Shown here: positions 1-64,000 of the stretch, piece after piece | Layout: each line of letters opens with the position of its first letter | How positions within the stretch are numbered: position 1 is the stretch's first letter | DNA from: an uncultured Ruthenibacterium sp. | Lineage (GTDB): Bacteria > Bacillota > Clostridia > Oscillospirales > Ruminococcaceae | Reading direction: 5' to 3' | Length of the DNA stretch: 64,000 nucleotides | Assembly: GCA_944386555.1 (NCBI GenBank) | Contig: CALXBN010000030.1 | Span: 1-64,000, forward strand | Translations under genes and position numbers: made by a program | The notes under the pieces: generated by a model | Seen by the model: the letters and a program-made list of their open reading frames with translations, nothing else | What the model was told of the DNA's origin: nothing | Databases searched by the model: none

Positions 1-122
1 CAGCTCGCTGCACACCGAAATCGTTCCAACGACTTACCTATGCGCCCTCTCGGCTGGCTCTCTCCGAAAGAAAAACTTGCTGCTTTCTTTGAATCTCTCG
101 CTGTACAAGATGTTTGACAAAC

Positions 123-719
123 CTACACAATCGCTTCCGGCTGCCCGCCAGGCCGGCGGCCGGCCGCCTGCAGTTTTTCCCGGGTTTGGGCATTGATGGC
201 CGCCTTCACCGCCTGCAGATAGGGATGCCAGGCTGTCTGGGCCGTGCCGTGGGTCAAATTCAGGGTGTATTCCAAGGGGATCCAAGTGGACAAATCCGCC
301 CGGTTGTGCTGGTCGGTCACCTCCAGCTTGTCCAAAGCCTTGCACAGGCGCGCCTCCGGGCTTTCCCCCGCTGCCAGCTCGGCGTACAGGGCCGCCAGTT
401 CCCGCCGCTGGGGTTCCGGCTGGGAGGCCACCCAAGCATCCAGCAGCTGCGCTTCCCGCACCTCATGGGCGGCGTTCTTCTCGAAAACCGGGATGTCCCC
501 GGTGAATGCTTCCCCCAGATCATGGAACAGGCACATGCGCACCGTCTTGGCTATGTCCAGGCCGGGGAATTCGTCGGCCATCAGGCAGGCCATCAGGGCC
601 ATGCGCCAGCTGTGCTCGGCCACGCTCTCCTGGCGGCCGCTGCTCAGCCAGGAGTGGCGGGTCACTGTTTTCAGGCGCTCGGCCAGGGCCATGGCATCCA
701 GCAGGGCAGAAACTTCCAT
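123..719 (-). CDS. HD-domain phosphohydrolase, YfbR-like (5'-deoxynucleotidase family)
   Basis: The 198-residue protein is an HD-superfamily metal-dependent phosphohydrolase. The metal ligands are visible as H36 in the VAEHSWR segment, the H66-D67 doublet in LFHDLGE and a downstream D in the DKLEVTDQ helix. This spacing and length match the YfbR/HD_3 group, whose members remove phosphate from deoxynucleoside 5'-monophosphates. The substrate here is inferred. An AAAGGAG ribosome-binding site precedes a TTG at 722 and an ATG at 719, and I chose the ATG. The gene lies just downstream of the ftsH terminator, with no clear promoter of its own, so it may be expressed by readthrough. Confidence 0.85.
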   Translation of the reverse strand: MEVSALLDAMALAERLKTVTRHSWLSSGRQESVAEHSWRMALMACLMADEFPGLDIAKTVRMCLFHDLGEAFTGDIPVFEKNAAHEVREAQLLDAWVASQPEPQRRELAALYAELAAGESPEARLCKALDKLEVTDQHNRADLSTWIPLEYTLNLTHGTAQTAWHPYLQAVKAAINAQTREKLQAAGRRPGGQPEAIV

Positions 720-762
720 CAACTGTACGCTCCTTTCTTTGGGGGGCCCGGGCAGGCATCAA

Positions 763-788
763 AAAGGCCGTCTGCACAGACGGCCTTT
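763..788 (-). terminator. Intrinsic terminator of the ftsH operon
   Basis: An 11-bp perfect stem (AGACGGCCTTT and its complement) around a GCAC-type tetraloop is followed on the minus strand by five T. It lies 5 bases past the ftsH stop codon and closes the rnj-to-ftsH run. Confidence 0.85.
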
Positions 789-792
789 GGGT

Positions 793-2913
793 TTATTGCG
801 GTTCCGGGGAATCCGTCCCCTCGGCGGCAGGCTGTGCCGCCGGCGGTTCGGCGCCCGCCTGCTGTGCTGCAGCTTGTGCATCGTCCTGCGTGCCGGGTGC
901 ACTGGCGCGCTCTACCGCACGCTCGGCTGCCGCATCGTGGGGGGCCTGGGGTTCTGCCTCCTGGGAAGGCAGGGTCCCGCCGGTCATCAGCGTGCGGAAC
1001 TCCTCGCCCGTCAGCTTTTCCCGCTCCATCAGTGCGCCGGCCACCAGATGCAGCTGGTCCATATGGTCGCTGAGGATCTTGCGGGCAGTCTCATAAGCCT
1101 CGTCCAGCATCTCGCGGATCTCCTGGTCAATCTCTGCCGCCACTTCTTCCGAATAGCCCCTCCCCGCGCCGAAATCACGGCCCAGGAAGGTCTCGTTGGG
1201 ATTCTGGCCATACACCACCGGGCCCAGCCGTTCACTGAAACCATAGCGCATGACCATGGCCTTGGCAGTGCTGGTAGCCCGCTCCAAATCGTTGGAGGCA
1301 CCGGTGGAGATATCGTCCAGCACCAGCTTTTCAGCCACACGCCCGCCCAAAAGGCCCACGATCTCGTCCTCCATCTGATGCTTGGTGACGTAATTCTTGT
1401 CCTCTGCGGGCAGGCTCATGGTATAGCCGCCGGCCATGCCGCGAGGCACAATGCTGATCTCGTGTACGGGGTCGGCCGTTTTGCTGTAGTAGTGGGTAAT
1501 GGCGTGGCCTGCCTCGTGATAAGCCGTCAGGCGCTTCTCTTTCGGAGTCACCACCCGGCTGCGCTTTTCGGGGCCGGCCACCACCTTGATGCTGGCTTCC
1601 TCGATATCCTGCTCGGTGATGGCCTTGCGCCCGCGCTTGGCCGCCAGCAGGGCGGCCTCGTTTACCAGGTTTTCCAGGTCAGCCCCCGAGAAGCCTGCGG
1701 TGGATTTGGCCACCGTGCGCAGGGACACATCCGGTGCCAGAGGCTTGTTGCGGGTGTGCACCTTCAGGATCTCCTCCCGGCCCTTCACATCGGGCAGGCC
1801 CACATACACCTGCCGGTCAAACCGGCCGGGACGCAGCAGGGCTTTGTCCAGGATATCCGCCCGGTTGGTGGCAGCGATGACGATGACGCCCTCATTGGCG
1901 GCAAAGCCGTCCATCTCCACCAGCAGCTGGTTCAGCGTCTGCTCCCGCTCGTCATGGCCGCCGCCCAGGCCGGTGCCGCGCTGGCGGCCCACAGCGTCAA
2001 TCTCGTCGATGAAGATCACCGACGGCGCGGCTTTTTTGGCCTTGTCAAACAGGTCGCGCACGCGGGAGGCGCCCACGCCCACGTACATTTCCACAAAATC
2101 CGAGCCAGACATGGTGAAAAAGGGCACGCCAGCCTCGCCGGCCACTGCACGGGCCAGCAGGGTTTTGCCGGTGCCCGGAGGGCCCACCAGCAGCACACCG
2201 TGGGGGATGCGCGCCCCCAAGGTGTTAAATTTCTGCTGGTTTTTCAGGAATTCGACGATCTCCTCCAGCTCTTCCTTTTCCTCATCGGCGCCGGCCACAT
2301 CGGCAAAGGTGGCCTTGCGGCCCTGCTCGGCCTGGTCCTTCACTTTGGCACGGCCCACGTTCATGGCCTTGCCGCCGCCGGACTGGGTGTAAACAAAGTA
2401 ATAAAAGGCAGCCATGATGATGACGCTGAGCAGGATGAAGGGGATCATGGTGACCCAGAAGGGCGTCTCGGTGGCGGGGATGAAGTCACAGCTCCAGGTC
2501 TGGCCGGGGTTGTTGGTCTCGTAAATTTCTTTGTAGCGGTCCAGATTGTTGACGAACTGATTGAGCAGCGGCATGGTGTAGAGGATCTGCCGCTGGGTGC
2601 CGTTGACGTATACCTCGGACTGCTGGCTGCCGAACACCTGGCCCCATCCGGCAGCCTGCTGTGCCTGCTGGTCCTCTGCCTCCTGCTGCGCCAGCGCCTG
2701 GCTGGCATCTTCCATGAGGGTGATCTCCATCGCGCCGTTGGACAGATTCAGCGTGGTGTCGGCCACCTCGCCGCGCTCATAATAACCGATGATCTCGCTG
2801 TACTTGTAGGACTGGGTGGCATCGCTGCTGGTGCTGGTCATCACAAACATCAGGATGAGCAGCCCCAGGATCAGCAGCAGCACCAGCCCGTTGGTTCCTC
2901 TGCGTTTGTTCAA
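793..2913 (-). CDS. ftsH: ATP-dependent zinc metalloprotease FtsH
   Basis: This is the membrane-anchored AAA+ protease that degrades misfolded membrane proteins and regulators. An N-terminal membrane helix (about residues 10-26), an extracytoplasmic segment and a second helix (about 153-176) precede the AAA+ domain. The Walker A motif GPPGTGKT is at 244-251, followed by the Walker B FIDEID. The peptidase zinc motif HEAGH is at 466-470. The C-terminal tail is Pro/Ala/Glu-rich and disordered. The start is a TTG at 2913 with an AGAGGA site six bases upstream. A longer frame to 2979 would add 22 residues unlike the family. With the TTG start the protein has 706 residues, slightly longer than usual. 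It follows hpt, a conserved Firmicute arrangement. Confidence 0.95.
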
Positions 2914-2979
2914 ATTGGGTTCCTCTTTCTCCGCGCACCACGCGGCTGGGTATTGCGCCCGCCCTGCCGGGCGCGGCAC

Positions 2980-3531
2980 TTATACGGAATACACTTCCGG
3001 TTTCAAAATACCGATATACGGCAGGTTTCGGTAGTGTTCATCATAATCCAAGCCGTAGCCCACCACAAATTCATCGGGCACGGTGAAGCCCACATAATCG
3101 GCCTGCAGGTCCACCCGGCGGCGGCTGGGCTTATCCAGCAGCGTGGCAATGCGGATGGAGCGGGGCCCGCGGCTGGCCAGCAGCTCTTTCAGGTAGCTGA
3201 GAGTCATGCCGGAATCCAGGATGTCCTCCACGATCAGGATGTCCTTGTCCTCCAGGGGCATATCCAGATCTTTCACGATTTTCACAACGCCGGAGCTTTT
3301 CACGCCGGAGCCATAGCTGGACACCACCATGAAATCGATTTCAGCGGGCGTATCAATCTGGCGCATCAGGTCCGCCAGGAATACCACGGCGCCTTTGAGC
3401 ACCGTCACCAGCAGCAAGTTGCGCCCCCTGTAATCCGCCGTGATGGTTTTTCCCATCTCGGCTACTTTGGCGCGCACCTCTTCCTCACTCAGCAGCACCC
3501 GCAGCACATCGCTATGCATGTTGTCATTCAT
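2980..3531 (-). CDS. hpt: Hypoxanthine phosphoribosyltransferase
   Basis: The enzyme converts hypoxanthine or guanine plus PRPP to IMP or GMP in purine salvage. The PRPP-binding motif is visible as [13 protein letters not shown], preceded by the flexible-loop YGSG segment, and the protein ends in the family's [15 protein letters not shown] signature. The length of 183 residues is normal. The start at 3531 follows GGAGGAAG by eight bases. The upstream ATG at 3546 only encodes that ribosome-binding site. The gene overlaps the 3' end of tilS by 8 bases, so translation is probably coupled in the tilS-hpt-ftsH order known from Bacillus. Confidence 0.95.
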
Positions 3532-4888
3532 TTTGTCTTCCTCCATTCGCCGCCCAGGTGATCACCACGGCGGTTTTCGTCTGGCCGGACACACCGGCCC
3601 CCTCGCAAAAGCCGAAAGGTGCGGCCCACAGTACCCGGCTGCCCTGTACCAGCACCGGCGACAGGGCGCGCGCCGCAAGGGGCAGGCCCGCCTCGGAATA
3701 CCACTTGCGCAGCGGCTTGGCAACGCCGCGGCCCGCCGGGGTGAAACTGTCACCGGCCCGGCGGGTGCGAAACTGTGTATTCAGGTATATTTTATCATAA
3801 TCGGCGGCAAATTTTAACCCTTTTTTGTGATCTTTCGCAAGATTTTTACACCGGGCCGCGTCCAGCAGCTCCACCCGCAGCAAGCCGCCGGGCACCGGAA
3901 AACTGCCTTCGGCAAAAGGCAGCTTCCACTGCTGCTGGGCAAAGCCTGCGGCCGGGCACGCCTGCAGCAGCCCACCGGTACACCGCAGCACGCATACGCC
4001 CAGGTCCACTGCGCCGCTGCCCGCGCATATCAGCCGGTACACCGCGCCGGTGAGGGCCGCTTTCTCCGGCGCGGCGCCCAGGCTGCCGATCATCTGCCGC
4101 ACCGCCGCCCTGGCCAGCGCCGGATGTGCGGTGCGCAGCGGCCGGATGCGCCAAACGCCCTCGGCCGCACGCGCCTGCGCCAACAGGCCGGCCGCCTGTC
4201 CGTCCAGGTAATCGGCGGTGTCCCGCATCTCGGCGGCAAAGCGCGCCAGGGCTGCCGCTGCACCGGAGTGCACTCCTTCCAGGGCAGGCAGTACCCGGCG
4301 GCGCACCCGGTTGCGGGCATATTGGTCCGTGGCGTTGGTCTCATCTTCCACATGGGGCACACCCTGCTGGGCCAGATAGGCCGTCACCTGGGCCCGGGTC
4401 ACATCCAGCAGCGGGCGGATGAAAGGCCCGCGCACCGGAGGGATGCCCGCCGCCCCCCGCACGGCCGCGCCCCTGGCCAGATTCAGCAGGACGGTCTCGG
4501 CCTGGTCTCCGGCGGTATGGGCGGTGGCCACTTTGATCTTTTCTCCTGCGGCCAGCCCTTCCAAAAAGGCATAGCGCCGGGTCCGGGCCCATGCTTCCCC
4601 CGCGCCGGCAGGCGGCGTCAGCCGGCACACATGCAGCGGCACGCCGTACCGGGCGCACTGGCTGCGCACAAACGCCTCGTCCCCGTCTGCCCCGGCCCGC
4701 ATGCCGTGGTTCACATGGGCAGCCTCCAGGCAGATGCCCAGGCTTTGGCGCTGAGTAAACAAAAAATGGAATAATGCCATCGAGTCCGCTCCTCCGGAGA
4801 GGGCCGCGATGACAGTATCCCCTGGTTTAAGCATGTCATACCGGGCCAGCGCCGCCCGGGCAAGAGCGGGAAGGTCAGTAATCTGCAT
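3524..4888 (-). CDS. tilS: tRNA(Ile)-lysidine synthase
   Basis: TilS adds lysine to C34 of the CAU-anticodon isoleucine tRNA so that it reads AUA. The PP-loop ATP-binding motif SGGADS lies at residues 31-36, followed by the family's AAHVNHGMR and [11 protein letters not shown] segments. The C-terminal half holds the weaker TilS substrate-binding domain ([10 protein letters not shown] near the end). At 454 residues it is a full-length two-domain form. I chose the ATG at 4888, whose first bases overlap the dnaB end by 14 nucleotides. The frame stays open upstream to 5020, but that part is only the dnaB antisense-free overlap and has no family match. Confidence 0.95.
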
Positions 4889-6254
4889 GCTGATAATCCA
4901 CATTGGTAAAGCGGGTGTGGGCGCCGTCCCAGGCAAGATCCACCTTGCCCACTTCACCGTGACGGTTCTTGGCCACAATGCACTCTGCCACGGTTTTGTC
5001 GGCCTCCTCGCTGTTGTCATAATATGCGTCCCGATACAAGAACAGCACCACGTCGGCGTCCTGCTCGATGGAGCCGGAGTCTCGCAGGTCGCTGAGGACG
5101 GGACGGTGGTCGGTGCGGTTTTTTTCCGCCGAACGGGAGAGCTGGCTGAGGGCGATGATGGGCACGTTCAGCTCCTTGGCCATGATTTTCAGGTTCCGGG
5201 TGATCTCGCTGATTTCCTGCACACGGTTTTCCGTGCGCTTGCCGGTGCTCATCAACTGCAGGTAGTCTACGATCACCAGACCGATGTCCGGCTTCGCGGG
5301 ATCCTGGTTGACGCGGCGGATCTTGGCCTTCATCTCCGGGATGGTGATGTTGGAGGTATCGTCCAGGTAAATATGGGTGCGCGCCAGCACCTCACTGGCG
5401 CGGGCCAGGTCCGTCCAGTTTTCCGCCGACAGCTTGCCCGTGCGGAAAGCCTGGCTCTCGATGGCTGCTTCGCCCGAGAGGATGCGGCTGACCAGCTGGT
5501 CCTTCGTCATCTCCAGGCTGAACACGGCCACCGGAATATTCTGCTTTTTGGCCACGTTGGTGGCGATATTCAGCGCAAAGGAAGTTTTGCCCATGCCGGG
5601 GCGGGCCGCCAGGATGATCAGGTCCGACCGGCCCAGGCCGGTGAGCATAGTGTCCAGATAGGTGAAGCCCGTGGGGATGCCCAAGTACTTCTCCTTGTTG
5701 GGGCCGCTGATCTCCTGCAGGTGGGCATAGGTATCCAGGATGACACTGTTGATGGGCGTCAGCGCCGTGGAGTCCCTGCCGGAGCGGATCTCGTAGATTT
5801 GCTGCTCGGCACTCTCCAAAAGCAGGTCCGCGTCCGTCTCCTCACCGGTGCGCTCCAGAATGGTTTTGGCCGCCTGGATCAGCTGGCGCACCCGGTACTT
5901 TTCGGCGATGATTTTGACATAGGTATCCGTATGGCTCAGCGCGGGCACGGTCTCGGCCAGCTGGGTCAGGTACACTTTGGCCTCGTCCTCGCCGGGAAAG
6001 ATCCCCGCGTCCTGTACGGCGGCCAGCAGGGTGACAAAATCCACCGGGGCACTGGCCGTGAACAGGCGCATGATCTCCGCAAAGATCTCACCGTTTTGAC
6101 GCGCATAGAACATCTCCGGGCGCAGGCTTTCCACGATTTTGGGGATCAGGTCCCCATCGATCAGCGCCGCGCCCAGCACGGCCTGCTCGGCTTCGATGCT
6201 GTAAGGCAGATTGACCCCCAGCGCTTCCAGCGAAAGCTCCATATTTGCCGCCAT
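4875..6254 (-). CDS. dnaB: Replicative DNA helicase DnaB
   Basis: This is the hexameric 5'-3' helicase at the replication fork (called DnaC in Bacillus). The N-terminal helical domain begins with LPYSIEAEQAVLGA, the canonical start of the family. The RecA-like domain carries the Walker A ARPGMGKTS, the LGLVIVDYLQLM-type Walker B and the GSIEQDADVV motif near the end. There is no intein and no frameshift. The ATG at 6254 follows GGGAGGT at a good distance. A GTG nine bases upstream overlaps that site. At 459 residues it is normal. It lies between rplI and tilS in the conserved rplI-dnaB block. Confidence 0.96.
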   Translation of the reverse strand: MAANMELSLEALGVNLPYSIEAEQAVLGAALIDGDLIPKIVESLRPEMFYARQNGEIFAEIMRLFTASAPVDFVTLLAAVQDAGIFPGEDEAKVYLTQLAETVPALSHTDTYVKIIAEKYRVRQLIQAAKTILERTGEETDADLLLESAEQQIYEIRSGRDSTALTPINSVILDTYAHLQEISGPNKEKYLGIPTGFTYLDTMLTGLGRSDLIILAARPGMGKTSFALNIATNVAKKQNIPVAVFSLEMTKDQLVSRILSGEAAIESQAFRTGKLSAENWTDLARASEVLARTHIYLDDTSNITIPEMKAKIRRVNQDPAKPDIGLVIVDYLQLMSTGKRTENRVQEISEITRNLKIMAKELNVPIIALSQLSRSAEKNRTDHRPVLSDLRDSGSIEQDADVVLFLYRDAYYDNSEEADKTVAECIVAKNRHGEVGKVDLAWDGAHTRFTNVDYQHADY

Positions 6255-6299
6255 TGCCTGCACCTCCCTGCCCGGGCCCGTTTTGCGCTTCCGCCGCCC

Positions 6300-6743
6300 T
6301 TACTCTTCCACTTTCACGTTGATTTTTGCCGTTACTTTCGGGTACACTTTCACCTCGACCGGGTGTGTCCCGAAAGTTTTGATGTCGCCGTCCAGCACGA
6401 TTTTGCGCTTGTCTATGGCCTCGCCCAGCTCTTTGCTCACGGCAGCGGCAATGTCCTTGCTGGTGACGCTGCCGAACAGGCGCCCGCCTGTTCCTGCCTT
6501 GGCCTTGATGGTGACGGTTTTGCCGTCGATACGGCCGGCCAGCGCCCGGGCTTCGGCCAGTTCTTCGGCCGCATGGTGCGCCACCGCGTCTGCCTTGGTC
6601 TTCACTTCGTTCATGGCTGCGGCGTCGGCAGGCACCGCCAGTTTTCGGGGAAACAGGAAATTGCGGGCGTAGCCGTCCGACACTTCATAGACCCCGTCTT
6701 TTTTGCCGATGGATTTCACATCCTGTTTGAGAACCACTTTCAT
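6300..6743 (-). CDS. rplI: 50S ribosomal protein L9 (bL9)
   Basis: L9 has an N-terminal domain bound to 23S rRNA near the L1 stalk and a C-terminal domain on an elongated helix. The first residues MKVVLKQDVKSIGKKDG and the DGYARNFLFPRKLA segment are signature sequence for the family. The protein has 147 residues, a standard length. The start at 6743 follows an AAAGGGGAG site. The frame upstream is only open non-coding sequence. A promoter with a 17-base spacer lies 37-65 bases upstream, so rplI-dnaB can be transcribed separately from gdpP. Confidence 0.96.
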   Translation of the reverse strand: MKVVLKQDVKSIGKKDGVYEVSDGYARNFLFPRKLAVPADAAAMNEVKTKADAVAHHAAEELAEARALAGRIDGKTVTIKAKAGTGGRLFGSVTSKDIAAAVSKELGEAIDKRKIVLDGDIKTFGTHPVEVKVYPKVTAKINVKVEE

Positions 6744-6779
6744 GGGAATGCTCCCCTTTCCGATTGGGATTGTGCCCCT

Positions 6780-6808
6780 ATCATAGCACAGGGGCGCGGC
6801 CGGGGCAA
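6780..6808 (-). promoter_or_regulatory. Sigma-A promoter for rplI
   Basis: On the minus strand TTGCCC is followed after exactly 17 bases by TATGAT, and TGC immediately upstream of the hexamer makes an extended -10. It lies in the gdpP-rplI gap, 36 bases before the rplI start. Confidence 0.65.
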
Positions 6809-6821
6809 GGCCCCGCACGTT

Positions 6822-8795
6822 TTACTTTTTTCCGCCCGTCTGCGTCTGGGCCGAGCGGTACTGGGCAATGGCATCCAGCAGGCGCTGCTTGGCCTGGGCC
6901 AAGCTGGTATCCCGCAGCTGCACGCCGGCCATGGTCAGATGGCCGCCGCCGCCCAGCTGCTCCATAATCAGCTGCACGTTCACCTCGCCCATGCTGCGGG
7001 CAGAGATGTTGATCTGCCCGCCCACATCCACGGCCACAAAGCTGGCCTGCACACCGTCGATGGTAAGCAGGTCGTTGGCGGCCTGCGGGATCACCACATT
7101 GTGTTCAGGGGGCAGCTCGTCGCTGCACACCACCGCGCAGCCCAGGTAGATCTCCGCCTCGGTGACCAGCTGGGCCTTGAAGGCATAGTCCTGGAACGAG
7201 GAATTGAACAGGCGTTTGACCGCTTGGGTCTGCGCGCCGCAGCGGCGCAGGAATGCGGCCGCTTCAAATGTGCGCACGCCTGTGTGCAGGGCAAAATTGC
7301 GGGTGTCCAGCATGATGCCCGCCAGCAGCGCCTGGCCTTCGGCCGGTGTCAGCTTGGATTCCTTTTTATCGCTGCCGATGTACTGCAGCAGTTCCGTCAC
7401 CAGTTCCGACGCACTGGAGGCATAGGGCTCGTGGTAAAAAATAACGCTGTCATCGATGTGACCCACGCATTTGCGGTGATGGTCGATGACCACCACGTTG
7501 GCGGCGCGGCGGTACACCTCTTCGCTCTCCAGCAGGCCGGGCATGTGGGTATCCACAATGACCACCAGCGTGCCATCGGTCATGCGGGCCAGCGCATCCG
7601 TTGGCGAGAGGAAATCGGTGTCGCCGCTGCGGTGCATGTCTTCGATCAGGCTGCGCGCCAGGCTGTGTCCCTCGTCCACCACCACATGTACGGTTTTCTG
7701 GCAGATCCGCGCAAAGCGGGCCATCCCCACGCAGGCACCCACGCTGTCCAGATCAGAGGCTTTGTGGCCCATTACCAACACGTCGCTGCTCTGGGCCATC
7801 AGGTCCTTCAGCGCGCTGGCGATGATGCGGCTGCGCACCTTGCTGCGTTTTTCCACGCTGCGGGACACGCCGCCGTAGAAAGCAAATCCGTCTTCGGTGC
7901 GCACGGCGGCCTGGTCTCCGCCCCGGCCCAGGGCCATATCCAGGGCCTGTACGGCCATGGCCTCACCCTCGGCCAAAGTGGCCGCGCCGCGCCCCACGCC
8001 GATGGACAGCGTAACCTGGCCGCTCTCCTCGCCGCCCAGGCCGCGCACGGTATCCAGTATGGCAAACCGGGCCTTGATGATCTGCTGCATGTGGCGCTCC
8101 TCCACCACCGCCAGATAGCGGGCGGAACCCACCCGGCGCATAAAGCCGGTGGTGGCGCCGATGAACTGCTCCAGCGCCGACTCCACCTGGCCCATGATGC
8201 GGGTGCGCTCGGCCTCGCGCATCTCTTTCAGGATCTCATCGTAGGTATCCACTTCCAGCAGCATCACGCTGGGGCGGGTGGCCATGTACTCGGCGGCCTG
8301 ATGCTTCAGAACGGTGTTGTCGGCAAAGTACAGCACCTGCAGCCCGCCATCCGCCAGACTGGCGCCATACACGGTATAGCGGCGGCCGCCGTATTTGTAA
8401 TCAGCCCCTTCGGCGCCGGTACATGCCGTCTGCACGGCTATGCCCGGCAGCACATCCTCCAGCGGCATCAGGCAGACATCGCGCCCGCCGGCCAGGTCCG
8501 CCAGGAAAGCATCGTTGTACCAGGCCACGCGGCCGTCGGTGACGATCAGCACCGGGATGGGCATGGCGCTGAAGCTGTCACGGGATGTGCCCGCCTGCCC
8601 GCCGTGCAAAAAGCGCGCCACCTGCCGGCGGAAGCGCCGCAGGAAAAAGGCAAGCCCCAGGCACCACAGTGCGAACACCACAGCCACCGCAGCCAGATAA
8701 CGGGGCTGGGCGGCCGCCAGGGCCACGCACAGCAGCACGCAGGCGCCCGCCAGGGCCGCCAAAACAGTATCCAGAGCCCAGAAACGTTTGTTCAT
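6822..8795 (-). CDS. gdpP: Cyclic-di-AMP phosphodiesterase GdpP (DHH family)
   Basis: GdpP hydrolyses cyclic di-AMP to pApA and so affects potassium, cell-wall and beta-lactam responses. Two N-terminal membrane helices (about residues 7-52) are followed by a PAS-like sensor (about 80-165), a degenerate GGDEF domain (about 170-300) and the catalytic DHH domain with MGHKASDLDSVGA, IVDTHMPG and VIDHHRK. A C-terminal DHHA1 domain ends in GGGGHLTMAG. The length of 657 residues is typical. It sits between the RNase J gene and rplI, as in many Firmicutes. The GGDEF active-site residues are not intact, as is usual for this family. Confidence 0.94.
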   Translation of the reverse strand: MNKRFWALDTVLAALAGACVLLCVALAAAQPRYLAAVAVVFALWCLGLAFFLRRFRRQVARFLHGGQAGTSRDSFSAMPIPVLIVTDGRVAWYNDAFLADLAGGRDVCLMPLEDVLPGIAVQTACTGAEGADYKYGGRRYTVYGASLADGGLQVLYFADNTVLKHQAAEYMATRPSVMLLEVDTYDEILKEMREAERTRIMGQVESALEQFIGATTGFMRRVGSARYLAVVEERHMQQIIKARFAILDTVRGLGGEESGQVTLSIGVGRGAATLAEGEAMAVQALDMALGRGGDQAAVRTEDGFAFYGGVSRSVEKRSKVRSRIIASALKDLMAQSSDVLVMGHKASDLDSVGACVGMARFARICQKTVHVVVDEGHSLARSLIEDMHRSGDTDFLSPTDALARMTDGTLVVIVDTHMPGLLESEEVYRRAANVVVIDHHRKCVGHIDDSVIFYHEPYASSASELVTELLQYIGSDKKESKLTPAEGQALLAGIMLDTRNFALHTGVRTFEAAAFLRRCGAQTQAVKRLFNSSFQDYAFKAQLVTEAEIYLGCAVVCSDELPPEHNVVIPQAANDLLTIDGVQASFVAVDVGGQINISARSMGEVNVQLIMEQLGGGGHLTMAGVQLRDTSLAQAKQRLLDAIAQYRSAQTQTGGKK

Positions 8796-8839
8796 GGTTC
8801 CACCTCCGCATCACCCGGGCCGGGCCGGGCGAACCGTTA

Positions 8840-10807
8840 TCAGATGTCCATCAGGATGGGCAAGATCATGGGGCTGCGCTTGGTTTTGCGGTAGACAAAA
8901 GAGGACACCGCCTCACGGATGCGGGTTTTTGCGCTGCCGAAATCGCGCAGTTCGGCGGCAGACATGCGGCCCAGCGCATCCTTCACCACGTCCCGCGCAC
9001 CGGTCAGCAGCTCTTCGCTCTCGCGCACATACACAAAGCCGCGGGTGACGATGTCGGGCCCGGCCAGAACATGGCCGGTGGCTGCATCCAGCGTGGCCAC
9101 CACGATGACAAGGCCGTCCTCGGACAGATGGCGGCGGTCCCGCATGACGGCGCTGCCCACATCGCCCACGCCCAAACCGTCCACCAGCACGGCGCCGGCC
9201 GGCACGCTCTCGCCCACCTGGATGCCGTCCCGGGACAGGACGATGCAGTCTCCGTTTTCACCGATGTAGATGTTTTCCGGCGGGATCCCCACGGCGGCAG
9301 CCGTGCCGGCATGCTTTTTCAGCTGCTTGTACTCGCCGTGCACCGGCAGGAAGAACTGCGGCCGGGCCAGGGTGAGCATCAGCTTCTGCTCTTCCTGGCA
9401 GGCGTGGCCGGAGACGTGCACGTCGTACATGGATTCGTAGATCACCTCGGCGCCCAGGCGCAGCAGGCCGTTGATCACCTTGGTGACGGTTTTCTCGTTG
9501 CCGGGGATGGGCCGGGCGGAAATGATGATAAAATCCCCCTCGCCCACGCGCACCTGGCGGTGGCTGGCCATCGCCATGCGGGACAGCGCGCTCAGCGGCT
9601 CGCCCTGGCTGCCGGTGGTGATCAGCACGATGCGCTCGGGCGGGTATTTGTTGATCTCGTCAATGTCGATCAGCGTTCCTTCGGGCGCGTGCAGATAGCC
9701 CAGCTCCTGGGCCATCTCGGTATTGTTCACCATGCTGCGGCCCGAAACCGCCACCTTGCGGCCCTGGGCAACAGCCAGATCGATGATCTGCTGGATGCGG
9801 TACAGGTTGGAGGCAAATGTGGCGATGATGATCCGCTTGCTGCGTGCCCGTGCAAACAGGCTGGTAAAGGTCTCGCCCACTTTGTGTTCGGTGGCGGTGA
9901 AGCCCGGGCGCTCGGCGTTGGTGGAATCGCTCAGCAGGGCCAGCACGCCCCGGCGGCCGTACTCGGCAATGGTGGCAAGGTCCGTGGGGCCGCCGCTGAT
10001 GGGCGTATAGTCCACCTTGAAGTCGCCCGTCTGGATAATGACGCCCGCAGGGCACTCGATGGCAAAGGCCACGGCGTCGGGGATGGAATGGTTCACATGG
10101 ATAGGCTCGATCGTAAAGCAGCCCAGCTTGAATTTGTGCCGGGGGCTGATCTCGACCATCCGGGTGCTGCCGGCCAGGCCGTGCTCTTCCAGCTTGTTGC
10201 GGATGAGGCCGATGGTCAGCCGGGTGGCATAAACAGGCAGGTTGCAGGCTTTCCGCAGATAGGGCAAGCCGCCGATATGGTCCTCATGGCCGTGGGTGAT
10301 GATGATGCCTTTGATTTTGTCCCGGTTCTGCACCACGTAGGTGAAATCGGGGATGACCAGATCGATACCGTACATATCGCTGTCGGGAAACACCAGGCCG
10401 CAGTCCACCAGGATCATGTCCCCCTGGCACTCATACAGGGTGATGTTCTTGCCCACTTCCCCCAGGCCTCCCAGGGGCATGATTTTCACCGGCACGGCGT
10501 CGGAGCCGCTGCGCCGGCCCCGGCGGGCGGGCGCGCGGCGAGGCGTCATGGCTTTCTGGGCCGCAGCCACCTCCGGGCCTGCCTGGCTGGCGCCCTTGGC
10601 GCGGCGGGCCGGCTGCCTGGCCGCCGGCTGGCCGGCACGCTTGGGCTGTGCCGGGGCCTTTGAGGGCTTGGGGGCCGGCTGCCTGGCCGCGGAAGCGTTC
10701 TTCGCTGCAGGTTTGCGCGCGGTACGGCGGACGCGTTTGGGCGCGCCGGCGGAAACCGCCTTGCCGGCAGTCTGGTTTTCCAGCATCATTTCGTTATTTT
10801 GTTCCAT
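8840..10807 (-). CDS. rnj: Ribonuclease J with long basic N-terminal tail
   Basis: RNase J is a metallo-beta-lactamase/beta-CASP nuclease for mRNA decay and rRNA maturation with endo and 5'-3' exo activity. The zinc motif THGHEDHIGG is at residues 171-180. The beta-CASP part carries SDSTNAERPG and VSGRSMVNNTEMA, and the C-terminal part HVSGHACQEEQKLML. The protein has 655 residues, about 100 more than standard RNase J. Residues 21-102 form a low-complexity Arg/Lys/Ala/Pro tail. The start at 10807 follows GGAGG. The frame continues to 11044, but the promoter at 10938-10966 lies inside that extension. Whether it is RNase J1 or J2 cannot be told; no second copy is in the window. Confidence 0.93.
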   Translation of the reverse strand: MEQNNEMMLENQTAGKAVSAGAPKRVRRTARKPAAKNASAARQPAPKPSKAPAQPKRAGQPAARQPARRAKGASQAGPEVAAAQKAMTPRRAPARRGRRSGSDAVPVKIMPLGGLGEVGKNITLYECQGDMILVDCGLVFPDSDMYGIDLVIPDFTYVVQNRDKIKGIIITHGHEDHIGGLPYLRKACNLPVYATRLTIGLIRNKLEEHGLAGSTRMVEISPRHKFKLGCFTIEPIHVNHSIPDAVAFAIECPAGVIIQTGDFKVDYTPISGGPTDLATIAEYGRRGVLALLSDSTNAERPGFTATEHKVGETFTSLFARARSKRIIIATFASNLYRIQQIIDLAVAQGRKVAVSGRSMVNNTEMAQELGYLHAPEGTLIDIDEINKYPPERIVLITTGSQGEPLSALSRMAMASHRQVRVGEGDFIIISARPIPGNEKTVTKVINGLLRLGAEVIYESMYDVHVSGHACQEEQKLMLTLARPQFFLPVHGEYKQLKKHAGTAAAVGIPPENIYIGENGDCIVLSRDGIQVGESVPAGAVLVDGLGVGDVGSAVMRDRRHLSEDGLVIVVATLDAATGHVLAGPDIVTRGFVYVRESEELLTGARDVVKDALGRMSAAELRDFGSAKTRIREAVSSFVYRKTKRSPMILPILMDI

Positions 10808-10937
10808 AAATCCTCCAAAATCTTTGATATTGATTTCGTATACAGGCACACTGCCTGCTGTATTCCAGCACAGGGCCGCTGCGGCCTCTGCCAAATTCCA
10901 AAGCAGAAAAGCCCATATCTGGGCATTATTAATAATT

Positions 10938-10966
10938 AATATACCGATTTTTGGCAAAAATGTCAA
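10938..10966 (-). promoter_or_regulatory. Near-consensus sigma-A promoter for rnj
   Basis: On the minus strand the perfect -35 TTGACA is followed after 17 bases by TATATT. It lies 131 bases upstream of the rnj ATG and is back to back with the rnhA promoter. It probably drives the rnj-gdpP run and, with internal promoters, the genes to ftsH. Confidence 0.8.
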
Positions 10967-11030
10967 GATAACCGCCGCCACTTTGAGAAGCTTTGCCCGA
11001 TCCGCCCTTTGGCATACCGCCCGCCGCCGG

Positions 11031-11059
11031 TTTACAGCGGGCAAGCCCCAGGTTATAAT
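11031..11059 (+). promoter_or_regulatory. Sigma-A promoter for rnhA
   Basis: TTTACA and a perfect TATAAT are separated by 17 bases, with the start codon of rnhA 33 bases after the -10 hexamer. The arrangement with the rnj promoter is divergent. Confidence 0.8.
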
Positions 11060-11091
11060 TAAGAAAAAAATCTGATCATAAGGAGCACGTC

Positions 11092-11529
11092 ATGAAGCAA
11101 ATCACCATTTATACCGACGGCGCATGCAGCGGCAACCCCGGCCCCGGCGGCTGGGGCGCTATTCTGGATTACAAAGGCATCCGCAAGGAACTGAGCGGCG
11201 GCGAAGCCAAAACCACCAACAACCGCATGGAATTGACCGCCGTGATCGAAGCGCTGGCCTGTCTGAAAGAACCTTGTGAGATCACCCTGTGCAGTGATTC
11301 CAAATATGTGATGGACGGCCTTTCCAAAGGATGGGCCAAGGGCTGGCGCGCCCGAGGCTGGAAGAAGGCGGACAAATCCCCCGCGCTGAACCCTGACCTG
11401 TGGGCCCGCCTGCTGGAGCTGTGCGAGGGGCACAGGTTTCACTACCAGTGGATCAAAGGCCACGCTGGGCACCCCGAAAACGAACGGTGCGACCGCATGG
11501 CCGTGGAGCAGGCGGCCCGCTACAAATGA
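11092..11529 (+). CDS. rnhA: Ribonuclease HI
   Basis: RNase HI cuts the RNA strand of RNA-DNA hybrids, removing R-loops and primers. The 145-residue protein has the family layout: first catalytic aspartate in [15 protein letters not shown], glutamate in [13 protein letters not shown], aspartate in [11 protein letters not shown], and the final H-N-D cluster in [16 protein letters not shown]. The basic handle region ([16 protein letters not shown]) is present, as in the E. coli type. An AAGGAG site lies seven bases before the ATG. It is monocistronic, 147 bases before iscS. Confidence 0.96.
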
Positions 11530-11593
11530 GCCTGCCGGTGCGTGCGTAAATCCCCCGCACCGGTGCAGAGGAGGGCGGCGGGAAAATTCCCGC

Positions 11594-11622
11594 TTGCAAA
11601 TTACACCTTGCCGGTGTATATT
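11594..11622 (+). promoter_or_regulatory. Promoter of the iscS-iscU-mnmA operon
   Basis: TTGCAA and TATATT are separated by 17 bases and end 53 bases before the iscS start. A short perfect inverted repeat (GCGGGAA, two A, TTCCCGC) at 11578-11593 directly abuts the -35 element and could be either the end of the rnhA transcript or a regulator site. Confidence 0.65.
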
Positions 11623-11675
11623 ATTCTCAGAACGGCCTTTCCCCGTTTGAAAAACAGAGAAAGAAGGGATTTTCC

Positions 11676-12842
11676 TTGAACCGCATTATTTACGCCGATA
11701 ACGCAGCCACCACGCCGGTGCTGCCGGAAGTTTTGCAGGCGATGACGCCTTTTTACTGCGAAAGCTACGGCAATCCTTCCAGCATATTCTACTCTGTGGG
11801 CGCCGACGCCCGCCGGGCCCTGGATGAAGCCCGCCGGAGCATGGCAGACAGTCTGGGATGCCTGCCCGAAGAAGTATATTTCACCAGCTGCGGCACCGAA
11901 GCCGACAACTGGGCCCTGAAGGGTGCGGCACGGCGCATGGCGCGCCAGGGCAAAAAGCACCTGATCACCAGCAGCATCGAGCATCACGCCGTGCTGCACA
12001 GCATGAAGGCACTGGAGCGCGAGGGCTTTGAGGTGACCTACCTGCCGGTGGACGGCCAGGGCTTTGTGCGTCCGCGGGACCTGGAGGATGCCCTGCGTCC
12101 GGACACGGGCCTGGTGAGCATCATGTTCGCCAACAACGAGATCGGCACCATCGAACCCGTGGAACAGCTGTGTGCCATCGCCCACAGCCACGGCGCCTGG
12201 TTTCATACCGACGCCGTACAGGCCGTGGGCGCCGTGCCCGTCCGCTTCGGGCAGATGGGCTTTGACCTGCTGAGCCTGTCGGCCCATAAGTTCAACGGCC
12301 CCAAAGGCGTGGGCGCGCTGCTGGTGCGCAAGGGCGTGCTGCCGGATGTGTTCCTGGACGGCGGCGGGCAGGAGCGCGGCCGCCGGGCAGGCACCGAAAA
12401 CCTGGCAGGCATTGCGGGCATGGCCAAGGCGCTGGAACTGGCCGTGACGGGCATGGAGGAAAAAAGCCGCCGCCTGGCCGCTTTGCGCGACACGGTGCAG
12501 CGCCATGTGCAGGCAATGGAGCAGGTGAAAGTGAACGGCCCGGAGGACCCGGCCTTCCGCCTGCCCGGCACCCTGAACGTGAGCTTTGCCGGCGCCGAAA
12601 GCGAGAGCATCCTGCTGTTCCTGGACATGGCGGGCATCTGCGCTTCCTCCGGCAGCGCCTGCGCCTCCGGCAGCCTGGACCCCAGCCACGTACTGCTGGC
12701 CATCGGGCTGAGCCATGCCCTGGCCAACTGCAGCCTGCGCCTGTCTTTCGGTGTGCAGAACACCCCCGAGGACGCCCAGGCCATCTGCCGCGCGCTGGAT
12801 TCCGCCGTGGCGGAAGTGCGCCGCAGAAGCGCCATCTGGTAA
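11676..12842 (+). CDS. iscS: Cysteine desulfurase (IscS/NifS family)
   Basis: This PLP enzyme takes sulfur from cysteine and passes it as a persulfide to IscU and MnmA. The PLP lysine is K205 in [11 protein letters not shown]. The N-terminus YADNAATTP and the catalytic loop [10 protein letters not shown] with C329 are visible. The long flexible Cys loop and 388-residue length fit the class I IscS/NifS type rather than SufS. The start is a TTG at 11676, with AGAAGGG eight bases upstream; no better ATG exists. It is followed by iscU and mnmA, which shows its two main sulfur acceptors. Confidence 0.94.
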
Positions 12843-12921
12843 ACCGCTTTGTCCGGCGGGTACAGAGTCCCGCCGGACGGCTGTGGACGACCGACCCAAT
12901 ACCCTTCCAAAGGAGTTTTGA

Positions 12922-13371
12922 TTGCATATGATGTATACAGAGAAAGTGATGGACCATTTCACCCACCCGCGCAACCTGGGCGAGATTCCCGACGCCGATG
13001 GCGTGGGGGAAGTGGGCAATGCCAAGTGCGGCGATGTCATGAAAATTTTCCTGAAAATCGAGGACGGAACCATCCGGGACGCAAAGTTCAAGACCTTCGG
13101 CTGCGGCGCGGCCGTTGCCACTTCCAGCATGGCCACGGAGCTGATCAAAGGCCGGCCCATCGAGGACGCGCTGAAACTGACCAACAAAGCCGTTATTGAA
13201 GCCCTGGGCGAACTGCCGCCCGTGAAGGTGCACTGCAGCGTGCTGGCCGAACAGGCCGTCAAGGCAGCGCTGGCCGATTATTACCGCCGCCAGGGCGTGG
13301 ACCCGGAACCCATTGTGGGCAAGCTGGAAGAGGACTGCCACGCCTGCAGCGCCGGCGCCTGCGAGGCATAA
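12922..13371 (+). CDS. iscU: Fe-S cluster assembly scaffold IscU/NifU
   Basis: IscU is the scaffold on which IscS sulfur and iron are assembled into [2Fe-2S] clusters. The three conserved cysteines are in GNAKCGD, TFGCGAAVA and VHCSVLAE. The C-terminal tail carries two more (EDCHACSAGAC), a feature seen in clostridial IscU/NifU homologs and possibly an added metal site. An AAGGAG site is at 12910-12915. The TTG at 12922 gives the better spacing, but the ATG at 12928 is also possible. It lies 79 bases after iscS and three bases before mnmA. Confidence 0.93.
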   Translation: MHMMYTEKVMDHFTHPRNLGEIPDADGVGEVGNAKCGDVMKIFLKIEDGTIRDAKFKTFGCGAAVATSSMATELIKGRPIEDALKLTNKAVIEALGELPPVKVHCSVLAEQAVKAALADYYRRQGVDPEPIVGKLEEDCHACSAGACEA

Positions 13372-13374
13372 GCC

Positions 13375-14466
13375 GTGGGCGGGCAACTGGCCGGCGGCGC
13401 CGGCTTTTCCACATTTGAACGGCAGGACCGCGTACTGGTGGCTCTGTCCGGCGGGGTGGACTCCGCGGTGTGCGTGCGCATTCTTCAGCAGCAGGGGTTC
13501 GACGTACACGGGCTGGTGATCCGCTTCTCCCCCGCCCATGCGCACGCGGTGGAGGCTGCCCGTACGGCGGCAGGCCAGCTGGGCATCCCCCTGGAGGTAG
13601 CTTCCTGCGAGGATCTGTTCGAACAGGCCGTGGTGACGCCCTTCTGCGAGAGCTATTGCTCCGGCATCACCCCCAGCCCCTGCGTATTCTGCAACCCGCT
13701 GGTAAAGTTCAGGGTGCTGGCAGACACGGCCGACCGCATGGGCATCCATTACATCGCCACCGGGCATTATGCCCGGATAGACGGGCGGGAAGATATTTAC
13801 TACGTGCGCCAGGCTGTCAGCGCCGCGCGGGACCAGAGCTATATGCTGTACCGCCTGGGGCAGGATATCCTGTGCCGGCTGTGCCTTCCTGTGGGAGAAT
13901 TTGAAAAACCGGATATCCGGCAGATGGCCCGGGAGATGGGCCTTGCCTGCGCCGATGCCCCCGACAGCCAGGAGATCTGCTTCATTCCCGAGGGGGACTA
14001 CACGGCTTTCATTGCCGCCCGGGGCCTGCCGGACAAAGCAGGCCGGTTCATCGGGCCGGCGGGCGAGGACCTGGGGCCCCACAAAGGGGTGTCCCACTAT
14101 ACGGTGGGCCAGCGCCGGGGCTTGGGCATCCCCTACGGGGAACCCGTGTTCGTACAGCGTATCCTGGAAAACGGCGACATCCGGCTGGCCCGGGCCGGGG
14201 AGGAATTTGCCGCCGGGGTAACGCTGGGCCGCACCGTTCGCACGGCACACGGCCCCTGGCCCGAAGGGATGCGCTGCGCGGTAAAGATCCGCAGCCGGGC
14301 ACCCTTAGCCGGATGCACCGTGCGCTGCCGGGCAGACGGGCGGCTGGACGTGCTTTTTGACGAGCCCCTGCGGGCCCCGGCGCCGGGCCAGTCCGCCGTG
14401 CTGTATGCCGGGGACCTGGTGATCGGCGGCGGGGTAATTGAATCCACGGCGCCGGGCACGGACTGA
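13375..14466 (+). CDS. mnmA: tRNA-specific 2-thiouridylase MnmA
   Basis: MnmA thiolates U34 of the Lys, Glu and Gln tRNAs, using sulfur relayed from IscS. The PP-loop motif SGGVDS is at residues 25-30. The catalytic cysteines are visible in PCVFCNPLVKF (C106) and DSQEICFI (C202). The KGVSHYTVGQRRGLGI segment marks the central domain, and a C-terminal beta-barrel follows. The length of 363 is normal. The start is a GTG at 13375, only three bases after the iscU stop, so the three genes are co-translated. The last genes of the operon are followed by a strong hairpin. Confidence 0.94.
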   Translation: MGGQLAGGAGFSTFERQDRVLVALSGGVDSAVCVRILQQQGFDVHGLVIRFSPAHAHAVEAARTAAGQLGIPLEVASCEDLFEQAVVTPFCESYCSGITPSPCVFCNPLVKFRVLADTADRMGIHYIATGHYARIDGREDIYYVRQAVSAARDQSYMLYRLGQDILCRLCLPVGEFEKPDIRQMAREMGLACADAPDSQEICFIPEGDYTAFIAARGLPDKAGRFIGPAGEDLGPHKGVSHYTVGQRRGLGIPYGEPVFVQRILENGDIRLARAGEEFAAGVTLGRTVRTAHGPWPEGMRCAVKIRSRAPLAGCTVRCRADGRLDVLFDEPLRAPAPGQSAVLYAGDLVIGGGVIESTAPGTD

Positions 14467-14527
14467 GCGGCTGCAGCCCGGCTGGGGCCCTGCGGGAGGA
14501 CACCCCCCGGCCCCTTTCAAATCATGC

Positions 14528-14560
14528 GGGGCGGGCAGCCAAAAGTGCTGCCCGCCCCTT
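14528..14560 (+). terminator. Terminator hairpin of the isc-mnmA operon
   Basis: A perfect 12-bp stem (GGGGCGGGCAGC and complement) with a seven-base loop is followed by only two T. The stem is strong, but the T-tract is poor. Confidence 0.6.
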
Positions 14561-14651
14561 GATCATCCTGCCGCAAAGGCGGGCGGGGCCGGCGGCGGCG
14601 CAAAACGGCGCCCGTCTCGCCCGTCGGCCTGCCCGGCCGGGGATTGCCTCT

Positions 14652-15254
14652 TTATGGATTTTCCTTGTAAAATGCGATATAGCCGGCCTTGGTTGGATGA
14701 TCGGCGATCAAGCAGTTTCCTTCTTTTGACACATGAAAGGCAATCAGCAAATCCGCCCCTGCGGCAGTAAAACTGACCATCATGGCAAGCAAAGACACTG
14801 TGCCGGGATAAACGAAAACAAACAGGATGCTGCCCATCCCCAATAGGACAAATGGTGCCAAAACGCCTATTAAATAAGAGTTCTTTTGCAGCACCGCTTT
14901 GCATGTGCAGCTTGGCATCATTGCGTTGATATTGAAGCGAACCGCTTTCCAGCCCTTTCCGCTTGAAACGGCCCAGCCGATGCCGTGCAGCAGTTCATGC
15001 ATCACAACAAAGACAGCAATGACGGCGATGAACATCATGTAAAAAGAGAGCCCGCCGATTTCCAGCAAATGCGCCCTTTTGATGAGGAGAAAGCGATACA
15101 ATAAGCCCGAGACAACGATGAACGGAAGTGCGCAGAGAACCCCGAAAACCATCGCCCTGCCCGAGGGGATTGTAACATCTTTTTCTCTGTACCCGCCTGA
15201 CTTTAAGTTGGCCTGCACCCTGTCAAAATCCGTGTTTTCCTTTTTTGATTCCAT
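14652..15254 (-). CDS. DUF3267-family putative membrane zincin peptidase
   Basis: The 200-residue protein has four predicted membrane segments and an HELLH zinc-protease motif inside VMHELLHGIGW, the pattern of the DUF3267 (putative zincin) family. No substrate is known. The start at 15254 follows GGAGG by seven bases; the upstream ATG at 15299 lies in the promoter region. It has its own near-consensus promoter and is preceded by the terminator of the Xre/membrane-protein pair. Codon and base use are visibly AT-richer than the flanking mnmA and GTPase genes, which suggests acquisition by transfer. Confidence 0.8.
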   Translation of the reverse strand: MESKKENTDFDRVQANLKSGGYREKDVTIPSGRAMVFGVLCALPFIVVSGLLYRFLLIKRAHLLEIGGLSFYMMFIAVIAVFVVMHELLHGIGWAVSSGKGWKAVRFNINAMMPSCTCKAVLQKNSYLIGVLAPFVLLGMGSILFVFVYPGTVSLLAMMVSFTAAGADLLIAFHVSKEGNCLIADHPTKAGYIAFYKENP

Positions 15255-15294
15255 CGTGACACCTCCTGTTGAGAGCAGCAGCTTTCCTACACAC

Positions 15295-15323
15295 AGCATA
15301 TATTATTTTATTCTTTATGTCAA
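15295..15323 (-). promoter_or_regulatory. Promoter of the DUF3267 gene
   Basis: On the minus strand a perfect TTGACA is followed after 17 bases by TATGCT; the start codon is 40 bases downstream of the -10 hexamer. Confidence 0.75.
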
Positions 15324-15340
15324 GTATTTCTTGCTTTTCA

Positions 15341-15371
15341 GCAAAAATAAATAGCCGTCAAAGACGGCTAT
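15341..15371 (-). terminator. Terminator of the Xre/membrane-protein transcript
   Basis: A 9-bp stem (ATAGCCGTC and complement) with a three-base loop is followed on the minus strand by TTATTTTTG. It lies 23 bases past the stop codon of the 115-residue membrane protein. Confidence 0.8.
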
Positions 15372-15393
15372 CCAGCTCCGGCCCTGCCATGAA

Positions 15394-15741
15394 TCACTCT
15401 CTGCGTCTCAAAATCAATATTCCTGCAATTTCAACCGCTGCGGTGATGTTGAAAATGGTCTGAATTGCGTTTACAGCCAAAAATGCATCCAAGACAAGGG
15501 CCCCGCCATTGGGCGATTGCTGCACAGCGATATGCTGCATATAATGGCTGAACAGCGTGGCGCAAACACCAAAGCAGATCAATGCGGCAATGCTCGCCTT
15601 TCCGATAATCTTCCTGCCGCGCTCGTCCCGGCTGCTTCTGCAGAAAAACAGGAACAAAAGCGCTACGAACAGCAATACGCCAATCACCATATTCACAAAA
15701 GTTGCCTGCCGATCAGACAGCAAGAAGTAGAAAAGCTCCAC
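15394..15741 (-). CDS. Small integral membrane protein of unknown function
   Basis: I do not recognise this 115-residue protein. It has three hydrophobic segments (about residues 13-33, 48-66 and 82-108) joined by short basic turns such as CRSSRDERGRK, and a basic C-terminus (LRRRE). The start is a GTG at 15741, three bases after the stop of the Xre gene, with GGGAGG inside that gene's end, so the two are translationally coupled. Small Xre regulator plus membrane protein pairs are common in Firmicutes. The partner relation suggests the membrane protein senses or carries out the response, which is inference. Confidence 0.75.
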   Translation of the reverse strand: MELFYFLLSDRQATFVNMVIGVLLFVALLFLFFCRSSRDERGRKIIGKASIAALICFGVCATLFSHYMQHIAVQQSPNGGALVLDAFLAVNAIQTIFNITAAVEIAGILILRRRE

Positions 15742-15744
15742 GTC

Positions 15745-15966
15745 CTATGCCTCCCGAAAATCAAATAAGTCTTCAACCGTTACATCGAACACTTTCGCAA
15801 TGCTATAGGCTAAAAGCATGGAAGGGTTGTAACGGTTGCGCTCAAGCTGCATGATGGTCTGGCGGGACACGCCGACCAAATCGGCAAGTTCCTGCTGCGT
15901 CATTCGTCTGGTTGCCCGGTACACATGGATTTTGCTTTCAAAAGTGTACTTGCTTTTTCCCGCCAT
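15745..15966 (-). CDS. Xre-family helix-turn-helix transcriptional regulator
   Basis: This 73-residue protein is almost entirely one HTH_3 domain: MTQQELADLVGVSRQTIMQLERNRY contains the recognition helix, followed by PSMLLAYSIAKVFDVTVEDLFDF. It resembles the short YozG/ImmR-like repressors that lie first in an operon with a small membrane protein. An imperfect inverted repeat just upstream (15985-16001) could be its own operator. The base composition of this gene and its two downstream neighbours differs from the flanks. Confidence 0.9.
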   Translation of the reverse strand: MAGKSKYTFESKIHVYRATRRMTQQELADLVGVSRQTIMQLERNRYNPSMLLAYSIAKVFDVTVEDLFDFREA

Positions 15967-15984
15967 CTGCTCACCGGCTTCCTC

Positions 15985-16001
15985 TTGGATTTACATTCCA
16001 A
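15985..16001. promoter_or_regulatory. Possible autoregulatory operator of the Xre gene
   Basis: TTGGA and TCCAA arms surround a seven-base centre, starting 19 bases upstream of the Xre start codon and touching the -10 element. The symmetry and position suit a repressor site, but the arms are short. Confidence 0.35.
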
Positions 16002-16029
16002 GTATAACATATTTCTGGCTTTCGGTCTA
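16001..16029 (-). promoter_or_regulatory. Promoter of the Xre operon
   Basis: On the minus strand TAGACC and TATACT are separated by 17 bases, 35 bases upstream of the start codon. Confidence 0.5.
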
Positions 16030-16077
16030 AGAAATTTTAGCGGAATCGGGCCCTGCAGGCGATTTTTCATCGCTCCC

Positions 16078-16106
16078 TCGACGCCGTGCGCCGCTTGTGA
16101 TATACT
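16078..16106 (+). promoter_or_regulatory. Promoter of the GTPase-NYN gene
   Basis: TCGACG and TATACT are 17 bases apart and TGA precedes the -10 hexamer, giving an extended -10. The leader is only about 30 bases, so there is no room for the attenuator found before classical tetM. Confidence 0.55.
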
Positions 16107-16141
16107 AAATCATATTATGCCTTTACTGGAGGAGGATCTTC

Positions 16142-18793
16142 ATGGGCCAACAGGCCAACGTGCCAAACCCCATCAAGCGGCTGGTGATCGGCGTACTGGC
16201 CCATGTAGACTCGGGCAAAACGACGCTGAGCGAGGCCCTTTTGTATAAAACCGGCGCCGTGCGCCGGCTGGGCCGGGTGGATCACCGGGATGCTTTCCTG
16301 GATACCGATGCACTGGAACGGGCACGGGGCATCACCATCTTCGCCAAACAGGCCGTACTGCAGCTGCCCGGCACCCAGGTGACCCTGCTGGACACCCCGG
16401 GCCATGTGGATTTTTCCGCCGAGGCCGAGCGGGCACTGCAGGTGATGGACTATGCGGTGCTGGTGGTGAGCGGCACCGACGGCGTGCAGAGCCACACCGA
16501 GACCCTGTGGCGCCTGCTGGCCCGTTACCGGGTACCTGTGTTCCTGTTTGTAAACAAGATGGATCTGGCCGGGGCCGACCGCACCCTGCGCCTGGCTGAG
16601 CTGCGCCGGCAGCTGGGAGACGGTTGTGTGGATTTCACCGTACCGGACCCGGCTGTGCTGGCCGAAGAGCTGGCCCTGTGCAGTGAAAGCCTGCTGGAGA
16701 CCGTGGCCGCCGGCGGTATGCCTGATGACAGCCAGATCGCCGCTGCCGTGGCCCGCAGGGAAGTGTTCCCGGTATTTTTCGGTGCGGCGCTGAAACTGGA
16801 AGGCGTGGACAGCCTTCTGAATGCTTTGGCCCGGCTGACGATACAGCCGCCGGCGGGGCCCGCCTTCGGCGCCCGGGTGTTCAAAGTGACACGGGACGAT
16901 GCCGGCGCCCGGCTGACCTGGCTGAAAGTGACCGGCGGGCAGCTGGATGTGAAAGACGAACTGTGCGCCCGCCCCGATGCCCGTAAAGCCTGGCAGGGAA
17001 AGGCCGACCAGCTGCGCGTGTACACAGGGGAAAAATTCCGCATGATAAGCCGGGCACTGCCCGGGGATGTGGTGGCCGTGACGGGCCCGGCCGACACCTG
17101 GCCCGGCGAGGGGCTGGGCTGCGAGGCCGACGCCCCGGCGCCGGTGCTGGAGCCGGTGCTGCGCTACCGGGTACAGCTGCCCCCGCAGGCCGACGCGCAC
17201 AAAGCGCTGGAGCAGCTGCGCCAGCTGGAGCAGGAGGACCCCCAGCTGCATGTTGTGTGGGACCAGCGCCTTGCCCAGCTGCACCTGCAGCTGATGGGCG
17301 AAGTGCAGCTGGAGGTGGTGCAGAGCCTGCTGGCACGGCGCTTCGGCCTGGATGTTACCTTCGATGAAGGGGGCATTCTGTACAAGGAAACGCTGCGCAC
17401 CCCGGTAGAGGGCGTGGGGCATTATGAGCCCTTGCGCCACTATGCCGAAGTACATCTGCTTTTGGAGCCGGGGGCCCCGGGCAGCGGCGTGCAGATCGCC
17501 TCCGGATGCCGGGAGGACGACTTGGCCGCCAACTGGCAGCGCCTGGTGCTGACCCATCTGGCGGAGAAGACCCATCTGGGCCCGCTGACCGGCGCACCCC
17601 TGACGGACGTGAAGATCACCCTGGCCGCCGGCCGCGCCCACCCCAAGCACACCGAGGGCGGCGACTTCCGCCAGGCCACCTACCGGGCCGTGCGCCAGGG
17701 CCTGCGCATGGCCATGGCTGCCGGCAGCTGCGTTCTGCTGGAGCCCTGGTACCAGTTCACCCTGCACCTGCCTGCCGACGCCCTGGGCCGGGCCCTGGCG
17801 GATATGCCGCGGCTGTGTGCGGAATTTGACCCGCCCCTTGCCCAGGGGCAGAGCGCGGTGCTGACAGGCCGCGCACCGGTGGCCTGCCTTCGGGGCTATG
17901 CCCGCCAGGTAGCCGCCTACACCAAGGGGCGCGGCCAGCTGGCCTGCCTGCCCGCAGGATATGCGCCCTGCCACAACGCCCAGGAAGTGATCGACGCCGC
18001 CGGTTATGATGCCGACGCCGATGTGGAGAACACCGCTGACTCCATCTTCTGCAGCCATGGCGCCGGGGTGCTGGTGCGCTGGGACGAGGTACCTGCCAAG
18101 ATGCACCTGCCCAGCGTGCTGGCCCGCAGCCGGCGCCTGGCCAGCCAGGAGGCTGAACAGACGGACGGCGACGACCGGGCCCCCGAAGCCAAGGCCCGCC
18201 GGGCGGCCGCTTACCGGGCCACCCTGGCCGCAGACAAAGAGCTGATGGCCATTTTCGAGCGCACCTACGGGCCCATCCGCCGGGACGAGCGGGACGCCCT
18301 GCGCACAGCCAAAACGCCCCGTCCCGCCAGCAGCGCCAAACCCGCCCGGCCCATGCCCGCCGGGCCGGAATATCTTTTGGTGGACGGGTACAATGTGATC
18401 TTCTCCTGGGAAGAGCTGAAAGCCCTGGCCGCAGGCAGCCTGGAGGCCGCCCGCCAGCGCCTGGCGGACATTTTGTGCAATTATGCGGGCTACCGCCGGT
18501 GCATCCCCATCCTGGTGTTTGACGCCTACAAAGTAAAAGGCGGTATGGGGTCGGTGGAACAGTATCACAACCTGTACATCGTGTACACCAAAGAGGCCGA
18601 AACCGCTGACATGTACATTGAAAAAGCCACCCATCGCCTGGCAAAAGAGCATCTGACCCGGGTGGTCACCTCCGACGCCACCGAACAGATCATCATCCTG
18701 GGCGGCGGTGCGCTGCGGGTGTCCTCCCGCGCCTTTCAGGACGAGGTCAAAGCGGTGGACGCCGAAATCCGGGAGTTCCTTGCCGGCAGCTGA
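16142..18793 (+). CDS. TetM/EF-G-like translational GTPase fused to a YacP/Rae1-like NYN nuclease domain
   Basis: Residues 1 to about 680 form a ribosomal-protection-type translation factor. Visible elements are G1 AHVDSGKT (20-27), G2 RARGITI (60-66), G3 DTPGHVDF (84-91), G4 NKMD (138-141), and EF-G-like domains II to V. A charged, Pro/Ala-rich linker (about 690-740) leads to a C-terminal NYN/PIN-like domain (743-883) starting LLVDGYNVIFSW, with further acidic residues in LVFDAYKVKGG, EAETADMYIE and VVTSDATEQ. This is the YacP/Rae1 family, whose Bacillus member cuts mRNA in the ribosomal A site. The fusion suggests GTPase-guided delivery of an RNase to ribosomes; that role is inference. It is unlikely to be a mobile tetracycline-resistance gene: it has no tetM leader and matches local base composition. 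GGAGGAGG precedes the ATG. Confidence 0.88.
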   Translation: MGQQANVPNPIKRLVIGVLAHVDSGKTTLSEALLYKTGAVRRLGRVDHRDAFLDTDALERARGITIFAKQAVLQLPGTQVTLLDTPGHVDFSAEAERALQVMDYAVLVVSGTDGVQSHTETLWRLLARYRVPVFLFVNKMDLAGADRTLRLAELRRQLGDGCVDFTVPDPAVLAEELALCSESLLETVAAGGMPDDSQIAAAVARREVFPVFFGAALKLEGVDSLLNALARLTIQPPAGPAFGARVFKVTRDDAGARLTWLKVTGGQLDVKDELCARPDARKAWQGKADQLRVYTGEKFRMISRALPGDVVAVTGPADTWPGEGLGCEADAPAPVLEPVLRYRVQLPPQADAHKALEQLRQLEQEDPQLHVVWDQRLAQLHLQLMGEVQLEVVQSLLARRFGLDVTFDEGGILYKETLRTPVEGVGHYEPLRHYAEVHLLLEPGAPGSGVQIASGCREDDLAANWQRLVLTHLAEKTHLGPLTGAPLTDVKITLAAGRAHPKHTEGGDFRQATYRAVRQGLRMAMAAGSCVLLEPWYQFTLHLPADALGRALADMPRLCAEFDPPLAQGQSAVLTGRAPVACLRGYARQVAAYTKGRGQLACLPAGYAPCHNAQEVIDAAGYDADADVENTADSIFCSHGAGVLVRWDEVPAKMHLPSVLARSRRLASQEAEQTDGDDRAPEAKARRAAAYRATLAADKELMAIFERTYGPIRRDERDALRTAKTPRPASSAKPARPMPAGPEYLLVDGYNVIFSWEELKALAAGSLEAARQRLADILCNYAGYRRCIPILVFDAYKVKGGMGSVEQYHNLYIVYTKEAETADMYIEKATHRLAKEHLTRVVTSDATEQIIILGGGALRVSSRAFQDEVKAVDAEIREFLAGS

Positions 18794-18840
18794 GGGCTCT
18801 TCTCTCCCCTTTTCCCAACTTTTCTTTTTTCATGGAAAAC

Positions 18841-18882
18841 AGCGGCCCGCCCGGGCGTTTCCCGGGCGGGCCGCTGTGTTTT
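18841..18882. terminator. Bidirectional terminator between convergent genes
   Basis: A perfect 15-bp GC-rich stem with a five-base loop is flanked by A and T tracts on both sides (AAAAC before, GTGTTTT after). It serves the GTPase-NYN gene on the plus strand and the GNAT gene on the minus strand. Confidence 0.85.
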
Positions 18883-18889
18883 GTGCGGA

Positions 18890-19420
18890 TTATTCTGTTT
18901 GGGGCGGCCTTTGGGCCGCCGCTTGGTCATGGCGGTACAGGCGGATCAGTCCTCCGTCCAATTCCTGCGCCATGCCGCAGAACACCCATCCATAGCGCTC
19001 GTACAGGCCGGTATGCTCGGTGACCAGGTACAGGGTCTCCACGCCCCGGGCGGCCAGGTCGCAGCACACGGCCTGTATCAGATGCCGCGCGACCCCCTGG
19101 CCGCGGCAGGGCGGCTCTACATAGAGGGCGCACAGGTTGGGCGCGCAGTCGGTACGGCGGTGGAAATCGTTCTCAATGATGCCGCAGCCTGCGGCAATCT
19201 GCCCCTCCCGCAGCACCAGATACCACTGGGGCACCGGACCCGGCCCCGCCTGGCAGGCGCGGATGCTGGCCTCATACTCTGCCGCAGGCACATCCCACTT
19301 CCCGCTGAACCACGCTGCAGCGCGCCCGTTCCATTCCGGATGCGCCCGCAGCGGCACCAGGCTGTACCCCGGCACCGCAAAATCCATCCAATCCATCCGT
19401 TCCCGCCGAACCGGTTTCAT
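18890..19420 (-). CDS. GNAT-family N-acetyltransferase
   Basis: The 176-residue protein has the GNAT fold: a central strand in LCALYVEPPCRGQGVARHLI supplies the acetyl-CoA pyrophosphate loop (motif A, R/QxxGxG/A), followed by the VTEHTGLYERYGW segment of motif B, where the tyrosine acts as general acid in many members. The substrate is unknown. GGAGGGC precedes the ATG at 19420. It is 45 bases downstream of the SGNH-like gene and may be the last gene of that transcript. Confidence 0.87.
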   Translation of the reverse strand: MKPVRRERMDWMDFAVPGYSLVPLRAHPEWNGRAAAWFSGKWDVPAAEYEASIRACQAGPGPVPQWYLVLREGQIAAGCGIIENDFHRRTDCAPNLCALYVEPPCRGQGVARHLIQAVCCDLAARGVETLYLVTEHTGLYERYGWVFCGMAQELDGGLIRLYRHDQAAAQRPPQTE

Positions 19421-19465
19421 ATCATGCCCTCCTCACTTTTCCTTTTCGGCCTGCTCCTGCCCTGC

Positions 19466-20575
19466 TCAGGCCGTTTGGGGCAGCACCCGGGCCGTGCCCG
19501 CCGGGGATTCCATCAGCCTGCCGATAGCGGCGGTATCCACCATCGGCCCCAGGATGGCGCTGTCCTCGGCCAGGTGCAAAGCAATTTTGGCGTACACCCG
19601 GTCCCCGCCGTGGAAGCCGTCGATGTACTCGTCGTCCACGGTGTCGGCCATGGCGGTGAAATCGAAGAACTCGCCGCCCACCGCCGCAAAGCGCGCGGCG
19701 ATCTCATCATACAGCGTATCCAGATAGCCGTACTTGCCCGCGGCGGCCATGCGGGCGTTCACCGAGGGCGGGAACGGCGGCAGAAACCCCACCACCCGGA
19801 TGTCCCGGCCTGCGCACCAGGCCAGAAATTCCTCCAGCTGGGCCAGGGCCGTGGCGTCGGGCGCCGCGCAGCCCTGGAAACGCAGCTCATCAAAGTCAAT
19901 ATCGCGGTACACCTGGGAGAAATTGCGCTGAGGCCGGCCCAGGTTCTCGCCGGCGGTCTCGCCGTACTGGTAGCTGCCGTCGGCCTTGAAGCCGGAGCCC
20001 CGGCCCACCGCCGCCATGCCGAAATAACCCGGGTGGGCCTGCAGCGCCCCGGCCAGGGAGAACTTGCCCTGGCCGTAGTCCAGCCCGGTGCGCAGCAAGG
20101 TGTCGAAAAAGTCCATCTCCAGCTCGCCGAAGGACAGGTCGCCGAAATTGGCCTGGCGCCAGGGGGTGCTGAACATGTCCTGGTCCAGCACCACCAGTAG
20201 GGTATCGGGCAGGGCCTCGGTGGGCAATGCCTGCAGGAACTGGGTGTAATTGGCCACGTTGTGCACCGCGCCGCCGGCGTTGTAGAAGGAGGGCTGGGTG
20301 AAGAAATCCCCCCGCAGCTGCATGCTGCGGCTGGCGCCCAGCACCAGCAGGCGCGGGGCCAGACGGCGGGTGACCGCCATTTTGTAGGTGGCGAAATTCT
20401 CGTGGTGGCTGGTGCCGTACAGCACCAGCCCGCCGTCCACCGTGGCCTGCACAATCTCGTCCATGGGCGCCAGTTCCCGGCTGTTCACCAGCACCGCCGC
20501 CAGCAGGCCGTAGAACAGCACGATCGGCAGGGCAAACAGGGCCAGGATCCTCAAAAAACGTCTCATCTGCCGCAC
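19466..20575 (-). CDS. Membrane-anchored SGNH-like protein, partner of the MBOAT acyltransferase
   Basis: The 369-residue protein starts with a cytoplasmic MRQMRRFLR and one membrane anchor (about 9-30), so the rest is extracytoplasmic. VLGASRSMQ (nucleophile S82 or S84) and the late YIDGFHGGDRVY with D319 and H322 are the pattern of an SGNH hydrolase or transferase fold, as in AlgJ/AlgX- and DltD-like partners of MBOAT proteins. It starts six bases past the MBOAT stop codon. It probably transfers or removes an acyl group on a secreted polymer. The polymer is unknown. Confidence 0.75.
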   Translation of the reverse strand: MRQMRRFLRILALFALPIVLFYGLLAAVLVNSRELAPMDEIVQATVDGGLVLYGTSHHENFATYKMAVTRRLAPRLLVLGASRSMQLRGDFFTQPSFYNAGGAVHNVANYTQFLQALPTEALPDTLLVVLDQDMFSTPWRQANFGDLSFGELEMDFFDTLLRTGLDYGQGKFSLAGALQAHPGYFGMAAVGRGSGFKADGSYQYGETAGENLGRPQRNFSQVYRDIDFDELRFQGCAAPDATALAQLEEFLAWCAGRDIRVVGFLPPFPPSVNARMAAAGKYGYLDTLYDEIAARFAAVGGEFFDFTAMADTVDDEYIDGFHGGDRVYAKIALHLAEDSAILGPMVDTAAIGRLMESPAGTARVLPQTA

Positions 20576-20581
20576 CTCCCT

Positions 20582-22030
20582 TCAGAACCGGAAGTACATA
20601 AAACTGCCCCCGCCGATGTTGCCCCACAGCACCAGCGCGGCCGCCCACACATAGCTCAGGGCCGCCTGGAACCAGGGCCGCCGGGCGGCCAGCCAGACGG
20701 CGTAACCTGTGCGGGCGGCTGCCAGCTCCACGGCGAACAGGGCGGCAAACTGCACGGCAAAGCGCACGCAGGCAGGCACCGTCAGGCCCAGCAGCACCAC
20801 GCTCTCTTTAAGATAATTGACACCGGGCACAAAATCATAGAACAGATGCGTAAGGATGTAGACAGCGTTGGCCCAGTTGGGCGAGGCGAAGAAAATCCAC
20901 CCCAGGCAAACAAGGCAGAAGGTGACGCCGGCGGAAAACACCCGGCCGGCCGGGCCCTCCCGGCGCAGGGGCAGCACCGCCCACAGGCGGCTGCGCACAC
21001 CGGCCGTGAGGGTGCCGGCCACCATATAGGCCCCGTGCAGGGCGCCCCAGGCCAGCATGGGGGCATTGGCGCCGTGCCACAGCCCGCTGACCACAAAGGT
21101 GGCAAACAGGTTGAAGCAGTGGCGCGCTTTTCCCACCCGGCTGCCGCCCAGGGGGATGTAGACGTACTCTTTGAGCCAGCCCGACAGGGAGATGTGCCAG
21201 CGGTTCCAGAATTCTTTTATCGAGGGCGCGAAATAGGGCGCACGGAAGTTTTCCGCCAGCTCCAGGCCCAGCATGGCCCCCAGGCCCCGGGCCATGTCGG
21301 TGTAACCGGAGAAGTCGGCGTAAATCTGTACCGCGTAAAACAGCACGACGATCACCAGGCTGAAACCGTGGAGCTTCTGCGGGTCCGCAAAGACGGCGGC
21401 GGTGTAATAGTTCAGCGTGTCGGCCATCACCACCTTCTTGCACAGGCCCCACAGGGCCAGCTGGGCGCCGGACAAAGCGGCGCGGCAGTTGAAGGCCCGT
21501 TCCTTCTGCAGGGCGGGCAGCAGGTCCCGCGGGCGGGTCAGGGGGCCGGCGGTCACCTGCAAAAACAGCCCGAAGCTCAGCGCCAGGGGCAGAAACCGGC
21601 GCGCAGGCTGCAGGCGGCCCCGGTAGATATCCACCAGGTAGGAGACCATTTGAAAGGTATAATAGCTGATGCCTGCCGGGGCTGCCCAGGGCAGGTACAG
21701 CGGCGCAAAGGCAGCCCTCAGCGCACCGGACAGGCCCGTTAAAACGTCCAGCATGGCATTGCAGTATTTGAACAGCGCCAGGGGCACCAGGCATATACAC
21801 AGCGCCAGGGCCAGCCGCCTGCGGGTGGCCCGCCGGCCCAGCCAGAGGCCCATGGCCCAGACTGCAGCGCTCAGCCCTGCCAGCAGTGCCAGATACACCG
21901 GGCCGAAAGCGGCGTAAAAAGCGGCGCTGGCCAGCGCCAGCACCGGCATGCGCCGGCGGGCGGGCAGCGCCCAATACAGAGCAAACACCGCCGCGAAAAA
22001 GCCGAAAAACGCAAAGGAATTAAATTGCAC
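20582..22030 (-). CDS. MBOAT-family membrane O-acyltransferase (AlgI/PatB/DltB-like)
   Basis: This 482-residue polytopic protein moves acyl groups from the cytoplasm to a secreted polysaccharide or cell-wall polymer. The family signature FWNRWHISLSGWLKEYVYIPLGG and the catalytic histidine H319 in SGLWHGAN are intact. About ten hydrophobic segments are visible. The start is a GTG at 22030 preceded by AGGAGG at nine bases; the longer frame to 22111 runs through the upstream hairpin and has no membrane segment. No dlt genes are nearby, so it is closer to AlgI-type acetylation. It is coupled to the SGNH-like gene downstream. Confidence 0.9.
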   Translation of the reverse strand: MQFNSFAFFGFFAAVFALYWALPARRRMPVLALASAAFYAAFGPVYLALLAGLSAAVWAMGLWLGRRATRRRLALALCICLVPLALFKYCNAMLDVLTGLSGALRAAFAPLYLPWAAPAGISYYTFQMVSYLVDIYRGRLQPARRFLPLALSFGLFLQVTAGPLTRPRDLLPALQKERAFNCRAALSGAQLALWGLCKKVVMADTLNYYTAAVFADPQKLHGFSLVIVVLFYAVQIYADFSGYTDMARGLGAMLGLELAENFRAPYFAPSIKEFWNRWHISLSGWLKEYVYIPLGGSRVGKARHCFNLFATFVVSGLWHGANAPMLAWGALHGAYMVAGTLTAGVRSRLWAVLPLRREGPAGRVFSAGVTFCLVCLGWIFFASPNWANAVYILTHLFYDFVPGVNYLKESVVLLGLTVPACVRFAVQFAALFAVELAAARTGYAVWLAARRPWFQAALSYVWAAALVLWGNIGGGSFMYFRF

Positions 22031-22062
22031 GAGCCAACGCCTCCTGCCGGAAAGGAAAATGC

Positions 22063-22103
22063 AAAGCGCGGGCCGCACCGTTTCCGGAAGATGCAGCCCG
22101 CGC
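22063..22103 (-). terminator. Weak terminator-like hairpin after prs
   Basis: An 8-bp GC stem (GCGCGGGC with its complement) closes a 22-base loop; on the minus strand the tail is TTTGCATTTTCC. It separates prs from the MBOAT gene but probably allows readthrough. Confidence 0.4.
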
Positions 22104-22125
22104 CGGATCACCGATTTCCTGCCGA

Positions 22126-23268
22126 TCAGGCACGGCCCAGCAGCGCCTTGATCTTCTCGTGAGGGTCAATGATATTGGAGATAGACATATCGTGGTTCAG
22201 CGCCGCGATAAAGTAGGCGATGTACTTGGACACATCCACCTCATGGAACCACTCGCGCTCCAGCAGTTCAGGCATACGATAGGTAAGGTTGGTGCCGAAC
22301 ACCCCGGCCAGGGTACCGTTCTCATAGGCTTTGTCAAAGGCATCCAGCCCGCCCGTAAACAGCGCATAGGTGGCGTTGGCAAAAATGCGCCTGGCCCCCT
22401 GCTTTTTCAATGCCACGGCGATGTCCAGCATGCTTTCGCCCGAGGAAATGATATCATCGGCCACGAACAGGTCCTTGCCCTCTACGCTCTCGCCCAGATA
22501 TTCGTGGGCCACGATGGGGTTGCGGCCGTTCACCACGCGGGAATAATCCCGGCGCTTGTAAAACAGGCCCAGGTTCACGCCCAGCACGCTGGCATAGTAC
22601 ATATTGCGGTCCAGCGCGCCTTCGTCGGGGCTGATGACCATGAAATGGTCCTTGTCAAACTGCAGATCGGGCACGCTTTTCAGCAGCGCCTTCATTACCT
22701 GATAGGTGGGCATTACATTGTCCATGCCCAGCAACGGCACGGCATTCTGCAGGCGGGGATCGTGGGCGTCAAAGGTGATGATGTTGGACACACCCATGGC
22801 CCGCAGCTCCTGCAGGGCACAGGCGCAGTCCAGGCTCTCCCGGGCATTGCGCCGGTGCTGGCGGCCGCCGTACAAAATGGGCATAATGATGCTGACCCGG
22901 TGCGCCTTGCCCGACGCCGCCTGGATCAGGCGTTTCAGGTTCTGGAAGTGATCGTCCGGAGACATATAGTTCTCGTGGCCAAACAACTTATAGCGGCAGC
23001 TGTAATTGCCCACATCAATGACGATGAACAGATCATCGCCCCGCACGCTGCCTTTGATCAGTGCCTTGCCATCGCCGGACTGGAACCGGGGGCATTCGCT
23101 GGGGATGATGAACGTCTCTACATCCATGCCGGCCTCCTTGGCCCAGCGCAGCAGGTGACAGTTGATCTTTTCCGTCAATTCCTCGGCGCCGGGGGCTGCA
23201 ATGAGGCCCAAATCGGCCACACGCTCTTCAAACCGGAAAAATTCCTTCGCACTTTTCGCCTTCACCAT
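22126..23268 (-). CDS. prs: Ribose-phosphate pyrophosphokinase (PRPP synthetase), long clostridial form
   Basis: The enzyme makes PRPP from ribose 5-phosphate and ATP for purine, pyrimidine, histidine and tryptophan synthesis. The PRPP-binding loop is seen as LFVADDIISSGESMLDIA, and the N-terminal half carries ILYGGRQHRR and FDAHDPRLQN, equivalent to the family's YARQDR and DLHA regions. At 380 residues it is longer and more divergent than the usual 315-residue enzyme, a form seen in Clostridia. The ATG at 23268 is favoured; a GTG at 23280 lies too close to AAGGAG. An extended -10 promoter lies upstream. Confidence 0.88.
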   Translation of the reverse strand: MVKAKSAKEFFRFEERVADLGLIAAPGAEELTEKINCHLLRWAKEAGMDVETFIIPSECPRFQSGDGKALIKGSVRGDDLFIVIDVGNYSCRYKLFGHENYMSPDDHFQNLKRLIQAASGKAHRVSIIMPILYGGRQHRRNARESLDCACALQELRAMGVSNIITFDAHDPRLQNAVPLLGMDNVMPTYQVMKALLKSVPDLQFDKDHFMVISPDEGALDRNMYYASVLGVNLGLFYKRRDYSRVVNGRNPIVAHEYLGESVEGKDLFVADDIISSGESMLDIAVALKKQGARRIFANATYALFTGGLDAFDKAYENGTLAGVFGTNLTYRMPELLEREWFHEVDVSKYIAYFIAALNHDMSISNIIDPHEKIKALLGRA

Positions 23269-23340
23269 TGGCAGTTGCACGCTCCTTCACACAATGAGAT
23301 TCCTGTCCCTTTGCCCGCGGGGCGGGCACTCTTCGCCCTT

Positions 23341-23349
23341 ATTGTAACA
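23341..23349 (-). promoter_or_regulatory. Extended -10 promoter of prs
   Basis: On the minus strand TGTTACAAT gives an extended -10 (TG, one base, TACAAT) about 70 bases before the prs start. No good -35 is seen at the right distance. Confidence 0.5.
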
Positions 23350-23504
23350 CAAAATTGACCGGTTTTTTGCTTTGGATTTACCCGGTGCGCAAATTTTGTC
23401 GTTTTGCCCCAAAGCAGCGGGCAAAAGCAGGGGTTTTTATGCAAGAATCCGGCGGTTTGCACAAAGAGGGCCGGTACGATGCGCGCTTCCGCCGGCCGAA
23501 TGGT

Positions 23505-26009
23505 TCAGCGGATGTAGCGCCCCGTCAGGCTGTCCGGGCAGGCGGCCACCTGGGCGGGGGTGCCGGCGGCCACCACCCGGCCGCCCTCTTCCCCGCCGCC
23601 GGGGCCCATGTCGATGACATAGTCGGCACAGCGGATCACATCCAGGTCATGTTCGATGACTACCACGGTGGCTCCCTGGCCAATCAGCGTGCGGAACACC
23701 GACAGCAGCGTGCGCACGTCCAGCGGATGCAGGCCAATGGTCGGCTCATCGAATACGAACACCGTATCCCCCTGGCCGCGGCCCATCTCACTGGCCCGCG
23801 TCAGCCGCTGGGCGTCACCGCCGGACAGGCTGGGCGTGGCCTCGCCCAAGGTCAGGTAGCCCAGGCCCAAATCGTCCAGCACCTGCAGGCGCCGGTGCAC
23901 CAGGGGCAGCTTTTCGCAGGCCGAAAGGGCCGTGTGCACATCCATGGCCATCAGCCCCGGCAGCGTAAAAGTGCGCCCGTCCCCCACGGGATAGTGCACC
24001 CGGCCTGCCTCGGGGGCATAGCGGCTGCCCCGGCAGGCAGGGCATGGAATGTCCACATCGGGCAAGAACTGCACATCCAGGCTGATCTGCCCGGTGCCGT
24101 CACACACAGGGCAGCGCAGCCTGCCGGTATTATAGGAAAAATCCCCTGCCTTGTACCCCAAAGCCCGGGCGTCCGATGTGCGGGCGAAAATCTTGCGCAG
24201 CTCGTCATGGACATCGGCGTAAGTGGCCACGGTGGAGCGCACATTGATGCCGATGGGCGTGGCGTCGATAAGGCGGACCCGGGCGATGCCGGGAGCGTCC
24301 AGAGCTTTCACATGGGCCGGCAGGGGTGTGCCGGCCGCAGAGGCCTCCAGGGCGGGCACCAGGCTCTCCAGGATCAGCGTGGTTTTGCCTGAGCCGGACA
24401 CGCCGGTAACCGCCGTGAGCCGCCCCTTGGGGATGCACACCTCCAACGGGTGCACCGTGTGGACGGGCCCGGTGGACAGGCGGATGGCTCCCCGGGCAAA
24501 CAGTTCTTCCTCCAGATGTGCCGGTGCCGGCAGCACGTGGGCCCCCAGCAGAAAGGGGCCGATTTTGGAGGCCGGGTCGGCGGCCAACGCCGCCGCGGTG
24601 CCCTCTGCCAGCACCCGCCCCCCGTCCGCGCCGGCGCCGGGGCCCATTTCGATGATCCAGTCGGCCCGGGACAGCACCTGGGTATCATGGTCCACCAGCA
24701 GCACCGAATTGCCGTCGGCCACAAGATCATCCATCACTCCCACCAGCCCTTCGATATTGGCCGGATGCAGGCCGATGGAGGGTTCGTCCAGCACATACAG
24801 CACGCCGGTGGTGCGGTTGCGCACGGCCCGTGCCAGCTGCATGCGCTGGCGCTCGCCTGTGGAAAGGGTGGAGGCGGCGCGGTCCAGCGTAAGGTAAGAC
24901 AAGCCCAGATCCATCAGGCGGCGGGCGGCCGTATCAAAGCTCTGGCAAATGCTGCGCGCCATGGGCTGCATCTCGGCGGGCAGGCTGCCGGGCACACCTG
25001 CCACCCATTGCATCAGGGCCCGCAGGGTCATCCGGCAGGCCTCATCCAGCCCGATGCCCCGCAGGCGGGGCGCCCGGGCCGCGGGAGACAGGCGGGTGCC
25101 GGCGCAATCGGGGCAGACATCCTCTTTCAAAAAGCGTTCCACCCGCTTCATGCCCTTCTCGTCCTTCACCTTGGCCAGAGCATTTTCCACCGTGCGCACC
25201 GCGCTGTAATAAGTAAAATCCAGTTCGGCGGTATTTTCCGTATTTTTTGCCCGGTACAGAATATGCCTTTTTTCCGCAGGGCCGTCATATACAATGGCTT
25301 TTTCCCCGTCGGTCAGGTCCTTGAACGGTACGTTGGTGCGCACACCCATCGCGCGGCACACGTCGGTCATCAGCGACCACATCAGGCTGTTCCAGGGGGC
25401 CACGGCGCCCTGGTCGATGGTCAGGCTTTCATCGGGCACCAAACTGGCACGGTCCACCGCGCGCACCACACCGGTGCCCGCACAGGTGCGGCAGGCACCC
25501 TGGCTGTTGAAGGCCAGTTCTTCGGCGCCGGGGCCGTAAAAATGCACGCCACACACCGGGCAGGTGATCTGCTGGCCGGCAGCCACCGCCAGACTGGGCG
25601 GCGCGTAGTGGCCGTTGGGGCACCGGTGGGAGGCCAGCCGGGAGAACATCAGCCGCAGGCTGTTGAGCAGTTCGGTGCCCGTACCGAAGGTGCTGCGGAT
25701 CCCCGGCACGCCGGGGCGCTGGCGCAATGCCAGGGCCGCCGGCACATAGCGCACATCGTCCACGTCGGCCTAGGCGGCCTGGGTCATGCGGCGGCGCGTA
25801 TAGGTAGACAGAGCATCCAGATACCGCCGCGAACCCTCGGCATACAGCACACCCAGCGCCAGGCTGGACTTGCCCGAACCGGACACCCCGGCCACGCCCA
25901 CCACACGGCCCAGGGGAATATCCACATCCACGTTTTTCAAATTGTGCACCCGCGCCCCCCGCACCTCAATGGCGCGGGGGGCAGGCCCCTGCCTTTGGCT
26001 GCTGTACAT
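23505..26009 (-). pseudogene. UvrA paralog (UvrA2-like ABC ATPase) interrupted by an in-frame amber codon
   Basis: Two open segments in the same frame (ATG 26009 to the stop at 25770-25772, then 25763 to 23505) together give about 834 residues of a UvrA-type protein: Walker A GVSGSGKS at 41-48, the YVPAALALRQRP and GIRSTFGTGTE segments, several CxxC zinc pairs (CPNGHY, CPVCG, CPDCAGTR, CPVCDGTG, CPACRGSRY), a second Walker A VSGSGKTTL and two signature/Walker B sets. It is the shorter UvrA class without the UvrB-binding insert, often linked to drug self-protection. TAG stands after residue 79 (MTQAA) with no frameshift. A GTG at 25763 could restart translation, but the product would lack the first Walker A. 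No promoter is obvious between the tRNA terminator and the start. A sequencing error cannot be excluded. Confidence 0.8.
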
Positions 26010-26074
26010 GGGCAGTTCTCCTTTCTGCTGCGGGGTGCGGCACTGCGCGCCGCACCCTGGTTTCCTGATATGGC

Positions 26075-26110
26075 AAAAGCCCTTGAAACCTCATGGTTTC
26101 AAGGGCTTTT
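26075..26110 (-). terminator. Terminator of the tRNA cluster
   Basis: A perfect 16-bp stem (AAAAGCCCTTGAAACC and complement) around TCAT lies one base past the 3' end of tRNA-Thr on the minus strand and ends in TTTT. Confidence 0.88.
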
Positions 26111-26186
<76 letters not shown>

Positions 26187-26189
26187 AAA

Positions 26190-26266
26190 TGGCGACCCGG
26201 ATGAGGCTCGAACTCACGACCTCCAGCGTGACAGGCTGGCGTTCTAACCGACTGAACTACCGGGCC
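26190..26266 (-). tRNA. tRNA-Asp (anticodon GTC)
   Basis: Acceptor GGCCCGG pairs with CCGGGTC. The anticodon stem CCAGC/GCTGG holds the loop CTGTCAC with anticodon GTC, and the T arm contains GAGTTCGAGCCTC. The encoded CCA is present. Three bases separate it from tRNA-Thr. Confidence 0.96.
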
Positions 26267-26269
26267 ATA

Positions 26270-26345
26270 TGGCAGGGGCAGAAGGATTTGAACCCTCGGC
26301 ACGCGGTTTTGGAGACCGCTGCTCTACCAACTGAGCTATACCCCT
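26270..26345 (-). tRNA. tRNA-Trp (anticodon CCA)
   Basis: Acceptor AGGGGTA pairs with TGCCCCT. The anticodon stem GCGGT/ACCGC holds the loop CTCCAAA with anticodon CCA, and the T arm contains GGGTTCAAATCC. CCA is encoded. It is the first tRNA after the promoter at 26383-26411. Confidence 0.96.
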
Positions 26346-26382
26346 ATCTATGACGGTCCCCTGTGAATCAGGGCGCTTAAAT

Positions 26383-26411
26383 ATAATACCGAAAAGCGGG
26401 CCGCTTGTCAA
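26383..26411 (-). promoter_or_regulatory. Promoter of the Trp-Asp-Thr tRNA cluster
   Basis: On the minus strand a perfect TTGACA is followed after 17 bases by TATTAT, 37 bases upstream of the mature 5' end of tRNA-Trp. Confidence 0.85.
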
Positions 26412-26472
26412 CCCCTTTTTCACATTTTTTTCGCGCCATCCGCACCCGCCCCTTCCTTCCCCCGGCGGGCTG

Positions 26473-26481
26473 TGCTATAAT
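26473..26481 (+). promoter_or_regulatory. Extended -10 promoter of the BMP-like gene
   Basis: TGCTATAAT is a perfect extended -10 without a good -35. It stands 22 bases before the ATG, so the leader is only about 15 bases and begins almost at the AAGGAGGGG ribosome-binding site. Confidence 0.6.
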
Positions 26482-26503
26482 GCCCCTAGAAGGAGGGGAC
26501 GCT

Positions 26504-28426
26504 ATGTCGATGGAAGATTACCGCAAAGCCCTCAAACAGGGGCAGAAAACCTTCCGCGCCTGTGTGGCCCGGGGCCAGCACCCTTATCCCCAGGTGCTGG
26601 ACGACATTCTGGAAAATGCCAACATTGAGCGCGCCGAACCCCTGGGCGTGGTGGATGTACCCATGGAGCTGATTGTAGGCACCAAAACCGCCGGGCGCAA
26701 GCGGGCCTTTGCCCGGGATTTCATGCCCCTGCTGCCGGAAAAAAGCGAATTCGCCGTAAAATGGGTGACCCTGTGCCGCGCCCAGGTGCAGGAGGGCATC
26801 CGGGACCCCATCGTGGCCTACGAATTCCTGAACCGGTTCTATGTACAGGAGGGCAACAAACGGGTATCCGTCCTGAAATATTTCGGCGCCGCATCCATCC
26901 CCGCCACCGTCACCCGCCTGGTGCCCCGGCCCACGGATACACTGGAAAACCGGATGTATTATGAATTCATGGGTTTTTATGCCGCCGCAGGCATCAATTA
27001 CCTGGAATTCAGCCGTCCCGGCAGCTATGCCCGGCTGCTGGCCGCCCTGGGCAAAAAGCCCGGCCAGAAATGGACTGTGGAGGAACGGCAGTACTTTGCC
27101 TCGCTGTACATCCCGTTCCGCCGGGTGTTCCAGGCATTGGGCGGTGAAAAACTGGCCCTGACCGCCGGCGACGCGCTGCTGGCCTTTTTAAACGTGTACC
27201 CCTACCGCGAAGCACTGGCCATGAGCGGCGACCAGCTGCGTGACCGCCTGGAACGTATGTGGCCGGAGGTGGCCGTTCTGGCCGAGCCGGACGGCATCGA
27301 GCTGTCCCTTTCGGCGCCGGCGGTACAGCCTCAGCCGCTGCTGGCGCGCCTGCTTCCGGCCGGGCGCGGGCCGCTGCGGTGTGCGTTTCTGTATGAACGC
27401 ACTCCCACGGAGAGCGCCTGGACCTACGGGCACGAATTCGGGCGCAGCCAGGTACAGCAGACCCTGGCCGGCCGGGTGGAAACCAAAGCCTACTTTGATG
27501 TCAAAGTGGGCGAAAACGATGACGCCATGCTGGAACAGGCCATTGCCGAGGGCTGCTCCGTGGTGTTCACCACCACACCCAAGCTGATGGGCGCGGCCCT
27601 GCGCGCCGCAGTGGCCCATCCCACCGTACAGGTGTTCAATTGCTCGCTGAACATGAAGCACCCCCAGGTGCGCACCTATTACGGACGCATTTATGAGGCC
27701 AAATTCATTTTGGGCGCCATTGCCGGTGCCCTGTGCGATGACGGCAAGGTGGGTTACCTGGCCAGTTACCCCATTTACGGCATGACGGCCGGCGTCAATG
27801 CCTTTGCGCTGGGTGTGCAGATGACCAATCCCCGCGCCCGGGTATATCTGGAGTGGACATCTTCCCAGGGGCCCGACGCCGAGGAGCGGTTTGCCGGCGA
27901 AGGTGTGCGGCTTGTCTGCGGCCAGGATGCCCGCGCCCCCGGCGAGGCCCGTCCCGCCGGGCTGTACCGGTACCAGGACGAACAGCACGTCCAGCTGGCC
28001 GCGCCCTTTTGGCACTGGGGGGCATTTTATGAAATGATCCTGCAGCGGCTGCTGGCCGGCGGGCTGAAGGATGCAGAACCCGAACGGGGGCCCCATGCCT
28101 TCAACTATTGGTGGGGCATGTCCTCCGGGGTCATTGACGTGCTGCTGAGCCGCAAACTGCCGCTGGGGCCCCGGCAGCTGGCCCGGCTTCTGCGCAGCGA
28201 CATCTGCTGCGGCGTATACGACCCCTTCACCGGGCCGCTGCTGGCCCAGGGCGGGCGGGCTGTTCTGCCCCGGGAGGGTGCCCGGCTGACGCCGGAGCAG
28301 ATCCTGCGGATGGACTGGCTGTGCGACAACGTGGTGGGGCATATCCCCGCCTTTGAAGAGCTGATCGATGCGGCCAAGCCCTTGGTGCGGCTGCAGGGCG
28401 TGCTGCCCGGGGAGGGACAGGCATGA
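26504..28426 (+). CDS. Cytosolic BMP/PnrA-like ligand-binding protein with ParB-like N-terminal domain
   Basis: The 640-residue protein has no signal peptide and no lipobox. An N-terminal part (about 1-190) includes RFYVQEGNKRVSVLKYFG around residues 112-127, the pattern of a ParB/sulfiredoxin-like nucleotide fold. After a helical middle, residues from about 290 to 590 follow the BMP (basic membrane protein, PnrA-like) periplasmic-binding fold: FLYERTPTESAWTYGHEFGR, VFTTTPKLM, IYEAKFILGAIAGALC, VGYLASYPIYGM. BMP proteins usually bind nucleosides outside the cell, so a cytosolic copy suggests a nucleoside or nucleotide sensor. That role is inference. The start at 26504 follows AAGGAGGGG. Its stop overlaps the next ATG (ATGA), coupling it to a phosphoesterase. 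Confidence 0.8.
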   Translation: MSMEDYRKALKQGQKTFRACVARGQHPYPQVLDDILENANIERAEPLGVVDVPMELIVGTKTAGRKRAFARDFMPLLPEKSEFAVKWVTLCRAQVQEGIRDPIVAYEFLNRFYVQEGNKRVSVLKYFGAASIPATVTRLVPRPTDTLENRMYYEFMGFYAAAGINYLEFSRPGSYARLLAALGKKPGQKWTVEERQYFASLYIPFRRVFQALGGEKLALTAGDALLAFLNVYPYREALAMSGDQLRDRLERMWPEVAVLAEPDGIELSLSAPAVQPQPLLARLLPAGRGPLRCAFLYERTPTESAWTYGHEFGRSQVQQTLAGRVETKAYFDVKVGENDDAMLEQAIAEGCSVVFTTTPKLMGAALRAAVAHPTVQVFNCSLNMKHPQVRTYYGRIYEAKFILGAIAGALCDDGKVGYLASYPIYGMTAGVNAFALGVQMTNPRARVYLEWTSSQGPDAEERFAGEGVRLVCGQDARAPGEARPAGLYRYQDEQHVQLAAPFWHWGAFYEMILQRLLAGGLKDAEPERGPHAFNYWWGMSSGVIDVLLSRKLPLGPRQLARLLRSDICCGVYDPFTGPLLAQGGRAVLPREGARLTPEQILRMDWLCDNVVGHIPAFEELIDAAKPLVRLQGVLPGEGQA

Positions 28427-29070
28427 AGGTACTGGCCATTGCGGATGTGGAATCCCGGCTGCTGTGGGATTTTTTTGAGCCCAAAATGCTGGAAGGCGTG
28501 CACCTGGTGCTGGCCTGCGGCGATTTGGACCCCCGGTATCTCTCCTTCATTGCCACCTTCACCCCGGCGCCGGTGCTGTACGTCCACGGCAACCACGACG
28601 CCCGCTACCAGCGCACGCCGCCGGAAGGCTGCACCTGTATTGAGGACACTGTCTACAATTTCCGGGGGCTGCGTATCCTGGGGCTGGGCGGCAGCATCCG
28701 CTACAAGCCCGGACCTTTTCAATACACCGAAAAAGAGATGGCCCGGCGCGTGACGCGCCTGCGTTACAAATTGATGCGCAGCCGCGGTTTTGACATTCTG
28801 GTGGCTCACTCCCCGGCAGCCGGTTTGAACGACGGGCCCGACCGTGCCCATCTGGGCTTTGCCTGCTTCGGCGGCCTGCTGGATAAGTACCAGCCCCGCT
28901 ACTTTGTGCACGGGCATGTCCACATGAACTACGGCCAGGTGCCCCGTGAGTGCCGGCGCGGCGCCACCACAGTGATCAACGCTTACGAACGGCATGTGTT
29001 TACCATTGAAACGCCTGATTTGACCGACCCGCCCCGGCGCACCGGCTGGCTGGCCGGCCCCGGGCGCTGA
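28423..29070 (+). CDS. Calcineurin-like metallophosphoesterase
   Basis: The 215-residue protein carries the metallophosphoesterase motifs in a reduced form: AIADVES in place of the usual DxH, the full GDLDPR, VHGNHD, LVAHSP and HGHVH. The first metal motif therefore reads D-V-E instead of D-x-H, an unusual change also seen in some YfcE-like relatives. The substrate is unknown. It overlaps the BMP-like gene by four bases (ATGA), so the two products are made together, and a shared nucleotide substrate or ligand is a reasonable guess. Confidence 0.85.
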   Translation: MKVLAIADVESRLLWDFFEPKMLEGVHLVLACGDLDPRYLSFIATFTPAPVLYVHGNHDARYQRTPPEGCTCIEDTVYNFRGLRILGLGGSIRYKPGPFQYTEKEMARRVTRLRYKLMRSRGFDILVAHSPAAGLNDGPDRAHLGFACFGGLLDKYQPRYFVHGHVHMNYGQVPRECRRGATTVINAYERHVFTIETPDLTDPPRRTGWLAGPGR

Positions 29071-29086
29071 GCTGTACGGCAATAGG

Positions 29087-29117
29087 AAAAGCGTGTACCT
29101 TCCGGTACACGCTTTTT
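29087..29117. terminator. Bidirectional terminator between the phosphoesterase and the polyamine operon
   Basis: A 13-bp stem (AAAAGCGTGTACC and complement) with loop TTCC is followed by TTTTT on the plus strand and TTTT on the minus strand. It lies between convergent transcripts. Confidence 0.88.
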
Positions 29118-29136
29118 CTCTGTGCATACGGGCGCC

Positions 29137-30276
29137 TCAGGAGAGCCGGGCCTTGAAATCTTCATAGCCGAACTGCCGGATCAGCCGGCAGCGGCCGGCC
29201 CCGTCCCGCCATACGATGGAGGGCAGCGGCATCCCGTTGAACGTGTTGTTTTTCACCATGGTATACAGGGCCATGTCCTCAAAGACCAGCACGTCGCCGG
29301 GGGCCAGGGGGCGGTCAAAAGAATAATCCCCGATCACATCCCCCGCCAGGCAGGTGGGCCCGCCCAGGCGGAAGGTATAGGGCTTCTCACCCGGCTGTCC
29401 TGCGCCCTGCAGGGGCGGGCGATAGGGCATTTCCAGCACGTCCGGCATGTGGCAGGCGGCAGAGGTATCCAGAATGGCGATATCCATGCCATTGTGCAGG
29501 GTATCCAGCACGGTGGTGTATAAAAAGCCGGCATTCAGCACCACGGCCTCCCCCGGCTCCAGGTAAATATCCACCCGGTGGGCCTGCCGCAGGCGCTGCA
29601 CAATGCCCACCAACCGCTCCACGCCGTAGCCCGGGCGGGTGATGTGGTGCCCGCCGCCCAGATTCAGCCAGCGCAGGGCGGGCATCCGGGCCAGCATCGG
29701 GGCAAATTTGGCTTCAAAGGCGTCTGCCGTGGCCGCCAGGGCGTCGGAATCCTGCTCGCACAGGGTGTGGAAATGCAGGCCGTCCAGCAAAGGGAACACG
29801 TCCGGCGCCTCAGACAGGGCTGCAGCGGTCGTGCCCAGGCGGCTGCCGGGGGCGCAGGGGTCGTAGATCGCGTGGCCCTCCTGGGTGGAGCATTCCGGAT
29901 TCACCCGCAGGCCGACCTGTTTTCCGGCCGCCCGTGCCGCCGGGCCAAAGCGCCGCACCTGGGCCGGGGAGTTGAAGATCACGTGGTCGGCGTACTGCAG
30001 GATCTCATCAAACTGGTCGGCCCGGTAGGCGGGGCTGTATACATGTACCTCGCCGCCGAACTTTTCCCGGCCCAGGCGGGCCTCGTACAGGCCGCTGGCC
30101 GCCGTACCCGACAGGTATTGGCGCAGCAGCGAGTAGCAGGAAAACATGGAAAAAGCTTTCTGCGCCAGCAGGATCTTGCACCCGGCCCGCCGGGCCACAT
30201 CGGCCAGCAGCACCAGGTTGCGCCGCAGCAGCGCTTCATCCACCAGATAGTAGGGCGTGGCAAACGGTTCCGCCAT
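29137..30276 (-). CDS. nspC: Carboxynorspermidine/carboxyspermidine decarboxylase
   Basis: NspC is a PLP enzyme of the alanine-racemase fold that decarboxylates carboxyspermidine (or carboxynorspermidine) to spermidine. ILLAQKAFSMFS carries the PLP lysine K40. GLRVNPECSTQEGHAIYDPC and FHTLCEQDSDAL are typical of the family, and the C-terminal part has FEDMALYTMVKNNTFNG. At 379 residues it is full length. It is the last of six polyamine genes and starts three bases after the dehydrogenase stop, so both enzymes of this route are made together. A terminator follows within 50 bases. Confidence 0.93.
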   Translation of the reverse strand: MAEPFATPYYLVDEALLRRNLVLLADVARRAGCKILLAQKAFSMFSCYSLLRQYLSGTAASGLYEARLGREKFGGEVHVYSPAYRADQFDEILQYADHVIFNSPAQVRRFGPAARAAGKQVGLRVNPECSTQEGHAIYDPCAPGSRLGTTAAALSEAPDVFPLLDGLHFHTLCEQDSDALAATADAFEAKFAPMLARMPALRWLNLGGGHHITRPGYGVERLVGIVQRLRQAHRVDIYLEPGEAVVLNAGFLYTTVLDTLHNGMDIAILDTSAACHMPDVLEMPYRPPLQGAGQPGEKPYTFRLGGPTCLAGDVIGDYSFDRPLAPGDVLVFEDMALYTMVKNNTFNGMPLPSIVWRDGAGRCRLIRQFGYEDFKARLS

Positions 30277-30279
30277 GGC

Positions 30280-31539
30280 TCAGTCCACCAAAACGGGGTG
30301 GTCGTCCACCTGCCAGGGCAGGCCCCACCGGTTCAGGGCGTCCATATAGGGATCCGGGTCGAACTGTTCCACGGTGTACACACCGGGCTTGTTCCATTTG
30401 CCTGTCAGCAGCATCATGGCGCCCACCATGGCGGGAACGCCGGTAGTATAGCTGATGGCTTGGCTGCCCACCTCTTTGTAGCATGCCTGATGGTCGCAGA
30501 TATTGTAGATATAGGCCGTTTTGGGCCGGCCGTCCTTTGTACCGGTAAAAATGCAGCCGATGTTGGTTTTACCCACGGTGCGCGGGCCCAGGGACGCGGG
30601 ATCCGGCAGAAGGGCCTTCAGGAACTGGATGGGCACGATCTCCCGGCCCTCGTACAGTACCGGCTCGGTGGACAGCATACCCACATTCTCCAGGCACTGC
30701 ATGTGGGTGAGGTAACTCTGGCCAAAGGTCATGAAAAAGCGGATGCGCTTGACCCCCGGGATATTCTTGGCCAGGGACTCGATCTCCTCGTGGTGCAGCA
30801 GGTACATATCCTTTTGGCCCACACCGTCGAAGTCGTACTCCCGCTTGATGCTCATGGCCGGCACTTCCACCCAATGGCCGTTTTCCCAATAGCTGCCGGG
30901 GGCCGAAACCTCCCGCAGGTTCACCTCGGGGTTGAAGTTGGTGGCAAAGGGATAGCCGTGGTCGCCGCCGTTGCAGTCCAGGATGTCAATGGTATCGATG
31001 GTGTCGAACAGGTGCTTTTGCGCCCAGGCGCAGTAAGCCTGGGTGACGCCCGGGTCAAAGCCGGTGCCCAGCAGGGCCGTCAGGCCGGCGGCTTTGAATT
31101 TCTCCATATACTCCCACTGGTAGCTGTAATCGAAGTAAGCCGAGAACCCCTCCTCCCTGCAGCGCTTTTCGTAGCGGGCACGCCAGGCGGGGTCGTCCAG
31201 TTTCTCCGGCTCGTAATTGGCGGTGTCCAGATAGTTCACGCCGCAGGCCAGGCATGCGTCCATGATGGTCAGATCCTGATAAGGCAGGGCGATATTCATC
31301 ACAAGGTCCGGCTGGTAGGCGTCAATCAGTGCCTTCAGCTGCTTTACATCGTCGGCGTCCACCTGAGCGGTGGTGATACGGGTCGAAGTTTTCCCGGCCA
31401 GATCCGCCGCCAGGGCGTCGCACTTTGCCTTGGTGCGGCTGGCGATGCACAGGTCGGTGAATACCTCGCTGTTCTGGCAGCACTTGCGGATGGCCACATT
31501 GGCCACGCCGCCGCAGCCGATGACTAATACTTTACTCAT
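30280..31539 (-). CDS. Carboxynorspermidine/carboxyspermidine dehydrogenase (saccharopine dehydrogenase family)
   Basis: The enzyme reductively condenses aspartate semialdehyde with putrescine (or diaminopropane), using NADPH, to make carboxyspermidine. The Rossmann motif VLVIGCGGVANVAI lies at the N-terminus. GTGFDPGVTQAYCAWAQK and DILDCNGGDHGYPFATNFNPE match the LYS1-like family. It has 419 residues. I chose the ATG at 31539 behind GGAGGG; the longer frame to 31713 runs inside speB. It is 50 bases downstream of speB, the largest gap in the operon, and is paired with nspC. Confidence 0.92.
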   Translation of the reverse strand: MSKVLVIGCGGVANVAIRKCCQNSEVFTDLCIASRTKAKCDALAADLAGKTSTRITTAQVDADDVKQLKALIDAYQPDLVMNIALPYQDLTIMDACLACGVNYLDTANYEPEKLDDPAWRARYEKRCREEGFSAYFDYSYQWEYMEKFKAAGLTALLGTGFDPGVTQAYCAWAQKHLFDTIDTIDILDCNGGDHGYPFATNFNPEVNLREVSAPGSYWENGHWVEVPAMSIKREYDFDGVGQKDMYLLHHEEIESLAKNIPGVKRIRFFMTFGQSYLTHMQCLENVGMLSTEPVLYEGREIVPIQFLKALLPDPASLGPRTVGKTNIGCIFTGTKDGRPKTAYIYNICDHQACYKEVGSQAISYTTGVPAMVGAMMLLTGKWNKPGVYTVEQFDPDPYMDALNRWGLPWQVDDHPVLVD

Positions 31540-31589
31540 AGAAAAATCCCTCCATATGTATTGCAGACGGATAGCCGTCGGGCAAGTGG

Positions 31590-32441
31590 TTACTCCAGCG
31601 CCAGCAGCATTTCCCGCACGACTTTGCAGGCCGTGATGGTGGAAACGCCGCTTTGGTCGTAGTGCGGGGCCAGCTCGTTCACATCGCAGCCCACCACTTT
31701 GGCCTGCCGGCACACCAGGGTGACGGCCCGGCGCAGAGCGTCAAAGGAAACGCCGCCGGGTTCCGGCGTGCCGGTGCCCGGAAAGGCCGATGGATCCAGC
31801 ACATCCAGGTCCACCGTGAAGTAGACCGGTTTGCCTGCGAGCTTCTCCAGCGTCTGCTCCAGCCCCTCGAAGTCAAAACGGCGGGTGGCCACATGGCCTT
31901 TCCCCCACTCAAACTCCGCCTTCTCCCCCGAACGGATACCGAACTGGAAGATGCGCCCGTCGCCCACCAGCTCCCAGCAGCGGCGCATCACGCAGGCATG
32001 GGACAGGCCGGCACCCAGGTAGTCATCCCGCAAATCGGCGTGAGCGTCGAAGTGAATGATATGCAGCTCGGGATACTGCTTGGCCGCAGCCCGCACGGCC
32101 CCCAGCGTCACCAGATGCTCGCCCCCCAGCATAAACGGGCGCTTGGCCCGGGCCAGGATGTGGCGAGTGCGCTGCTCGATACGGGCCAGGGCCTTCTGGC
32201 TGTCGCCGAAGCACAGCTCCAAATCGCCCAGGTCGATCACATGGGCATCCTCCAGGTCCCGGTCCTGATAGGGGCTGTAGCTCTCGATGCCATAGCTCTC
32301 CTGGCGGATGGCTGCGCTGCCGAAACGCGCGCCCGGCCGGTAAGAGGTGGTGGAGTCAAAGGGAGCGCCGAACAGCATGGTGTCGGCGAAGTGGGCGCCC
32401 TTGTCACAGCCCATAAACACCTGGACATTCTTACTCAACAT
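31590..32441 (-). CDS. speB: Agmatinase (agmatine ureohydrolase)
   Basis: SpeB hydrolyses agmatine to putrescine and urea. The binuclear manganese ligands are visible as GGEH (106-109), DAHAD (132-136) and DLDVLDP (211-217), the ureohydrolase signatures. The length of 283 residues is normal. It overlaps the end of speE by 11 bases. With the arginine decarboxylase in the same operon it gives the arginine-agmatine-putrescine route. In some bacteria the paralog acts on aminopropylagmatine, and this cannot be excluded here. Confidence 0.94.
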   Translation of the reverse strand: MLSKNVQVFMGCDKGAHFADTMLFGAPFDSTTSYRPGARFGSAAIRQESYGIESYSPYQDRDLEDAHVIDLGDLELCFGDSQKALARIEQRTRHILARAKRPFMLGGEHLVTLGAVRAAAKQYPELHIIHFDAHADLRDDYLGAGLSHACVMRRCWELVGDGRIFQFGIRSGEKAEFEWGKGHVATRRFDFEGLEQTLEKLAGKPVYFTVDLDVLDPSAFPGTGTPEPGGVSFDALRRAVTLVCRQAKVVGCDVNELAPHYDQSGVSTITACKVVREMLLALE

Positions 32442-33282
32442 CTTTCAACAGCTCCTCTACATAGGCCGGCAGGCAGAACGCCCCCCGATGCAGGTTGGTG
32501 GTATAGTACCGGCAGGCCAGGCCCCGGGCGTTCCAGCGCTCCGCGTCCAGGTCCCGCAGGGGATGATACCGCTTTGAGGCAAAGCCGAACAGCCAGTGCC
32601 CCGAGGGATAGGTGGGGATATGGGCCTGATACACCTTGGCGATGGGAAAGCTCTCCACGATGCGCTTGTGGGCGCGCTGGGCAGCCAGGGCATCGGCTGC
32701 GTAAAAAGGGCTTTCGTGCTGGTTGACCAGCACGCCGTCTGGCCGCAGGGCTTTGTAGCAGCTGCCGTAAAATTCTTTGGTGAACAAGCCTTCGCCGGGG
32801 CCGAAGGGGTCGGTGGAGTCCACAATGATCAGGTCGTAGCAGTTCTCCCGGGAGCGCACAAAGCGCACACCGTCCTCATAAAAGATCTTCACCCGCTCAT
32901 CCTCCAGGCGGCACGCCGTCTGGGGCAGATACTGCTTGCACACGGCCACCACCTGGGGGTCGATCTCCACCATGTCGATGCGGGTGATGTCGGCATAGCG
33001 GGTCAGCTCCCGCACCACGCCGCCGTCCCCGGCGCCGATCACCAGCACATCCCGCACGGCGGGGTGCACCGCCATCACGGGGTGGGTGATCATCTCATGG
33101 TAAATAAACTCGTCCTTTTCCGTCAGCATCATATAGCCGTCCAATGCCAGGAAGCGGCCGAATTCCGGGGATTCAAACACGTCAATGCGCTGAAACTCGC
33201 TGCGGCCGACATACAACTGCCGGTCCACCCGGATGGAAAGCTTCACGTCGGGGGTCTGCGCCTCCGAATACCAAAAATCCAA
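32431..33282 (-). CDS. speE: Spermidine synthase (polyamine aminopropyltransferase)
   Basis: SpeE transfers the aminopropyl group from decarboxylated SAM to putrescine. The Rossmann motif VIGAGDGG is at residues 81-88, with DGYMMLTEKDEFIYHEM before it (the usual DG.xQ...E.xYHE region) and IVDSTDPFGPGEG after it. The length of 283 residues is normal for the bacterial enzyme. It lies between speA and speB and needs SpeD, encoded first in the operon, for its substrate. Confidence 0.95.
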   Translation of the reverse strand: MDFWYSEAQTPDVKLSIRVDRQLYVGRSEFQRIDVFESPEFGRFLALDGYMMLTEKDEFIYHEMITHPVMAVHPAVRDVLVIGAGDGGVVRELTRYADITRIDMVEIDPQVVAVCKQYLPQTACRLEDERVKIFYEDGVRFVRSRENCYDLIIVDSTDPFGPGEGLFTKEFYGSCYKALRPDGVLVNQHESPFYAADALAAQRAHKRIVESFPIAKVYQAHIPTYPSGHWLFGFASKRYHPLRDLDAERWNARGLACRYYTTNLHRGAFCLPAYVEELLKDVE

Positions 33283-33315
33283 TGTTCCCTCTCCTTTCCC
33301 TGTAGGCAGCCAGCC

Positions 33316-34755
33316 TCAGGCCAGCACATTCAAGCGCAGGATCTGCGCGTCTTCCGGGCCGGTGAGCTGGCAGCCCTTTTCCTTGGCATAACGGATGTAA
33401 TCCAGGATGCGGCGGGTGATGCGCTCGCCGGGGGCCAGGATGGGGATGCCCGGGGGATAGCACATTACAAATTCACTGCACACCCGGCCCTCGGTGTCCT
33501 CGATGGGCAGGGACTCCTTTTCCGCGTAAAACGCTTCCTGGGGCGTGGCAGCCACGTCAGGCTCGATGTACTCCTGCCGCATCAGCCCGCCTTTGCGCCC
33601 GCCGTAGCGCCGGCGCACCTCGGCCAGGGCGCTCACCAGGCGTTCAATCTCCTGCGGGCGGTCCCCGATGGACAGATACGCCAAAATATTGCCCAAATCG
33701 CCGAACTCGATCTGGATATCGTACTCATCCCGCAGCAGATCATATACTTCAATGCCCGCCAGCCCCACATCCAGCGTATAGACTGAGAGCTTGGTCTGGT
33801 CGAAATCGAACACGCTGTCGCCATTGCACAGCTCGCGGCCGTAGGCGTAGTAGCCGCCGACACGGTTGATCTCCTCCCGGGCATAGCGGGCCAGCTCCAG
33901 CACCCGGGCAAATTCCTGCCGGCCCCGCAGGGCCAGGTTGCGCCGGCTGATGTCCAGGCTGGCCAGCAGCAGGTAGGAGGCGCTGGTGGTCTGGGTGAGG
34001 TTGATGATCTGGCGCACATAGCCCTGGTGGACGGCAGGGCCTGTCAGCAGCAGACTGCTCTGGGTAAGGCTGCCGCCGGATTTGTGCATGGACACGGCGG
34101 CCATGTCGGCCCCGGCAGCCATAGCGGAGACTGGCAGGCCTTCGCCGAAGTAGAAGTGGGTACCGTGCGCCTCATCGGCCAGGCACAGCATGCCGTGGTC
34201 ATGGGCCATCTTTACAATGGCCCGCAAGTCTGAACATACGCCGTAGTAGGTGGGATTGTTCACCAGCACTGCCTTGGCGCCGGGATGGGCGGCAATGGCC
34301 TTTTCCACATCCGACAGGCGCATGCCCAGGCTGATGCCCAGCCGGTCGTCCCCGGCGGGGTCCACATACACAGGCACGGCGCCGCACAGCACCAGCGCAC
34401 CCATGACGCTGCGGTGCACGTTGCGCGGCAGAATGATCTCCTCGCCGCGCTTGACCACCGAAAGGATCATGCTCTGCACGGCGCTGGTGGTGCCGCCCAC
34501 CATCAAAAAGGCCCCTGCCGCACCGAATGCCTCGGCAGCCAGCCGTTCGGCATCCCGGATGACGGATACCGGGTGGCACAGATTGTCCAGCGGCTTCATG
34601 CTGTTCACATCCATGGACACACACTTGTGCCCCAGCAGGGCTGCCAATTCCGGGTTGCCGCGGCCACGCTTGTGGCCGGGCACGTCAAAAGGCACCACCC
34701 GCATCTGTTTGAACCGTTCCAGCGCCTCATAGATAGGCGCACGGGTCTGATCCAT
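33316..34755 (-). CDS. speA: Arginine decarboxylase, aspartate-aminotransferase-fold type (SpeA of Bacillus)
   Basis: The 479-residue enzyme is of the Orn/Lys/Arg decarboxylase major-domain family. DVPGHKRGRG opens the protein, LADEAHGTH contains the PLP-binding D194, and VSMHKSGGSLTQ holds the Schiff-base lysine K225. The size is close to Bacillus SpeA (about 490) and lacks the N-terminal wing of the E. coli enzymes. Arginine is the favoured substrate because agmatinase is encoded in the same operon; lysine or ornithine cannot be ruled out from sequence. Its ATG overlaps the speD stop (TGATG). Confidence 0.92.
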   Translation of the reverse strand: MDQTRAPIYEALERFKQMRVVPFDVPGHKRGRGNPELAALLGHKCVSMDVNSMKPLDNLCHPVSVIRDAERLAAEAFGAAGAFLMVGGTTSAVQSMILSVVKRGEEIILPRNVHRSVMGALVLCGAVPVYVDPAGDDRLGISLGMRLSDVEKAIAAHPGAKAVLVNNPTYYGVCSDLRAIVKMAHDHGMLCLADEAHGTHFYFGEGLPVSAMAAGADMAAVSMHKSGGSLTQSSLLLTGPAVHQGYVRQIINLTQTTSASYLLLASLDISRRNLALRGRQEFARVLELARYAREEINRVGGYYAYGRELCNGDSVFDFDQTKLSVYTLDVGLAGIEVYDLLRDEYDIQIEFGDLGNILAYLSIGDRPQEIERLVSALAEVRRRYGGRKGGLMRQEYIEPDVAATPQEAFYAEKESLPIEDTEGRVCSEFVMCYPPGIPILAPGERITRRILDYIRYAKEKGCQLTGPEDAQILRLNVLA

Positions 34756-35510
34756 CAGCGCTCGCTCCCTTCAAAAATCTCCAGCATTTCCCGGCGCAGT
34801 GTGCGCTCGATATTCCAGCGTTCCTGCCGCGACAGCTGTCCGGCATCCTCCCGGAACAAGTAGTTTTCCACGTCGATCTGCCGCACCATCATACGGGTGT
34901 GGAACAGATTGGCCGCGGGCAGGTTCATATCCACCGCCCGGTAGCAGGCCAGCACTTCCGGGCTGATAAAGTCGCGGATGGAGGAGATGTCATGATCCAA
35001 AAACAGTTTGTGTCCGTCCATATCCCGCGTAAAGCCCCGCACCCGGTAATCCATGGTGATGATGTCCGAGTCGAAAGAGCCGATCAGGTAATCCAGCGTA
35101 TTCAGCGGCGAAATGACCCCGCAGGTAGCCACATCGATGTCCACCCGAAAGGTGGCCAAACTGGTACCCGGATGGTATTCGGGATAGGTATGCACGGTGA
35201 CATGGCTTTTGTCCAGATGGGCCAGCTGGGTCTCACCGGCGGGCAGCTGCATTTCTTCGGCAATCAGCACCGTTACCGATGCGCCCTGGGGCTCATAATC
35301 CTGCCGGGCAATATTCAGCACTTTGGCACCGATCATATCGGTCAGGGTCGTGAGGATATTGGTCAGCCGCTGGGAGTTGTACTGTTCGTCGATATAAGCG
35401 ATGTACTCCTGCCGCTCAGCGGGGGTTTTTGCGAAACACACGTCGTAGATATTGAAGCTCAGCGCTTTTGTCAGGTTGTTGAAACCGTACAGCTTCAGCT
35501 TTCCGGCCAT
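34755..35510 (-). CDS. speD: S-adenosylmethionine decarboxylase proenzyme (E. coli class)
   Basis: SpeD makes decarboxylated SAM, the aminopropyl donor for SpeE. The self-cleavage site is in [12 protein letters not shown], where S102 becomes the pyruvoyl group; this longer form (251 residues, [16 protein letters not shown] near the middle) is the E. coli class rather than the 125-residue Bacillus class. I chose the ATG at 35510, where [13 protein letters not shown] matches the family start. The frame is open to 35687 but runs through a terminator. The ribosome-binding site is formed by the end of a run of 13 G. It is the first gene of the polyamine operon, behind a long leader. Confidence 0.93.
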
Positions 35511-35516
35511 GCTGCT

Positions 35517-35529
35517 CCCCCCCCCCCCC
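35517..35529. repeat. Homopolymer of 13 C (13 G on the speD coding strand)
   Basis: The run ends seven bases before the speD start codon and itself supplies the purine-rich ribosome-binding region. Such tracts are prone to slipped-strand length change and also to sequencing error. Confidence 0.9.
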
Positions 35530-35542
35530 TTCCCCAGACGGC

Positions 35543-35575
35543 AAAAAAACAGGCGATGCGCGCACGCATCGCCTG
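35543..35575 (-). terminator. Intrinsic terminator in the speD leader (attenuator candidate)
   Basis: On the minus strand an 11-bp stem (CAGGCGATGCG and complement) with a four-base loop is followed by seven T. It lies 33 bases upstream of the speD ATG and downstream of the operon promoter. No gene upstream on this strand would need it as an ordinary end. Confidence 0.85.
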
Positions 35576-35916
35576 TGAGACAGTCGGTATTGCAGCAAAG
35601 CGGCGGGCCGCGCCCGCCGGCCCCCCGCCCGGGCATAATGCCGCCCAAAGCGCCCAAAGGGCCCTGCAGCCTGAAAACAGAGTTCATTCAGCAAATACTG
35701 TTACCACTCTTATTGACCGTTTTACAAGTTGATGCACACGCAATGGTTATAAAGTAACCAACTTATAAAATTGAGCTTTTAACTCAATCAATAATGGCGG
35801 CTTTATGCCGCCGATCGGCAGTTGACCCGGCTGTCCGTATGGCCTTGCCCCTTCCGGGGGGTCGTGAACATATTTGCATGGATACTCTGTCAAAGCTCAT
35901 ATCACATGTCAGGTTT

Positions 35917-35945
35917 ATTGTATCGGAAGGCGCGGAATTTGTCAA
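35917..35945 (-). promoter_or_regulatory. Promoter of the polyamine operon
   Basis: On the minus strand a perfect TTGACA is followed after 17 bases by TACAAT. Transcription would start near 35910, giving a leader of about 400 bases. Confidence 0.78.
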
Positions 35946-36039
35946 GAAAAAGTTTTCCCCGTCCCCTTTCACAGCAAGCGAAGGCAGCCTGCGCGATACC
36001 GGGCCGGTGCGGCGGGCCCTGAAAGCCGGGCTGCCAGCC

Positions 36040-36068
36040 TTGCACCGGGCCGCTTTGCATGATACAAT
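36040..36068 (+). promoter_or_regulatory. Promoter of the small GNAT gene
   Basis: TTGCAC and TACAAT are separated by 17 bases, with the start codon 35 bases after the -10. It is divergent from the polyamine operon promoter. Confidence 0.65.
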
Positions 36069-36102
36069 GGCCTTACAGCATACAAGACTGGAGGTATCCC
36101 CC

Positions 36103-36387
36103 ATGCCCTTTGAAACCCAGGACAATCAGATCCTGTACACCGTAGACGGCCGGACTCTGGCCCGGGTGACATTCCCGAAGACCGGCCCGGACACCGTGGA
36201 CATCGACCACACCTTTGTGGATCCCTCGCTGCGCGGCCAGGGTATCGCCGGCCAGCTGATGGAGCAGACCGCCGCGGCCCTGCGGCGCACTGGGCGCCGG
36301 GCTGCCCTGAGCTGCAGCTACGCCCGCCAGTGGTTTGAGCGCCACCCCGAATGGCAGGATGTACTGGATACAGGCGCCGGTGCATAA
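36103..36387 (+). CDS. YjdJ-type short GNAT N-acetyltransferase
   Basis: The 94-residue protein is a minimal GNAT domain of the YjdJ group: HTFVDPSLRGQGIAGQLMEQ is the acetyl-CoA-binding motif, and LSCSYARQWFERHPEWQDVL is the C-terminal signature (compare the usual CSYxxxxFxxHPE). Members of this group include the human GNAT-like NATD1; their substrates are unknown. The ATG at 36103 follows TGGAGG by eight bases. The frame is open to 35794, but that stretch lies upstream of the promoter and is non-coding. Confidence 0.87.
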   Translation: MPFETQDNQILYTVDGRTLARVTFPKTGPDTVDIDHTFVDPSLRGQGIAGQLMEQTAAALRRTGRRAALSCSYARQWFERHPEWQDVLDTGAGA

Positions 36388-36402
36388 ACCGCGCCCGTGT
36401 GC

Positions 36403-36450
36403 AAAACGGCCGGCAGGGCATTTCCCCGTCAAGGGAAAGCCTGCCGGCCG
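36403..36450 (-). terminator. Terminator hairpin between the small GNAT and the 84-residue protein gene
   Basis: A long stem (CGGCCGGCAGG pairing with CTGCCGGCCG, then TTTCCC with GGGAAA across a small bulge) lies between convergent genes. The minus strand has TTTT after it, the plus strand lacks a T-tract. Confidence 0.65.
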
Positions 36451-36480
36451 GTCACATTTCCGCTGCGCGCCAAAACCTGT

Positions 36481-36735
36481 TCAGCCCTGCGGGAACTGTT
36501 CCTTGCTGATCAGGCGGCTGCGCACGGTCTCCTCGTTTTCCCACACGCCGTCCGGGGTCACCGTCTGCCGCGCCTGGGCGTAGTACAGCGCACCGTGCAG
36601 CTGTCCGTCCCGTTTGGCCTGTGTTTGCCGGCGCACCCAGTCACCGCCGGGCTGCGGTGCCGGGCCGGCCCGCCCGTGGACATCGTTGGGTTTGTTGTCC
36701 AAAGTGTGGTTCACAAAATCTTCCAGGTCATTCAT
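36481..36735 (-). CDS. Small hypothetical protein (84 residues)
   Basis: I do not recognise this protein. It is hydrophilic, rich in Gln, Asn and Arg, without a membrane segment, signal peptide or cysteines. It opens with an acidic helix (MNDLEDFVNHTLDN) and ends ENEETVRSRLISKEQFPQG. A ribosome-binding site GGGAGG lies nine bases before the ATG, but it is buried in the stem of the hairpin at 36744-36773. It may be co-transcribed from the lipoprotein genes upstream. It is probably a true gene because of the good start and the terminator after it. Confidence 0.55.
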   Translation of the reverse strand: MNDLEDFVNHTLDNKPNDVHGRAGPAPQPGGDWVRRQTQAKRDGQLHGALYYAQARQTVTPDGVWENEETVRSRLISKEQFPQG

Positions 36736-36743
36736 ACAAAATC

Positions 36744-36773
36744 GCCTCCCGGGGCCAGTATTCCCCGGGAGGC
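36744..36773 (-). promoter_or_regulatory. Hairpin enclosing the ribosome-binding site of the 84-residue protein gene
   Basis: An 11-bp perfect stem (GCCTCCCGGGG and its complement) with an eight-base loop contains the GGGAGG site in its 3' arm on the minus strand, followed by GATTTTGTATG. It can act as a leaky terminator of the lipoprotein operon and as a block to translation of the next gene. Confidence 0.6.
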
Positions 36774-36779
36774 AGCCTT

Positions 36780-37340
36780 TTATGTGCTTGGGGCCGGCGG
36801 CCGTAGCTCAAACGTGTCGCTGACGCTTACCGTCCCGCCATCCTCCAGCTGTACCGTCAGGCTCAGCCGGTATACGCCGGCGCTGTCAGGCCCCAGCTGC
36901 CACCAGGACAGCGGCGCCTGCCCTACCACTTGGTCTGCCTGCAGCGGGTCCGGTGTTCCGCAGAACAAGGCGCTTTCGGCATAAGGCACCTTGTCCCAGC
37001 TGCCGTCTGCGAGCCAGCGCTCCAGCTCCGGGGCATTCACATAGCTCTGCCCCTGGCCGGATTGGTTTTCAATGGTATACACCACCATTACATCCGCAGC
37101 CGTATCATCCGGCGGCCAGGTCAGCTGTTTTTCGTCCACCGTCAGATCCACCGGCACGGTCAGCATCTCCTGGGCCGGCAGCGATGCCACGGTGATGGCG
37201 CTGCCCGCCGCGGCGTGTGCGGTATCAGCCGCCGTTTGCCGAATGGCCGCCGCGGCACAGGCTGTCAGCAGCGCCAGGCAGGCAATGCCCACAGCCAGCA
37301 GCCGCACCCGGCTGCCGCTTTCACGAATGATCTGCCTCAT
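36780..37340 (-). CDS. Putative lipoprotein of unknown function
   Basis: The 186-residue protein starts with a basic N-region and a hydrophobic stretch ending in the lipobox ALLTAC28, so it is probably lipid-anchored outside the membrane. The mature part is predicted mostly beta (VPVDLTVDEKQLTW, VMVVYTIENQSGQGQSYV, YRLSLTVQLEDGGTVSVSDTFEL), suggesting an Ig-like or similar sandwich domain. I do not recognise a named family. The ATG at 37340 follows AGGAGG and overlaps the DUF4349 gene by 20 bases, so the two are coupled. Confidence 0.7.
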   Translation of the reverse strand: MRQIIRESGSRVRLLAVGIACLALLTACAAAAIRQTAADTAHAAAGSAITVASLPAQEMLTVPVDLTVDEKQLTWPPDDTAADVMVVYTIENQSGQGQSYVNAPELERWLADGSWDKVPYAESALFCGTPDPLQADQVVGQAPLSWWQLGPDSAGVYRLSLTVQLEDGGTVSVSDTFELRPPAPST

Positions 37341-38358
37341 GCTGCGCCTCCTGTTCCTGGCCGGCGGTATGGGCCGCCGGCGGTTCGACGGGCGGGCGGG
37401 CATCCGCCTGCGGGCCGTAGGACGGCCCGTATTGCGCCGGTATGCGCGGGGCCCTGGGCGGGCGGGGCCGCCGGGGATGGCGGCGATGATGGGCGCGCAG
37501 GGCCAGCGCCACACACACAGCCGCAGCCCCTGCCACCAGCAGCAGCGGCAGCAGGTAAACCAAGCTGATCAGCAGCCCCTGCAGGCCCGTACCGAAATCC
37601 CGCCAGCTGTCGGTGAATGCACTGCCCAGCCGCTGGGCAAAGGTCTCTGCGGGCTGGGTCAGGTACACCACTTCCTCCACGGTGACCGTCACCGTGGAGT
37701 AGGACACCTGGTCGTCATACACGCGCCGCTGGCCTTCGTATCGCTCCAGTTCATACTGCACATCCGTCAGCTGGTTTTGAATGGCAAGCAGGGTCTCCAG
37801 ATCCCCTGCCTGCTCCATCATAGTCATCAGCCGTTCCTGCTGGGTGGTCAGGGCCTCGATGCGGGCCTCCACGTCCACATAATCGGCGGTGATGTCCTGG
37901 CTGGTCTCAGACAGGCTGGTCACGTTCCCGGCTGCATCTGTGCTGGAGAGAAAGTCCTCATACCGGTCGGCGGGGATGCGGAAGGTAAAGCGCGTCCACC
38001 TCTCGGCATCCTCATAGCTGGGCGTTTCCTGCTGCGAGCTCTCCAGATACCCGCCCGCCTGGGCTGCAGCTTGCCGCAGCGCCTGGCAGGATGCGTCGAA
38101 ATCGGTACTTTCCATCTGCACATCGGCATTCAGGATGATCTTTCGGTTTTCCGGCAGGGCTTCCGCCAGGGAAATGCTCTGCGTTCCCAGTGCCGCATCG
38201 GCAGCCGCAGCCTCTTGGTTCTCCGAGGGTGCGGCGGCGGCTGCCGAACTGGCCGTACCGCCGGCGGAAGCGCCGCATCCGGTATACAGCAATGCACACA
38301 GGGCCAGCGCGGCGGCCAGCGCGGTCAGGCGTTTGCGGCAAAGTTTTCTGCCTTGCAT
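37321..38358 (-). CDS. DUF4349-domain lipoprotein
   Basis: The 345-residue protein begins with a lipoprotein signal (lipobox LLYTGC28), then an Ala/Ser-rich linker and a DUF4349 domain: MESTDFDASCQALRQAAAQAGGYLESS, FRIPADRYEDFL, YVDVEARIEALTTQQERLMTMMEQAGDLETLLAIQNQL (coiled coil), and VYDDQVSYSTVTVTVEE. A membrane segment (about 265-290) and a basic, Pro-rich cytoplasmic or surface tail follow. Family function is unknown; envelope location is likely. The ATG at 38358 follows GGAGGG. It is the first gene of the pair with the small lipoprotein. Confidence 0.85.
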   Translation of the reverse strand: MQGRKLCRKRLTALAAALALCALLYTGCGASAGGTASSAAAAAPSENQEAAAADAALGTQSISLAEALPENRKIILNADVQMESTDFDASCQALRQAAAQAGGYLESSQQETPSYEDAERWTRFTFRIPADRYEDFLSSTDAAGNVTSLSETSQDITADYVDVEARIEALTTQQERLMTMMEQAGDLETLLAIQNQLTDVQYELERYEGQRRVYDDQVSYSTVTVTVEEVVYLTQPAETFAQRLGSAFTDSWRDFGTGLQGLLISLVYLLPLLLVAGAAAVCVALALRAHHRRHPRRPRPPRAPRIPAQYGPSYGPQADARPPVEPPAAHTAGQEQEAQHEADHS

Positions 38359-38478
38359 GGAAAATCCCTCCTTTTTCTTTATTCTACTATAAATACGCGG
38401 CAATACAGTGTTTCGTTGCAGGATTTTACCAATTTGTAAATATTTTTTCAGCCCGGTGAATTACATTCTATGCCCCTG

Positions 38479-38507
38479 TTGACAGCCGTCCGCTGTTGTG
38501 CTAAGAT
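38479..38507 (+). promoter_or_regulatory. Promoter of the ABC exporter operon
   Basis: A perfect TTGACA and TAAGAT are separated by 17 bases, 55 bases before the ATPase start codon. Confidence 0.75.
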
Positions 38508-38521
38508 ACCGGCAGTCCATC

Positions 38522-38541
38522 ATTTTGATGAACATCAAAAT
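38522..38541. promoter_or_regulatory. Perfect inverted repeat downstream of the ABC promoter (operator candidate)
   Basis: ATTTTGATG and CATCAAAAT face each other across AA. The centre lies about 24 bases past the -10 hexamer, near the start of the transcript and 22 bases before the start codon, a position suited to a repressor of the GntR or similar type. Confidence 0.6.
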
Positions 38542-38562
38542 AAAGGGATCGGAGGCAGCAAT

Positions 38563-39312
38563 ATGTTGACCATCGAACATCTGAGCAAAACCTATCCCGG
38601 CGGCAAGCGCGCAGTAGAGGATCTTTCTTTCTCGGTGCCCACGGGCGAGATCGTAGGGTTTATCGGCCACAATGGCGCGGGCAAAAGCACAACCCTGCGC
38701 TGTGCAGCCGGCATTCTGCCCTTTGACAGCGGACAGATTCTGATAGACGGGCACGATATCGCCCGGCAGCCTGTGGCCGCCAAACAGGCCATGGCCTTTC
38801 TGCCTGACAATCCGGACCTGTATGAATTTTTGACCGGTGTCAAATATCTGCAGTTCATCGCCGATTTGTACGCCATTCCCGCCGACGTGCGCACCCGGCG
38901 GGTAGCCCGGTACGCCGACGCTTTTGATCTGACCGGCGCACTGGGCAGCCCCATCGGCGGCTACAGCCACGGCATGACGCAGAAGCTGGCGTTGATTTCG
39001 GCGTTTATCCGCCAGCCGCGGCTGCTGATCCTGGATGAGCCCTTTGTGGGGCTGGATCCGCAGGCGGCCTTTACACTGAAAGAACTGCTGCGCCAGCTGT
39101 GCCGCGACGGCGGCGCGGTGCTGTTTTCCACGCATGTGCTGGAGGTTGCCGAAAAACTGTGCGGCGCCATCGTCATTATACAGAACGGCCGGCTGGTGCG
39201 CAGCGGCCCGACGGCTGCCGTGATCGGCGACGAAAGCCTGGAACAGGTATTTCTGGACCTGGCCGCGGAAGGCCCGGAGCGCAGCAGAGAGGGGGCGCAG
39301 GGCCATGCGTAA
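38563..39312 (+). CDS. ABC transporter ATP-binding protein
   Basis: The 249-residue ATPase has Walker A GHNGAGKST, a Q-loop region (FLPDNPDLYEFLT), the signature YSHGMTQKL in place of LSGGQ, Walker B LLILDEPFVGLD and the switch histidine in STHV. The weak signature and the STHVLEVAEKLC segment fit the CcmA/YtrB/EcsA-like exporter group. The ATG at 38563 follows GGAGGC. It overlaps the permease gene by eight bases. The substrate is unknown. The preceding operator-like repeat suggests control by a small repressor not encoded here. Confidence 0.92.
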   Translation: MLTIEHLSKTYPGGKRAVEDLSFSVPTGEIVGFIGHNGAGKSTTLRCAAGILPFDSGQILIDGHDIARQPVAAKQAMAFLPDNPDLYEFLTGVKYLQFIADLYAIPADVRTRRVARYADAFDLTGALGSPIGGYSHGMTQKLALISAFIRQPRLLILDEPFVGLDPQAAFTLKELLRQLCRDGGAVLFSTHVLEVAEKLCGAIVIIQNGRLVRSGPTAAVIGDESLEQVFLDLAAEGPERSREGAQGHA

Positions 39313-40870
39313 GCTGTGGGCACTAATCCGCTTGGACCTGCAGATTCTGCTGAACGCCATGCACGCCGGCAGCGCCAAACGCCCCTGGGCCGCCTGGGTG
39401 CTGATGGCCGTTCCCGGGGCACTGATGGCCTATCTGGGAACGTTGATGGGCTGGAGCCTGGCGACAGTGATGGCTCCCGTCGGCGTACTGGATCTGCTGG
39501 CCCCGTTGCTGGCGGTGCTGTGTGCGGCAATGAACCTGGTATTCACCCTGTTTGCCGCCCGGGGGCTGGTATTTACGGGCCGCGACAGCGACCTGATGCT
39601 GTCCCTGCCGGTGCCCACGCTGTGGGTGGTGCTGGGCAAGCTGCTGGCACTGATGCTGGAAAACCTGCTGCTCACCGTCCTGTGGATGGTACCCGCCGGC
39701 GTGGCGGCCGCCTTGTCCGGCGGCGGTGCGGCCATCTGCTGGCCCACCTACCTGGCCAGCCTGCCGGCTTTGGCCCTGCTGCCCACCACGTTGGGGCTGG
39801 CGGGCGGCTGGCTGCTGGCATTGGCTTCGGCCCGAGTGCGCCGGCAGGCCCTGGTGGGCAACCTGCTCTCCATGGCGCTGATGATTGCAGTGCTGGCCGC
39901 CAGCATGCAGGTGAACCGTCTGGCTGCGCTGATGTTGGAAAACGCCGGCTCTGTGCGGGCACTGCTGCACGGCTGGCTGCTGCCTGCCGGGCTGTTCGGC
40001 AGCGCCGCCGCCGGCAGCTGGCCGGCGGCAGCCGGGTTTTGGGCCATCTGCCTGGGACTGTTTCTGCTGGTATCCGTCCTGGTCAGCCGGCAGTACCAGC
40101 GCATCCTTGCCGGGCTGGCCGGCCGCAATGTGCGGGCAGATTACCGTCTGAGCGCCCTGAAGGCCTCCGGGCAGTTCCGCGCCCTGTATCAGAAAGAGTG
40201 GGCGCGCTACACCCACAGCAATATCTGGCTGATGAATACCGCCGTGGGGCCCGTGCTGGCAGTGGGCGGCTGTGTCTGGTTTGCATTCAGTGCCGAGGGA
40301 CGCATTCTGGCAGCGCAGATGGGCCCCGAAGCCGCCTGGGCCGGTGCAGCGCTGGCGGGCGTGGTCCTGTCCATGTGCTGCACCACCTGCAGCTCCATCA
40401 GCCTGGAGGGCAAAAATGTGTGGATCCTGCAGGAGGCGCCTCTGACAGCCCGCGCCCTGTTTGGTGCCAAGGCCGCACTGAACCTGACACTGAATATACC
40501 GGCCGGTTTTCTGTGCACCGGCCTGCTGGCCTGGGCCTGCGGGCTTTCTGCCGGGCAAACAGCGGCTATGGCCTGTGCGCTGACGTTCTCGGCGCTGTGG
40601 ACGGCACTGTACGGTTTGGCCGTGAACCTGCTGCTTCCCAAACTGGACAGCCCCAACGACACTGTAGTGGTCAAGCAGTCGGCCGCTTCCATGGCCGGTA
40701 TTTTCGGCAGCGCGGGCTGTGTAGGAGCGGTGTCCGGCGCCGTCTGGCTGGCCCGCAGCCTGGGGCTGACTGCCTGCGTATGGGGTGCATCCGCCGCGCT
40801 CTGCCTTGGGTGCTGCGCCCTGTGGCGCTGGCTGTGCACGGCGGGTATGGCCCGTTTCGGGCGATTATAA
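39305..40870 (+). CDS. ABC transporter permease (about 12-14 membrane segments)
   Basis: The 521-residue polytopic protein is the only permease next to the ATPase and overlaps its end. It has paired blocks of hydrophobic segments (about residues 30-200 and 210-260, then 310-510), separated by a cytoplasmic segment QYQRILAGLAGRNVRADYRLSALKASG that precedes EWARYTHSNIWLMNT. This layout resembles the large exporter permeases of the putative ABC exporter (EcsB/YfiM-like) type. The substrate cannot be told from sequence. The weak GC-rich codon use is like its neighbours. Confidence 0.85.
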   Translation: MRKLWALIRLDLQILLNAMHAGSAKRPWAAWVLMAVPGALMAYLGTLMGWSLATVMAPVGVLDLLAPLLAVLCAAMNLVFTLFAARGLVFTGRDSDLMLSLPVPTLWVVLGKLLALMLENLLLTVLWMVPAGVAAALSGGGAAICWPTYLASLPALALLPTTLGLAGGWLLALASARVRRQALVGNLLSMALMIAVLAASMQVNRLAALMLENAGSVRALLHGWLLPAGLFGSAAAGSWPAAAGFWAICLGLFLLVSVLVSRQYQRILAGLAGRNVRADYRLSALKASGQFRALYQKEWARYTHSNIWLMNTAVGPVLAVGGCVWFAFSAEGRILAAQMGPEAAWAGAALAGVVLSMCCTTCSSISLEGKNVWILQEAPLTARALFGAKAALNLTLNIPAGFLCTGLLAWACGLSAGQTAAMACALTFSALWTALYGLAVNLLLPKLDSPNDTVVVKQSAASMAGIFGSAGCVGAVSGAVWLARSLGLTACVWGASAALCLGCCALWRWLCTAGMARFGRL

Positions 40871-40904
40871 AAACCGCGTTTTCTCCCAAAATTCGCCTTT
40901 CGGC

Positions 40905-40933
40905 TTGCCTTTGCGCGCCCGGTGCTTTATACT
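40905..40933 (+). promoter_or_regulatory. Promoter of the PPi-phosphofructokinase gene
   Basis: TTGCCT and TATACT are separated by 17 bases. The ATG is 49 bases further on. Confidence 0.6.
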
Positions 40934-40982
40934 AAAGGTGATACTGAAAAACCGACTGTGCACAGACGCGAAAGGAGAACCC

Positions 40983-42203
40983 ATGGCAAAAAATGTAATT
41001 GTAGGCCAGAGCGGCGGCCCTACCGCGGTGATCAATGCCAGCCTGGCCGGCGTATACGAAACAGCCAAGGCCCTGGGCGCCGACACCGTATATGGCATGC
41101 GCTACGGCGTGCAGGGGCTGCTGGCGGGCAAAGTGGTGGCCCTGGACGATTACCTGGCCGACCCGCTGCAGCTGGAACTGCTGCAGCGCACCCCATCGTC
41201 CTTTCTGGGCAGCTGCCGCTTTAAGCTGCCGGATGTCACCGTACAGCCCGAGATCTACCGCCAGCTGTTTGACGTGCTGGAACGACTGGACATCGGCTGC
41301 TTTTTCTACATCGGCGGCAATGACAGCATGGACACCATCTGTAAATTGAGCGATTATGCCCGGGACATCCACAGCCCCATCCGCTTTGTCGGGGTACCCA
41401 AAACCATCGACAACGACTTGGAAGCAACCGACCACACGCCCGGCTACGGTTCGGCCGCCAAATATATTGCCACCGTCACCAAAGAGGTCATCCGCGACAG
41501 CCTGGTATACGACTTGCAGAGTGTGACCGTGCTGGAAATCATGGGCCGCAACGCCGGCTGGCTGGCGGCTTCCGCCGCCCTGGCGAAAGGGCCCGACTGC
41601 GAAGGAGTGGATTTCATCTATCTGCCCGAGGCACCCTTTGAAGTGGAAGATTTCCTGCAGCAGGTAGCTTTGCGCCAGCGCAGCAAAAGCAATGTGGTGG
41701 TGGCTGTTTCGGAGGGGATCCGCACCGGCAGCGGCACCTATGTAGCTGAACTGGGCGCGCAGCTGGGGCCCCAGGACGCTTTCGGCCACAAAATCCTCAC
41801 CGGGACGGCCCGCTATCTGGCCGAACAGGTAAGCAGCCGGCTGGGCACCAAGGCCCGGGCCATTGAATTTTCCACCCTGCAGCGCTGCGGAAGCCATATG
41901 GCCAGCCGGGTGGACAGCACCGAAGCCCATGCCGCCGGTGCGGCCGCCGTCCGCGCCGCTTATGAGGGACATACCGGTGAGATGATCTGCCTGGTGCGCC
42001 GCAGCAGCCTGCCTTATCAGTGCGTTACCCACCCGGTAGACATCCACGCCATTGCCAACCGGGAAAAAAAGGTTCCGGCGGAATGGATCGCCGGCGGCTG
42101 CGGCGTCACGGAAGATCTGCTGGCCTACATGCGCCCGCTGGTGCAGGGCGAACTGCAGCCCATCCAGGTGCAGGGGCTGCCCCGGCACATTTTCTTATCC
42201 TGA
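40983..42203 (+). CDS. pfp: Pyrophosphate--fructose 6-phosphate 1-phosphotransferase
   Basis: The 406-residue enzyme makes fructose 1,6-bisphosphate with PPi as donor in reversible glycolysis. GGNDSMDT (residues 111-118) and VPKTIDNDL replace the GGDGS and PGTIDND of ATP-dependent PFK; the aspartate D114 and the lysine in PKTIDND are the known marks of PPi use. Further family segments are EIMGRNAGWLAA and GTKARAIEFSTLQRC. AAAGGAG precedes the ATG at 40983; the longer frame lies inside the permease gene. It is monocistronic with its own promoter and terminator. Confidence 0.92.
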   Translation: MAKNVIVGQSGGPTAVINASLAGVYETAKALGADTVYGMRYGVQGLLAGKVVALDDYLADPLQLELLQRTPSSFLGSCRFKLPDVTVQPEIYRQLFDVLERLDIGCFFYIGGNDSMDTICKLSDYARDIHSPIRFVGVPKTIDNDLEATDHTPGYGSAAKYIATVTKEVIRDSLVYDLQSVTVLEIMGRNAGWLAASAALAKGPDCEGVDFIYLPEAPFEVEDFLQQVALRQRSKSNVVVAVSEGIRTGSGTYVAELGAQLGPQDAFGHKILTGTARYLAEQVSSRLGTKARAIEFSTLQRCGSHMASRVDSTEAHAAGAAAVRAAYEGHTGEMICLVRRSSLPYQCVTHPVDIHAIANREKKVPAEWIAGGCGVTEDLLAYMRPLVQGELQPIQVQGLPRHIFLS

Positions 42204-42232
42204 TTTTACAACGGGTAAAACCGTTCCGGCAC

Positions 42233-42269
42233 AAAACCGCCCGGCGCACCAGCCGGGCGGTTTTCTTTT
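42233..42269. terminator. Bidirectional terminator between pfp and the DUF4214 gene
   Basis: A 13-bp stem (AAAACCGCCCGGC and complement) with a six-base loop gives TTTTCTTTT on the plus strand and TTTT on the minus strand. Confidence 0.9.
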
Positions 42270-42312
42270 GCATTTGTTTTCGGCCGCGCCTGTGCGCCAG
42301 GCCCGCCTTCTT

Positions 42313-44106
42313 TTACAGCCCGAAGCTGCTCACGATCTTGTCGAACTCCGCACTGTCGGCAAAGCCATGGAATACTTCCAGCCGGGTGCGGCCTGCAGCC
42401 AGATAGCCCTGCCAGAACGCCACGCCTGTGGGCTCGCCTTCGCGGTCCATAAACAGGCGGTACAGCGTTTCAACAAAGGCCTGGTCACTGAGGTTTTTGT
42501 TGTTCATCTCTTTGCTGAACACAAACCCGTAGGCACAGGACTTGGGATCCACCGTGCCCTCCTCCAGCCAGCGCACCCAGTCGTTGAAGCCGGCCTCATC
42601 CGGGTCGCGGCCCAGCGCCACCCGGTAGCTGCGGGTGACAAAGCCCTCCAGGCCCTCCGTAGGCCACACGGGCGTCTCCGGCTTTTCCGGCTGCTGCGGC
42701 TTCTCCTGGGCAGTCGCGCCATCCTCGGTAACCGTCACTTCCAGATTGCTGTCGGTATCGTCTACCAGATCCGCAAAGGTGACGCCGGCGGCCTGCAGCT
42801 TGTCCGCCGTCACCTGTTCAGGATCCATCTGCACCACATTGGCAGGTACATCGCTGTCGATCTGCCCGGACAAAGTGAGCTGCGGGGCACTGTCCACACC
42901 GGCGCCCATGCCCAGCTCAATGCCGCCGCGGTCTGTCTCCTGGCCGCCGTTGCCGGCAAAGGCAACATCTTTCACGATGATGGACGCGCCGTTCACCAGC
43001 ACACCATTATACAGGCCGCCCTGCACGGTGGAATCGGCCAGGAGGCCGTCGGATACACCGTAAAAGTGCACCGCATACTTGGCGCGGGAGGCGCCGTCCA
43101 GTGTCAGGCTGCGCAGCGAGGCGCCCGCCGCGGTAACCGTGACCAGGTTGTCGCTTTTCCCCGGGAATGCCTCACCCGCAGTCAGGGTGCCGCCCGTTAG
43201 GGTGACGGCCTTGTCCAGGGTCAGCGTACGGCTGAGGGCCACGGTCTGCCCTGCCAGGTCGATGATGTCATCTGCCTGTGCCTTGGCCGTCAAATCAGCC
43301 AGAATGGTTTCATCCAGCCGCAGGAAAGCCGCCACCGGGCCAGTTACCTGCACCAGGTCGCCATAGCTGCGGCCGGCCAGCTTTTCGCCTGTCACCTGTT
43401 TGGTGTCGATATACACGGCGCCGGCGGCATCTGCCGTAACGGTGCCCTGCAGAGCTACGGCGGGCAGGCTTTCAATGCCGCTGCCCATGCCCAGCTCTAC
43501 ACCGGCACTGTACTGGCCGTGGGTGAAATTGCCGGCAAAGGAAACATCCTGCAGCGTGACAGATGCACCGTTCACCAGCACGCCGGTGAAGCGGCCGTTC
43601 TGCACAGCCGTGCGGCGCAGCGCGCCGGAGACCGCCCCATAAAAATGCACGGCGTACTTGGCTGTCCCGCCGGCATCCAGCGTGACATTCTCAAACGCCA
43701 CACCGTCGGCCGTGACGTTGATCAGATTGCCGGAAAGGCCGGCGGCTGCGCGGATGGTTCCGTTTTGAAAGGTAAGCGCCTTGTCGACGGTGAGGGTTGT
43801 GTCCAGCTGCCAGGTCTTGCCTGCCAGGTCAATCACGGTGCCGGCCATCGCCTCCGCCACCTGCTGGGCCAGCGTCCGGTCTGCTTCGGGCTGGCTGTCC
43901 GAAGATGCCGGGCCGCTGCTTTCCTCACTGCCGGACGAGGCCGGCACGCTGTCCGGCAAGGACGAAGCGCTGTCGGATGTACTGTCTGATGCGGATACGG
44001 ACAGGCTGTCCGCGGCCGTCAGGCTGCCGGTTTCATCGGCCAGCGCAGGCGCCATAGCGCTCAGGGCCAGGGCCAGGGCCAGCAGTGCTGCGGTCAATTT
44101 TCTCAT
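42313..44106 (-). CDS. Secreted surface protein: two beta-helix repeats and a C-terminal DUF4214 domain
   Basis: The 597-residue protein has a Sec signal peptide (cleavage near ALA-DE, about 23/24), a Ser/Asp-rich linker (about 30-75), and two related blocks of about 175 residues (90-275 and 280-455). Both blocks contain IDLAG, TL.VDKA/TLDKA, AKYAVHFYG, GVLVNGAS and ELGMG.G, which suggests a right-handed beta-helix built by internal duplication. After a Pro/Glu linker comes a DUF4214 domain (485-597: RSYRVALGRDPDEAGFNDWV, LYRLFMDREGEPTG), a domain found on surface and S-layer-type proteins. There is no LPXTG or membrane anchor. The ATG at 44106 follows GGAGG. A long folded leader precedes it. 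Confidence 0.85.
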   Translation of the reverse strand: MRKLTAALLALALALSAMAPALADETGSLTAADSLSVSASDSTSDSASSLPDSVPASSGSEESSGPASSDSQPEADRTLAQQVAEAMAGTVIDLAGKTWQLDTTLTVDKALTFQNGTIRAAAGLSGNLINVTADGVAFENVTLDAGGTAKYAVHFYGAVSGALRRTAVQNGRFTGVLVNGASVTLQDVSFAGNFTHGQYSAGVELGMGSGIESLPAVALQGTVTADAAGAVYIDTKQVTGEKLAGRSYGDLVQVTGPVAAFLRLDETILADLTAKAQADDIIDLAGQTVALSRTLTLDKAVTLTGGTLTAGEAFPGKSDNLVTVTAAGASLRSLTLDGASRAKYAVHFYGVSDGLLADSTVQGGLYNGVLVNGASIIVKDVAFAGNGGQETDRGGIELGMGAGVDSAPQLTLSGQIDSDVPANVVQMDPEQVTADKLQAAGVTFADLVDDTDSNLEVTVTEDGATAQEKPQQPEKPETPVWPTEGLEGFVTRSYRVALGRDPDEAGFNDWVRWLEEGTVDPKSCAYGFVFSKEMNNKNLSDQAFVETLYRLFMDREGEPTGVAFWQGYLAAGRTRLEVFHGFADSAEFDKIVSSFGL

Positions 44107-44137
44107 TGCATTTCCTCCAAACTGTTGCTTGCAAACG

Positions 44138-44221
44138 GGCAGAAAAACAGGGCAGCCAAAAGATGCTCGCCGCCGCTGTGCGGCGGTTCTTTTCCTTTGA
44201 CAGCCCTGGGGCATTTCTGCC
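44138..44221 (-). promoter_or_regulatory. Extended hairpin in the leader of the DUF4214 gene
   Basis: The minus strand folds into one rod: GGCAGAAA with TTTCTGCC, CAGGGC with GCCCTG, AAAAGA with TCTTTT, and CCGCCGC with GCGGCGG around ACA, separated by internal loops. It lies between the promoter at 44265-44293 and the start codon, 32 bases from the ATG. A second hairpin (TCGAAGGG/CCCTTCGA, 44237-44257) opens the transcript. No known riboswitch class is recognised. Confidence 0.5.
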
Positions 44222-44264
44222 ATTTGACGGGGTCCTTCGAAGGGCCGTTCCCTTCGACAGCCTT

Positions 44265-44293
44265 ATTGTACACAATGCAAGTGCAGTTTGCAA
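44265..44293 (-). promoter_or_regulatory. Promoter of the DUF4214 surface-protein gene
   Basis: On the minus strand TTGCAA and TACAAT are separated by 17 bases. Transcription would start near 44258, giving a leader of about 150 bases. Confidence 0.7.
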
Positions 44294-44481
44294 GCGGAAT
44301 GTTTTTCCATAAGAAACACATAAACGGAGTACAGGCAGGCCGAACTGCCTGCGCCCCGCTGTCCGACGGCAATGCGCCCGATTGGATCCCCCCGCCCTGC
44401 CCTCCGGCGCACCAAGGGGTTTGTCATATGGGTTCCGGCAGAGACTGCCTTTGTGCCGGTCTGCAGCGGAACGGCGCATCA

Positions 44482-44511
44482 AAAAGGGCATGCCTTGCGG
44501 CATGCCCTTTT
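44482..44511 (-). terminator. Terminator of the S10-spc-alpha super-operon
   Basis: A perfect 13-bp stem (AAAAGGGCATGCC and complement) with loop TTGC (plus strand) is followed on the minus strand by TTTTT, 17 bases past the rplQ stop. No comparable hairpin is seen between the genes upstream to rpsJ. The stretch 44294-44481 between this terminator and the DUF4214 promoter holds no gene that I can support. Confidence 0.88.
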
Positions 44512-44527
44512 GACTGTGCAGTCTTGC

Positions 44528-44869
44528 TTATACCAGCTCGATCAGCGCCATCTCGGCGGCGTCGCCGCGGCGAACGCCGGTCTTGACCACGCGGGTGTAG
44601 CCGCCGTTGCGGTCGGCATACTTGGGGCCAAGCTCATCAATCACTTTCTTGGCCACAGTCTCCTTCGTGATGAAGGAATACACCTGACGCTTGGCGTGCA
44701 GGTCTTCCCGCTTGCCAAGGGTGATCATCTTATCGGCCATCGCGCTCACTTCTTTGGCGCGGGTCACCGTGGTCTCGATCTTGCCGTTCTCGCACAGAAA
44801 CGTCACCATAGCGCGCAGCATCGCCTTGCGGTGGTCGCTGGTTCTGCCAAGTTTTCTTGTACCGGGCAT
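44528..44869 (-). CDS. rplQ: 50S ribosomal protein L17 (bL17)
   Basis: L17 binds 23S rRNA near the tunnel exit. The start [18 protein letters not shown] is the family signature, and the protein ends with the [14 protein letters not shown] segment. At 113 residues it has the compact bacillar length. It is the last gene of the ribosomal super-operon, 19 bases after rpoA, and is followed by the terminator. Confidence 0.97.
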
Positions 44870-44888
44870 CCCGTTTCACTCCTTTGCT

Positions 44889-45842
44889 TTATTCGTCGTC
44901 TTTCGTCAGCTTAAAGCCGAGGGAATCCAGCTTCGCGACCACTTCCTCCAGGCTCTTGCGGCCCAGGTTGCGCACCTTCATCATCTCGTCTTCAGATTTG
45001 TTGATCAGGTCTTCCACCGTGTTGATGCCGGCCCTTTTCAGGCAGTTGAAGGACCGAACGCTCAGATCCAGCTCTTCGATGGTCATCTCCAAAGCCTTCT
45101 CCTTGCCTTTTTCGTCCTTCTCCACCATGATCTCAGCGCTCATGGCTTCATGGCTCAGCGTCACAAACAGGTTCAGATGCTCAATCAGGATGCGTGCGGC
45201 AAAGCTGACCGCCTCCTGTGCGCTGACGGTTCCGTCGGTCCAAACCTCCAGGGTCAGTTTATCGTAGTCGGTAATCTGGCCCACACGGGTGTTGTCCACG
45301 GTGTAATTCACTTTCAATACCGGCGTGTAGATACTGTCCACAGCCAAAGCGCCCAGGCCGGCCTCGGCGGCCAATGCCTTGTTGCGCTCGGCCGGCACAT
45401 AGCCGCGGCCCTTGTCGAAGGTCAGCTCCATTACCAGTTTGCCGCCTTCGGCCAGGGTGGCGATGTGCCACTCGGGGTTCAGGATCTCCAGCTCCGCATC
45501 CTGCTGGATGCTGCCGGCAGTTACTTCGCCCTCGCCCGTGGCTTCAATGCGCACGGTTTTGGGCGTATCGCTGTACAGCTTGGCAGTAATGCCCTTCACG
45601 TTCAACACGATTTCGGTGACGTCTTCCTTGACGCCCTCGATGGTGGAGAACTCGTGCACCACGCCGTCAATCTTGATGCTGGTAACGGCAACGCCCTGCA
45701 GGCTGGAAAGCAGCACCCTGCGCAGGCTGTTGCCCAGCGTCGTACCGAAGCCTCGCTCCAACGGCTCCACAACGAACTTGCCGTACCGGCCGTCCGCCGA
45801 GAGGCTGGCTGTGTCGATCTTGGGTCTTTCGATCTCCATCAT
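44889..45842 (-). CDS. rpoA: DNA-directed RNA polymerase subunit alpha
   Basis: The 317-residue protein has the N-terminal dimerisation domain ([25 protein letters not shown]) and, after a short linker, the C-terminal domain with two helix-hairpin-helix-like elements ([36 protein letters not shown]) that binds UP elements and activators. Two ATG codons occur in tandem at 45842 and 45839; I keep the first. An AGGAGGG site lies about ten bases upstream. It follows rpsD after a 78-base gap. Confidence 0.97.
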
Positions 45843-45920
45843 TGTGTCAAAACCCTCCTTATTTCAGCAAGCCGGATAAACCGGCCCGCCACTCGTTCGA
45901 TCACGGCGAAAGGCGCGGGG

Positions 45921-46523
45921 TTATTTGCTGTACAACTCGACGATCAGGTGCTCCTCCACGGGCAGGTCGATATCCTCGCGGGCGGGCATCTTCACAACAG
46001 TGCCCTTCAGGGCGCCCTTTTCCCGCTCCAACCACTGAGGCACCACCACCACGGGGGCGTCCTCGCCGGTCAGGCGGGTAAACTTTACGGAAGAACGGCT
46101 GGAAGGCTTCACTTCCACAACATCACCGGGCTTTACCAGGTACGAGGGGATGTTGACCTTCTTCCCATTGACAGTGAAGTGGGCGTGGGTAACCAGCTGG
46201 CGGGCCTCACGGCGTGTACCGGCAAAGCCCAGGCGGTACACAACGTTGTCCAGGCGGCGCTCCACCAGGATCAGCAGGTTTTCACCCGTCTGGCCGGGCA
46301 TGCGCAGGGCCTTCAGGTAATAGGCATGGAACTGACGCTCCAGGATGCCGTATACAAATTTCACTTTCTGCTTTTCAGCCAGCTGAGTGGCATACTCGCT
46401 CTTCTTTTTGCGCATCTGGCCGCCGGGGTTGCGGTTGGTAGTCTTCTTGGCATAACCCATCACGGCCGGAGAAATGCCCAGAGCGTGGCAGCGTTTGGCA
46501 ATCGGCTGCATATTCTTAGCCAT
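45921..46523 (-). CDS. rpsD: 30S ribosomal protein S4 (uS4), zinc-free form
   Basis: S4 starts assembly of the 30S 5' domain and helps decoding accuracy. The RNA-binding S4 domain is visible as [35 protein letters not shown]. The N-terminal region has only one cysteine (KRCHALG), so the four-cysteine zinc site of some S4 proteins is absent. At 200 residues it is the standard length. It sits between rpsK and rpoA as in Bacillus-type alpha operons with rpsD inserted. Confidence 0.97.
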
Positions 46524-46540
46524 AACTGATCTCCTTTCGA

Positions 46541-46951
46541 TTAGACGCGGCGGCGTTTGGGCGGGCGGCAGCCGTTGTGGGGAATGGGGGTCACGTCTTT
46601 GATCATGTTGACCTCCAGGCCCGTGGCCTGCAGCGCGCGGATGGCGGCTTCACGGCCGGAGCCGGGCCCCTTCACATACACTTCCACCGTCTTCATGCCA
46701 TGCTCCATAGCGGCGCGGGCAGCTGTTTCGGCAGCGGTCTGCGCGGCAAAGGGCGTGGATTTACGGCTGCCCCGGAAGCCCAGGCCGCCTGCAGACGCCC
46801 AGGAAACGGCATTGCCCTGCACGTCGGTGATGGTGACGATGGTGTTGTTGAACGTGCTTTGGATATGAGCGCAGCCGCGTTCGATATTCTTGCGCTCGCG
46901 GCGCTTGGTGCGGACAGCGGCGCCTTTTTTAGCGGTGGCTTTCTGTGCCAT
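46541..46951 (-). CDS. rpsK: 30S ribosomal protein S11 (uS11)
   Basis: S11 lies on the 30S platform and contacts the mRNA 3' to the E site. [44 protein letters not shown] is split across the protein start and is unmistakable; the end [11 protein letters not shown] is the C-terminal signature. The ATG at 46951 gives 136 residues; the longer frame to 47023 overlaps rpsM. It follows rpsM by 19 bases. Confidence 0.97.
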
Positions 46952-46970
46952 TCTACGTTCCTCCTTCGGA

Positions 46971-47339
46971 TTACTTCTTCTTGTTGGCGACAGTGCGCTT
47001 GGGGCCCTTGCGGGTGCGGGCATTGGTCTTGGTACGCTGGCCGCGCACAGGCAGGCCCTTGCGGTGACGCACGCCGCGGTAGCACTGGATCTCCACCAGG
47101 CGCTTGATGTCCAGCGCCACGTTGCGGCGCAGGTCGCCTTCCACAGTGAAGTGTTTGTCGATGTAATCGCGGATCAGGGCCTCTTCGTCCTTGGTCAGGT
47201 CCTTCACACGGGTATCGGGATTGATCTTCGTGGCGGCCAGGATCTCGTCCGCAGCACTGCGGCCGATGCCGTAAATATACGTCAGGCCAATTTCAACTCG
47301 CTTTTCCTTGGGCAAGTCAACTCCGGCGATACGTGCCAT
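46971..47339 (-). CDS. rpsM: 30S ribosomal protein S13 (uS13)
   Basis: S13 forms inter-subunit bridges at the 30S head. [10 protein letters not shown] is the family start, with [14 protein letters not shown] (helix-hairpin-helix) and [27 protein letters not shown] at the C-terminal tail that reaches tRNAs. The ATG at 47339 gives 122 residues; the GTG at 47351 overlaps the GGAGG site. An 83-base gap separates it from rpmJ. Confidence 0.97.
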
Positions 47340-47422
47340 TGATTGATGCACCTCCTATTGATTTATCCTTCATGGTACGGCGGGCCGGCGGGCGGGATAA
47401 GTTCCGGCGGCCCGGCCAAGGC

Positions 47423-47536
47423 TCAGCCCTGGCGCTGTTTGTGCTTGGGATTCGCGCAGATCACCATCACGCGGCCTTTGCGCTTAATGACCTTGCACTT
47501 TTCACAGATGGGTTTCACGGAAGGTTTCACCTTCAT
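47423..47536 (-). CDS. rpmJ: 50S ribosomal protein L36 (bL36), zinc form
   Basis: This 37-residue protein reads [20 protein letters not shown] at its start and ends [12 protein letters not shown]. The zinc ligands C11, C14, C27 and H32 are intact, so it is the zinc-binding (C+) form. GGAGGT precedes the ATG. It lies 31 bases after infA in the standard infA-rpmJ-rpsM order. Confidence 0.97.
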
Positions 47537-47567
47537 GTTTGGTACCTCCTTACCTCATACGCCCGAA

Positions 47568-47786
47568 TTACTTCGAACGCCATGTGATGCGCCCCTTCGT
47601 CAGGTCATAAGGGCTCATCTCCAGTGTAACTTTGTCTCCGGGCAGGATGCGGATGAAGTTCATGCGCAGTTTGCCGGAAATGTGGGCCAACAGCCGATGG
47701 CCGCCCTGGATCTCCACCAAAAACATGGCGTTGGGCATGGCCTCTACCACAGTGCCCTCTACTTCGATGACATCTTCTTTCGACAA
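47568..47786 (-). CDS. infA: Translation initiation factor IF-1
   Basis: IF-1 binds the 30S A site during initiation. The 72-residue OB-fold protein has the family pattern [39 protein letters not shown] and [13 protein letters not shown]. It starts three bases after the map stop codon, in the conserved map-infA-rpmJ order. Confidence 0.97.
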
Positions 47787-47789
47787 GCT

Positions 47790-48557
47790 TTACCCTCCTG
47801 TCTTGACGCGGCTTTGGGTCAGGATGACCGGGCCTTTGGATGTGATGACGACTGTGTGCTCAAAATGCGCCGACAAGCCGCCGTCCACCGTTTTCACCGT
47901 CCATCCGTCGGATAAGGTTTCCACCACGTGGCTTTTTTCGTTGACCATGGGTTCAATGGCCAGCACCATGCCGGGCACAAGCCGCGGCCCGCGCCCCGGC
48001 GTGCCGAAGTTTGGCACTTCCGGGTCCTCGTGCAGCTGGCGGCCTACGCCGTGGCCCACATAAGTGCGCACCACCGAGTAGCCGTTTTCCTCCACGTACT
48101 GCTGCACCGCAGCGCCGATGTCTCCAATGCGGTTGCCCGGCTGTGCAGCCGCGATTCCCCGGGCCAATGCCTCTCTGGTAACATCCATGATGCGCTGGGC
48201 GCGCGGGGAAACAGTGCCCACCGGAAAGGTGTATGCATTGTCCCCGTTCCAGCCGCGGACAGCCGCGCCGGTGTCGATGCTGACGATATCGCCTTCCTTC
48301 AGCACCACCTTCTTAGAGGGGATGCCATGGATAACCACGTCGTTGACGGAAATGCACGCCGTGCCCGGAAAGCCATACAGGCCCTTGAAGTTGGGCTTGG
48401 CGCCGTGGTGAACGATATAATCGTAAATCACTTTGTCGATGTCCCAGGTGGTGGCGCCGGGCTTAACCGCCGCGCCGCCAGCCATCAGCGCCTCCTGCGA
48501 GATCTGGCAGGCCAGGCGCATCTGGTCGATCTCATAACTGGTTTTGATCTGGATCAA
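47790..48557 (-). CDS. map: Methionine aminopeptidase, type I
   Basis: The enzyme removes the initiator methionine. The binuclear metal ligands are visible in GDIVSIDTGAAVRGWNGDNAYTF (both aspartates), YVGHGVGRQLHEDP (histidine), VLAIEPMV (glutamate) and HFEHTVVI (glutamate). At 255 residues it is the short type Ia form without an N-terminal zinc finger. It starts three bases after adk, so secY, adk and map are transcribed together. Confidence 0.96.
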   Translation of the reverse strand: MIQIKTSYEIDQMRLACQISQEALMAGGAAVKPGATTWDIDKVIYDYIVHHGAKPNFKGLYGFPGTACISVNDVVIHGIPSKKVVLKEGDIVSIDTGAAVRGWNGDNAYTFPVGTVSPRAQRIMDVTREALARGIAAAQPGNRIGDIGAAVQQYVEENGYSVVRTYVGHGVGRQLHEDPEVPNFGTPGRGPRLVPGMVLAIEPMVNEKSHVVETLSDGWTVKTVDGGLSAHFEHTVVITSKGPVILTQSRVKTGG

Positions 48558-48560
48558 CGC

Positions 48561-49193
48561 TCAGACCCCCAGTTTTTCAAACAGCAGCCGGGTGGTATCG
48601 GCCACCTGCTCCTGTCCTTCCACAACCACCAGTTTGCCGCGCTGCCGGTAGAAATCCACCAGCGGCTCGGTCTGCTCGTGGTACACGCGCAGGCGCTCCA
48701 GGATGGTGGAGGGTTCGTCGTCCTTGCGGACGATCAGCCGCCCGCCGCACCGGTCGCAGGTATCAGGCTGCGCGCTGGGCTTGTAAATGGTGTGGTAGCT
48801 GGCGCCGCAGGAAGCGCACACGCGCCGCCCGCTCAGGCGCTTGACGATGGTATCGTCAGGCACTTCGATATCGACCACTTTGTCAATGTCGATGTCCATC
48901 TGCTCCAGCGCTTCCGCCTGGGCCACCGTGCGGGGCACGCCGTCCAGAATGAAGCCGTTCTGGCAATCGTCCTGCGCCAGACGCTCTTTGATAATACGGA
49001 TGATCACATCGTCGGGGACGAGCGCGCCGGAATCAATGAAGGCCTTGGCCTTGCGGCCCATCTCCGTTTCGTTTTTCATGGCCTCACGCAAAATGTTGCC
49101 GGTGCTCACGGCGGGGATGGACAGGCGTTCGCAGATGACTTCCGCCTGCGTGCCTTTGCCCGCTCCGGGCGCACCCAACAGGATCAATCTCAT
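48561..49193 (-). CDS. adk: Adenylate kinase, zinc-containing long-lid form
   Basis: Adk converts ATP and AMP to two ADP. The P-loop GAPGAGKGT opens the protein, FILDGVPRTVAQAE is the AMP-binding segment, and the lid holds four cysteines (CASCGASYH and CDRCGG) for structural zinc, as in Gram-positive enzymes. A DGVPRT reading replaces the usual DGFPRT. At 210 residues it is normal. It follows secY by 39 bases. Confidence 0.96.
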   Translation of the reverse strand: MRLILLGAPGAGKGTQAEVICERLSIPAVSTGNILREAMKNETEMGRKAKAFIDSGALVPDDVIIRIIKERLAQDDCQNGFILDGVPRTVAQAEALEQMDIDIDKVVDIEVPDDTIVKRLSGRRVCASCGASYHTIYKPSAQPDTCDRCGGRLIVRKDDEPSTILERLRVYHEQTEPLVDFYRQRGKLVVVEGQEQVADTTRLLFEKLGV

Positions 49194-49232
49194 AATGTCC
49201 TTGCCCCCTTCGATGTTTTGTCTTGCTGCCTC

Positions 49233-50540
49233 TTACTCCAAAAAGCCCTTGTGATGACGCATCAGCATATAGCTTTCCAGGCTGCGGGAAGTATCCAGCG
49301 CCACACCCACGACGATCAGCATGCTGGTACCGCCCAAGCTGATATTCATGGACATCACATTGCTGAGCACAATGGGGGAAATGGCCACCACTGCCAGGAA
49401 CACAGCGCCCACAAAGGTGATCTTGCCCAGCACTTTGGCGATGAAATCGCTGGTGGGCTTGCCCGGGCGGTAACCCGGGATGGCGCCGTTGTTGTTGCGC
49501 AGGTTGTTGGCGATCTCAATGGGATCGTACTGGATCGAGACGTAGAAATAGTTGAACGCGATGATCAAAAGCAGGTAGATGACCGCGTAACCCCAGCTGT
49601 TGTAATTAAACACCCGGAAAAAGCCGGCCCAGATGGGATGCGTTTCGGCGTTCTGCAGCGCCGGGAAGAAGGCGCCGATGGTGCCGGGGATGCTGGTAAT
49701 GGAGCTGGCGAAGATGATGGGCATCACGCCGCTCATGTTTACCTTGATGGGAATGTGCGTGGACTGGCCGCCGTACATCTTACGGCCCACCACACGCTTG
49801 GCATACTGCACGGGGATGCGGCGCTCGGCAGCGTTGAGGATGACGATCAGCACCGTCACCACAACCACCAGCACCACAATAATCGGCAGGAATACATAGT
49901 AGCGGGGCATCCCGTTGGCAGCCAGGGTGAGGTACGTGCGCACCGTGCTGAAAACGCTGCTCCAACGGGAGATGATGCCCGCGAAGATGATCAGCGAGAT
50001 ACCGTTTCCGATGCCTTTGCTGTCGATCTGTTCACCCAGCCACTGCACCAGCAGGCTGCCTGCGGTAAACGCACACACGATGACGATGGCGCTGAACACA
50101 GCGGCAAACCCTTCGGTGTGCAGCAGGGCGCCCTGGCTGCGCAGCAGGAAATAGTACATGATGGACAGCACCAGTGCCAAGCCGCCGCCCGCGTAGCGGG
50201 TGATTCGGTTCAGCTTGCGCCGACCCTCTTCACCCTCCTTGCTCAGCTGCTCCAGTGCCGGAATGGCTACCGTCAGCAGCTGCACAATAATAGAGGCGTT
50301 GATGTAGGGCTGTACGCCCAGCGCGAACAGGGTAGCATTGCTCAGGCCGCCGCCGGTGATCATATCCACATAACCCAGCAGGTTGCCGGCCTGAGAGATC
50401 CACGCACCGATGACCTCCGGGTCCACATAGGGCACGGGGATGGCCGAGCCCAGGCGGAACACCACCAGGATCAGCAGCGTGAAGATGATCTTCTTGCGCA
50501 GGTCCTCGATCTTCCACGCATTCCGGAAGGTACTAAACAC
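49233..50540 (-). CDS. secY: Protein translocase subunit SecY
   Basis: SecY is the ten-helix channel of the Sec translocon. MFSTFRNAWKIEDLRKKIIFTLLILVVFRLGSAIPVP is the family's N-terminus (given here in outline), followed by the plug-helix region, QLSKEGEEGRRKLNRITRY loop and the cytoplasmic KRVVGRKMYGGQSTHIPIKVN loop that contacts ribosome and SecA. At 435 residues it is full length. It starts one base after rplO. Confidence 0.97.
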   Translation of the reverse strand: MFSTFRNAWKIEDLRKKIIFTLLILVVFRLGSAIPVPYVDPEVIGAWISQAGNLLGYVDMITGGGLSNATLFALGVQPYINASIIVQLLTVAIPALEQLSKEGEEGRRKLNRITRYAGGGLALVLSIMYYFLLRSQGALLHTEGFAAVFSAIVIVCAFTAGSLLVQWLGEQIDSKGIGNGISLIIFAGIISRWSSVFSTVRTYLTLAANGMPRYYVFLPIIVVLVVVVTVLIVILNAAERRIPVQYAKRVVGRKMYGGQSTHIPIKVNMSGVMPIIFASSITSIPGTIGAFFPALQNAETHPIWAGFFRVFNYNSWGYAVIYLLLIIAFNYFYVSIQYDPIEIANNLRNNNGAIPGYRPGKPTSDFIAKVLGKITFVGAVFLAVVAISPIVLSNVMSMNISLGGTSMLIVVGVALDTSRSLESYMLMRHHKGFLE

Positions 50541-50541
50541 G

Positions 50542-50979
50542 TCAGATCACCTCTGCCTTCCCGCCTGCTTTCTCAATTTTCTCCTTGGCGGAGGCAGTAA
50601 AAGCAGCCAGCTGGACGGTGAGTGCCTTGGAGAGTTCTCCGTTGCCCAGCACCTTCACGCCGTCGTTCGCTTTTTTGATGATTTTCTTATCCAGCAGAGC
50701 CTGGGTATCCACCACGCTGCCGGCCTCGAACTGTTCCAGGTCGCTGATCTTCACTGTGGTATACACCGTGGCGAAGATATTGTTGAAACCCCGTTTGGGC
50801 AGACGGCGCTGCAGGGGCATCTGGCCGCCTTCGAAGCCGGCCTTCTTCACACCAGAGCGCGCCTTCTGGCCCTTGTGGCCGTAGCCGGCGGTTTTGCCGT
50901 TGCCGCTGCCGTGGCCGCGGCCCTTGCGCTTGGCCGCTTTGCTGGCGCCCTCGGCGGGCTTTAATTCATGAAGCATCAT
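50542..50979 (-). CDS. rplO: 50S ribosomal protein L15 (uL15)
   Basis: L15 has a long basic N-terminal arm that enters the 23S core and a globular C-terminal domain. [37 protein letters not shown] is spread over its start and matches the family, as does [17 protein letters not shown]. At 145 residues it is standard. It lies between rpmD and secY. Confidence 0.97.
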
Positions 50980-51000
50980 TTTGCCTGCACCTCCTTGCTG

Positions 51001-51198
51001 TTACGCTTTGGTGACCTCTACCATATGAGAGATCGTGTTGATTTTGCCGTTGGTAGCCGCGTTGTCGGGCTGCACGGTGGTGTCGCCCACGCGCTTGAGC
51101 CCCAGGCTCTTGGCCGTGGCAATCTGTTTTTCACTCCGGGCGATCAGGCTCTTTTTCAGCGTGATCTTCACAGTGCCCGCGGTTTTCTGTTCAGCCAT
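51001..51198 (-). CDS. rpmD: 50S ribosomal protein L30 (uL30)
   Basis: The 65-residue protein has the bacterial L30 pattern VKITLKKSLIARSEKQIATAKSLGLKRVG, then the NAATNGKINTISHMVEV end. It is present only in some bacteria and stands here in its usual place between rpsE and rplO, with GGAGG before the ATG. Confidence 0.96.
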   Translation of the reverse strand: MAEQKTAGTVKITLKKSLIARSEKQIATAKSLGLKRVGDTTVQPDNAATNGKINTISHMVEVTKA

Positions 51199-51212
51199 CG
51201 TTCACTGCCTCC

Positions 51213-51713
51213 TTAACCCAAAATTTCAGCCACAGTTTTGCCGCGCTTTGCAGCCACCTGTTCAGCACTCTGCAGGCTGCACAGGCCCTGCATGGTGGCA
51301 GTTACCACGTTGCAGGGGTTATTGGTGCGCTGGCACTTGGTGCGGATATCCTTAATGCCTGCCACTTCCAGCACAGCGCGCACGGCGCCGCCGGCAATTA
51401 CGCCGGTGCCTTCGGGGGCGGGGCGCATCAGCACACGGCCCGCACCGAAGCGGCCGATCACCTCGTGGGGGATGGTAGTACCCTTCAGGTTGATCTTGTG
51501 CAGGTTCTTCTTGGCGTCCTCAAGGCCCTTGCGGATGGCCTCGGGCACCTCAGCGGCTTTGCCCAAACCGAAGCCAACGATACCGTTGCCGTCGCCCACG
51601 ACGACCAAGGCCGAGAACTTCATCACACGGCCGCCCTTCACGGTTTTGGATACACGGTTGATGGCAACAACCTTTTCTTGTAATTCCATGGTGGATGCGT
51701 CGATCATTTCCAT
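51213..51713 (-). CDS. rpsE: 30S ribosomal protein S5 (uS5)
   Basis: S5 contributes to decoding fidelity and the mRNA entry helicase. The double-stranded RNA-binding-like domain opens with [31 protein letters not shown], and [23 protein letters not shown] is the C-terminal signature. The 166 residues are normal. The start at 51713 may be at either of several in-frame ATG; the first follows AAGGAGG. Confidence 0.97.
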
Positions 51714-51724
51714 TTGTATCCTCC

Positions 51725-52084
51725 TTACAGCTCCAGGCCGCCCTCGCGGGCGCCGTCGGCCAAAGCCTTCACGCGGCCGTGATACACAAAGCCGCCGCGG
51801 TCGTACACCGCTTTGGTGATGCCCTTCTCGGCGGCTTTCTTGGCAATCGCCTTGCCCACCTTGGTGGCGGCCTCGATGTTGCCGCCCAGGCCCTCAAAAT
51901 CTTTATCCATGCTGGATGCGCTGCACAGCGTCACGCCGTTGACATCATCAATGAGCTGGGCGTAAATATGCTTGGCGGAGCGGAACACATCCAGGCGGGG
52001 GCACGCAGCCGTGCCGGAGATCTTGCCGCGCACGCGGCGATGACGGCGCAGACGTGCGGCGTTCTTATCCGGTTTATTAACCAT
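51725..52084 (-). CDS. rplR: 50S ribosomal protein L18 (uL18)
   Basis: L18 binds 5S rRNA in the central protuberance. The [31 protein letters not shown] segment and the C-terminal [26 protein letters not shown] are diagnostic. The 119 residues are normal. It is 18 bases after rplF and 11 before rpsE. Confidence 0.97.
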
Positions 52085-52102
52085 TCTTGTTCACTCCTTA
52101 CC

Positions 52103-52648
52103 TTATTTTGCGCCCTTGCCGGCCTTGCCCTCTTTGCGGATGACATACTCACCCACATAGCGGATGCCTTTGCCCTTGTAGGGTTCGGGCGGGCGCTTCT
52201 CGCGCACTTCCGCGGCAAACTGGCCCACGCGCTGTTTGTCGATGCCGATGATGTTGATGTGGTTGGCGTCGGGCACCTCAATGGTGATGCCGTCCACCTC
52301 AGGCACGATCACCTGATGGGAATAGCCCAGGTTCATCACAAGGTCCTTGCCCTGTTTGGCGGCGCGGTAGCCCACGCCCTGGATCTCCAGCTGCTTCTGG
52401 TAGCCGTTCACAACGCCTTCCACCATGTTGTTCAGCAAGCTGCGGGTCAGCCCGTGCAGGCTGCGGGCCTGCTTGTCGTCATTGGGGCGGGTCACCAGGA
52501 TTTCACCATTCTCGACCTTCACGGTCATCAGCGGATGGATGTTGGAATTCAGGGTGCCCTTGGGGCCCTTCACGGTCACGTTGGTACCGTCGATGGTCAC
52601 CTCAACGCCCGCGGGGATGACGATGGGTTTTCTTCCAATTCTCGACAT
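52103..52648 (-). CDS. rplF: 50S ribosomal protein L6 (uL6)
   Basis: L6 lies at the base of the L7/L12 stalk near the sarcin-ricin loop. [17 protein letters not shown] is the family start, and [25 protein letters not shown] the end. The ATG at 52648 gives 181 residues; the longer frame to 52708 runs into rpsH and is rejected. Confidence 0.97.
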
Positions 52649-52664
52649 TGTCTTTACCCCTTTC

Positions 52665-53063
52665 TTACCACACGAAGGCCAGGACTTCGCCGCCCACATG
52701 CTGTGCACGGGCCGCCTTGTCCGTCATAACGCCTTTGGATGTGGAGATGATCGCCGTGCCCAGGCCCTTCATCACCTTGGGCAGGTCTTCGCTGTTGGAA
52801 TAAATGCGAAGGCCCGGCTTAGACACGCGGCGGATCCCGCTGATTACGGGCGCGCCGGTTTCTGTATACTTCAAATTGATGCGGATGGTGCCCTGCTTGT
52901 CATCGTCGATGATCTGCACGCCCTTCACGTAGCCTTCCTCGAGCAGAATGTTGGCAATCGCCTTTTTCAGATTCGAGGCGGGAACGTCCACCGAAGGGTG
53001 TTTGGCAGTGCTGGCATTGCGGATGCGGGTCAGCAGGTCCGCGATAGGATCGGTGATTTGCAT
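52665..53063 (-). CDS. rpsH: 30S ribosomal protein S8 (uS8)
   Basis: S8 organises the central domain of 16S rRNA and in E. coli represses the spc operon. [18 protein letters not shown] at the start and [28 protein letters not shown] at the end are diagnostic. The 132 residues are normal. A 51-base gap separates it from rpsN. Confidence 0.97.
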
Positions 53064-53114
53064 TTGCCACTAACCTCCTAGTTTTGTTCAATCGCTTTTG
53101 TATTGCCTGCCGGC

Positions 53115-53300
53115 TTACCAGCTGGCTTTCTTCACGCCGGGAATCTCGCCCTTGTAGGCCAGCTCGCGGAAGCAGATACGGCAGATGCCGTACTTGCGCA
53201 GATAGGCGTGGGGACGCCCGCAGATCTTGCAGCGGTTGTACGCGCGGGTGCTGAACTTCGGCGCCCTCTGCTGTTTGATTTTCATGCTTGTTTTAGCCAA
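53115..53300 (-). CDS. rpsZ: 30S ribosomal protein S14 type Z (uS14, zinc form)
   Basis: The 61-residue S14 has the four zinc cysteines in CKICGR and CRICFRE, so it is the short zinc-binding type of Gram-positive bacteria rather than the zinc-free 89-residue type. [22 protein letters not shown] is the signature (shown in part). It lies between rplE and rpsH. Confidence 0.97.
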
Positions 53301-53315
53301 GGATCATGCCCTCCC

Positions 53316-53855
53316 TTAATTGGCGAACGGAGCGCCCATGAGCGTCAGCAGCTCTTTGGCCTCTTCGTCGGTTTTGGCGGTGGTGACAAAGCAGATGTCC
53401 ATGCCGCGCACCGCGTCGATCTTGTCGTAATCGATCTCGGGGAAAATGAGCTGCTCCTTGATGCCGCAGCTGTAATTGCCGCGCCCGTCGAAGGAGTTGC
53501 CGTTGATGCCGCGGAAGTCGCGCACGCGGGGCAGGGCCACGCTGAAGAAGCGGTCCACAAACTCATACATGCGCTCGCCGCGCAGCGTCACCTTCGCGCC
53601 GATGGGCATGCCCTCGCGCAGCTTGAAGTTGGCCACGCTCTTTTTGGCGCGGCACACCACAGCCTTCTGGCCGGTGATCTTGGCCAAATCGGACAGGATG
53701 GCGTCCATGATTTTGGGGTTGTCGCGCGCTTCACCGCAGCCCACGTTCACAACCACTTTGTCCAGCTTGGGGATCTGCATCACGCTCTTGTAGCCGAATT
53801 TCTTCATCAGAGCGGGAGCGATCTCATTGGTGTAAGTGTCTTTCAATCTTGCCAC
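53316..53855 (-). CDS. rplE: 50S ribosomal protein L5 (uL5)
   Basis: L5 binds 5S rRNA and contacts P-site t[41 protein letters not shown] and [22 protein letters not shown] are family signatures. The 179 residues are normal. It is 19 bases after rplX. Confidence 0.97.
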
Positions 53856-53874
53856 TGTGTTTTACTCCCTTTCC

Positions 53875-54189
53875 TTAAAACTCGGCGCCGCACTTTTTGC
53901 ACACGCGCACTTTTTTGCCGTCCTTCACGGTGTGGCCCACGCGGGTGGCCTTGCCGCATTTGGGGCAAACAGGCATCACCTTGGACGCATACAGCGCGCC
54001 TTCGGCTTTCACGATGCCGCCCTGCTCGCCCTGCCGGCGGGGTTTCACGTGTTTGGTAACCATGTTGCGGCCCTCCACGATGACCTTGCCCTCCTTCGGG
54101 CTTACCTGCAGCACTTTGCCGGAATTGCCGCGGTCCTTGCCGCTGATGATCATCACGGTGTCGCCGGTTTTAACATGAACGTTATTCAT
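53875..54189 (-). CDS. rplX: 50S ribosomal protein L24 (uL24) with zinc-ribbon-like tail
   Basis: L24 starts 50S assembly and lies at the tunnel exit. The KOW motif is [17 protein letters not shown]. The C-terminal part has two CxxC pairs ([11 protein letters not shown] and CKKCGAEF), which probably bind zinc, as in many clostridial L24 proteins. The 104 residues are normal. Confidence 0.96.
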
Positions 54190-54203
54190 TCTTTAAAACC
54201 TCC

Positions 54204-54572
54204 TTACAGCGATTCCGGTGCCAGGGACACGATCTTCAGGTAGCCGGCATCGCGCAGTTCACGCGCCACCGGCCCAAAGATACGGGTGCCCCGGGGGGTT
54301 TTGTCGTCGCGGATGATCACCGCGGCGTTTTCGTCGAAGCGGATGTACGAGCCATCCTCACGGCGCAGGCCCTGCTTGCTGCGAACCACAACAGCCTTGA
54401 CCACGTCGCCTTTTTTCACTGTGCCATTGGGCGCCGCTTTCTTGACAGAAGCCACGATCACGTCGCCAATGCCGGCATATCTCTTGCGGGAGCCGCCCAG
54501 CACACGGATGCACATGATTTCCTTCGCACCGGTGTTGTCGGCCACTTTGAGATAGCTTTGCATCTGTACCAT
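54204..54572 (-). CDS. rplN: 50S ribosomal protein L14 (uL14)
   Basis: L14 forms bridges to the 30S and is the docking site of the silencing factor Rsf[28 protein letters not shown] is the family start, with [16 protein letters not shown] near the end. The 122 residues are normal. AAAGGAG lies ten bases before the ATG. Confidence 0.97.
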
Positions 54573-54599
54573 AAGACAGAATCTCCTTTCAAAGCTGTT

Positions 54600-54854
54600 T
54601 TACTTCGCCTTCTCGACGATCTTGACCATACGCCAGCGCTTGTCTTTGCTCAGCGGGCGGGTCTCCATGATCATCACACGGTCGCCCACGCCGCACTCGT
54701 TGTTCTCGTCGTGCGCTTTGAACTTCACGGTGCGCTTGATGATCTTTTTGTAGAGGGGGTGCTGCACGCTGTCTTTCACAGCGACAACGACGGTTTTATC
54801 CATCTTGTCGGACACAACGACACCCACACGGGTCTTTCTCAGATTGCGTTCCAT
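54600..54854 (-). CDS. rpsQ: 30S ribosomal protein S17 (uS17)
   Basis: S17 is an early 30S assembly protein with an OB fold. [21 protein letters not shown] and [22 protein letters not shown] are the two family blocks. The 84 residues are normal. It lies between rpmC and rplN. Confidence 0.97.
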
Positions 54855-54871
54855 TGCTTACTCCTCCCTCC

Positions 54872-55063
54872 TTATTTCGCGGCATTGGCGCGCAGAACAG
54901 TCTTTACGCGGGCAATGTCCTTCTTGACGACCTCGATGCGGCCGGGGTTGTCAAGCTGGTTGATGGCGTGCTGGAAGCGCAGGTTGAACAGCTCTTCTTT
55001 CAGGTCCGCCAGCTTCTTGTTGAGATCCTGTTCGCTCAACGAACGCAGTTCGGATGCTTTCAT
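54872..55063 (-). CDS. rpmC: 50S ribosomal protein L29 (uL29)
   Basis: The 63-residue helical hairpin protein at the tunnel exit helps form the docking site for SRP and trigger factor. [31 protein letters not shown] and the IARVKTVLR end are diagnostic (quoted in part). It starts three bases after rplP. Confidence 0.96.
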
Positions 55064-55066
55064 CGC

Positions 55067-55486
55067 TTATTCAACCTCCTCTTCACGTTTCACAAATTTG
55101 CACTTGACCGGCAGCTTGTGGGCAGCCAGGCGCAGAGCTTCACGGGCGGTATCCTCGTTGACGTCAGCCAGCTCGAACAGCACACGGCCGGGCTTCACCA
55201 CGGCCACCCAGTACTCGGGGCTGCCTTTACCGGAACCCATGCGGGTTTCGGCGGGTTTTTCGGTGACGGGCTTATCCGGGAAGATCTTGATCCAGACCTT
55301 GCCGCCGCGCTTGATATAACGGGTCATGGCGATACGGGCGGCCTCGATCTGGTTGGAAGTGATCCAGGAGGGCTCCAGCGCCACCAGGCCGTACTGGCCC
55401 TGGTTCACCACGTTGCCGCGCATGGCCTTGCCCTTCATGCGGCCGCGCTGCACGCGGCGGTATTTAACGCGTTTCGGCAGTAACAT
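55067..55486 (-). CDS. rplP: 50S ribosomal protein L16 (uL16)
   Basis: L16 helps place A- and P-site tRNAs. [19 protein letters not shown] and the [25 protein letters not shown] segment, with the conserved arginine region hydroxylated in some bacteria, are diagnostic. The 139 residues are normal. Its ATG overlaps the rpsC stop by one base. Confidence 0.97.
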
Positions 55487-56220
55487 TATCGGTTGCCTCC
55501 TTCTCTGCGGGCGCGGGGGCCGCGGGGTGCGCGGGGCGCCGGCTGCTCATCGGTGTGATTCTTGGACTTGACGCCCTTGAGGATCTCGCCCTTGTAAATC
55601 CACACCTTTACGCCGATCTTGCCATAAGTGGTATCGGCCTCGGCGAAGCCGTAGTCGATGTCAGCGCGCAGGGTCTGCAGGGGGATGGTGCCCTCGTGAT
55701 AATGCTCGGAACGGGCAATATCCGCACCGGCCAGACGGCCGCCCACCTGGGTTTTGATGCCCTTGGCGCCCATGCGCATGGCACGGCCCATGCACTGCTT
55801 CATGGCGCGGCGGAAAGCGATGCGCCGCTCCAGCTGACCGGCGATGTTTTCAGCCACCAGCTGGGCGTTCACATCAGGGTTGCGCACTTCCACGATGTTC
55901 AGATAAATGTCCTTGCCGAACTGCTTGGACAGCTGCGCCTGCAGCTTTTCTTTCTCTGCGCCGCCTTTGCCGATGACCATACCGGGCTTGGCGCAGTGCA
56001 CGGTAACGCGCACGCGGGGTTTGCCGGTCTGGCTGTCAAAAGTACGCTCGATCTCGATCTGGGGGACACCAGCGCCGTACAGCTGCTTTTTCAGCACCTT
56101 GCGGATCTTGTAGTCCTCCACCAGGGTGTCGCCGAATTCCCGTTTGGAGGTGAACCAGCGGCTGTCCCAATCCTTAAGAACACCCACGCGCAGGCCGTGG
56201 GGATTGACTTTCTGACCCAT
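55486..56220 (-). CDS. rpsC: 30S ribosomal protein S3 (uS3)
   Basis: S3 lines the mRNA entry channel and has helicase activity with S4 and S5. [14 protein letters not shown], the KH-domain loop [16 protein letters not shown] and [24 protein letters not shown] are diagnostic. At 244 residues it has a basic, Pro/Arg-rich tail of about 20 residues. It is 13 bases after rplV. Confidence 0.97.
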
Positions 56221-56233
56221 ACTGTTACCCTCC

Positions 56234-56569
56234 TCACTCTTTCTCTTTCAGAACGACCGTTACGTGGCTCGTCCGTTTCAGGATCCGGTATGCACGGCCC
56301 TGCGCACGGGGGCGCATACGCTTCAGCGTGGGGCCGGGGGTGACAAAGCACTCGGCCACGTACAGGTTGTCTTTATCCATATTGTGGTTGTTTTCCGCAT
56401 TGGCAACCGCAGACTTCACCAGCTTGTAAAGGAGCTCAGAGGCGGCCTTCGGGGTGTACTGCAGAATCGCCAGCGCCTTGTCCGCATCCTGGCCCCGGAT
56501 CAAATCCAGCACCACGGAAACTTTGCGGGGCGCGATGCGGGCGTATCTAAGATGTGCCCTTGCTTCCAT
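56234..56569 (-). CDS. rplV: 50S ribosomal protein L22 (uL22)
   Basis: L22 has a long beta hairpin that lines the exit tunnel, the site of macrolide-resistance changes. [18 protein letters not shown] at the start and [28 protein letters not shown] in the hairpin region are diagnostic. The hairpin sequence looks wild type. The 111 residues are normal. Confidence 0.97.
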
Positions 56570-56588
56570 TTTAATCCTCTCCTATCCT

Positions 56589-56864
56589 TTATTTGCCGGT
56601 GGTCTTGCCGCCCGCGTGGCCTTTGAAGGTGCGGGTGGGGGCGAACTCGCCCAGCTTGTGTCCGACCATGTCCTCAGTGACGTAGACAGGCACATGCTTG
56701 CGGCCGTCGTGCACCGCGAAGGTGTGGCCCACAAAGTCGGGGAAGATCGTAGAGGCACGGCTCCAGGTCTTCAGCACGCGCTTCTCGCCCGCTTCGTTCA
56801 TCGCCTGAACACGTTTCAGCAGGACCGGCTGTACATAAGGTCCTTTTTTAACACTTCTACCCAT
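56589..56864 (-). CDS. rpsS: 30S ribosomal protein S19 (uS19)
   Basis: S19 is in the 30S head next to S13. [19 protein letters not shown] and [19 protein letters not shown] are signatures of the family. The 91 residues are normal. It is 14 bases after rplB. Confidence 0.97.
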
Positions 56865-56878
56865 TACAGCTCTCCTCC

Positions 56879-57712
56879 TTATTTGCTGCTCGCGCGTTTT
56901 ACGATGAACTTATCGCTGCGCGCATGATGTTTACGGGTCTTGTAACCCATGGCCGGCTTGCCCCAGGGGGTAACAGGCCCGGGACGGCCCACAGGGCTCT
57001 TGCCCTCGCCGCCGCCGTGGGGATGGTCGCAGGGGTTCATCACAGAGCCGCGCACAGTGGGACGCCAGCCCATGTGGCGCTTGCGGCCGGCCTTGCCCAA
57101 GTTCACGTTCTCGTGATCCAGGTTGCCCACCTGGCCCACAGTGGCCACGCAGTTCATGGGCACATTGCGCATCTCGCCGGAGGGCAGGCGCACCAGTGCG
57201 TATTTGCCCTCTTTGGCCATCAGCTGGGCCATGTTGCCGGCGCTGCGCACCAGCTGGCCGCCCTTGCCGGGATACAGTTCAATGTTGTGGATGATGCTAC
57301 CAACGGGAATGTTGGCAAAGGGCAGGCAGTTGCCGGGTTTGATATCGGCGCCGGCGCCGCTCTCCACGATGTGGCCCACCTTCAGGCCCTCCGGGGCCAG
57401 GATGTAGCGCTTCTCGCCGTCCTCGTACTGCACCAGGGCGATGTGGGCGCTGCGGTTGGGGTCGTACTCGATGGTGAGCACCTTGGCGGGCATATCCACC
57501 TTGTCGCGCTTGAAATCGATGACGCGGTACTTGGTGCGGTTGCCGCCGCCGTGATGGCGCACGGTAATGCGGCCGGTATTGTTGCGGCCGGCCGATTTCT
57601 TCATCGGCTCCAGCAGGCTGCGCTCGGGCGCCACTTTGGACAGGCCGGAGTAATCGGTCACGGTCATGCCGCGGCGGCCCGGCGTCGTCGGTTTGTATTT
57701 CTTGATAGCCAT
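56879..57712 (-). CDS. rplB: 50S ribosomal protein L2 (uL2)
   Basis: L2 is needed for subunit joining and peptidyl transfer. [18 protein letters not shown] at the start and [20 protein letters not shown], with the conserved histidine, near the end are diagnostic. At 277 residues it is standard. A 76-base gap separates it from rplW. Confidence 0.97.
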
Positions 57713-57788
57713 TGCTTTCTCTCGCTTTCTGTCTTATGAAATGTTATCGGAGTCATATCTCCATAGCCGTCCCCTCCCGGGGACTCCA

Positions 57789-58085
57789 TCACACCATGCT
57801 CTCGAAGAAGTCGATGCCTTTGCTGCCCTCTTTCAGGGTGACAATGGCCTTCTTGGAAGCGGCGGTGTAACCGCCGTGCAGGCCCTGGCGGCGATAGCGG
57901 CCGCGCACGGAGATGGTGTTGACCTTGGCCACCTTCACGCCGAACAGTTCTTCCACGGCGCGGGCGATGTCGATCTTGGTGGCATTGGTGGCAACCTTGA
58001 AGGAATATTTCTTCATCTGGATGCCGTTCATGGACGCCTCGGTGATCACCGGGGCCAGGATGATGTTCTGAGCAGGAGTTTTCAT
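57789..58085 (-). CDS. rplW: 50S ribosomal protein L23 (uL23)
   Basis: L23 at the tunnel exit docks trigger factor and SRP. APVITEASMNGIQMKKYSFKV and ARAVEELFGVKVAKVNTI are family blocks. The 98 residues are normal. It overlaps rplD by four bases (ATGA). Confidence 0.97.
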   Translation of the reverse strand: MKTPAQNIILAPVITEASMNGIQMKKYSFKVATNATKIDIARAVEELFGVKVAKVNTISVRGRYRRQGLHGGYTAASKKAIVTLKEGSKGIDFFESMV

Positions 58086-58705
58086 TTCGCAAATACCTCC
58101 TCAAGTTTCTTGGCCGCGTCCACGCTGATGACGAACTTGCCGCCGTTCAGAACCGTGTAGGTGTTGATGTTGTCGGCGGTGGTCGTCTTCACACCGGGGA
58201 TGTTGGCGGCGCTTTTCACCAGCTTGGCATCCACAGACGGGGTGACGATGAGGGCCTTCTTGGTGACGCCGACAGCTTTGAGCATACCGGCGATGGTCTT
58301 GGTCTTGTACTCGGCGGCCTCGATCTTGTCGATGACTACCACCTCACCGCTCTGGGCCTTGGTGCTCAGGGCGCTGAGCAGGGCCAGACGGCGCACTTTC
58401 TTGTTCAGCCGGTAGCTGTAATCCCGGGGCTTGGGGCCCAGGGCCACGCCGCCGTGCGTCCACTGCGGGCTGCGGGTAGAACCCTGCCGGGCATGGCCGG
58501 TGCCTTTCTGGCGCCAGGGCTTGCGGCCGCCGCCGGAAACCTCGCTGCGCGTCAGGGTGCTCTGGGTGCCCTGGCGCTGGTTGGCCAGGAAATTCACCAC
58601 GGCTGCGTGCATCACTTTTTCGTTCGGGGTCAGGCCGAACACGGCGTCGGAAAGCTCAATATCGGAAACCTTCTTGCCGTTCATATCCAAAACGTCAAAT
58701 TTCAT
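58082..58705 (-). CDS. rplD: 50S ribosomal protein L4 (uL4)
   Basis: L4 reaches the exit tunnel with an extended loop and in E. coli represses the S10 operon. The loop segment RSEVSGGGRKPWRQKGTGHARQGSTRSPQ is in the usual place (part quoted), followed by RDYSYRLNKKVRRLALLSALS. The 207 residues are normal. Whether it also controls the 320-base leader here is not known. Confidence 0.97.
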   Translation of the reverse strand: MKFDVLDMNGKKVSDIELSDAVFGLTPNEKVMHAAVVNFLANQRQGTQSTLTRSEVSGGGRKPWRQKGTGHARQGSTRSPQWTHGGVALGPKPRDYSYRLNKKVRRLALLSALSTKAQSGEVVVIDKIEAAEYKTKTIAGMLKAVGVTKKALIVTPSVDAKLVKSAANIPGVKTTTADNINTYTVLNGGKFVISVDAAKKLEEVFAK

Positions 58706-58722
58706 TGCTGCTTTCCTCCTTC

Positions 58723-59355
58723 TTACGCCTTCACGCTGTCGAAGATGCAGACCACGGAGCCCTTGGGCCCGGGCACAGCGCCCTTGATGGCGATGAGATT
58801 GTTTTCCGCGTCAACTTTGACGACTTTCAGGTTCTGCACGGTCACGCGCTCGGCGCCCAGGTGGCCGGGCAGCTTTTTGCCCTTGAACACGCGGGACGGC
58901 GTAGAGCAGGAGCCCATGGAACCGGCATGGCGGGCCACAGGGCCGGTGCCGTGGCTCTCGCGCAGACGATGGCCGTTCCAGCGCTTGATGGTGCCGGCGT
59001 AGCCCTTGCCCTTGCTGGTGCCCACCACGTCGATGCGCTCGCCAGCGGCGAAGACGTCGGCTTTCAGGATATCGCCGATGTTCAGGCCGCTGATGTCATC
59101 CAGGCGGAACTCCCGCAGGGTCTTTTTGGGGGCCACATCCGCCTTGTTGAAGTGGCCCTTGGCGGGCTTGTTCACTTTCTTGGCGGACACTTCACCGAAG
59201 CCCAGCTGCACGGCCACATAGCCGTCGCTCTCCACGGTTTTCTTCTGCACCACAGTGCAGGGGCCGGCTTCCACCACCGTGACGGGAACCACTTTGCCGT
59301 TCTCGTCGAAAATCTGGGTCATGCCGATCTTCTTGCCGATGATACCTTTTTGCAT
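58723..59355 (-). CDS. rplC: 50S ribosomal protein L3 (uL3)
   Basis: L3 is an early 50S assembly protein reaching the peptidyl transferase centre. [27 protein letters not shown] at the start and [22 protein letters not shown] near the end are diagnostic (quoted in part). The 210 residues are normal. The 119-base gap to rpsJ is the largest between genes of this operon and contains a small hairpin (TTGGTGGC/GCCATCAA). Confidence 0.97.
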
Positions 59356-59474
59356 TTCGTTTTGCCTCCTAACAGGTTATTGGTTGATGGCTCTGGCCAC
59401 CAACATGACCTCTCCTACCGAATGAGGGGTTCGTTCTGACCCCGCTGCATTATCTTAACTAAAATGTATAAGAA

Positions 59475-59786
59475 TTACAGCTTGATCTCGATTTCCACAC
59501 CGGCGGGGAGCTGCAGGCTCGTAAGAGCCTCCACCGTCTTGTTGGACGGTTTCAGGATGTCGATCAGACGCTTGTGGGTGCGCATCTCAAACTGCTCGCG
59601 GCTGTCCTTGTATTTATGGACGGCCCGCAGGATGGTGACCACCTCTTTGTCCGTAGGAAGAGGGATGGGGCCGGACACACGGGCACCCGTGCGCTTTGCG
59701 GTCTCCACGATCTTCTCGGCCGCGCTGTCGATCAGCGTGGCGTCGTAGCTCTTCAAACGAATCCTGATTTTCTCCTTGACTGCCAT
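59475..59786 (-). CDS. rpsJ: 30S ribosomal protein S10 (uS10)
   Basis: S10 is in the 30S head and, as NusE, joins antitermination complexes with Nus[31 protein letters not shown] and the loop [31 protein letters not shown] are diagnostic (quoted in part). The 103 residues are normal. It is the first gene of the super-operon, with AAGGAGG seven bases before the ATG and a long leader upstream. Confidence 0.97.
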
Positions 59787-60106
59787 TTTGTTCGCCTCCT
59801 TAAAATTTTCCGTGGGGCGGATCGATAAATACTGAACACTGCGCCGGGTGTTTCACGCCTTGGCATCAGAAAAGCCGGTGAACCGACATGCAGTTCCCCC
59901 GGACAGACCTTCGCAAAGTGCGCGGACATTGGTTGAGCCGAGACAGGTCATCGGCCAACGTATCCCTTTGCATCCAGTATTCTTTCGCCCGGTTCTTTGA
60001 TCGGACATACTCGGCGGAAAAACCGGTGTGAGTAACTACACCGCAACCTCCCGCGTCAACGCATATCGCGGCCCGTGCCCCGAAAAGCTCGGGCCAATCG
60101 CAGCCA
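59787..60106 (-). promoter_or_regulatory. Leader of the S10 operon (about 320 bases)
   Basis: No convincing gene lies between the promoter at 60113-60141 and rpsJ. The minus strand is rich in local hairpins, such as GGCCCGAGC/TTTTCGGGGC near the 5' end and CCGGTTTTTCCGCC-type pairings. S10 leaders in other bacteria carry ribosomal-protein autoregulation sites. I cannot assign the ligand from sequence. Confidence 0.5.
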
Positions 60107-60112
60107 TGGGTT

Positions 60113-60141
60113 ATTGTATCATACCCGGCCGGGCAATGCAA
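60113..60141 (-). promoter_or_regulatory. Promoter of the S10-spc-alpha super-operon
   Basis: On the minus strand TTGCAT is followed after 17 bases by TACAAT, and an A/T-only tract with a 16-base palindrome lies directly upstream of the -35 (60144-60159), the position of an UP element. Confidence 0.78.
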
Positions 60142-60143
60142 GC

Positions 60144-60159
60144 ATTTTTTCGAAAAAAT
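60144..60159. promoter_or_regulatory. A/T palindrome upstream of the S10 promoter (UP-element candidate)
   Basis: ATTTTTTCGAAAAAAT is a perfect palindrome starting three bases upstream of the -35 element. The A and T tracts are typical of UP elements bound by the RNA polymerase alpha C-terminal domain. Confidence 0.5.
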
Positions 60160-60280
60160 TTCGCATTTTTGCAAAGTCCCCACGCCGCCGGGCGTTTCAG
60201 CGCCCCGAAAAGCCTTTTGGCCGCAGCAGCGGCCCTGACGCCGCCCGCTCCGGAAGGCGCCGGGGCACGGGGAGGCCGGC

Positions 60281-62056
60281 TCAGTTCTCCCGCAGGCGCT
60301 GCTCCAGGGCCGCATCGGGGGTCACATAAGCAGTCTCGTAGGGATCGTACAGCACCATGCCGGGTTTGGCGCCGTTGGCCTTCCACACATTCTTCACCTC
60401 GGTATAATCCACGGCCACCTTGGCCGCCGAGGCCTCTCCGCTGAACAAGCTGGAATGCACTGCCGCCAGTATGGCGGCCTCCTCCTTGGTGCGGTCCGGC
60501 ACGGGTTTGCCCTCGCACAGCACCACGGCATGGCTGCCGGGGGCCCTCTGCACATGGAACCAGATGTCCCGGCCCCGGGCTGTTTTCAGAGTCAGGCGGT
60601 CGTTCTGCGTATTGTTGCGCCCCACCAGGATGGCAAAGCCGTCGGAGGAACGGTAGCGCAGAAAATCGGCGGGCTTCTGCTTTTTGTCCCGCAGCTTGAA
60701 GTACTTCAGATATCCCTGGGCCTTCAGCTCGGCGCGGATCTCACCCAGGGCGGCCTCGTTTTCGGCCTTTTCCACCTCGTAGCGTACGGTGGCCAGGTAT
60801 TCCGCCTCCGCGTCGCTCTCGGCGATCAACTGGGTCAGCATCCGGGCGGCCGTTTGCTTTTTCTTATATTCCTTGAAATATTTTTGGGCGTTGGCCGCCG
60901 GGGACAGGCGCACATCCAGAGGGATGGTGACGGGCTGTCCGTCGTAATAATTGGTGACGGTGACCGATTTGGCCCCTCGCTCCACGGCCCAGAGGTTGGC
61001 ACTGAGCAGCTCGCCGAAGATGCGCAGATCGTCAGCATTTTCGCTCTGAGCCTGCTCCTCCCGGCGGGCGGCGGCCTTGCGCAGGGCGCGCTCATACAGA
61101 TTGTGCACCGTGCGGGACAACTCCCGGCTCTTCTGGCGCAGGCGCTCGGCCTTGTCCCGGGCGGCGTAGTAACCCTCCAGCAGGGCCGAGTAACCCGGGA
61201 AGGCTTGCAGGTTCTCCCCGCCGTACTGGGTCAGGGGCAGGAAGCTGAATTCCACCGGCCGGCCCTCGGCCCGGGCCAGGGTGGGCGTGCCGCCGGCCGA
61301 GTAGGCGGCCTTCACCTCGTCGATGGCCCCGGCCAGGGCGGCCTTGTCGGCGTCCGTCATGGCATCGGCCAGCACCTCCCGCCCGCCGAAAGCCCGCCAG
61401 GCCACCTCCCGGCACACTACGGGCCCTACGCCGCCGGTCAGTTTGGTGAGGGCTGCGGCCACGGGCAGGTCCTTTTGGGCCAGGGCCGCCAGCAGGCCGG
61501 GCGTGCTGGCGGACAGGAAGCTGATACGGTCCGGTTTCGGCGGCAGCTGGTAGCGCAGGCCCGGCAGCAGCTGGCGCACCTCGCTGTCCTCGAAATCCAC
61601 CCGCTTGAGGGCGTCGATGATCTTCCCCTCCTTTTCCGGGAAGGCGGGATTTTTCGTCTGCACCAGTACCAGGTTCGAGTAACGGCCCATCAGCTCGGCG
61701 GCGATGGTGTTCACCACGGTGTCCCCCATCTCGCTGGTGCACTGGAAATCGAAGAACAGGATGCGCTCGTCGGGAATGGTGCGCACGGCCAGCAGCCGCC
61801 CGCCGGTGAAGTGCTTGCGCAGCAGCATGCAGAAGGAGGGCGGCGTGGCGGGGTTCTCGAAGGTCTCTGTAGTGAGGCAGGCCCGGGCCGAGCCCGACCG
61901 GGCCGACAACAGCAGTTTGAAGGTCTCAGCGCGGGTGCGCAGGTTCAGCACCACCTCGTCCCGGGTGGGCTCAAAAATTTTATCGATGCGCGCGTCCGCC
62001 AGGCGGGCGGCCAGCTCGCCGGCGCACAGCGCCATGGTTGCGGCATCCAGTGCCAT
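60281..62056 (-). CDS. rqcH: Ribosome-associated quality control protein RqcH (NFACT family)
   Basis: RqcH binds 50S subunits stalled with peptidyl-tRNA and adds alanine tails to mark the nascent chain for decay. It was formerly annotated as fibronectin-binding protein. The NFACT-N domain opens with the MALDAATMALCAGELAARL segment and has MGRYSNLVLV; a helix-hairpin-helix part and a long coiled coil (about 290-440) follow, and the NFACT-R domain has RSSDGFAILVGRNNTQNDRLT and DIWFHVQRAPGSHAV. At 591 residues it is full length. The ATG follows AAGGAGAG. It is transcribed toward the S10 operon, which has its own promoter. Confidence 0.94.
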   Translation of the reverse strand: MALDAATMALCAGELAARLADARIDKIFEPTRDEVVLNLRTRAETFKLLLSARSGSARACLTTETFENPATPPSFCMLLRKHFTGGRLLAVRTIPDERILFFDFQCTSEMGDTVVNTIAAELMGRYSNLVLVQTKNPAFPEKEGKIIDALKRVDFEDSEVRQLLPGLRYQLPPKPDRISFLSASTPGLLAALAQKDLPVAAALTKLTGGVGPVVCREVAWRAFGGREVLADAMTDADKAALAGAIDEVKAAYSAGGTPTLARAEGRPVEFSFLPLTQYGGENLQAFPGYSALLEGYYAARDKAERLRQKSRELSRTVHNLYERALRKAAARREEQAQSENADDLRIFGELLSANLWAVERGAKSVTVTNYYDGQPVTIPLDVRLSPAANAQKYFKEYKKKQTAARMLTQLIAESDAEAEYLATVRYEVEKAENEAALGEIRAELKAQGYLKYFKLRDKKQKPADFLRYRSSDGFAILVGRNNTQNDRLTLKTARGRDIWFHVQRAPGSHAVVLCEGKPVPDRTKEEAAILAAVHSSLFSGEASAAKVAVDYTEVKNVWKANGAKPGMVLYDPYETAYVTPDAALEQRLREN

Positions 62057-62080
62057 GGGGTTCTCTCCTTTTCAGAATGG

Positions 62081-62572
62081 TCACAGCGTCCGCCACAGGG
62101 TTTTGCGCTCGTCGGCAAAGCCTGCGGCCCGGTACATTTTTTCGGCGGCTGCATTTCCCGCCAGAACATGCAGGGCGATGGTGCCCGCACCCCTGCGCTT
62201 TACCTCGGCCAGAGCGGCATCCAGCAGTGCCCGGCCGATGCCACGGCCACGGCAGCCGGCATCCACCACCAGGCTGTTGAGCCGCGCTTCCCGGCGGCCC
62301 GGCGCGCCGGGGGCCAGTTTTGTCAGGGCGTAGCCCACCGGTGCGCCGTCCTTGCAGGCCACCAGCAAAACCGGTTCACGGTCGGCTTCGCCGCCGGCAA
62401 AACAGCGGCGGATGGCCTCGTCTTCCCAGGCGTTGGCGGTCTCTTCGTCGGGGCGAAGGGCCGCGGGCATCAGCGGCAGCATCGCTGCCGTCAGCGCCCG
62501 GCCCAGGGCAATCAGCGCCGGTTCATCGCCGGGAACAGCCTGCCGGATGGCAATTTCGGGATCCATTCGCAT
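62081..62572 (-). CDS. GNAT-family N-acetyltransferase
   Basis: The 163-residue protein has the acetyl-CoA motif LNSLVVDAGCRGRGIGRALLDAAL and the motif B block ALHVLAGNAAAEKMYRAAGF, in which N-x-x-A-x-x-x-Y is typical of RimI-like and small-molecule GNATs. The substrate is unknown. AAGGAG lies four bases before the ATG at 62572. It is between the Nif3-family gene and rqcH, with gaps of 19 and 24 bases, so it is probably in the same transcript. Confidence 0.88.
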   Translation of the reverse strand: MRMDPEIAIRQAVPGDEPALIALGRALTAAMLPLMPAALRPDEETANAWEDEAIRRCFAGGEADREPVLLVACKDGAPVGYALTKLAPGAPGRREARLNSLVVDAGCRGRGIGRALLDAALAEVKRRGAGTIALHVLAGNAAAEKMYRAAGFADERKTLWRTL

Positions 62573-62591
62573 CAGGCTCCTTTTCCTTCTT

Positions 62592-63359
62592 TCATCCTTC
62601 CCCGGGCCCGGCCAACCAGGCCGCCGGGGCGGGCTCTACATACGGGAATACCGGCAGGCCAGGGAAGGCCCCGCTCACCCGGCGGGCCAGCTCCGGCGCG
62701 ATGAGCCGTTCGGTGCCCCAGTGGCCCGCGGCAATGATGGGCAGGCCCAGAGCGGCAGCGTCCAGGAAATCGTGGTGGCCTGCCTCGCCGGTGACAAGGC
62801 ACTGGGCCCCCAGGGCCAGGGCCTCGTCGTACAGGTCTCCGCCCGCGCCGGAGACAACGGCCACCCGCTGCACGGGCCGGTCGGCCAAGGCGCGGGTGTA
62901 CTGCACGGCGATGCCCAGGGCCGCGCCCACCTGCCGGGCCAGAGCGGCGGCAGTGACGGCCGCAGGCAGGGTCCCCACCCGGCAGAACTTCTGCCCCGGC
63001 TGCACGCCCGTAAGGCCGATGGCCCGGGCCAGCAGATCGCACACGCCGCCGGGGGCCTTGTCCAGGTTGGTGTGAGCGCACAGGGCGTTCAGCTCCGCTT
63101 TGACAGCCAGCACCGCAGGCTGGCCCGGCGCCAGAGCTTTCAGCGGATGGAAAATCACCGGATGATGGCTCAGGAGGGTGTTGCAGCCCTTTTCCGCCGC
63201 AAAAGCCGCGGCGCCGGCGGTGATATCCAGGCAGCACACCACGCCGGTCACCACCTCGCTGCTGCGCACCAGAGCGCCCACATTGTCCCAGGGTTCCGCC
63301 GTGTCCCAGGGGGCCCAGGCATTCATCCAGTCTGTCAGTTGGCCGAGGGTTGTCTGCAT
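62592..63359 (-). CDS. Nif3-like dinuclear metal centre protein (DUF34)
   Basis: The 255-residue protein is a DUF34/Nif3 member with its metal ligands visible: LLSHHPVIFHPLK (two histidines), CAHTNLDKAPGGV (histidine and aspartate) and the C-terminal ITAGHWGTERL-type block with histidine and glutamate (AAGHWGTERL). GTP cyclohydrolase activity was once proposed for the family, and its true role is unsettled. The ATG at 63359 gives the family start MQTTLGQLTDWMNAWAP. It overlaps trmK by 25 bases; trmK-DUF34 pairing is conserved in Firmicutes. Confidence 0.92.
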   Translation of the reverse strand: MQTTLGQLTDWMNAWAPWDTAEPWDNVGALVRSSEVVTGVVCCLDITAGAAAFAAEKGCNTLLSHHPVIFHPLKALAPGQPAVLAVKAELNALCAHTNLDKAPGGVCDLLARAIGLTGVQPGQKFCRVGTLPAAVTAAALARQVGAALGIAVQYTRALADRPVQRVAVVSGAGGDLYDEALALGAQCLVTGEAGHHDFLDAAALGLPIIAAGHWGTERLIAPELARRVSGAFPGLPVFPYVEPAPAAWLAGPGEG

Positions 63360-64000
63360 TGCTGCGCCGCCTTTCTCACTTGCTGTGCCAGGGCCAGGTA
63401 GACCTGCGGGTCTGCCTGGCCTCGGGCGTATTTCTCCGCCAGATGCGCCACATGGTCCAGATAATCCGCCGCGGCAGCGGTGGGCTTCACAGCCCGGCCC
63501 ACGGCGCACTGGTACAGGGTGGGCTGCCAGGCTGTTCCGGTGTACTCTGCGCACAGCACGGTATACAGCCGCCCGGCGGCCCGCACGGGGGTTTCGTCCA
63601 CCAGGGTAAAACCGTGGCGGGCCAGATAATTCCGCAGCACGCCATGCTTGGTGGGGGGCACGAAGACAAAGCGGGTGCCAACGGAAAAGGCGCCGGGCGC
63701 GGCGGCCAGCATCTGGGCCGCCGTGACGCCCGACACCCCGGCGATCACGATATCCCGGGCCTCCTCCGGCCCCAGCACGGCCAGGCCGTCGCCCTGCCGG
63801 CAGTCCACATTGGCGGCGCCGGCACTCTCACACAGGGCCCGGGCCCGGGCCAGCGGCCCGGGCCGGATGTCCGCGGCGATCACTTTCCGGCAGCGGTGCA
63901 GCGCCAGCCACACCGCCAGCTTGCCATGGTCGCACCCGATGTCCGCCGCAACACCGCCGGGCCGCACATAGGCGGCCGCAGCCGCCAGCCGGGCATCCAG
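63335..64000 (-). CDS. trmK: tRNA (adenine(22)-N(1))-methyltransferase TrmK, N-terminus outside the window
   Basis: TrmK methylates A22 in tRNAs. The SAM-binding motif ADIGCDHGKLAVWL, the FVFVPPTKHGVLRNYLARHGF segment (PPxx..LR..L...GF) and the helical C-terminal part are those of the DUF633/TrmK family. The reading frame stays open through base 64000 (LDARLAAAAAYVRPGG precedes the motif), so about 5 to 10 N-terminal residues are missing. It overlaps the DUF34 gene downstream. Confidence 0.92.
   Translation of the reverse strand: MDARLAAAAAYVRPGGVAADIGCDHGKLAVWLALHRCRKVIAADIRPGPLARARALCESAGAANVDCRQGDGLAVLGPEEARDIVIAGVSGVTAAQMLAAAPGAFSVGTRFVFVPPTKHGVLRNYLARHGFTLVDETPVRAAGRLYTVLCAEYTGTAWQPTLYQCAVGRAVKPTAAAADYLDHVAHLAEKYARGQADPQVYLALAQQVRKAAQQCRQPSAN

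Follow-up and report, generated by a model that had tools for sequence, protein, structure and literature searches.

An EF-G-like GTPase fused to a Rae1-type NYN nuclease takes the place of standalone Rae1 in Clostridia

The plus-strand gene at positions 16142..18793 of the window, by which we mean the whole stretch of 64,000 nucleotides analysed, encodes a protein of 883 residues in which an EF-G-like GTPase is joined to a NYN nuclease of the Rae1/YacP type, as judged from its ORF and Pfam matches. Fused and standalone Rae1 are mutually exclusive in all but one genome, and the fusion has replaced the standalone cutter across Clostridia. The best reading of our results, which as a whole we hold to be correct with a probability of roughly 55%, is that the fusion protein serves its lineage as Rae1, guided to the ribosome by a GTPase half that would replace the C-terminal tail of Rae1 as a docking device, and that it cuts mRNA in the A site. 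The same fusion was noted previously in ten Clostridiales, in which it was called a Tet protein, and a new mechanism of resistance was suggested for it on architecture alone (Atkinson et al. 2015, PMC4342817). The present protein has the architecture of those TetM-like/NYN_YacP fusions and is one of them, but whereas they were given the Tet label, we place them in a subfamily of their own, which takes over from standalone Rae1. Thus, the architecture was already on record; the separate subfamily, its single origin, the replacement of Rae1 and the lost tail are new as far as the literature was searched, and that search found no functional study of the fusion.

The reading frame opens with ATG, 6 nt downstream of a strong ribosome binding site, GGAGGAGG (16128..16135, plus strand, read from the sequence). 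Further upstream, a consensus scan indicated a putative promoter, TCGACG-17-TATACT with TG before the second hexamer (16078..16106, plus strand), which is a consensus match only (9 of 12 positions), and an intrinsic terminator with a 17-pair stem was found downstream of the gene by a sequence scan (18839..18877, plus strand). The presence of both signals indicates that the gene is monocistronic. Its leader, of about 30 nt, is too short for a TetM-type attenuator; none was seen in it, and Rfam gave no match there. No recurrent neighbours or operon appeared across 84 fused and 18 unfused loci, and the neighbours in the window (genes of a DUF3267 peptidase, a GNAT protein, MnmA and RNase J) show no specific link to the fusion. 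A long minus-strand frame in the list of open reading frames overlaps the gene and most likely just reflects high G+C; the dN/dS of the plus frame is low.

The survey of conservation proposed in the preliminary description revealed more than 100 full-length homologues with the same GTPase–NYN architecture. An assembly or annotation artefact was ruled out, as the identical fusion occurs in more than 100 genomes. In the scan of named genomes alone, 80 full-length homologues turned up, of which one in Gemmiger was the nearest (77% identity), so that a Gemmiger-like bacterium is the probable source of the window; the gene is present in nine of the ten other genomes of its genus, the sole exception being 71% complete. 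A phage origin was also considered and rejected: the two full-length matches labelled as phage are UNVERIFIED clones from metagenomes and probably bacterial DNA. These 'Bacteriophage sp.' records from human faeces (MT835563 and MT835514; L200 and L201) carry full-length fusion genes and are probably a bacterial contamination of phage databases. In one genome, G277, an in-frame TAG interrupts the fused gene (L194, 4241-6964), leaving frames of 288 and 618 residues, which may represent a decaying copy or a recoded stop. The fusion protein matched no PADLOC model of anti-phage defence.

The GTPase unit comprises residues 1-656 (16142..18109, plus strand; Pfam, alignment and structure match), which is the full length of unfused orthologues. 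As the preliminary description had it, EF-G-type domains are followed by a complete NYN domain: Pfam found GTP_EFTU at residues 15-232 (4e-49), EF-G_D2 at 243-317 (2e-5, slightly below its cut-off), EFG_III at 337-407, EFG_IV at 412-524 (17375..17713, plus strand; PF03764, 1.6e-15) and EFG_C at 531-613, five domains in order, and then PF05991 with 150.7 bits. The G domain (16184..16837, plus strand; PF00009, 4.1e-49) contains AHVDSGKT, RGITI, DTPGH and NKMD, all invariant or nearly so. Motifs G1 to G4, reported earlier as intact, are indeed intact and conserved in 113 relatives, and the catalytic His of DTPGH is invariant. The GTPase half has, accordingly, the five-domain fold and the G motifs of the EF-G/EF-2 superfamily. 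When residues 6-626 were compared with ribosome-bound EF-G, a VIA Z of 40.8 and an rmsd of 10.7 over 610 residues were obtained, which in the model would correspond to the same domains in a different arrangement. The unfused relatives end at the equivalent of residue 656 or so, after the motif ...W...MHC; therefore, the GTPase unit ends near residue 656 and not at 680, as had been proposed, and the fusion joins a GTPase in its entirety, through a linker, to the core of a nuclease. With elongation factor G the GTPase half shares the fold, the G motifs and a His at the tip of domain IV, but it has a domain IV tip and a C-terminal extension of its own, and its score with the EF-G equivalog model TIGR00484 was 248 bits, below the cut-off of 659. 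The extension (residues 606-656; 17957..18109, plus strand) is specific to the subfamily and contains the invariant residues C610, C637, W647 and H655. Three of them, C610, C637 and H655, possibly form a metal site that EF-G and TetM do not have; in most unfused relatives another Cys follows the equivalent of H655.

The NYN domain (residues 743-880; 18368..18781, plus strand; PF05991, 4.8e-44) contains D748, N751, D794, D823 and D845. The profile comparison of the C-terminus that had been suggested earlier was significant (5e-44), NYN_YacP matching residues 745-878 far above its cut-off of 24.6 bits. Since EF-G took up the Foldseek/VIA list for the whole model, which therefore revealed nothing about NYN, residues 740-883 were folded alone with AlphaFold (pLDDT 89.7). 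This model matched B. subtilis Rae1 (PDB 5mq9) with a Z of 19.9 and an rmsd of 1.9 over 132 aligned residues, and the next different protein had a Z of 8.8. The several acidic residues pointed out previously proved to be the catalytic aspartates of Rae1: counted on the alignment, D748, D794, D823 and D845 correspond to D7, D53, D81 and D104. Their loss across homologues, which had been named as a refutation, was not seen, as all four are retained in 150 or more of the 151 fused NYN domains. Moreover, of 27 positions that are about 93% or more conserved in standalone Rae1, 26 keep the same majority residue in the fusions. B. subtilis Rae1 (YacP, PDB 5MQ8/5MQ9) and the fusion thus have in common the NYN fold (42% identity over 132 residues), the four catalytic aspartates and the occurrence as a single copy per genome; however, the B. 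subtilis protein is a standalone one of about 170 residues, co-transcribed with rlmB (yacO), whereas the NYN domain of the fusion is joined to a GTPase and encoded elsewhere.

In the AlphaFold model of the whole fusion (mean pLDDT 89.4, pTM 0.73), the two halves are connected by predicted linker helices 659-678 and 682-709 (18116..18268, plus strand), ending in the conserved motif DKELMAIFERTYGP, which is present in 100 of 113 fusions, and by a flexible tether of residues 710-741 (18269..18364, plus strand; pLDDT mostly 42-56). Judging from the number of its residues, about 30, the tether could extend roughly 100 Å. Both the GTPase and the NYN half are under purifying selection (dN/dS about 0.15-0.27), and selection is relaxed in residues 656-743 (0.48-0.70 in the linker).

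A PF05991 protein above the cut-off was found in 248 of 391 Clostridia genomes, nearly always in a single copy, and in about 127 of the Clostridia genomes, counted by hand, it was the fused form. More than one copy above the cut-off occurred only in G190, which has two fusions and is 61% complete, and in G385, which has a fused and a standalone form; second matches in G193, G257 and G298 were below the cut-off. Among the 63 listed genomes with standalone Rae1, only G385 also had the fusion. The single-copy rule was seen again when 299 genomes were sampled from the phylum, with the exception of G662, which has two copies of equal score. The order of genes in G245, rlmB-rae1-sigH, the last of which we take from its sequence to be sigH, is the ancestral one. 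In the fused genomes G085 and G403, sigH directly follows rlmB with no rae1 between them and the fused gene is far away, while in G012 another gene follows rlmB; at the window locus neither rlmB nor sigH adjoins the fusion gene, and fused genes sit elsewhere. The rlmB-sigH order devoid of rae1, taken together with the single-copy rule, indicates that standalone rae1 was lost where the fusion is present. In the genome of the window itself (G000; C8, C58, C6), the assembly of which is 93% complete, nothing scores above the TIGR00186 cut-off for RlmB; a match above it was found in the other seven genomes checked.

The fused NYN domains differ from standalone Rae1 at their end. The [LF]ExxRR tail, a criterion set in this analysis, is universal in the standalone members examined: the C-terminal motif [LF][EDQ]x[IWLMV]R[RKL] is present in all 27 of them, in 26 with RR or RK. 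Among 149 fusions, 148 lack the tail motif (LExxRR), and the sole match looks accidental. In B. subtilis Rae1, which has the motif, it corresponds to residues 161-166, so that position 164, altered in the crystal 5MQ9 (W164L), and R166 lie within it. The R166P change in B. subtilis rae1 was isolated as a loss-of-function suppressor allele (PMC6613710). The loss of the motif suggests, at the level of sequence, that the fused NYN domain depends on its GTPase partner, and it is simplest to infer that the task of the lost tail, probably docking, has passed to the GTPase.

One fusion event fits the trees of both domains. On the NYN tree, two changes of label between fused and standalone are required; the standalone Rae1 of G299 falls near the fused ones with weak support, and as this genome also has an unfused GTPase, it may be close to the pre-fusion state. 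In the GTPase tree, the fused clade has 16 unfused clostridial GTPases as its sister group and also takes in the copies of Ligilactobacillus salivarius, the position of which indicates transfer and the loss of the nuclease. The unfused members of the subfamily, from Clostridium-like genomes and L. salivarius megaplasmids, are 41-48% identical to the GTPase half end to end, share its signature motifs, stop at the point at which the linker begins, lack the nuclease, and are annotated as translation factor GTPase family protein. Seven of the surveyed genomes have the unfused GTPase only, with no PF05991 protein, and of the 63 listed genomes with standalone Rae1, 14 have the unfused GTPase and 49 do not. 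The P value calculated for co-occurrence took no account of phylogeny and was based on a rounded count of fused genomes, and it can serve only as an indication. Thus, neither half needs the other. Nor is the fusion gene essential, since near-complete genomes of some lineages lack it altogether. On the L. salivarius megaplasmids of two strains, the unfused GTPase gene (L172, 3536-5926; L199, 3535-5926) is divergent from an adjacent rpsN (S14) gene and a small 'putative metal homeostasis' gene, a setting that possibly links it to the remodelling of ribosomes when metal is limiting.

B. subtilis Rae1 needs no GTPase of this kind for its function, and we know of no characterised translational GTPase with a built-in mRNA nuclease. 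Rae1 acts in the ribosomal A site (PMC6613710, PMC10100781, PMC12320835), in which it cuts mRNA in a translation-dependent way (PMC10100781). The A site is also where EF-G/TetM factors bind, TetM with its domain IV (PMC7456112). In a ribosome-guided Rae1, the GTPase half would recognise ribosomes by their factor-binding centre when the A site is vacant or unproductive, and domain IV would probe or clear the decoding centre; upon the hydrolysis of GTP domain IV would withdraw, and the NYN domain, on its tether of about 30 residues, could then reach the A site and cut the mRNA, which would start its decay and let rescue factors work. We infer the binding to the ribosome, the gating by GTP, the order of events and the takeover of the docking role of the tail. 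As the A site has no room for both a nuclease and domain IV of a bound factor, binding and cutting would have to be sequential or to take place on different ribosomes, and this clash favours the sequence dock, probe or clear, hydrolyse, leave, cut. The same clash, together with the lineages that have only one of the halves, argues for caution about the GTPase-guided reading. Its strictest form, a GTP-gated ribosomal endonuclease in which the EF-G-like half selects stalled ribosomes and, as GTP is hydrolysed, hands an A site cleared by domain IV to the tethered nuclease, is a tentative proposal that we would sooner doubt than accept.

Three other explanations assign the halves different tasks. 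The two could act independently, the GTPase in a translation role of its own and the NYN domain as an ordinary Rae1, with the fusion only linking their expression and placing both near ribosomes. Each half does occur alone in other genomes, the tether is long, flexible and under relaxed selection, and the conservation of the NYN surface follows that of standalone Rae1; this is nevertheless unlikely, as the fused form, after its one origin, has remained the sole Rae1 of a large clade, a conserved helix adjoins the tether, and the loss of the tail motif suggests a dependence on the partner. A close rival to the preferred reading, although we judge it rather less probable than independent action, is that cleavage of the mRNA by the NYN domain comes first and is followed by the splitting or recycling of the stalled ribosome by the EF-G-like half, by analogy to EF-G with RRF or to mitochondrial EF-G2. 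Such an order of events would solve the clash in the A site, and it would suit the completeness of the EF-G fold, in which domains III to V are present, and the good structural matches, among them mitochondrial EF-G2 on 39S subunits. However, these matches extend to the whole EF-G superfamily and do not single out recycling factors, and unfused relatives without a nuclease exist. It is improbable that the nuclease acts on rRNA or tRNA, in maturation or quality control, and that the GTPase brings it to assembling or damaged ribosomes: standalone rae1 adjoins rlmB, an rRNA methyltransferase gene, and a passage of PMC4342817 cites an original prediction that NYN domains serve rRNA or tRNA maturation, but in Rae1, the orthologue that has been characterised, cleavage is of mRNA and depends on translation (PMC10100781).

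Just as improbable is a ribosomal-protection protein against tetracycline that has gained an RNase, representing a new mode of resistance (Atkinson et al. 2015). Even though some members are named TetM/TetW/TetO/TetS family by NCBI and the best NCBIfam model is tet_protect, its score is 382.7 bits against a cut-off of 775, that of the Tet(M) model is 202 bits against 1420, and the unfused GTPase relatives are likewise below the tet_protect cut-off; the comparison with ribosomal-protection profiles that had been suggested thus failed to place the GTPase half among them. In a tree with few reference rows and long branches, the fused and unfused relatives formed one clade (support 100), and TetM/O/W together with an OtrA-like protein another (98). 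The tip loop of domain IV, GRAHPKHTEGGDFR (residues 497-510; 17630..17671, plus strand; alignment), stands in place of GLYYSPVSTPADFR of TetM. Ser508, Pro509 and Val510 of TetM, which displace the drug, are at the tip of loop 3 of domain IV, and Pro509 overlaps bound tetracycline (PMC7456112); the TetM encoded by plasmid AP031235 has SPVST at 508. These three residues align with P501-K502-H503 of the fusion, of which K502 and H503 are invariant in 81 fusions. Membership in TetM was ruled out by the cut-off, the tree and the tip loop. TetM, TetO, TetW and OtrA, like the GTPase half, are EF-G-derived factors of five domains and about 640 residues, but with about 28-32% identity to it they differ in the domain IV tip and the C-terminal extension; unlike the fusion, they lack a nuclease and are often located on plasmids and other mobile elements. 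The gene is widespread in its genus and class, and this genus-wide presence lowers the probability of a role in resistance. Taken together, these results uphold the earlier warning that a tetracycline resistance label would be misleading, and of the original designation as a TetM/EF-G-like GTPase they retain the EF-G-type factor but not the TetM part, as the subfamily is a sister group with another domain IV tip.

The fusion ties Rae1 to a GTPase in nature, so that the way in which Rae1 enters the ribosome could be tested by removing either half, and among gut bacteria a large group now has it in place of Rae1. In gut commensals, some of these genes, widespread as they are, carry the annotation of tetracycline resistance, a misleading label that is corrected here and that may inflate the counts of resistance genes in microbiome surveys. 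Elsewhere in the window, positions 23508-25763 encode a UvrA-like ABC protein of 752 residues, shorter than standard UvrA, with a UvrA DNA-binding domain; positions 35815-35864 match the Streptococcus sRNA family SpF59 of Rfam (62.8 bits), in what is a clostridial genome; and an S10-Clostridia ribosomal protein leader (Rfam RF03136) is present at 59985-60067.

Follow-up and report, generated by a model that had tools for sequence, protein, structure and literature searches.

What is the function of a leader of several hundred bases that lies between a promoter and a polyamine operon and ends in a terminator directly before the first gene? The question is raised by a 64,000-nucleotide stretch of DNA from an uncultured Ruthenibacterium sp., referred to here as the window. 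An earlier note on this sequence proposed conditional termination, possibly sensing a polyamine, SAM or arginine.

The leader and its operon

The genes that the earlier note had assigned to a polyamine operon are confirmed by profile searches. The leader elements and the operon are located as follows.

35917-35945 (-): promoter, TTGACA at 35945-35940, 17-base spacer, TACAAT at 35922-35917
35543-35576 (-): intrinsic terminator, stem 35576-35549 of 12 pairs by scanner, loop of 4, T run to 35543
34755-35510 (-): speD, S-adenosylmethionine decarboxylase, first gene of the operon (TIGR03331, 383 bits)
33316-34755 (-): Orn/Lys/Arg decarboxylase, speA-type (PF01276, 218 bits)
32431-33282 (-): speE, spermidine synthase (profile match)
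31590-32441 (-): speB, agmatinase (TIGR01230)
30280-31533 (-): carboxynorspermidine synthase-like gene with saccharopine dehydrogenase domains (NF043000, 411 bits, below the curated cut-off of 800)
29137-30276 (-): nspC, carboxynorspermidine decarboxylase (TIGR01047, 434 bits)

Between 29137 and 35510 on the minus strand, the SpeD/SpeE route and the carboxynorspermidine synthase-like/NspC pair stand in one operon, placing two triamine routes together.

The promoter is present where it had been described, with 11 of 12 consensus matches. It is the sole promoter-like site in 34900-37200 (shuffle mean 1.2), and its score, taken alone, is not beyond chance. A sigma-70-like site is found upstream of the same RNA in 105 of 121 non-redundant related leaders, compared with 19 of 121 shuffles. 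The promoter is credible because this site is conserved in the relatives and keeps its position relative to the RNA. From the end of the -10 box to the P2 stem described below, the related leaders have a median of 52 bases, which puts the start of transcription at or near the 5' strand of the closing stem P1.

The strong terminator was likewise found as claimed, with a stem of 12 pairs by scanner where 11 had been counted by eye; the speD ATG at 35510 lies 33 bases past it. About 340 bases separate promoter and terminator in the window without a conserved ORF. No upstream gene on the strand appears to need this terminator, as had been stated: the nearest promising minus-strand ORF upstream of the leader ends at 36481, and a GNAT-like gene at about 36103-36387 has the opposite orientation. 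A run of about 13 G residues occupies the ribosome-binding region between the terminator and the speD start (35515-35527, minus strand); it could be length-variable or an assembly artefact.

A terminated leader that precedes a metabolic operon is also what ribosome-mediated attenuation through a leader peptide, or a T-box, would produce. The comparison of 122 related leaders agrees with the claim that the leader holds no convincing gene: ORFs of at least 12 codons preceded by a Shine-Dalgarno sequence occur in 22 of the 122, at scattered positions, and no short ORF is conserved. The window leader has no T-box match, RF02440 being the only Rfam family above its cut-off there, and Rfam scans of 11 sampled related loci gave neither a T-box nor any further family above cut-off besides RF02440. 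Attenuation by a leader peptide or T-box is thus most improbable and already largely refuted.

A conserved RNA domain that extends beyond RF02440

The RNA that could not be named from the sequence alone, and for which an Rfam scan had been advised, is RF02440 (SpF59_sRNA), a 54-position model with the Rfam title 'Streptococcus sRNA SpF59 (ldcC RNA)'. The match at 35864-35815 scores 62.8 bits against a gathering cut-off of 37.2, and the window leader belongs to the family by this score. In 35000-36500, searched at gathering and up to E 5, the leader has no other family above cut-off, and no SAM riboswitch match appears at gathering or up to E 5. Matches to isrB and sR44 are below cut-off and were dismissed as chance.

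In S. pneumoniae, the family member F59, also named SN20, srn235 and Spd_sr49, is described in the available text of three papers as an RNA of about 318-327 bases, for which one study gives 82, encoded between SP0915 and SP0916 and upstream of SP0916 (PMC2887815, PMC3395615, PMC12323649). SP0916 is now regarded as the arginine decarboxylase speA, according to the accessible part of PMC7990898, which makes 'ldcC' an outdated gene name. The alias 'ldcC RNA' suggests that someone had earlier linked the RNA to this gene. An FMN switch was guessed for the pneumococcal RNA in the text available from PMC2887815.

Comparison of about 180 leaders reveals that RF02440 covers just one branch of a domain of about 215-250 bases. 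This domain is closed by the long-range stem P1 and carries the branches P2, P3 and P4-P6. In the window, its elements are as follows.

35884-35890 (-): P1 outer, 5' strand ACAGAGT, pairs with 35683-35677
35867-35877 (-): P1 inner, 5' strand GCAAATATGTT, pairs with 35702-35691
35815-35864 (-): RF02440 match, comprising P2 with its apical hairpin, P2b and the conserved GGCCATACGGACAGCCGGGTC
35796-35812 (-): P3 hairpin
35710-35794 (-): P4, TTATTGA 35794-35788 with TCAATAA 35716-35710
35771-35787 (-): P5 hairpin
35720-35770 (-): P6, TTTTATAAGTTG 35770-35759 with CAACTTGTAAAA 35731-35720, enclosing P6a and P6b
35724-35737 (-): antiterminator strand GTGCATCAACTTGT, inside the P6b/P6 3' strand, complementary to the terminator 5' arm
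35691-35702 (-): P1 inner, 3' strand AACAGTATTTGC, identified by partner permutation
35677-35683 (-): P1 outer, 3' strand ACTCTGT, identified by partner permutation
35678-35795 (-): second conserved domain (model R1, outside the Rfam model), P4 to P7 region, 117.4 bits

A total of 184 loci was collected. The core pattern, with up to four mismatches, is missing in four of them (L045, L180, L182 and L184), which were examined separately, and L137 was excluded by eye as a chance match with no anchors and unrelated genes. After the core, four anchors recur among 179 loci when mismatches are allowed: TTATTGATT in 170, TTTATAAGTTG in 164, ACTTGTGAAACGGTCAATAAGAGT in 171 and TTGCTATATAGACTC in 170. 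All anchors and the required length are present in 162 leaders (L161 lacks the P2 start), of which 122 remained after redundancy removal. Because the variable stems align badly and whole leaders aligned globally with MAFFT gave too many gaps, stems were tested by anchors and partner permutation. In this test, the duplex energy of each strand with its own partner is compared with the energies obtained when partners are dealt among the 122 non-redundant leaders.

Both parts of P1 are partner-specific. The outer part has a mean duplex energy of -14.36 against -10.45 (sd 0.26) for dealt partners (z -14.8, 0 of 500 permutations), and the inner part -7.27 against -5.10 (z -11.7, 0 of 500; z -13.4 in a second test). 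Crossed P1 controls from the same sequences gave z -0.9 and 0.1, and such null controls are the main safeguard for tests that are uncorrected for phylogeny. The apical arm of P2 reached z -28.9, and double changes among the 122 leaders number 48 at the P2 closing pair and 6 in P2b. The halves of P3 covary (z -14.5), P5 has four of its five pairs changed on both sides (z -18.7), and P6b reached z -11.3. An alignment, A1, was made of 103 of 109 reference sequences, leaving out L044, L087, L117, L118, L128 and L147 (L117 and L147 for no special reason). In A1, 93.3% of cells pair, and both-sided change is found at 13 of 35 pairs compared with 5.7 in shuffles (0 of 500).

By this comparison, P1, P2, P3, P5 and P6b covary, and the predicted P4/P6 core is nearly invariant, as are the P4 strands themselves. 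The P4 and P6 core has little covariation support within the main set; compensating changes in P4 are visible by eye in the divergent leaders L206, L208, L214-L216 and L222. The leader therefore has the conserved, structured 5' domain with covariation that is expected of a riboswitch. Lack of conserved structure in related leaders, which had been named as grounds for giving up the proposal, was looked for, and a conserved, covarying RNA was found instead.

Two further pairings were considered and set aside. A pseudoknot of GCAnAUAAU with AUUAUUUGC beside a local hairpin, P7 (AAGAGU/ACUCU), makes pairings compete for one strand. The nested long-range P1 is preferred because it is partner-specific, whereas permutation showed no partner specificity for P7 (z 0.0), which could represent an alternative state. 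A CGG/CCG contact of the RF02440 core with TGCCGA is invariant and hence uninformative.

RF02440 is found in 49 of 197 genomes of the window's family and in 18 of 398 sampled genomes of its phylum. It also occurs in 5 of 198 genomes of the order of L143, three of them above cut-off, and in 4 of 149 genomes of the phylum of L100 (L100 is labelled Spirochaetes, and its own genome is counted). Among 14 control genomes, only Lactococcus lactis has it. A pattern scan of named genomes gave at least 118 stretches, and the matches listed include Faecalibacterium prausnitzii, Blautia schinkii, Gemmiger, Flavonifractor, Acidaminococcus, Phascolarctobacterium, Paenibacillus and Neobacillus.

R1 is a covariance model of the second half of the domain, with 126 positions and 35 pairs, and does not overlap RF02440. 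The window's match is the sole one in its own genome. R1 is found in 25 of the 398 phylum genomes, including all 18 with RF02440, and the seven additional loci have a polyamine gene next, speD or speA. The RF02440 branch is absent from two of the seven, L207 and L209, which makes the 3' half the more universal of the two. These two loci (from 1501, plus strand) belong to one genus. Their speD leaders keep the inner P1 pairing and the ACTTGTGAA...AATAAGAGTAGTAAAAGTA block, and a clear terminator is kept at least in L207; they represent a natural minimal form of the RNA. RF02440 is filed as a 54-position Streptococcus sRNA, whereas here it is one branch of a larger domain, with an antiterminator and a polyamine regulon, in Bacillota and some Spirochaetota.

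One strand shared by the domain and the antiterminator

In 96 of 122 leaders, the stretch that separates domain and gene contains a terminator-like hairpin, compared with 18 of 244 dinucleotide-shuffled regions. The scan found none in the other 26, several of which show one by eye (L008, L015, L019 and L026). The 5' arm of the terminator covaries with the P6b/P6 strand ending in ACTTGTGA (final z -8.2, 0 of 1000, n=96; best window z -9.2). Covarying windows start 18 to 6 bases before ACTTGTG, and the other tested windows range from -1.9 to 2.2. The 3' arm of the terminator, put through the same test as a control, gave z -0.9. The correspondence can be read from the sequences: leaders with CACATCAACTTGT tend to have terminators that start with ACAAGTGATGTG or a near match, and leaders with CACAGACTTG have terminators with CAAGCTGTG or a near match.

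In the window, the duplex that GCATC and CTTGT (within 35735-35724) form with the terminator sequence ACAGGCGATGC has an energy of -11.4 kcal/mol. The unconstrained minimum free energy fold (-148.7) differs from the consensus fold. With P4, P6 and the terminator enforced, the energy is -148.0, within 1 kcal/mol of the optimum; enforcing the antiterminator is worse, at -138.8.

P6 and the antiterminator are mutually exclusive because the terminator 5' arm has its complement in the 3' strand of P6. The comparison of leaders supports this exclusion as it does the fold, and the leader has the expression platform of mutually exclusive structures that is looked for in a riboswitch. Since one strand serves both P6 and the antiterminator, the folded domain goes with termination. 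The proposal of conditional termination is thereby supported: the RNA is conserved and covaries, most relatives have a terminator, and the antiterminator pairing of the domain with the terminator 5' arm covaries as well.

These elements suggest a mechanism. By the comparison, a transcript from the promoter at 35945 folds into one domain closed by P1, whose 5' strand comes close behind the promoter, with P2 (the RF02440 core), P3, and P4 holding P5 and P6 inside it. When a ligand is bound, the folded domain would let P6 keep the shared strand, so that the terminator can form and the operon is switched off. In the absence of ligand, this strand would pair with the 5' arm of the terminator and polymerase would read into speD. 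If binding stabilizes the domain, ligand would turn the switch OFF, as is to be expected where synthesis and import genes are controlled.

Downstream genes and the candidate ligand

Genes were tallied at the 166 loci with at least 700 bases downstream; 13 shorter loci were omitted. The first assigned gene is speD at 66 loci, a speA-type decarboxylase at 47, potA at 28 and a carboxy(nor)spermidine synthase at 23; two loci, L048 and L049, have no assignment. The median distance from the core to the start codon is about 335 bases. The potA assignment was checked at six loci, where spermidine/putrescine models of NCBIfam were top in each; the curated cut-off of one model is exceeded at four and not reached at L120 (a cut-short reading) and L143. 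In relatives from Paenibacillus and Bacillus, the RNA precedes the genes for carboxy(nor)spermidine synthase and decarboxylase. In the window's family, 35 genomes have both R1 and speD, and the RNA is directly upstream of speD in all 35. The operon can do without the RNA, since 46 of 81 speD-bearing genomes of the family have no R1 match.

Altogether, the first gene is polyamine-related at 164 of 166 loci, a consistent association with the genes of one metabolite. This bears on the reading implied by the Rfam label, in which the terminated leader acts in trans as an sRNA that targets other mRNAs. Short transcripts (SpF59/F59/SN20/srn235) have indeed been detected in S. pneumoniae, as described in the available text of the three pneumococcal studies cited above. 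A terminated leader would, however, resemble an sRNA in such screens. The RNA lies in the same sense just upstream of polyamine genes at these 164 loci, and the terminator covaries with a strand inside the RNA, which is the pattern that a cis attenuator should show. The reading as a trans-acting sRNA is very unlikely, but the leader may have a second role in trans.

The SpeD/SpeE route, the carboxyspermidine route and import by PotABCD have a single metabolite in common, spermidine. On the gene contexts and on pathway knowledge, we infer that spermidine is most likely the ligand. The leader would then be a transcription-terminating riboswitch for a polyamine end product, with termination when this product is abundant, a reading to which we give a probability of roughly two in three. 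Among the guesses made from the sequence alone, a polyamine is the best match. The case for SAM or arginine is poor: potA and the genes for carboxy(nor)spermidine synthase and decarboxylase also follow the RNA, and neither compound is a metabolite that these contexts share.

The riboswitch could instead bind another compound of the pathway, such as putrescine, agmatine, cadaverine/aminopropylcadaverine, SAM or decarboxylated SAM. The commonest first genes, speD (66 of 166) and speA-type (47 of 166), are compatible with this, and Pot transporters carry putrescine too. The SAM compounds are, however, foreign to the CANSDH/nspC (23 of 166) and potABCD (28 of 166) contexts, and putrescine is a substrate of the routes formed by the predicted enzymes and not their end product. 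Such a ligand seems unlikely. Equally unlikely is attenuation by a trans-acting protein that binds the RNA and sets the choice of terminator or antiterminator by polyamine status. The terminator/antiterminator architecture is as compatible with a protein ligand as with a small one, but simple autoregulation by a gene product is unlikely where the first genes are as unrelated as speD, speA, CANSDH and potA. In addition, the conserved domain exceeds 200 bases and has many invariant positions, which is more than most protein-binding RNA sites need.

The spermidine riboswitch reading can be set against known systems. The only validated bacterial spermidine riboswitch found in print is a rare variant of SAM-I, represented by an alignment of 13 representatives in the available text of Salvail et al. 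2023 (PMC10853860). Polyamine genes downstream and an intrinsic terminator are common to both RNAs, and the OFF logic demonstrated there is predicted here. The window leader has no SAM-I match and a different architecture from that described, and is not a member of that class. An ABC-leader upstream of potABCD in Haemophilus somnus and Pasteurella multocida is likewise an attenuator-like leader before a polyamine importer, in the accessible account of PMC2965389; it is gammaproteobacterial and is likened to the window RNA by leader type alone. The odc1, potE and speF motifs are also leader RNA candidates near polyamine genes, from alphaproteobacteria and Veillonella, and differ in structure from the window RNA by the descriptions available (PMC8632094, PMC11477304).

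A literature search of partial coverage, with few subscription papers or preprints, found no account of the RF02440 RNA as a polyamine riboswitch; it may have been recognized earlier under the alias 'ldcC RNA'. Of the large folded leader common to many bacteria, a small piece is already catalogued, as a streptococcal sRNA. On balance, these comparisons favor, with somewhat less assurance than the riboswitch reading itself, the view that there is a second class of spermidine riboswitch, unrelated in structure to the first and far more widespread, of which RF02440 captures a fragment. Such a class would have a long-range closing stem and would turn off synthesis, by both the SpeD/SpeE and carboxyspermidine routes, as well as import, in Bacillota including gut commensals and in some Spirochaetota. 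If true, direct sensing of polyamines by RNA is widespread, occurring in Faecalibacterium, Blautia and Paenibacillus among others and, according to published work, in S. pneumoniae. It would also explain a so-called small RNA that, in the available text of PMC12323649, was still among the putative sRNAs in 2025, when two others were marked as cis regulators. Assays on the Rfam fragment by itself are expected to fail, since it contains neither P1 nor P4-P6 nor the expression platform; a fuller construct is supplied by the present domain.

Several observations concern neighboring sequences. Degenerate RF02440 matches in L048 (about 1515-1960, plus strand, 39.8 bits) and L049 (about 1500-1760, plus strand, 34.9 bits) are followed by a C39-like peptidase gene with a lipoprotein-signal-like N-terminus and not by polyamine genes; a variant with another ligand is possible. 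In L118 (1554-1952, minus strand), a gene for a P-II-like regulator lies between the RNA and potA. In the window, a strong G+C-rich hairpin at 36743-36774, terminator-like on both strands, lies between two minus-strand ORFs, and an S10-Clostridia ribosomal protein leader (RF03136, 44.2 bits) is found at 59985-60067 on the minus strand.
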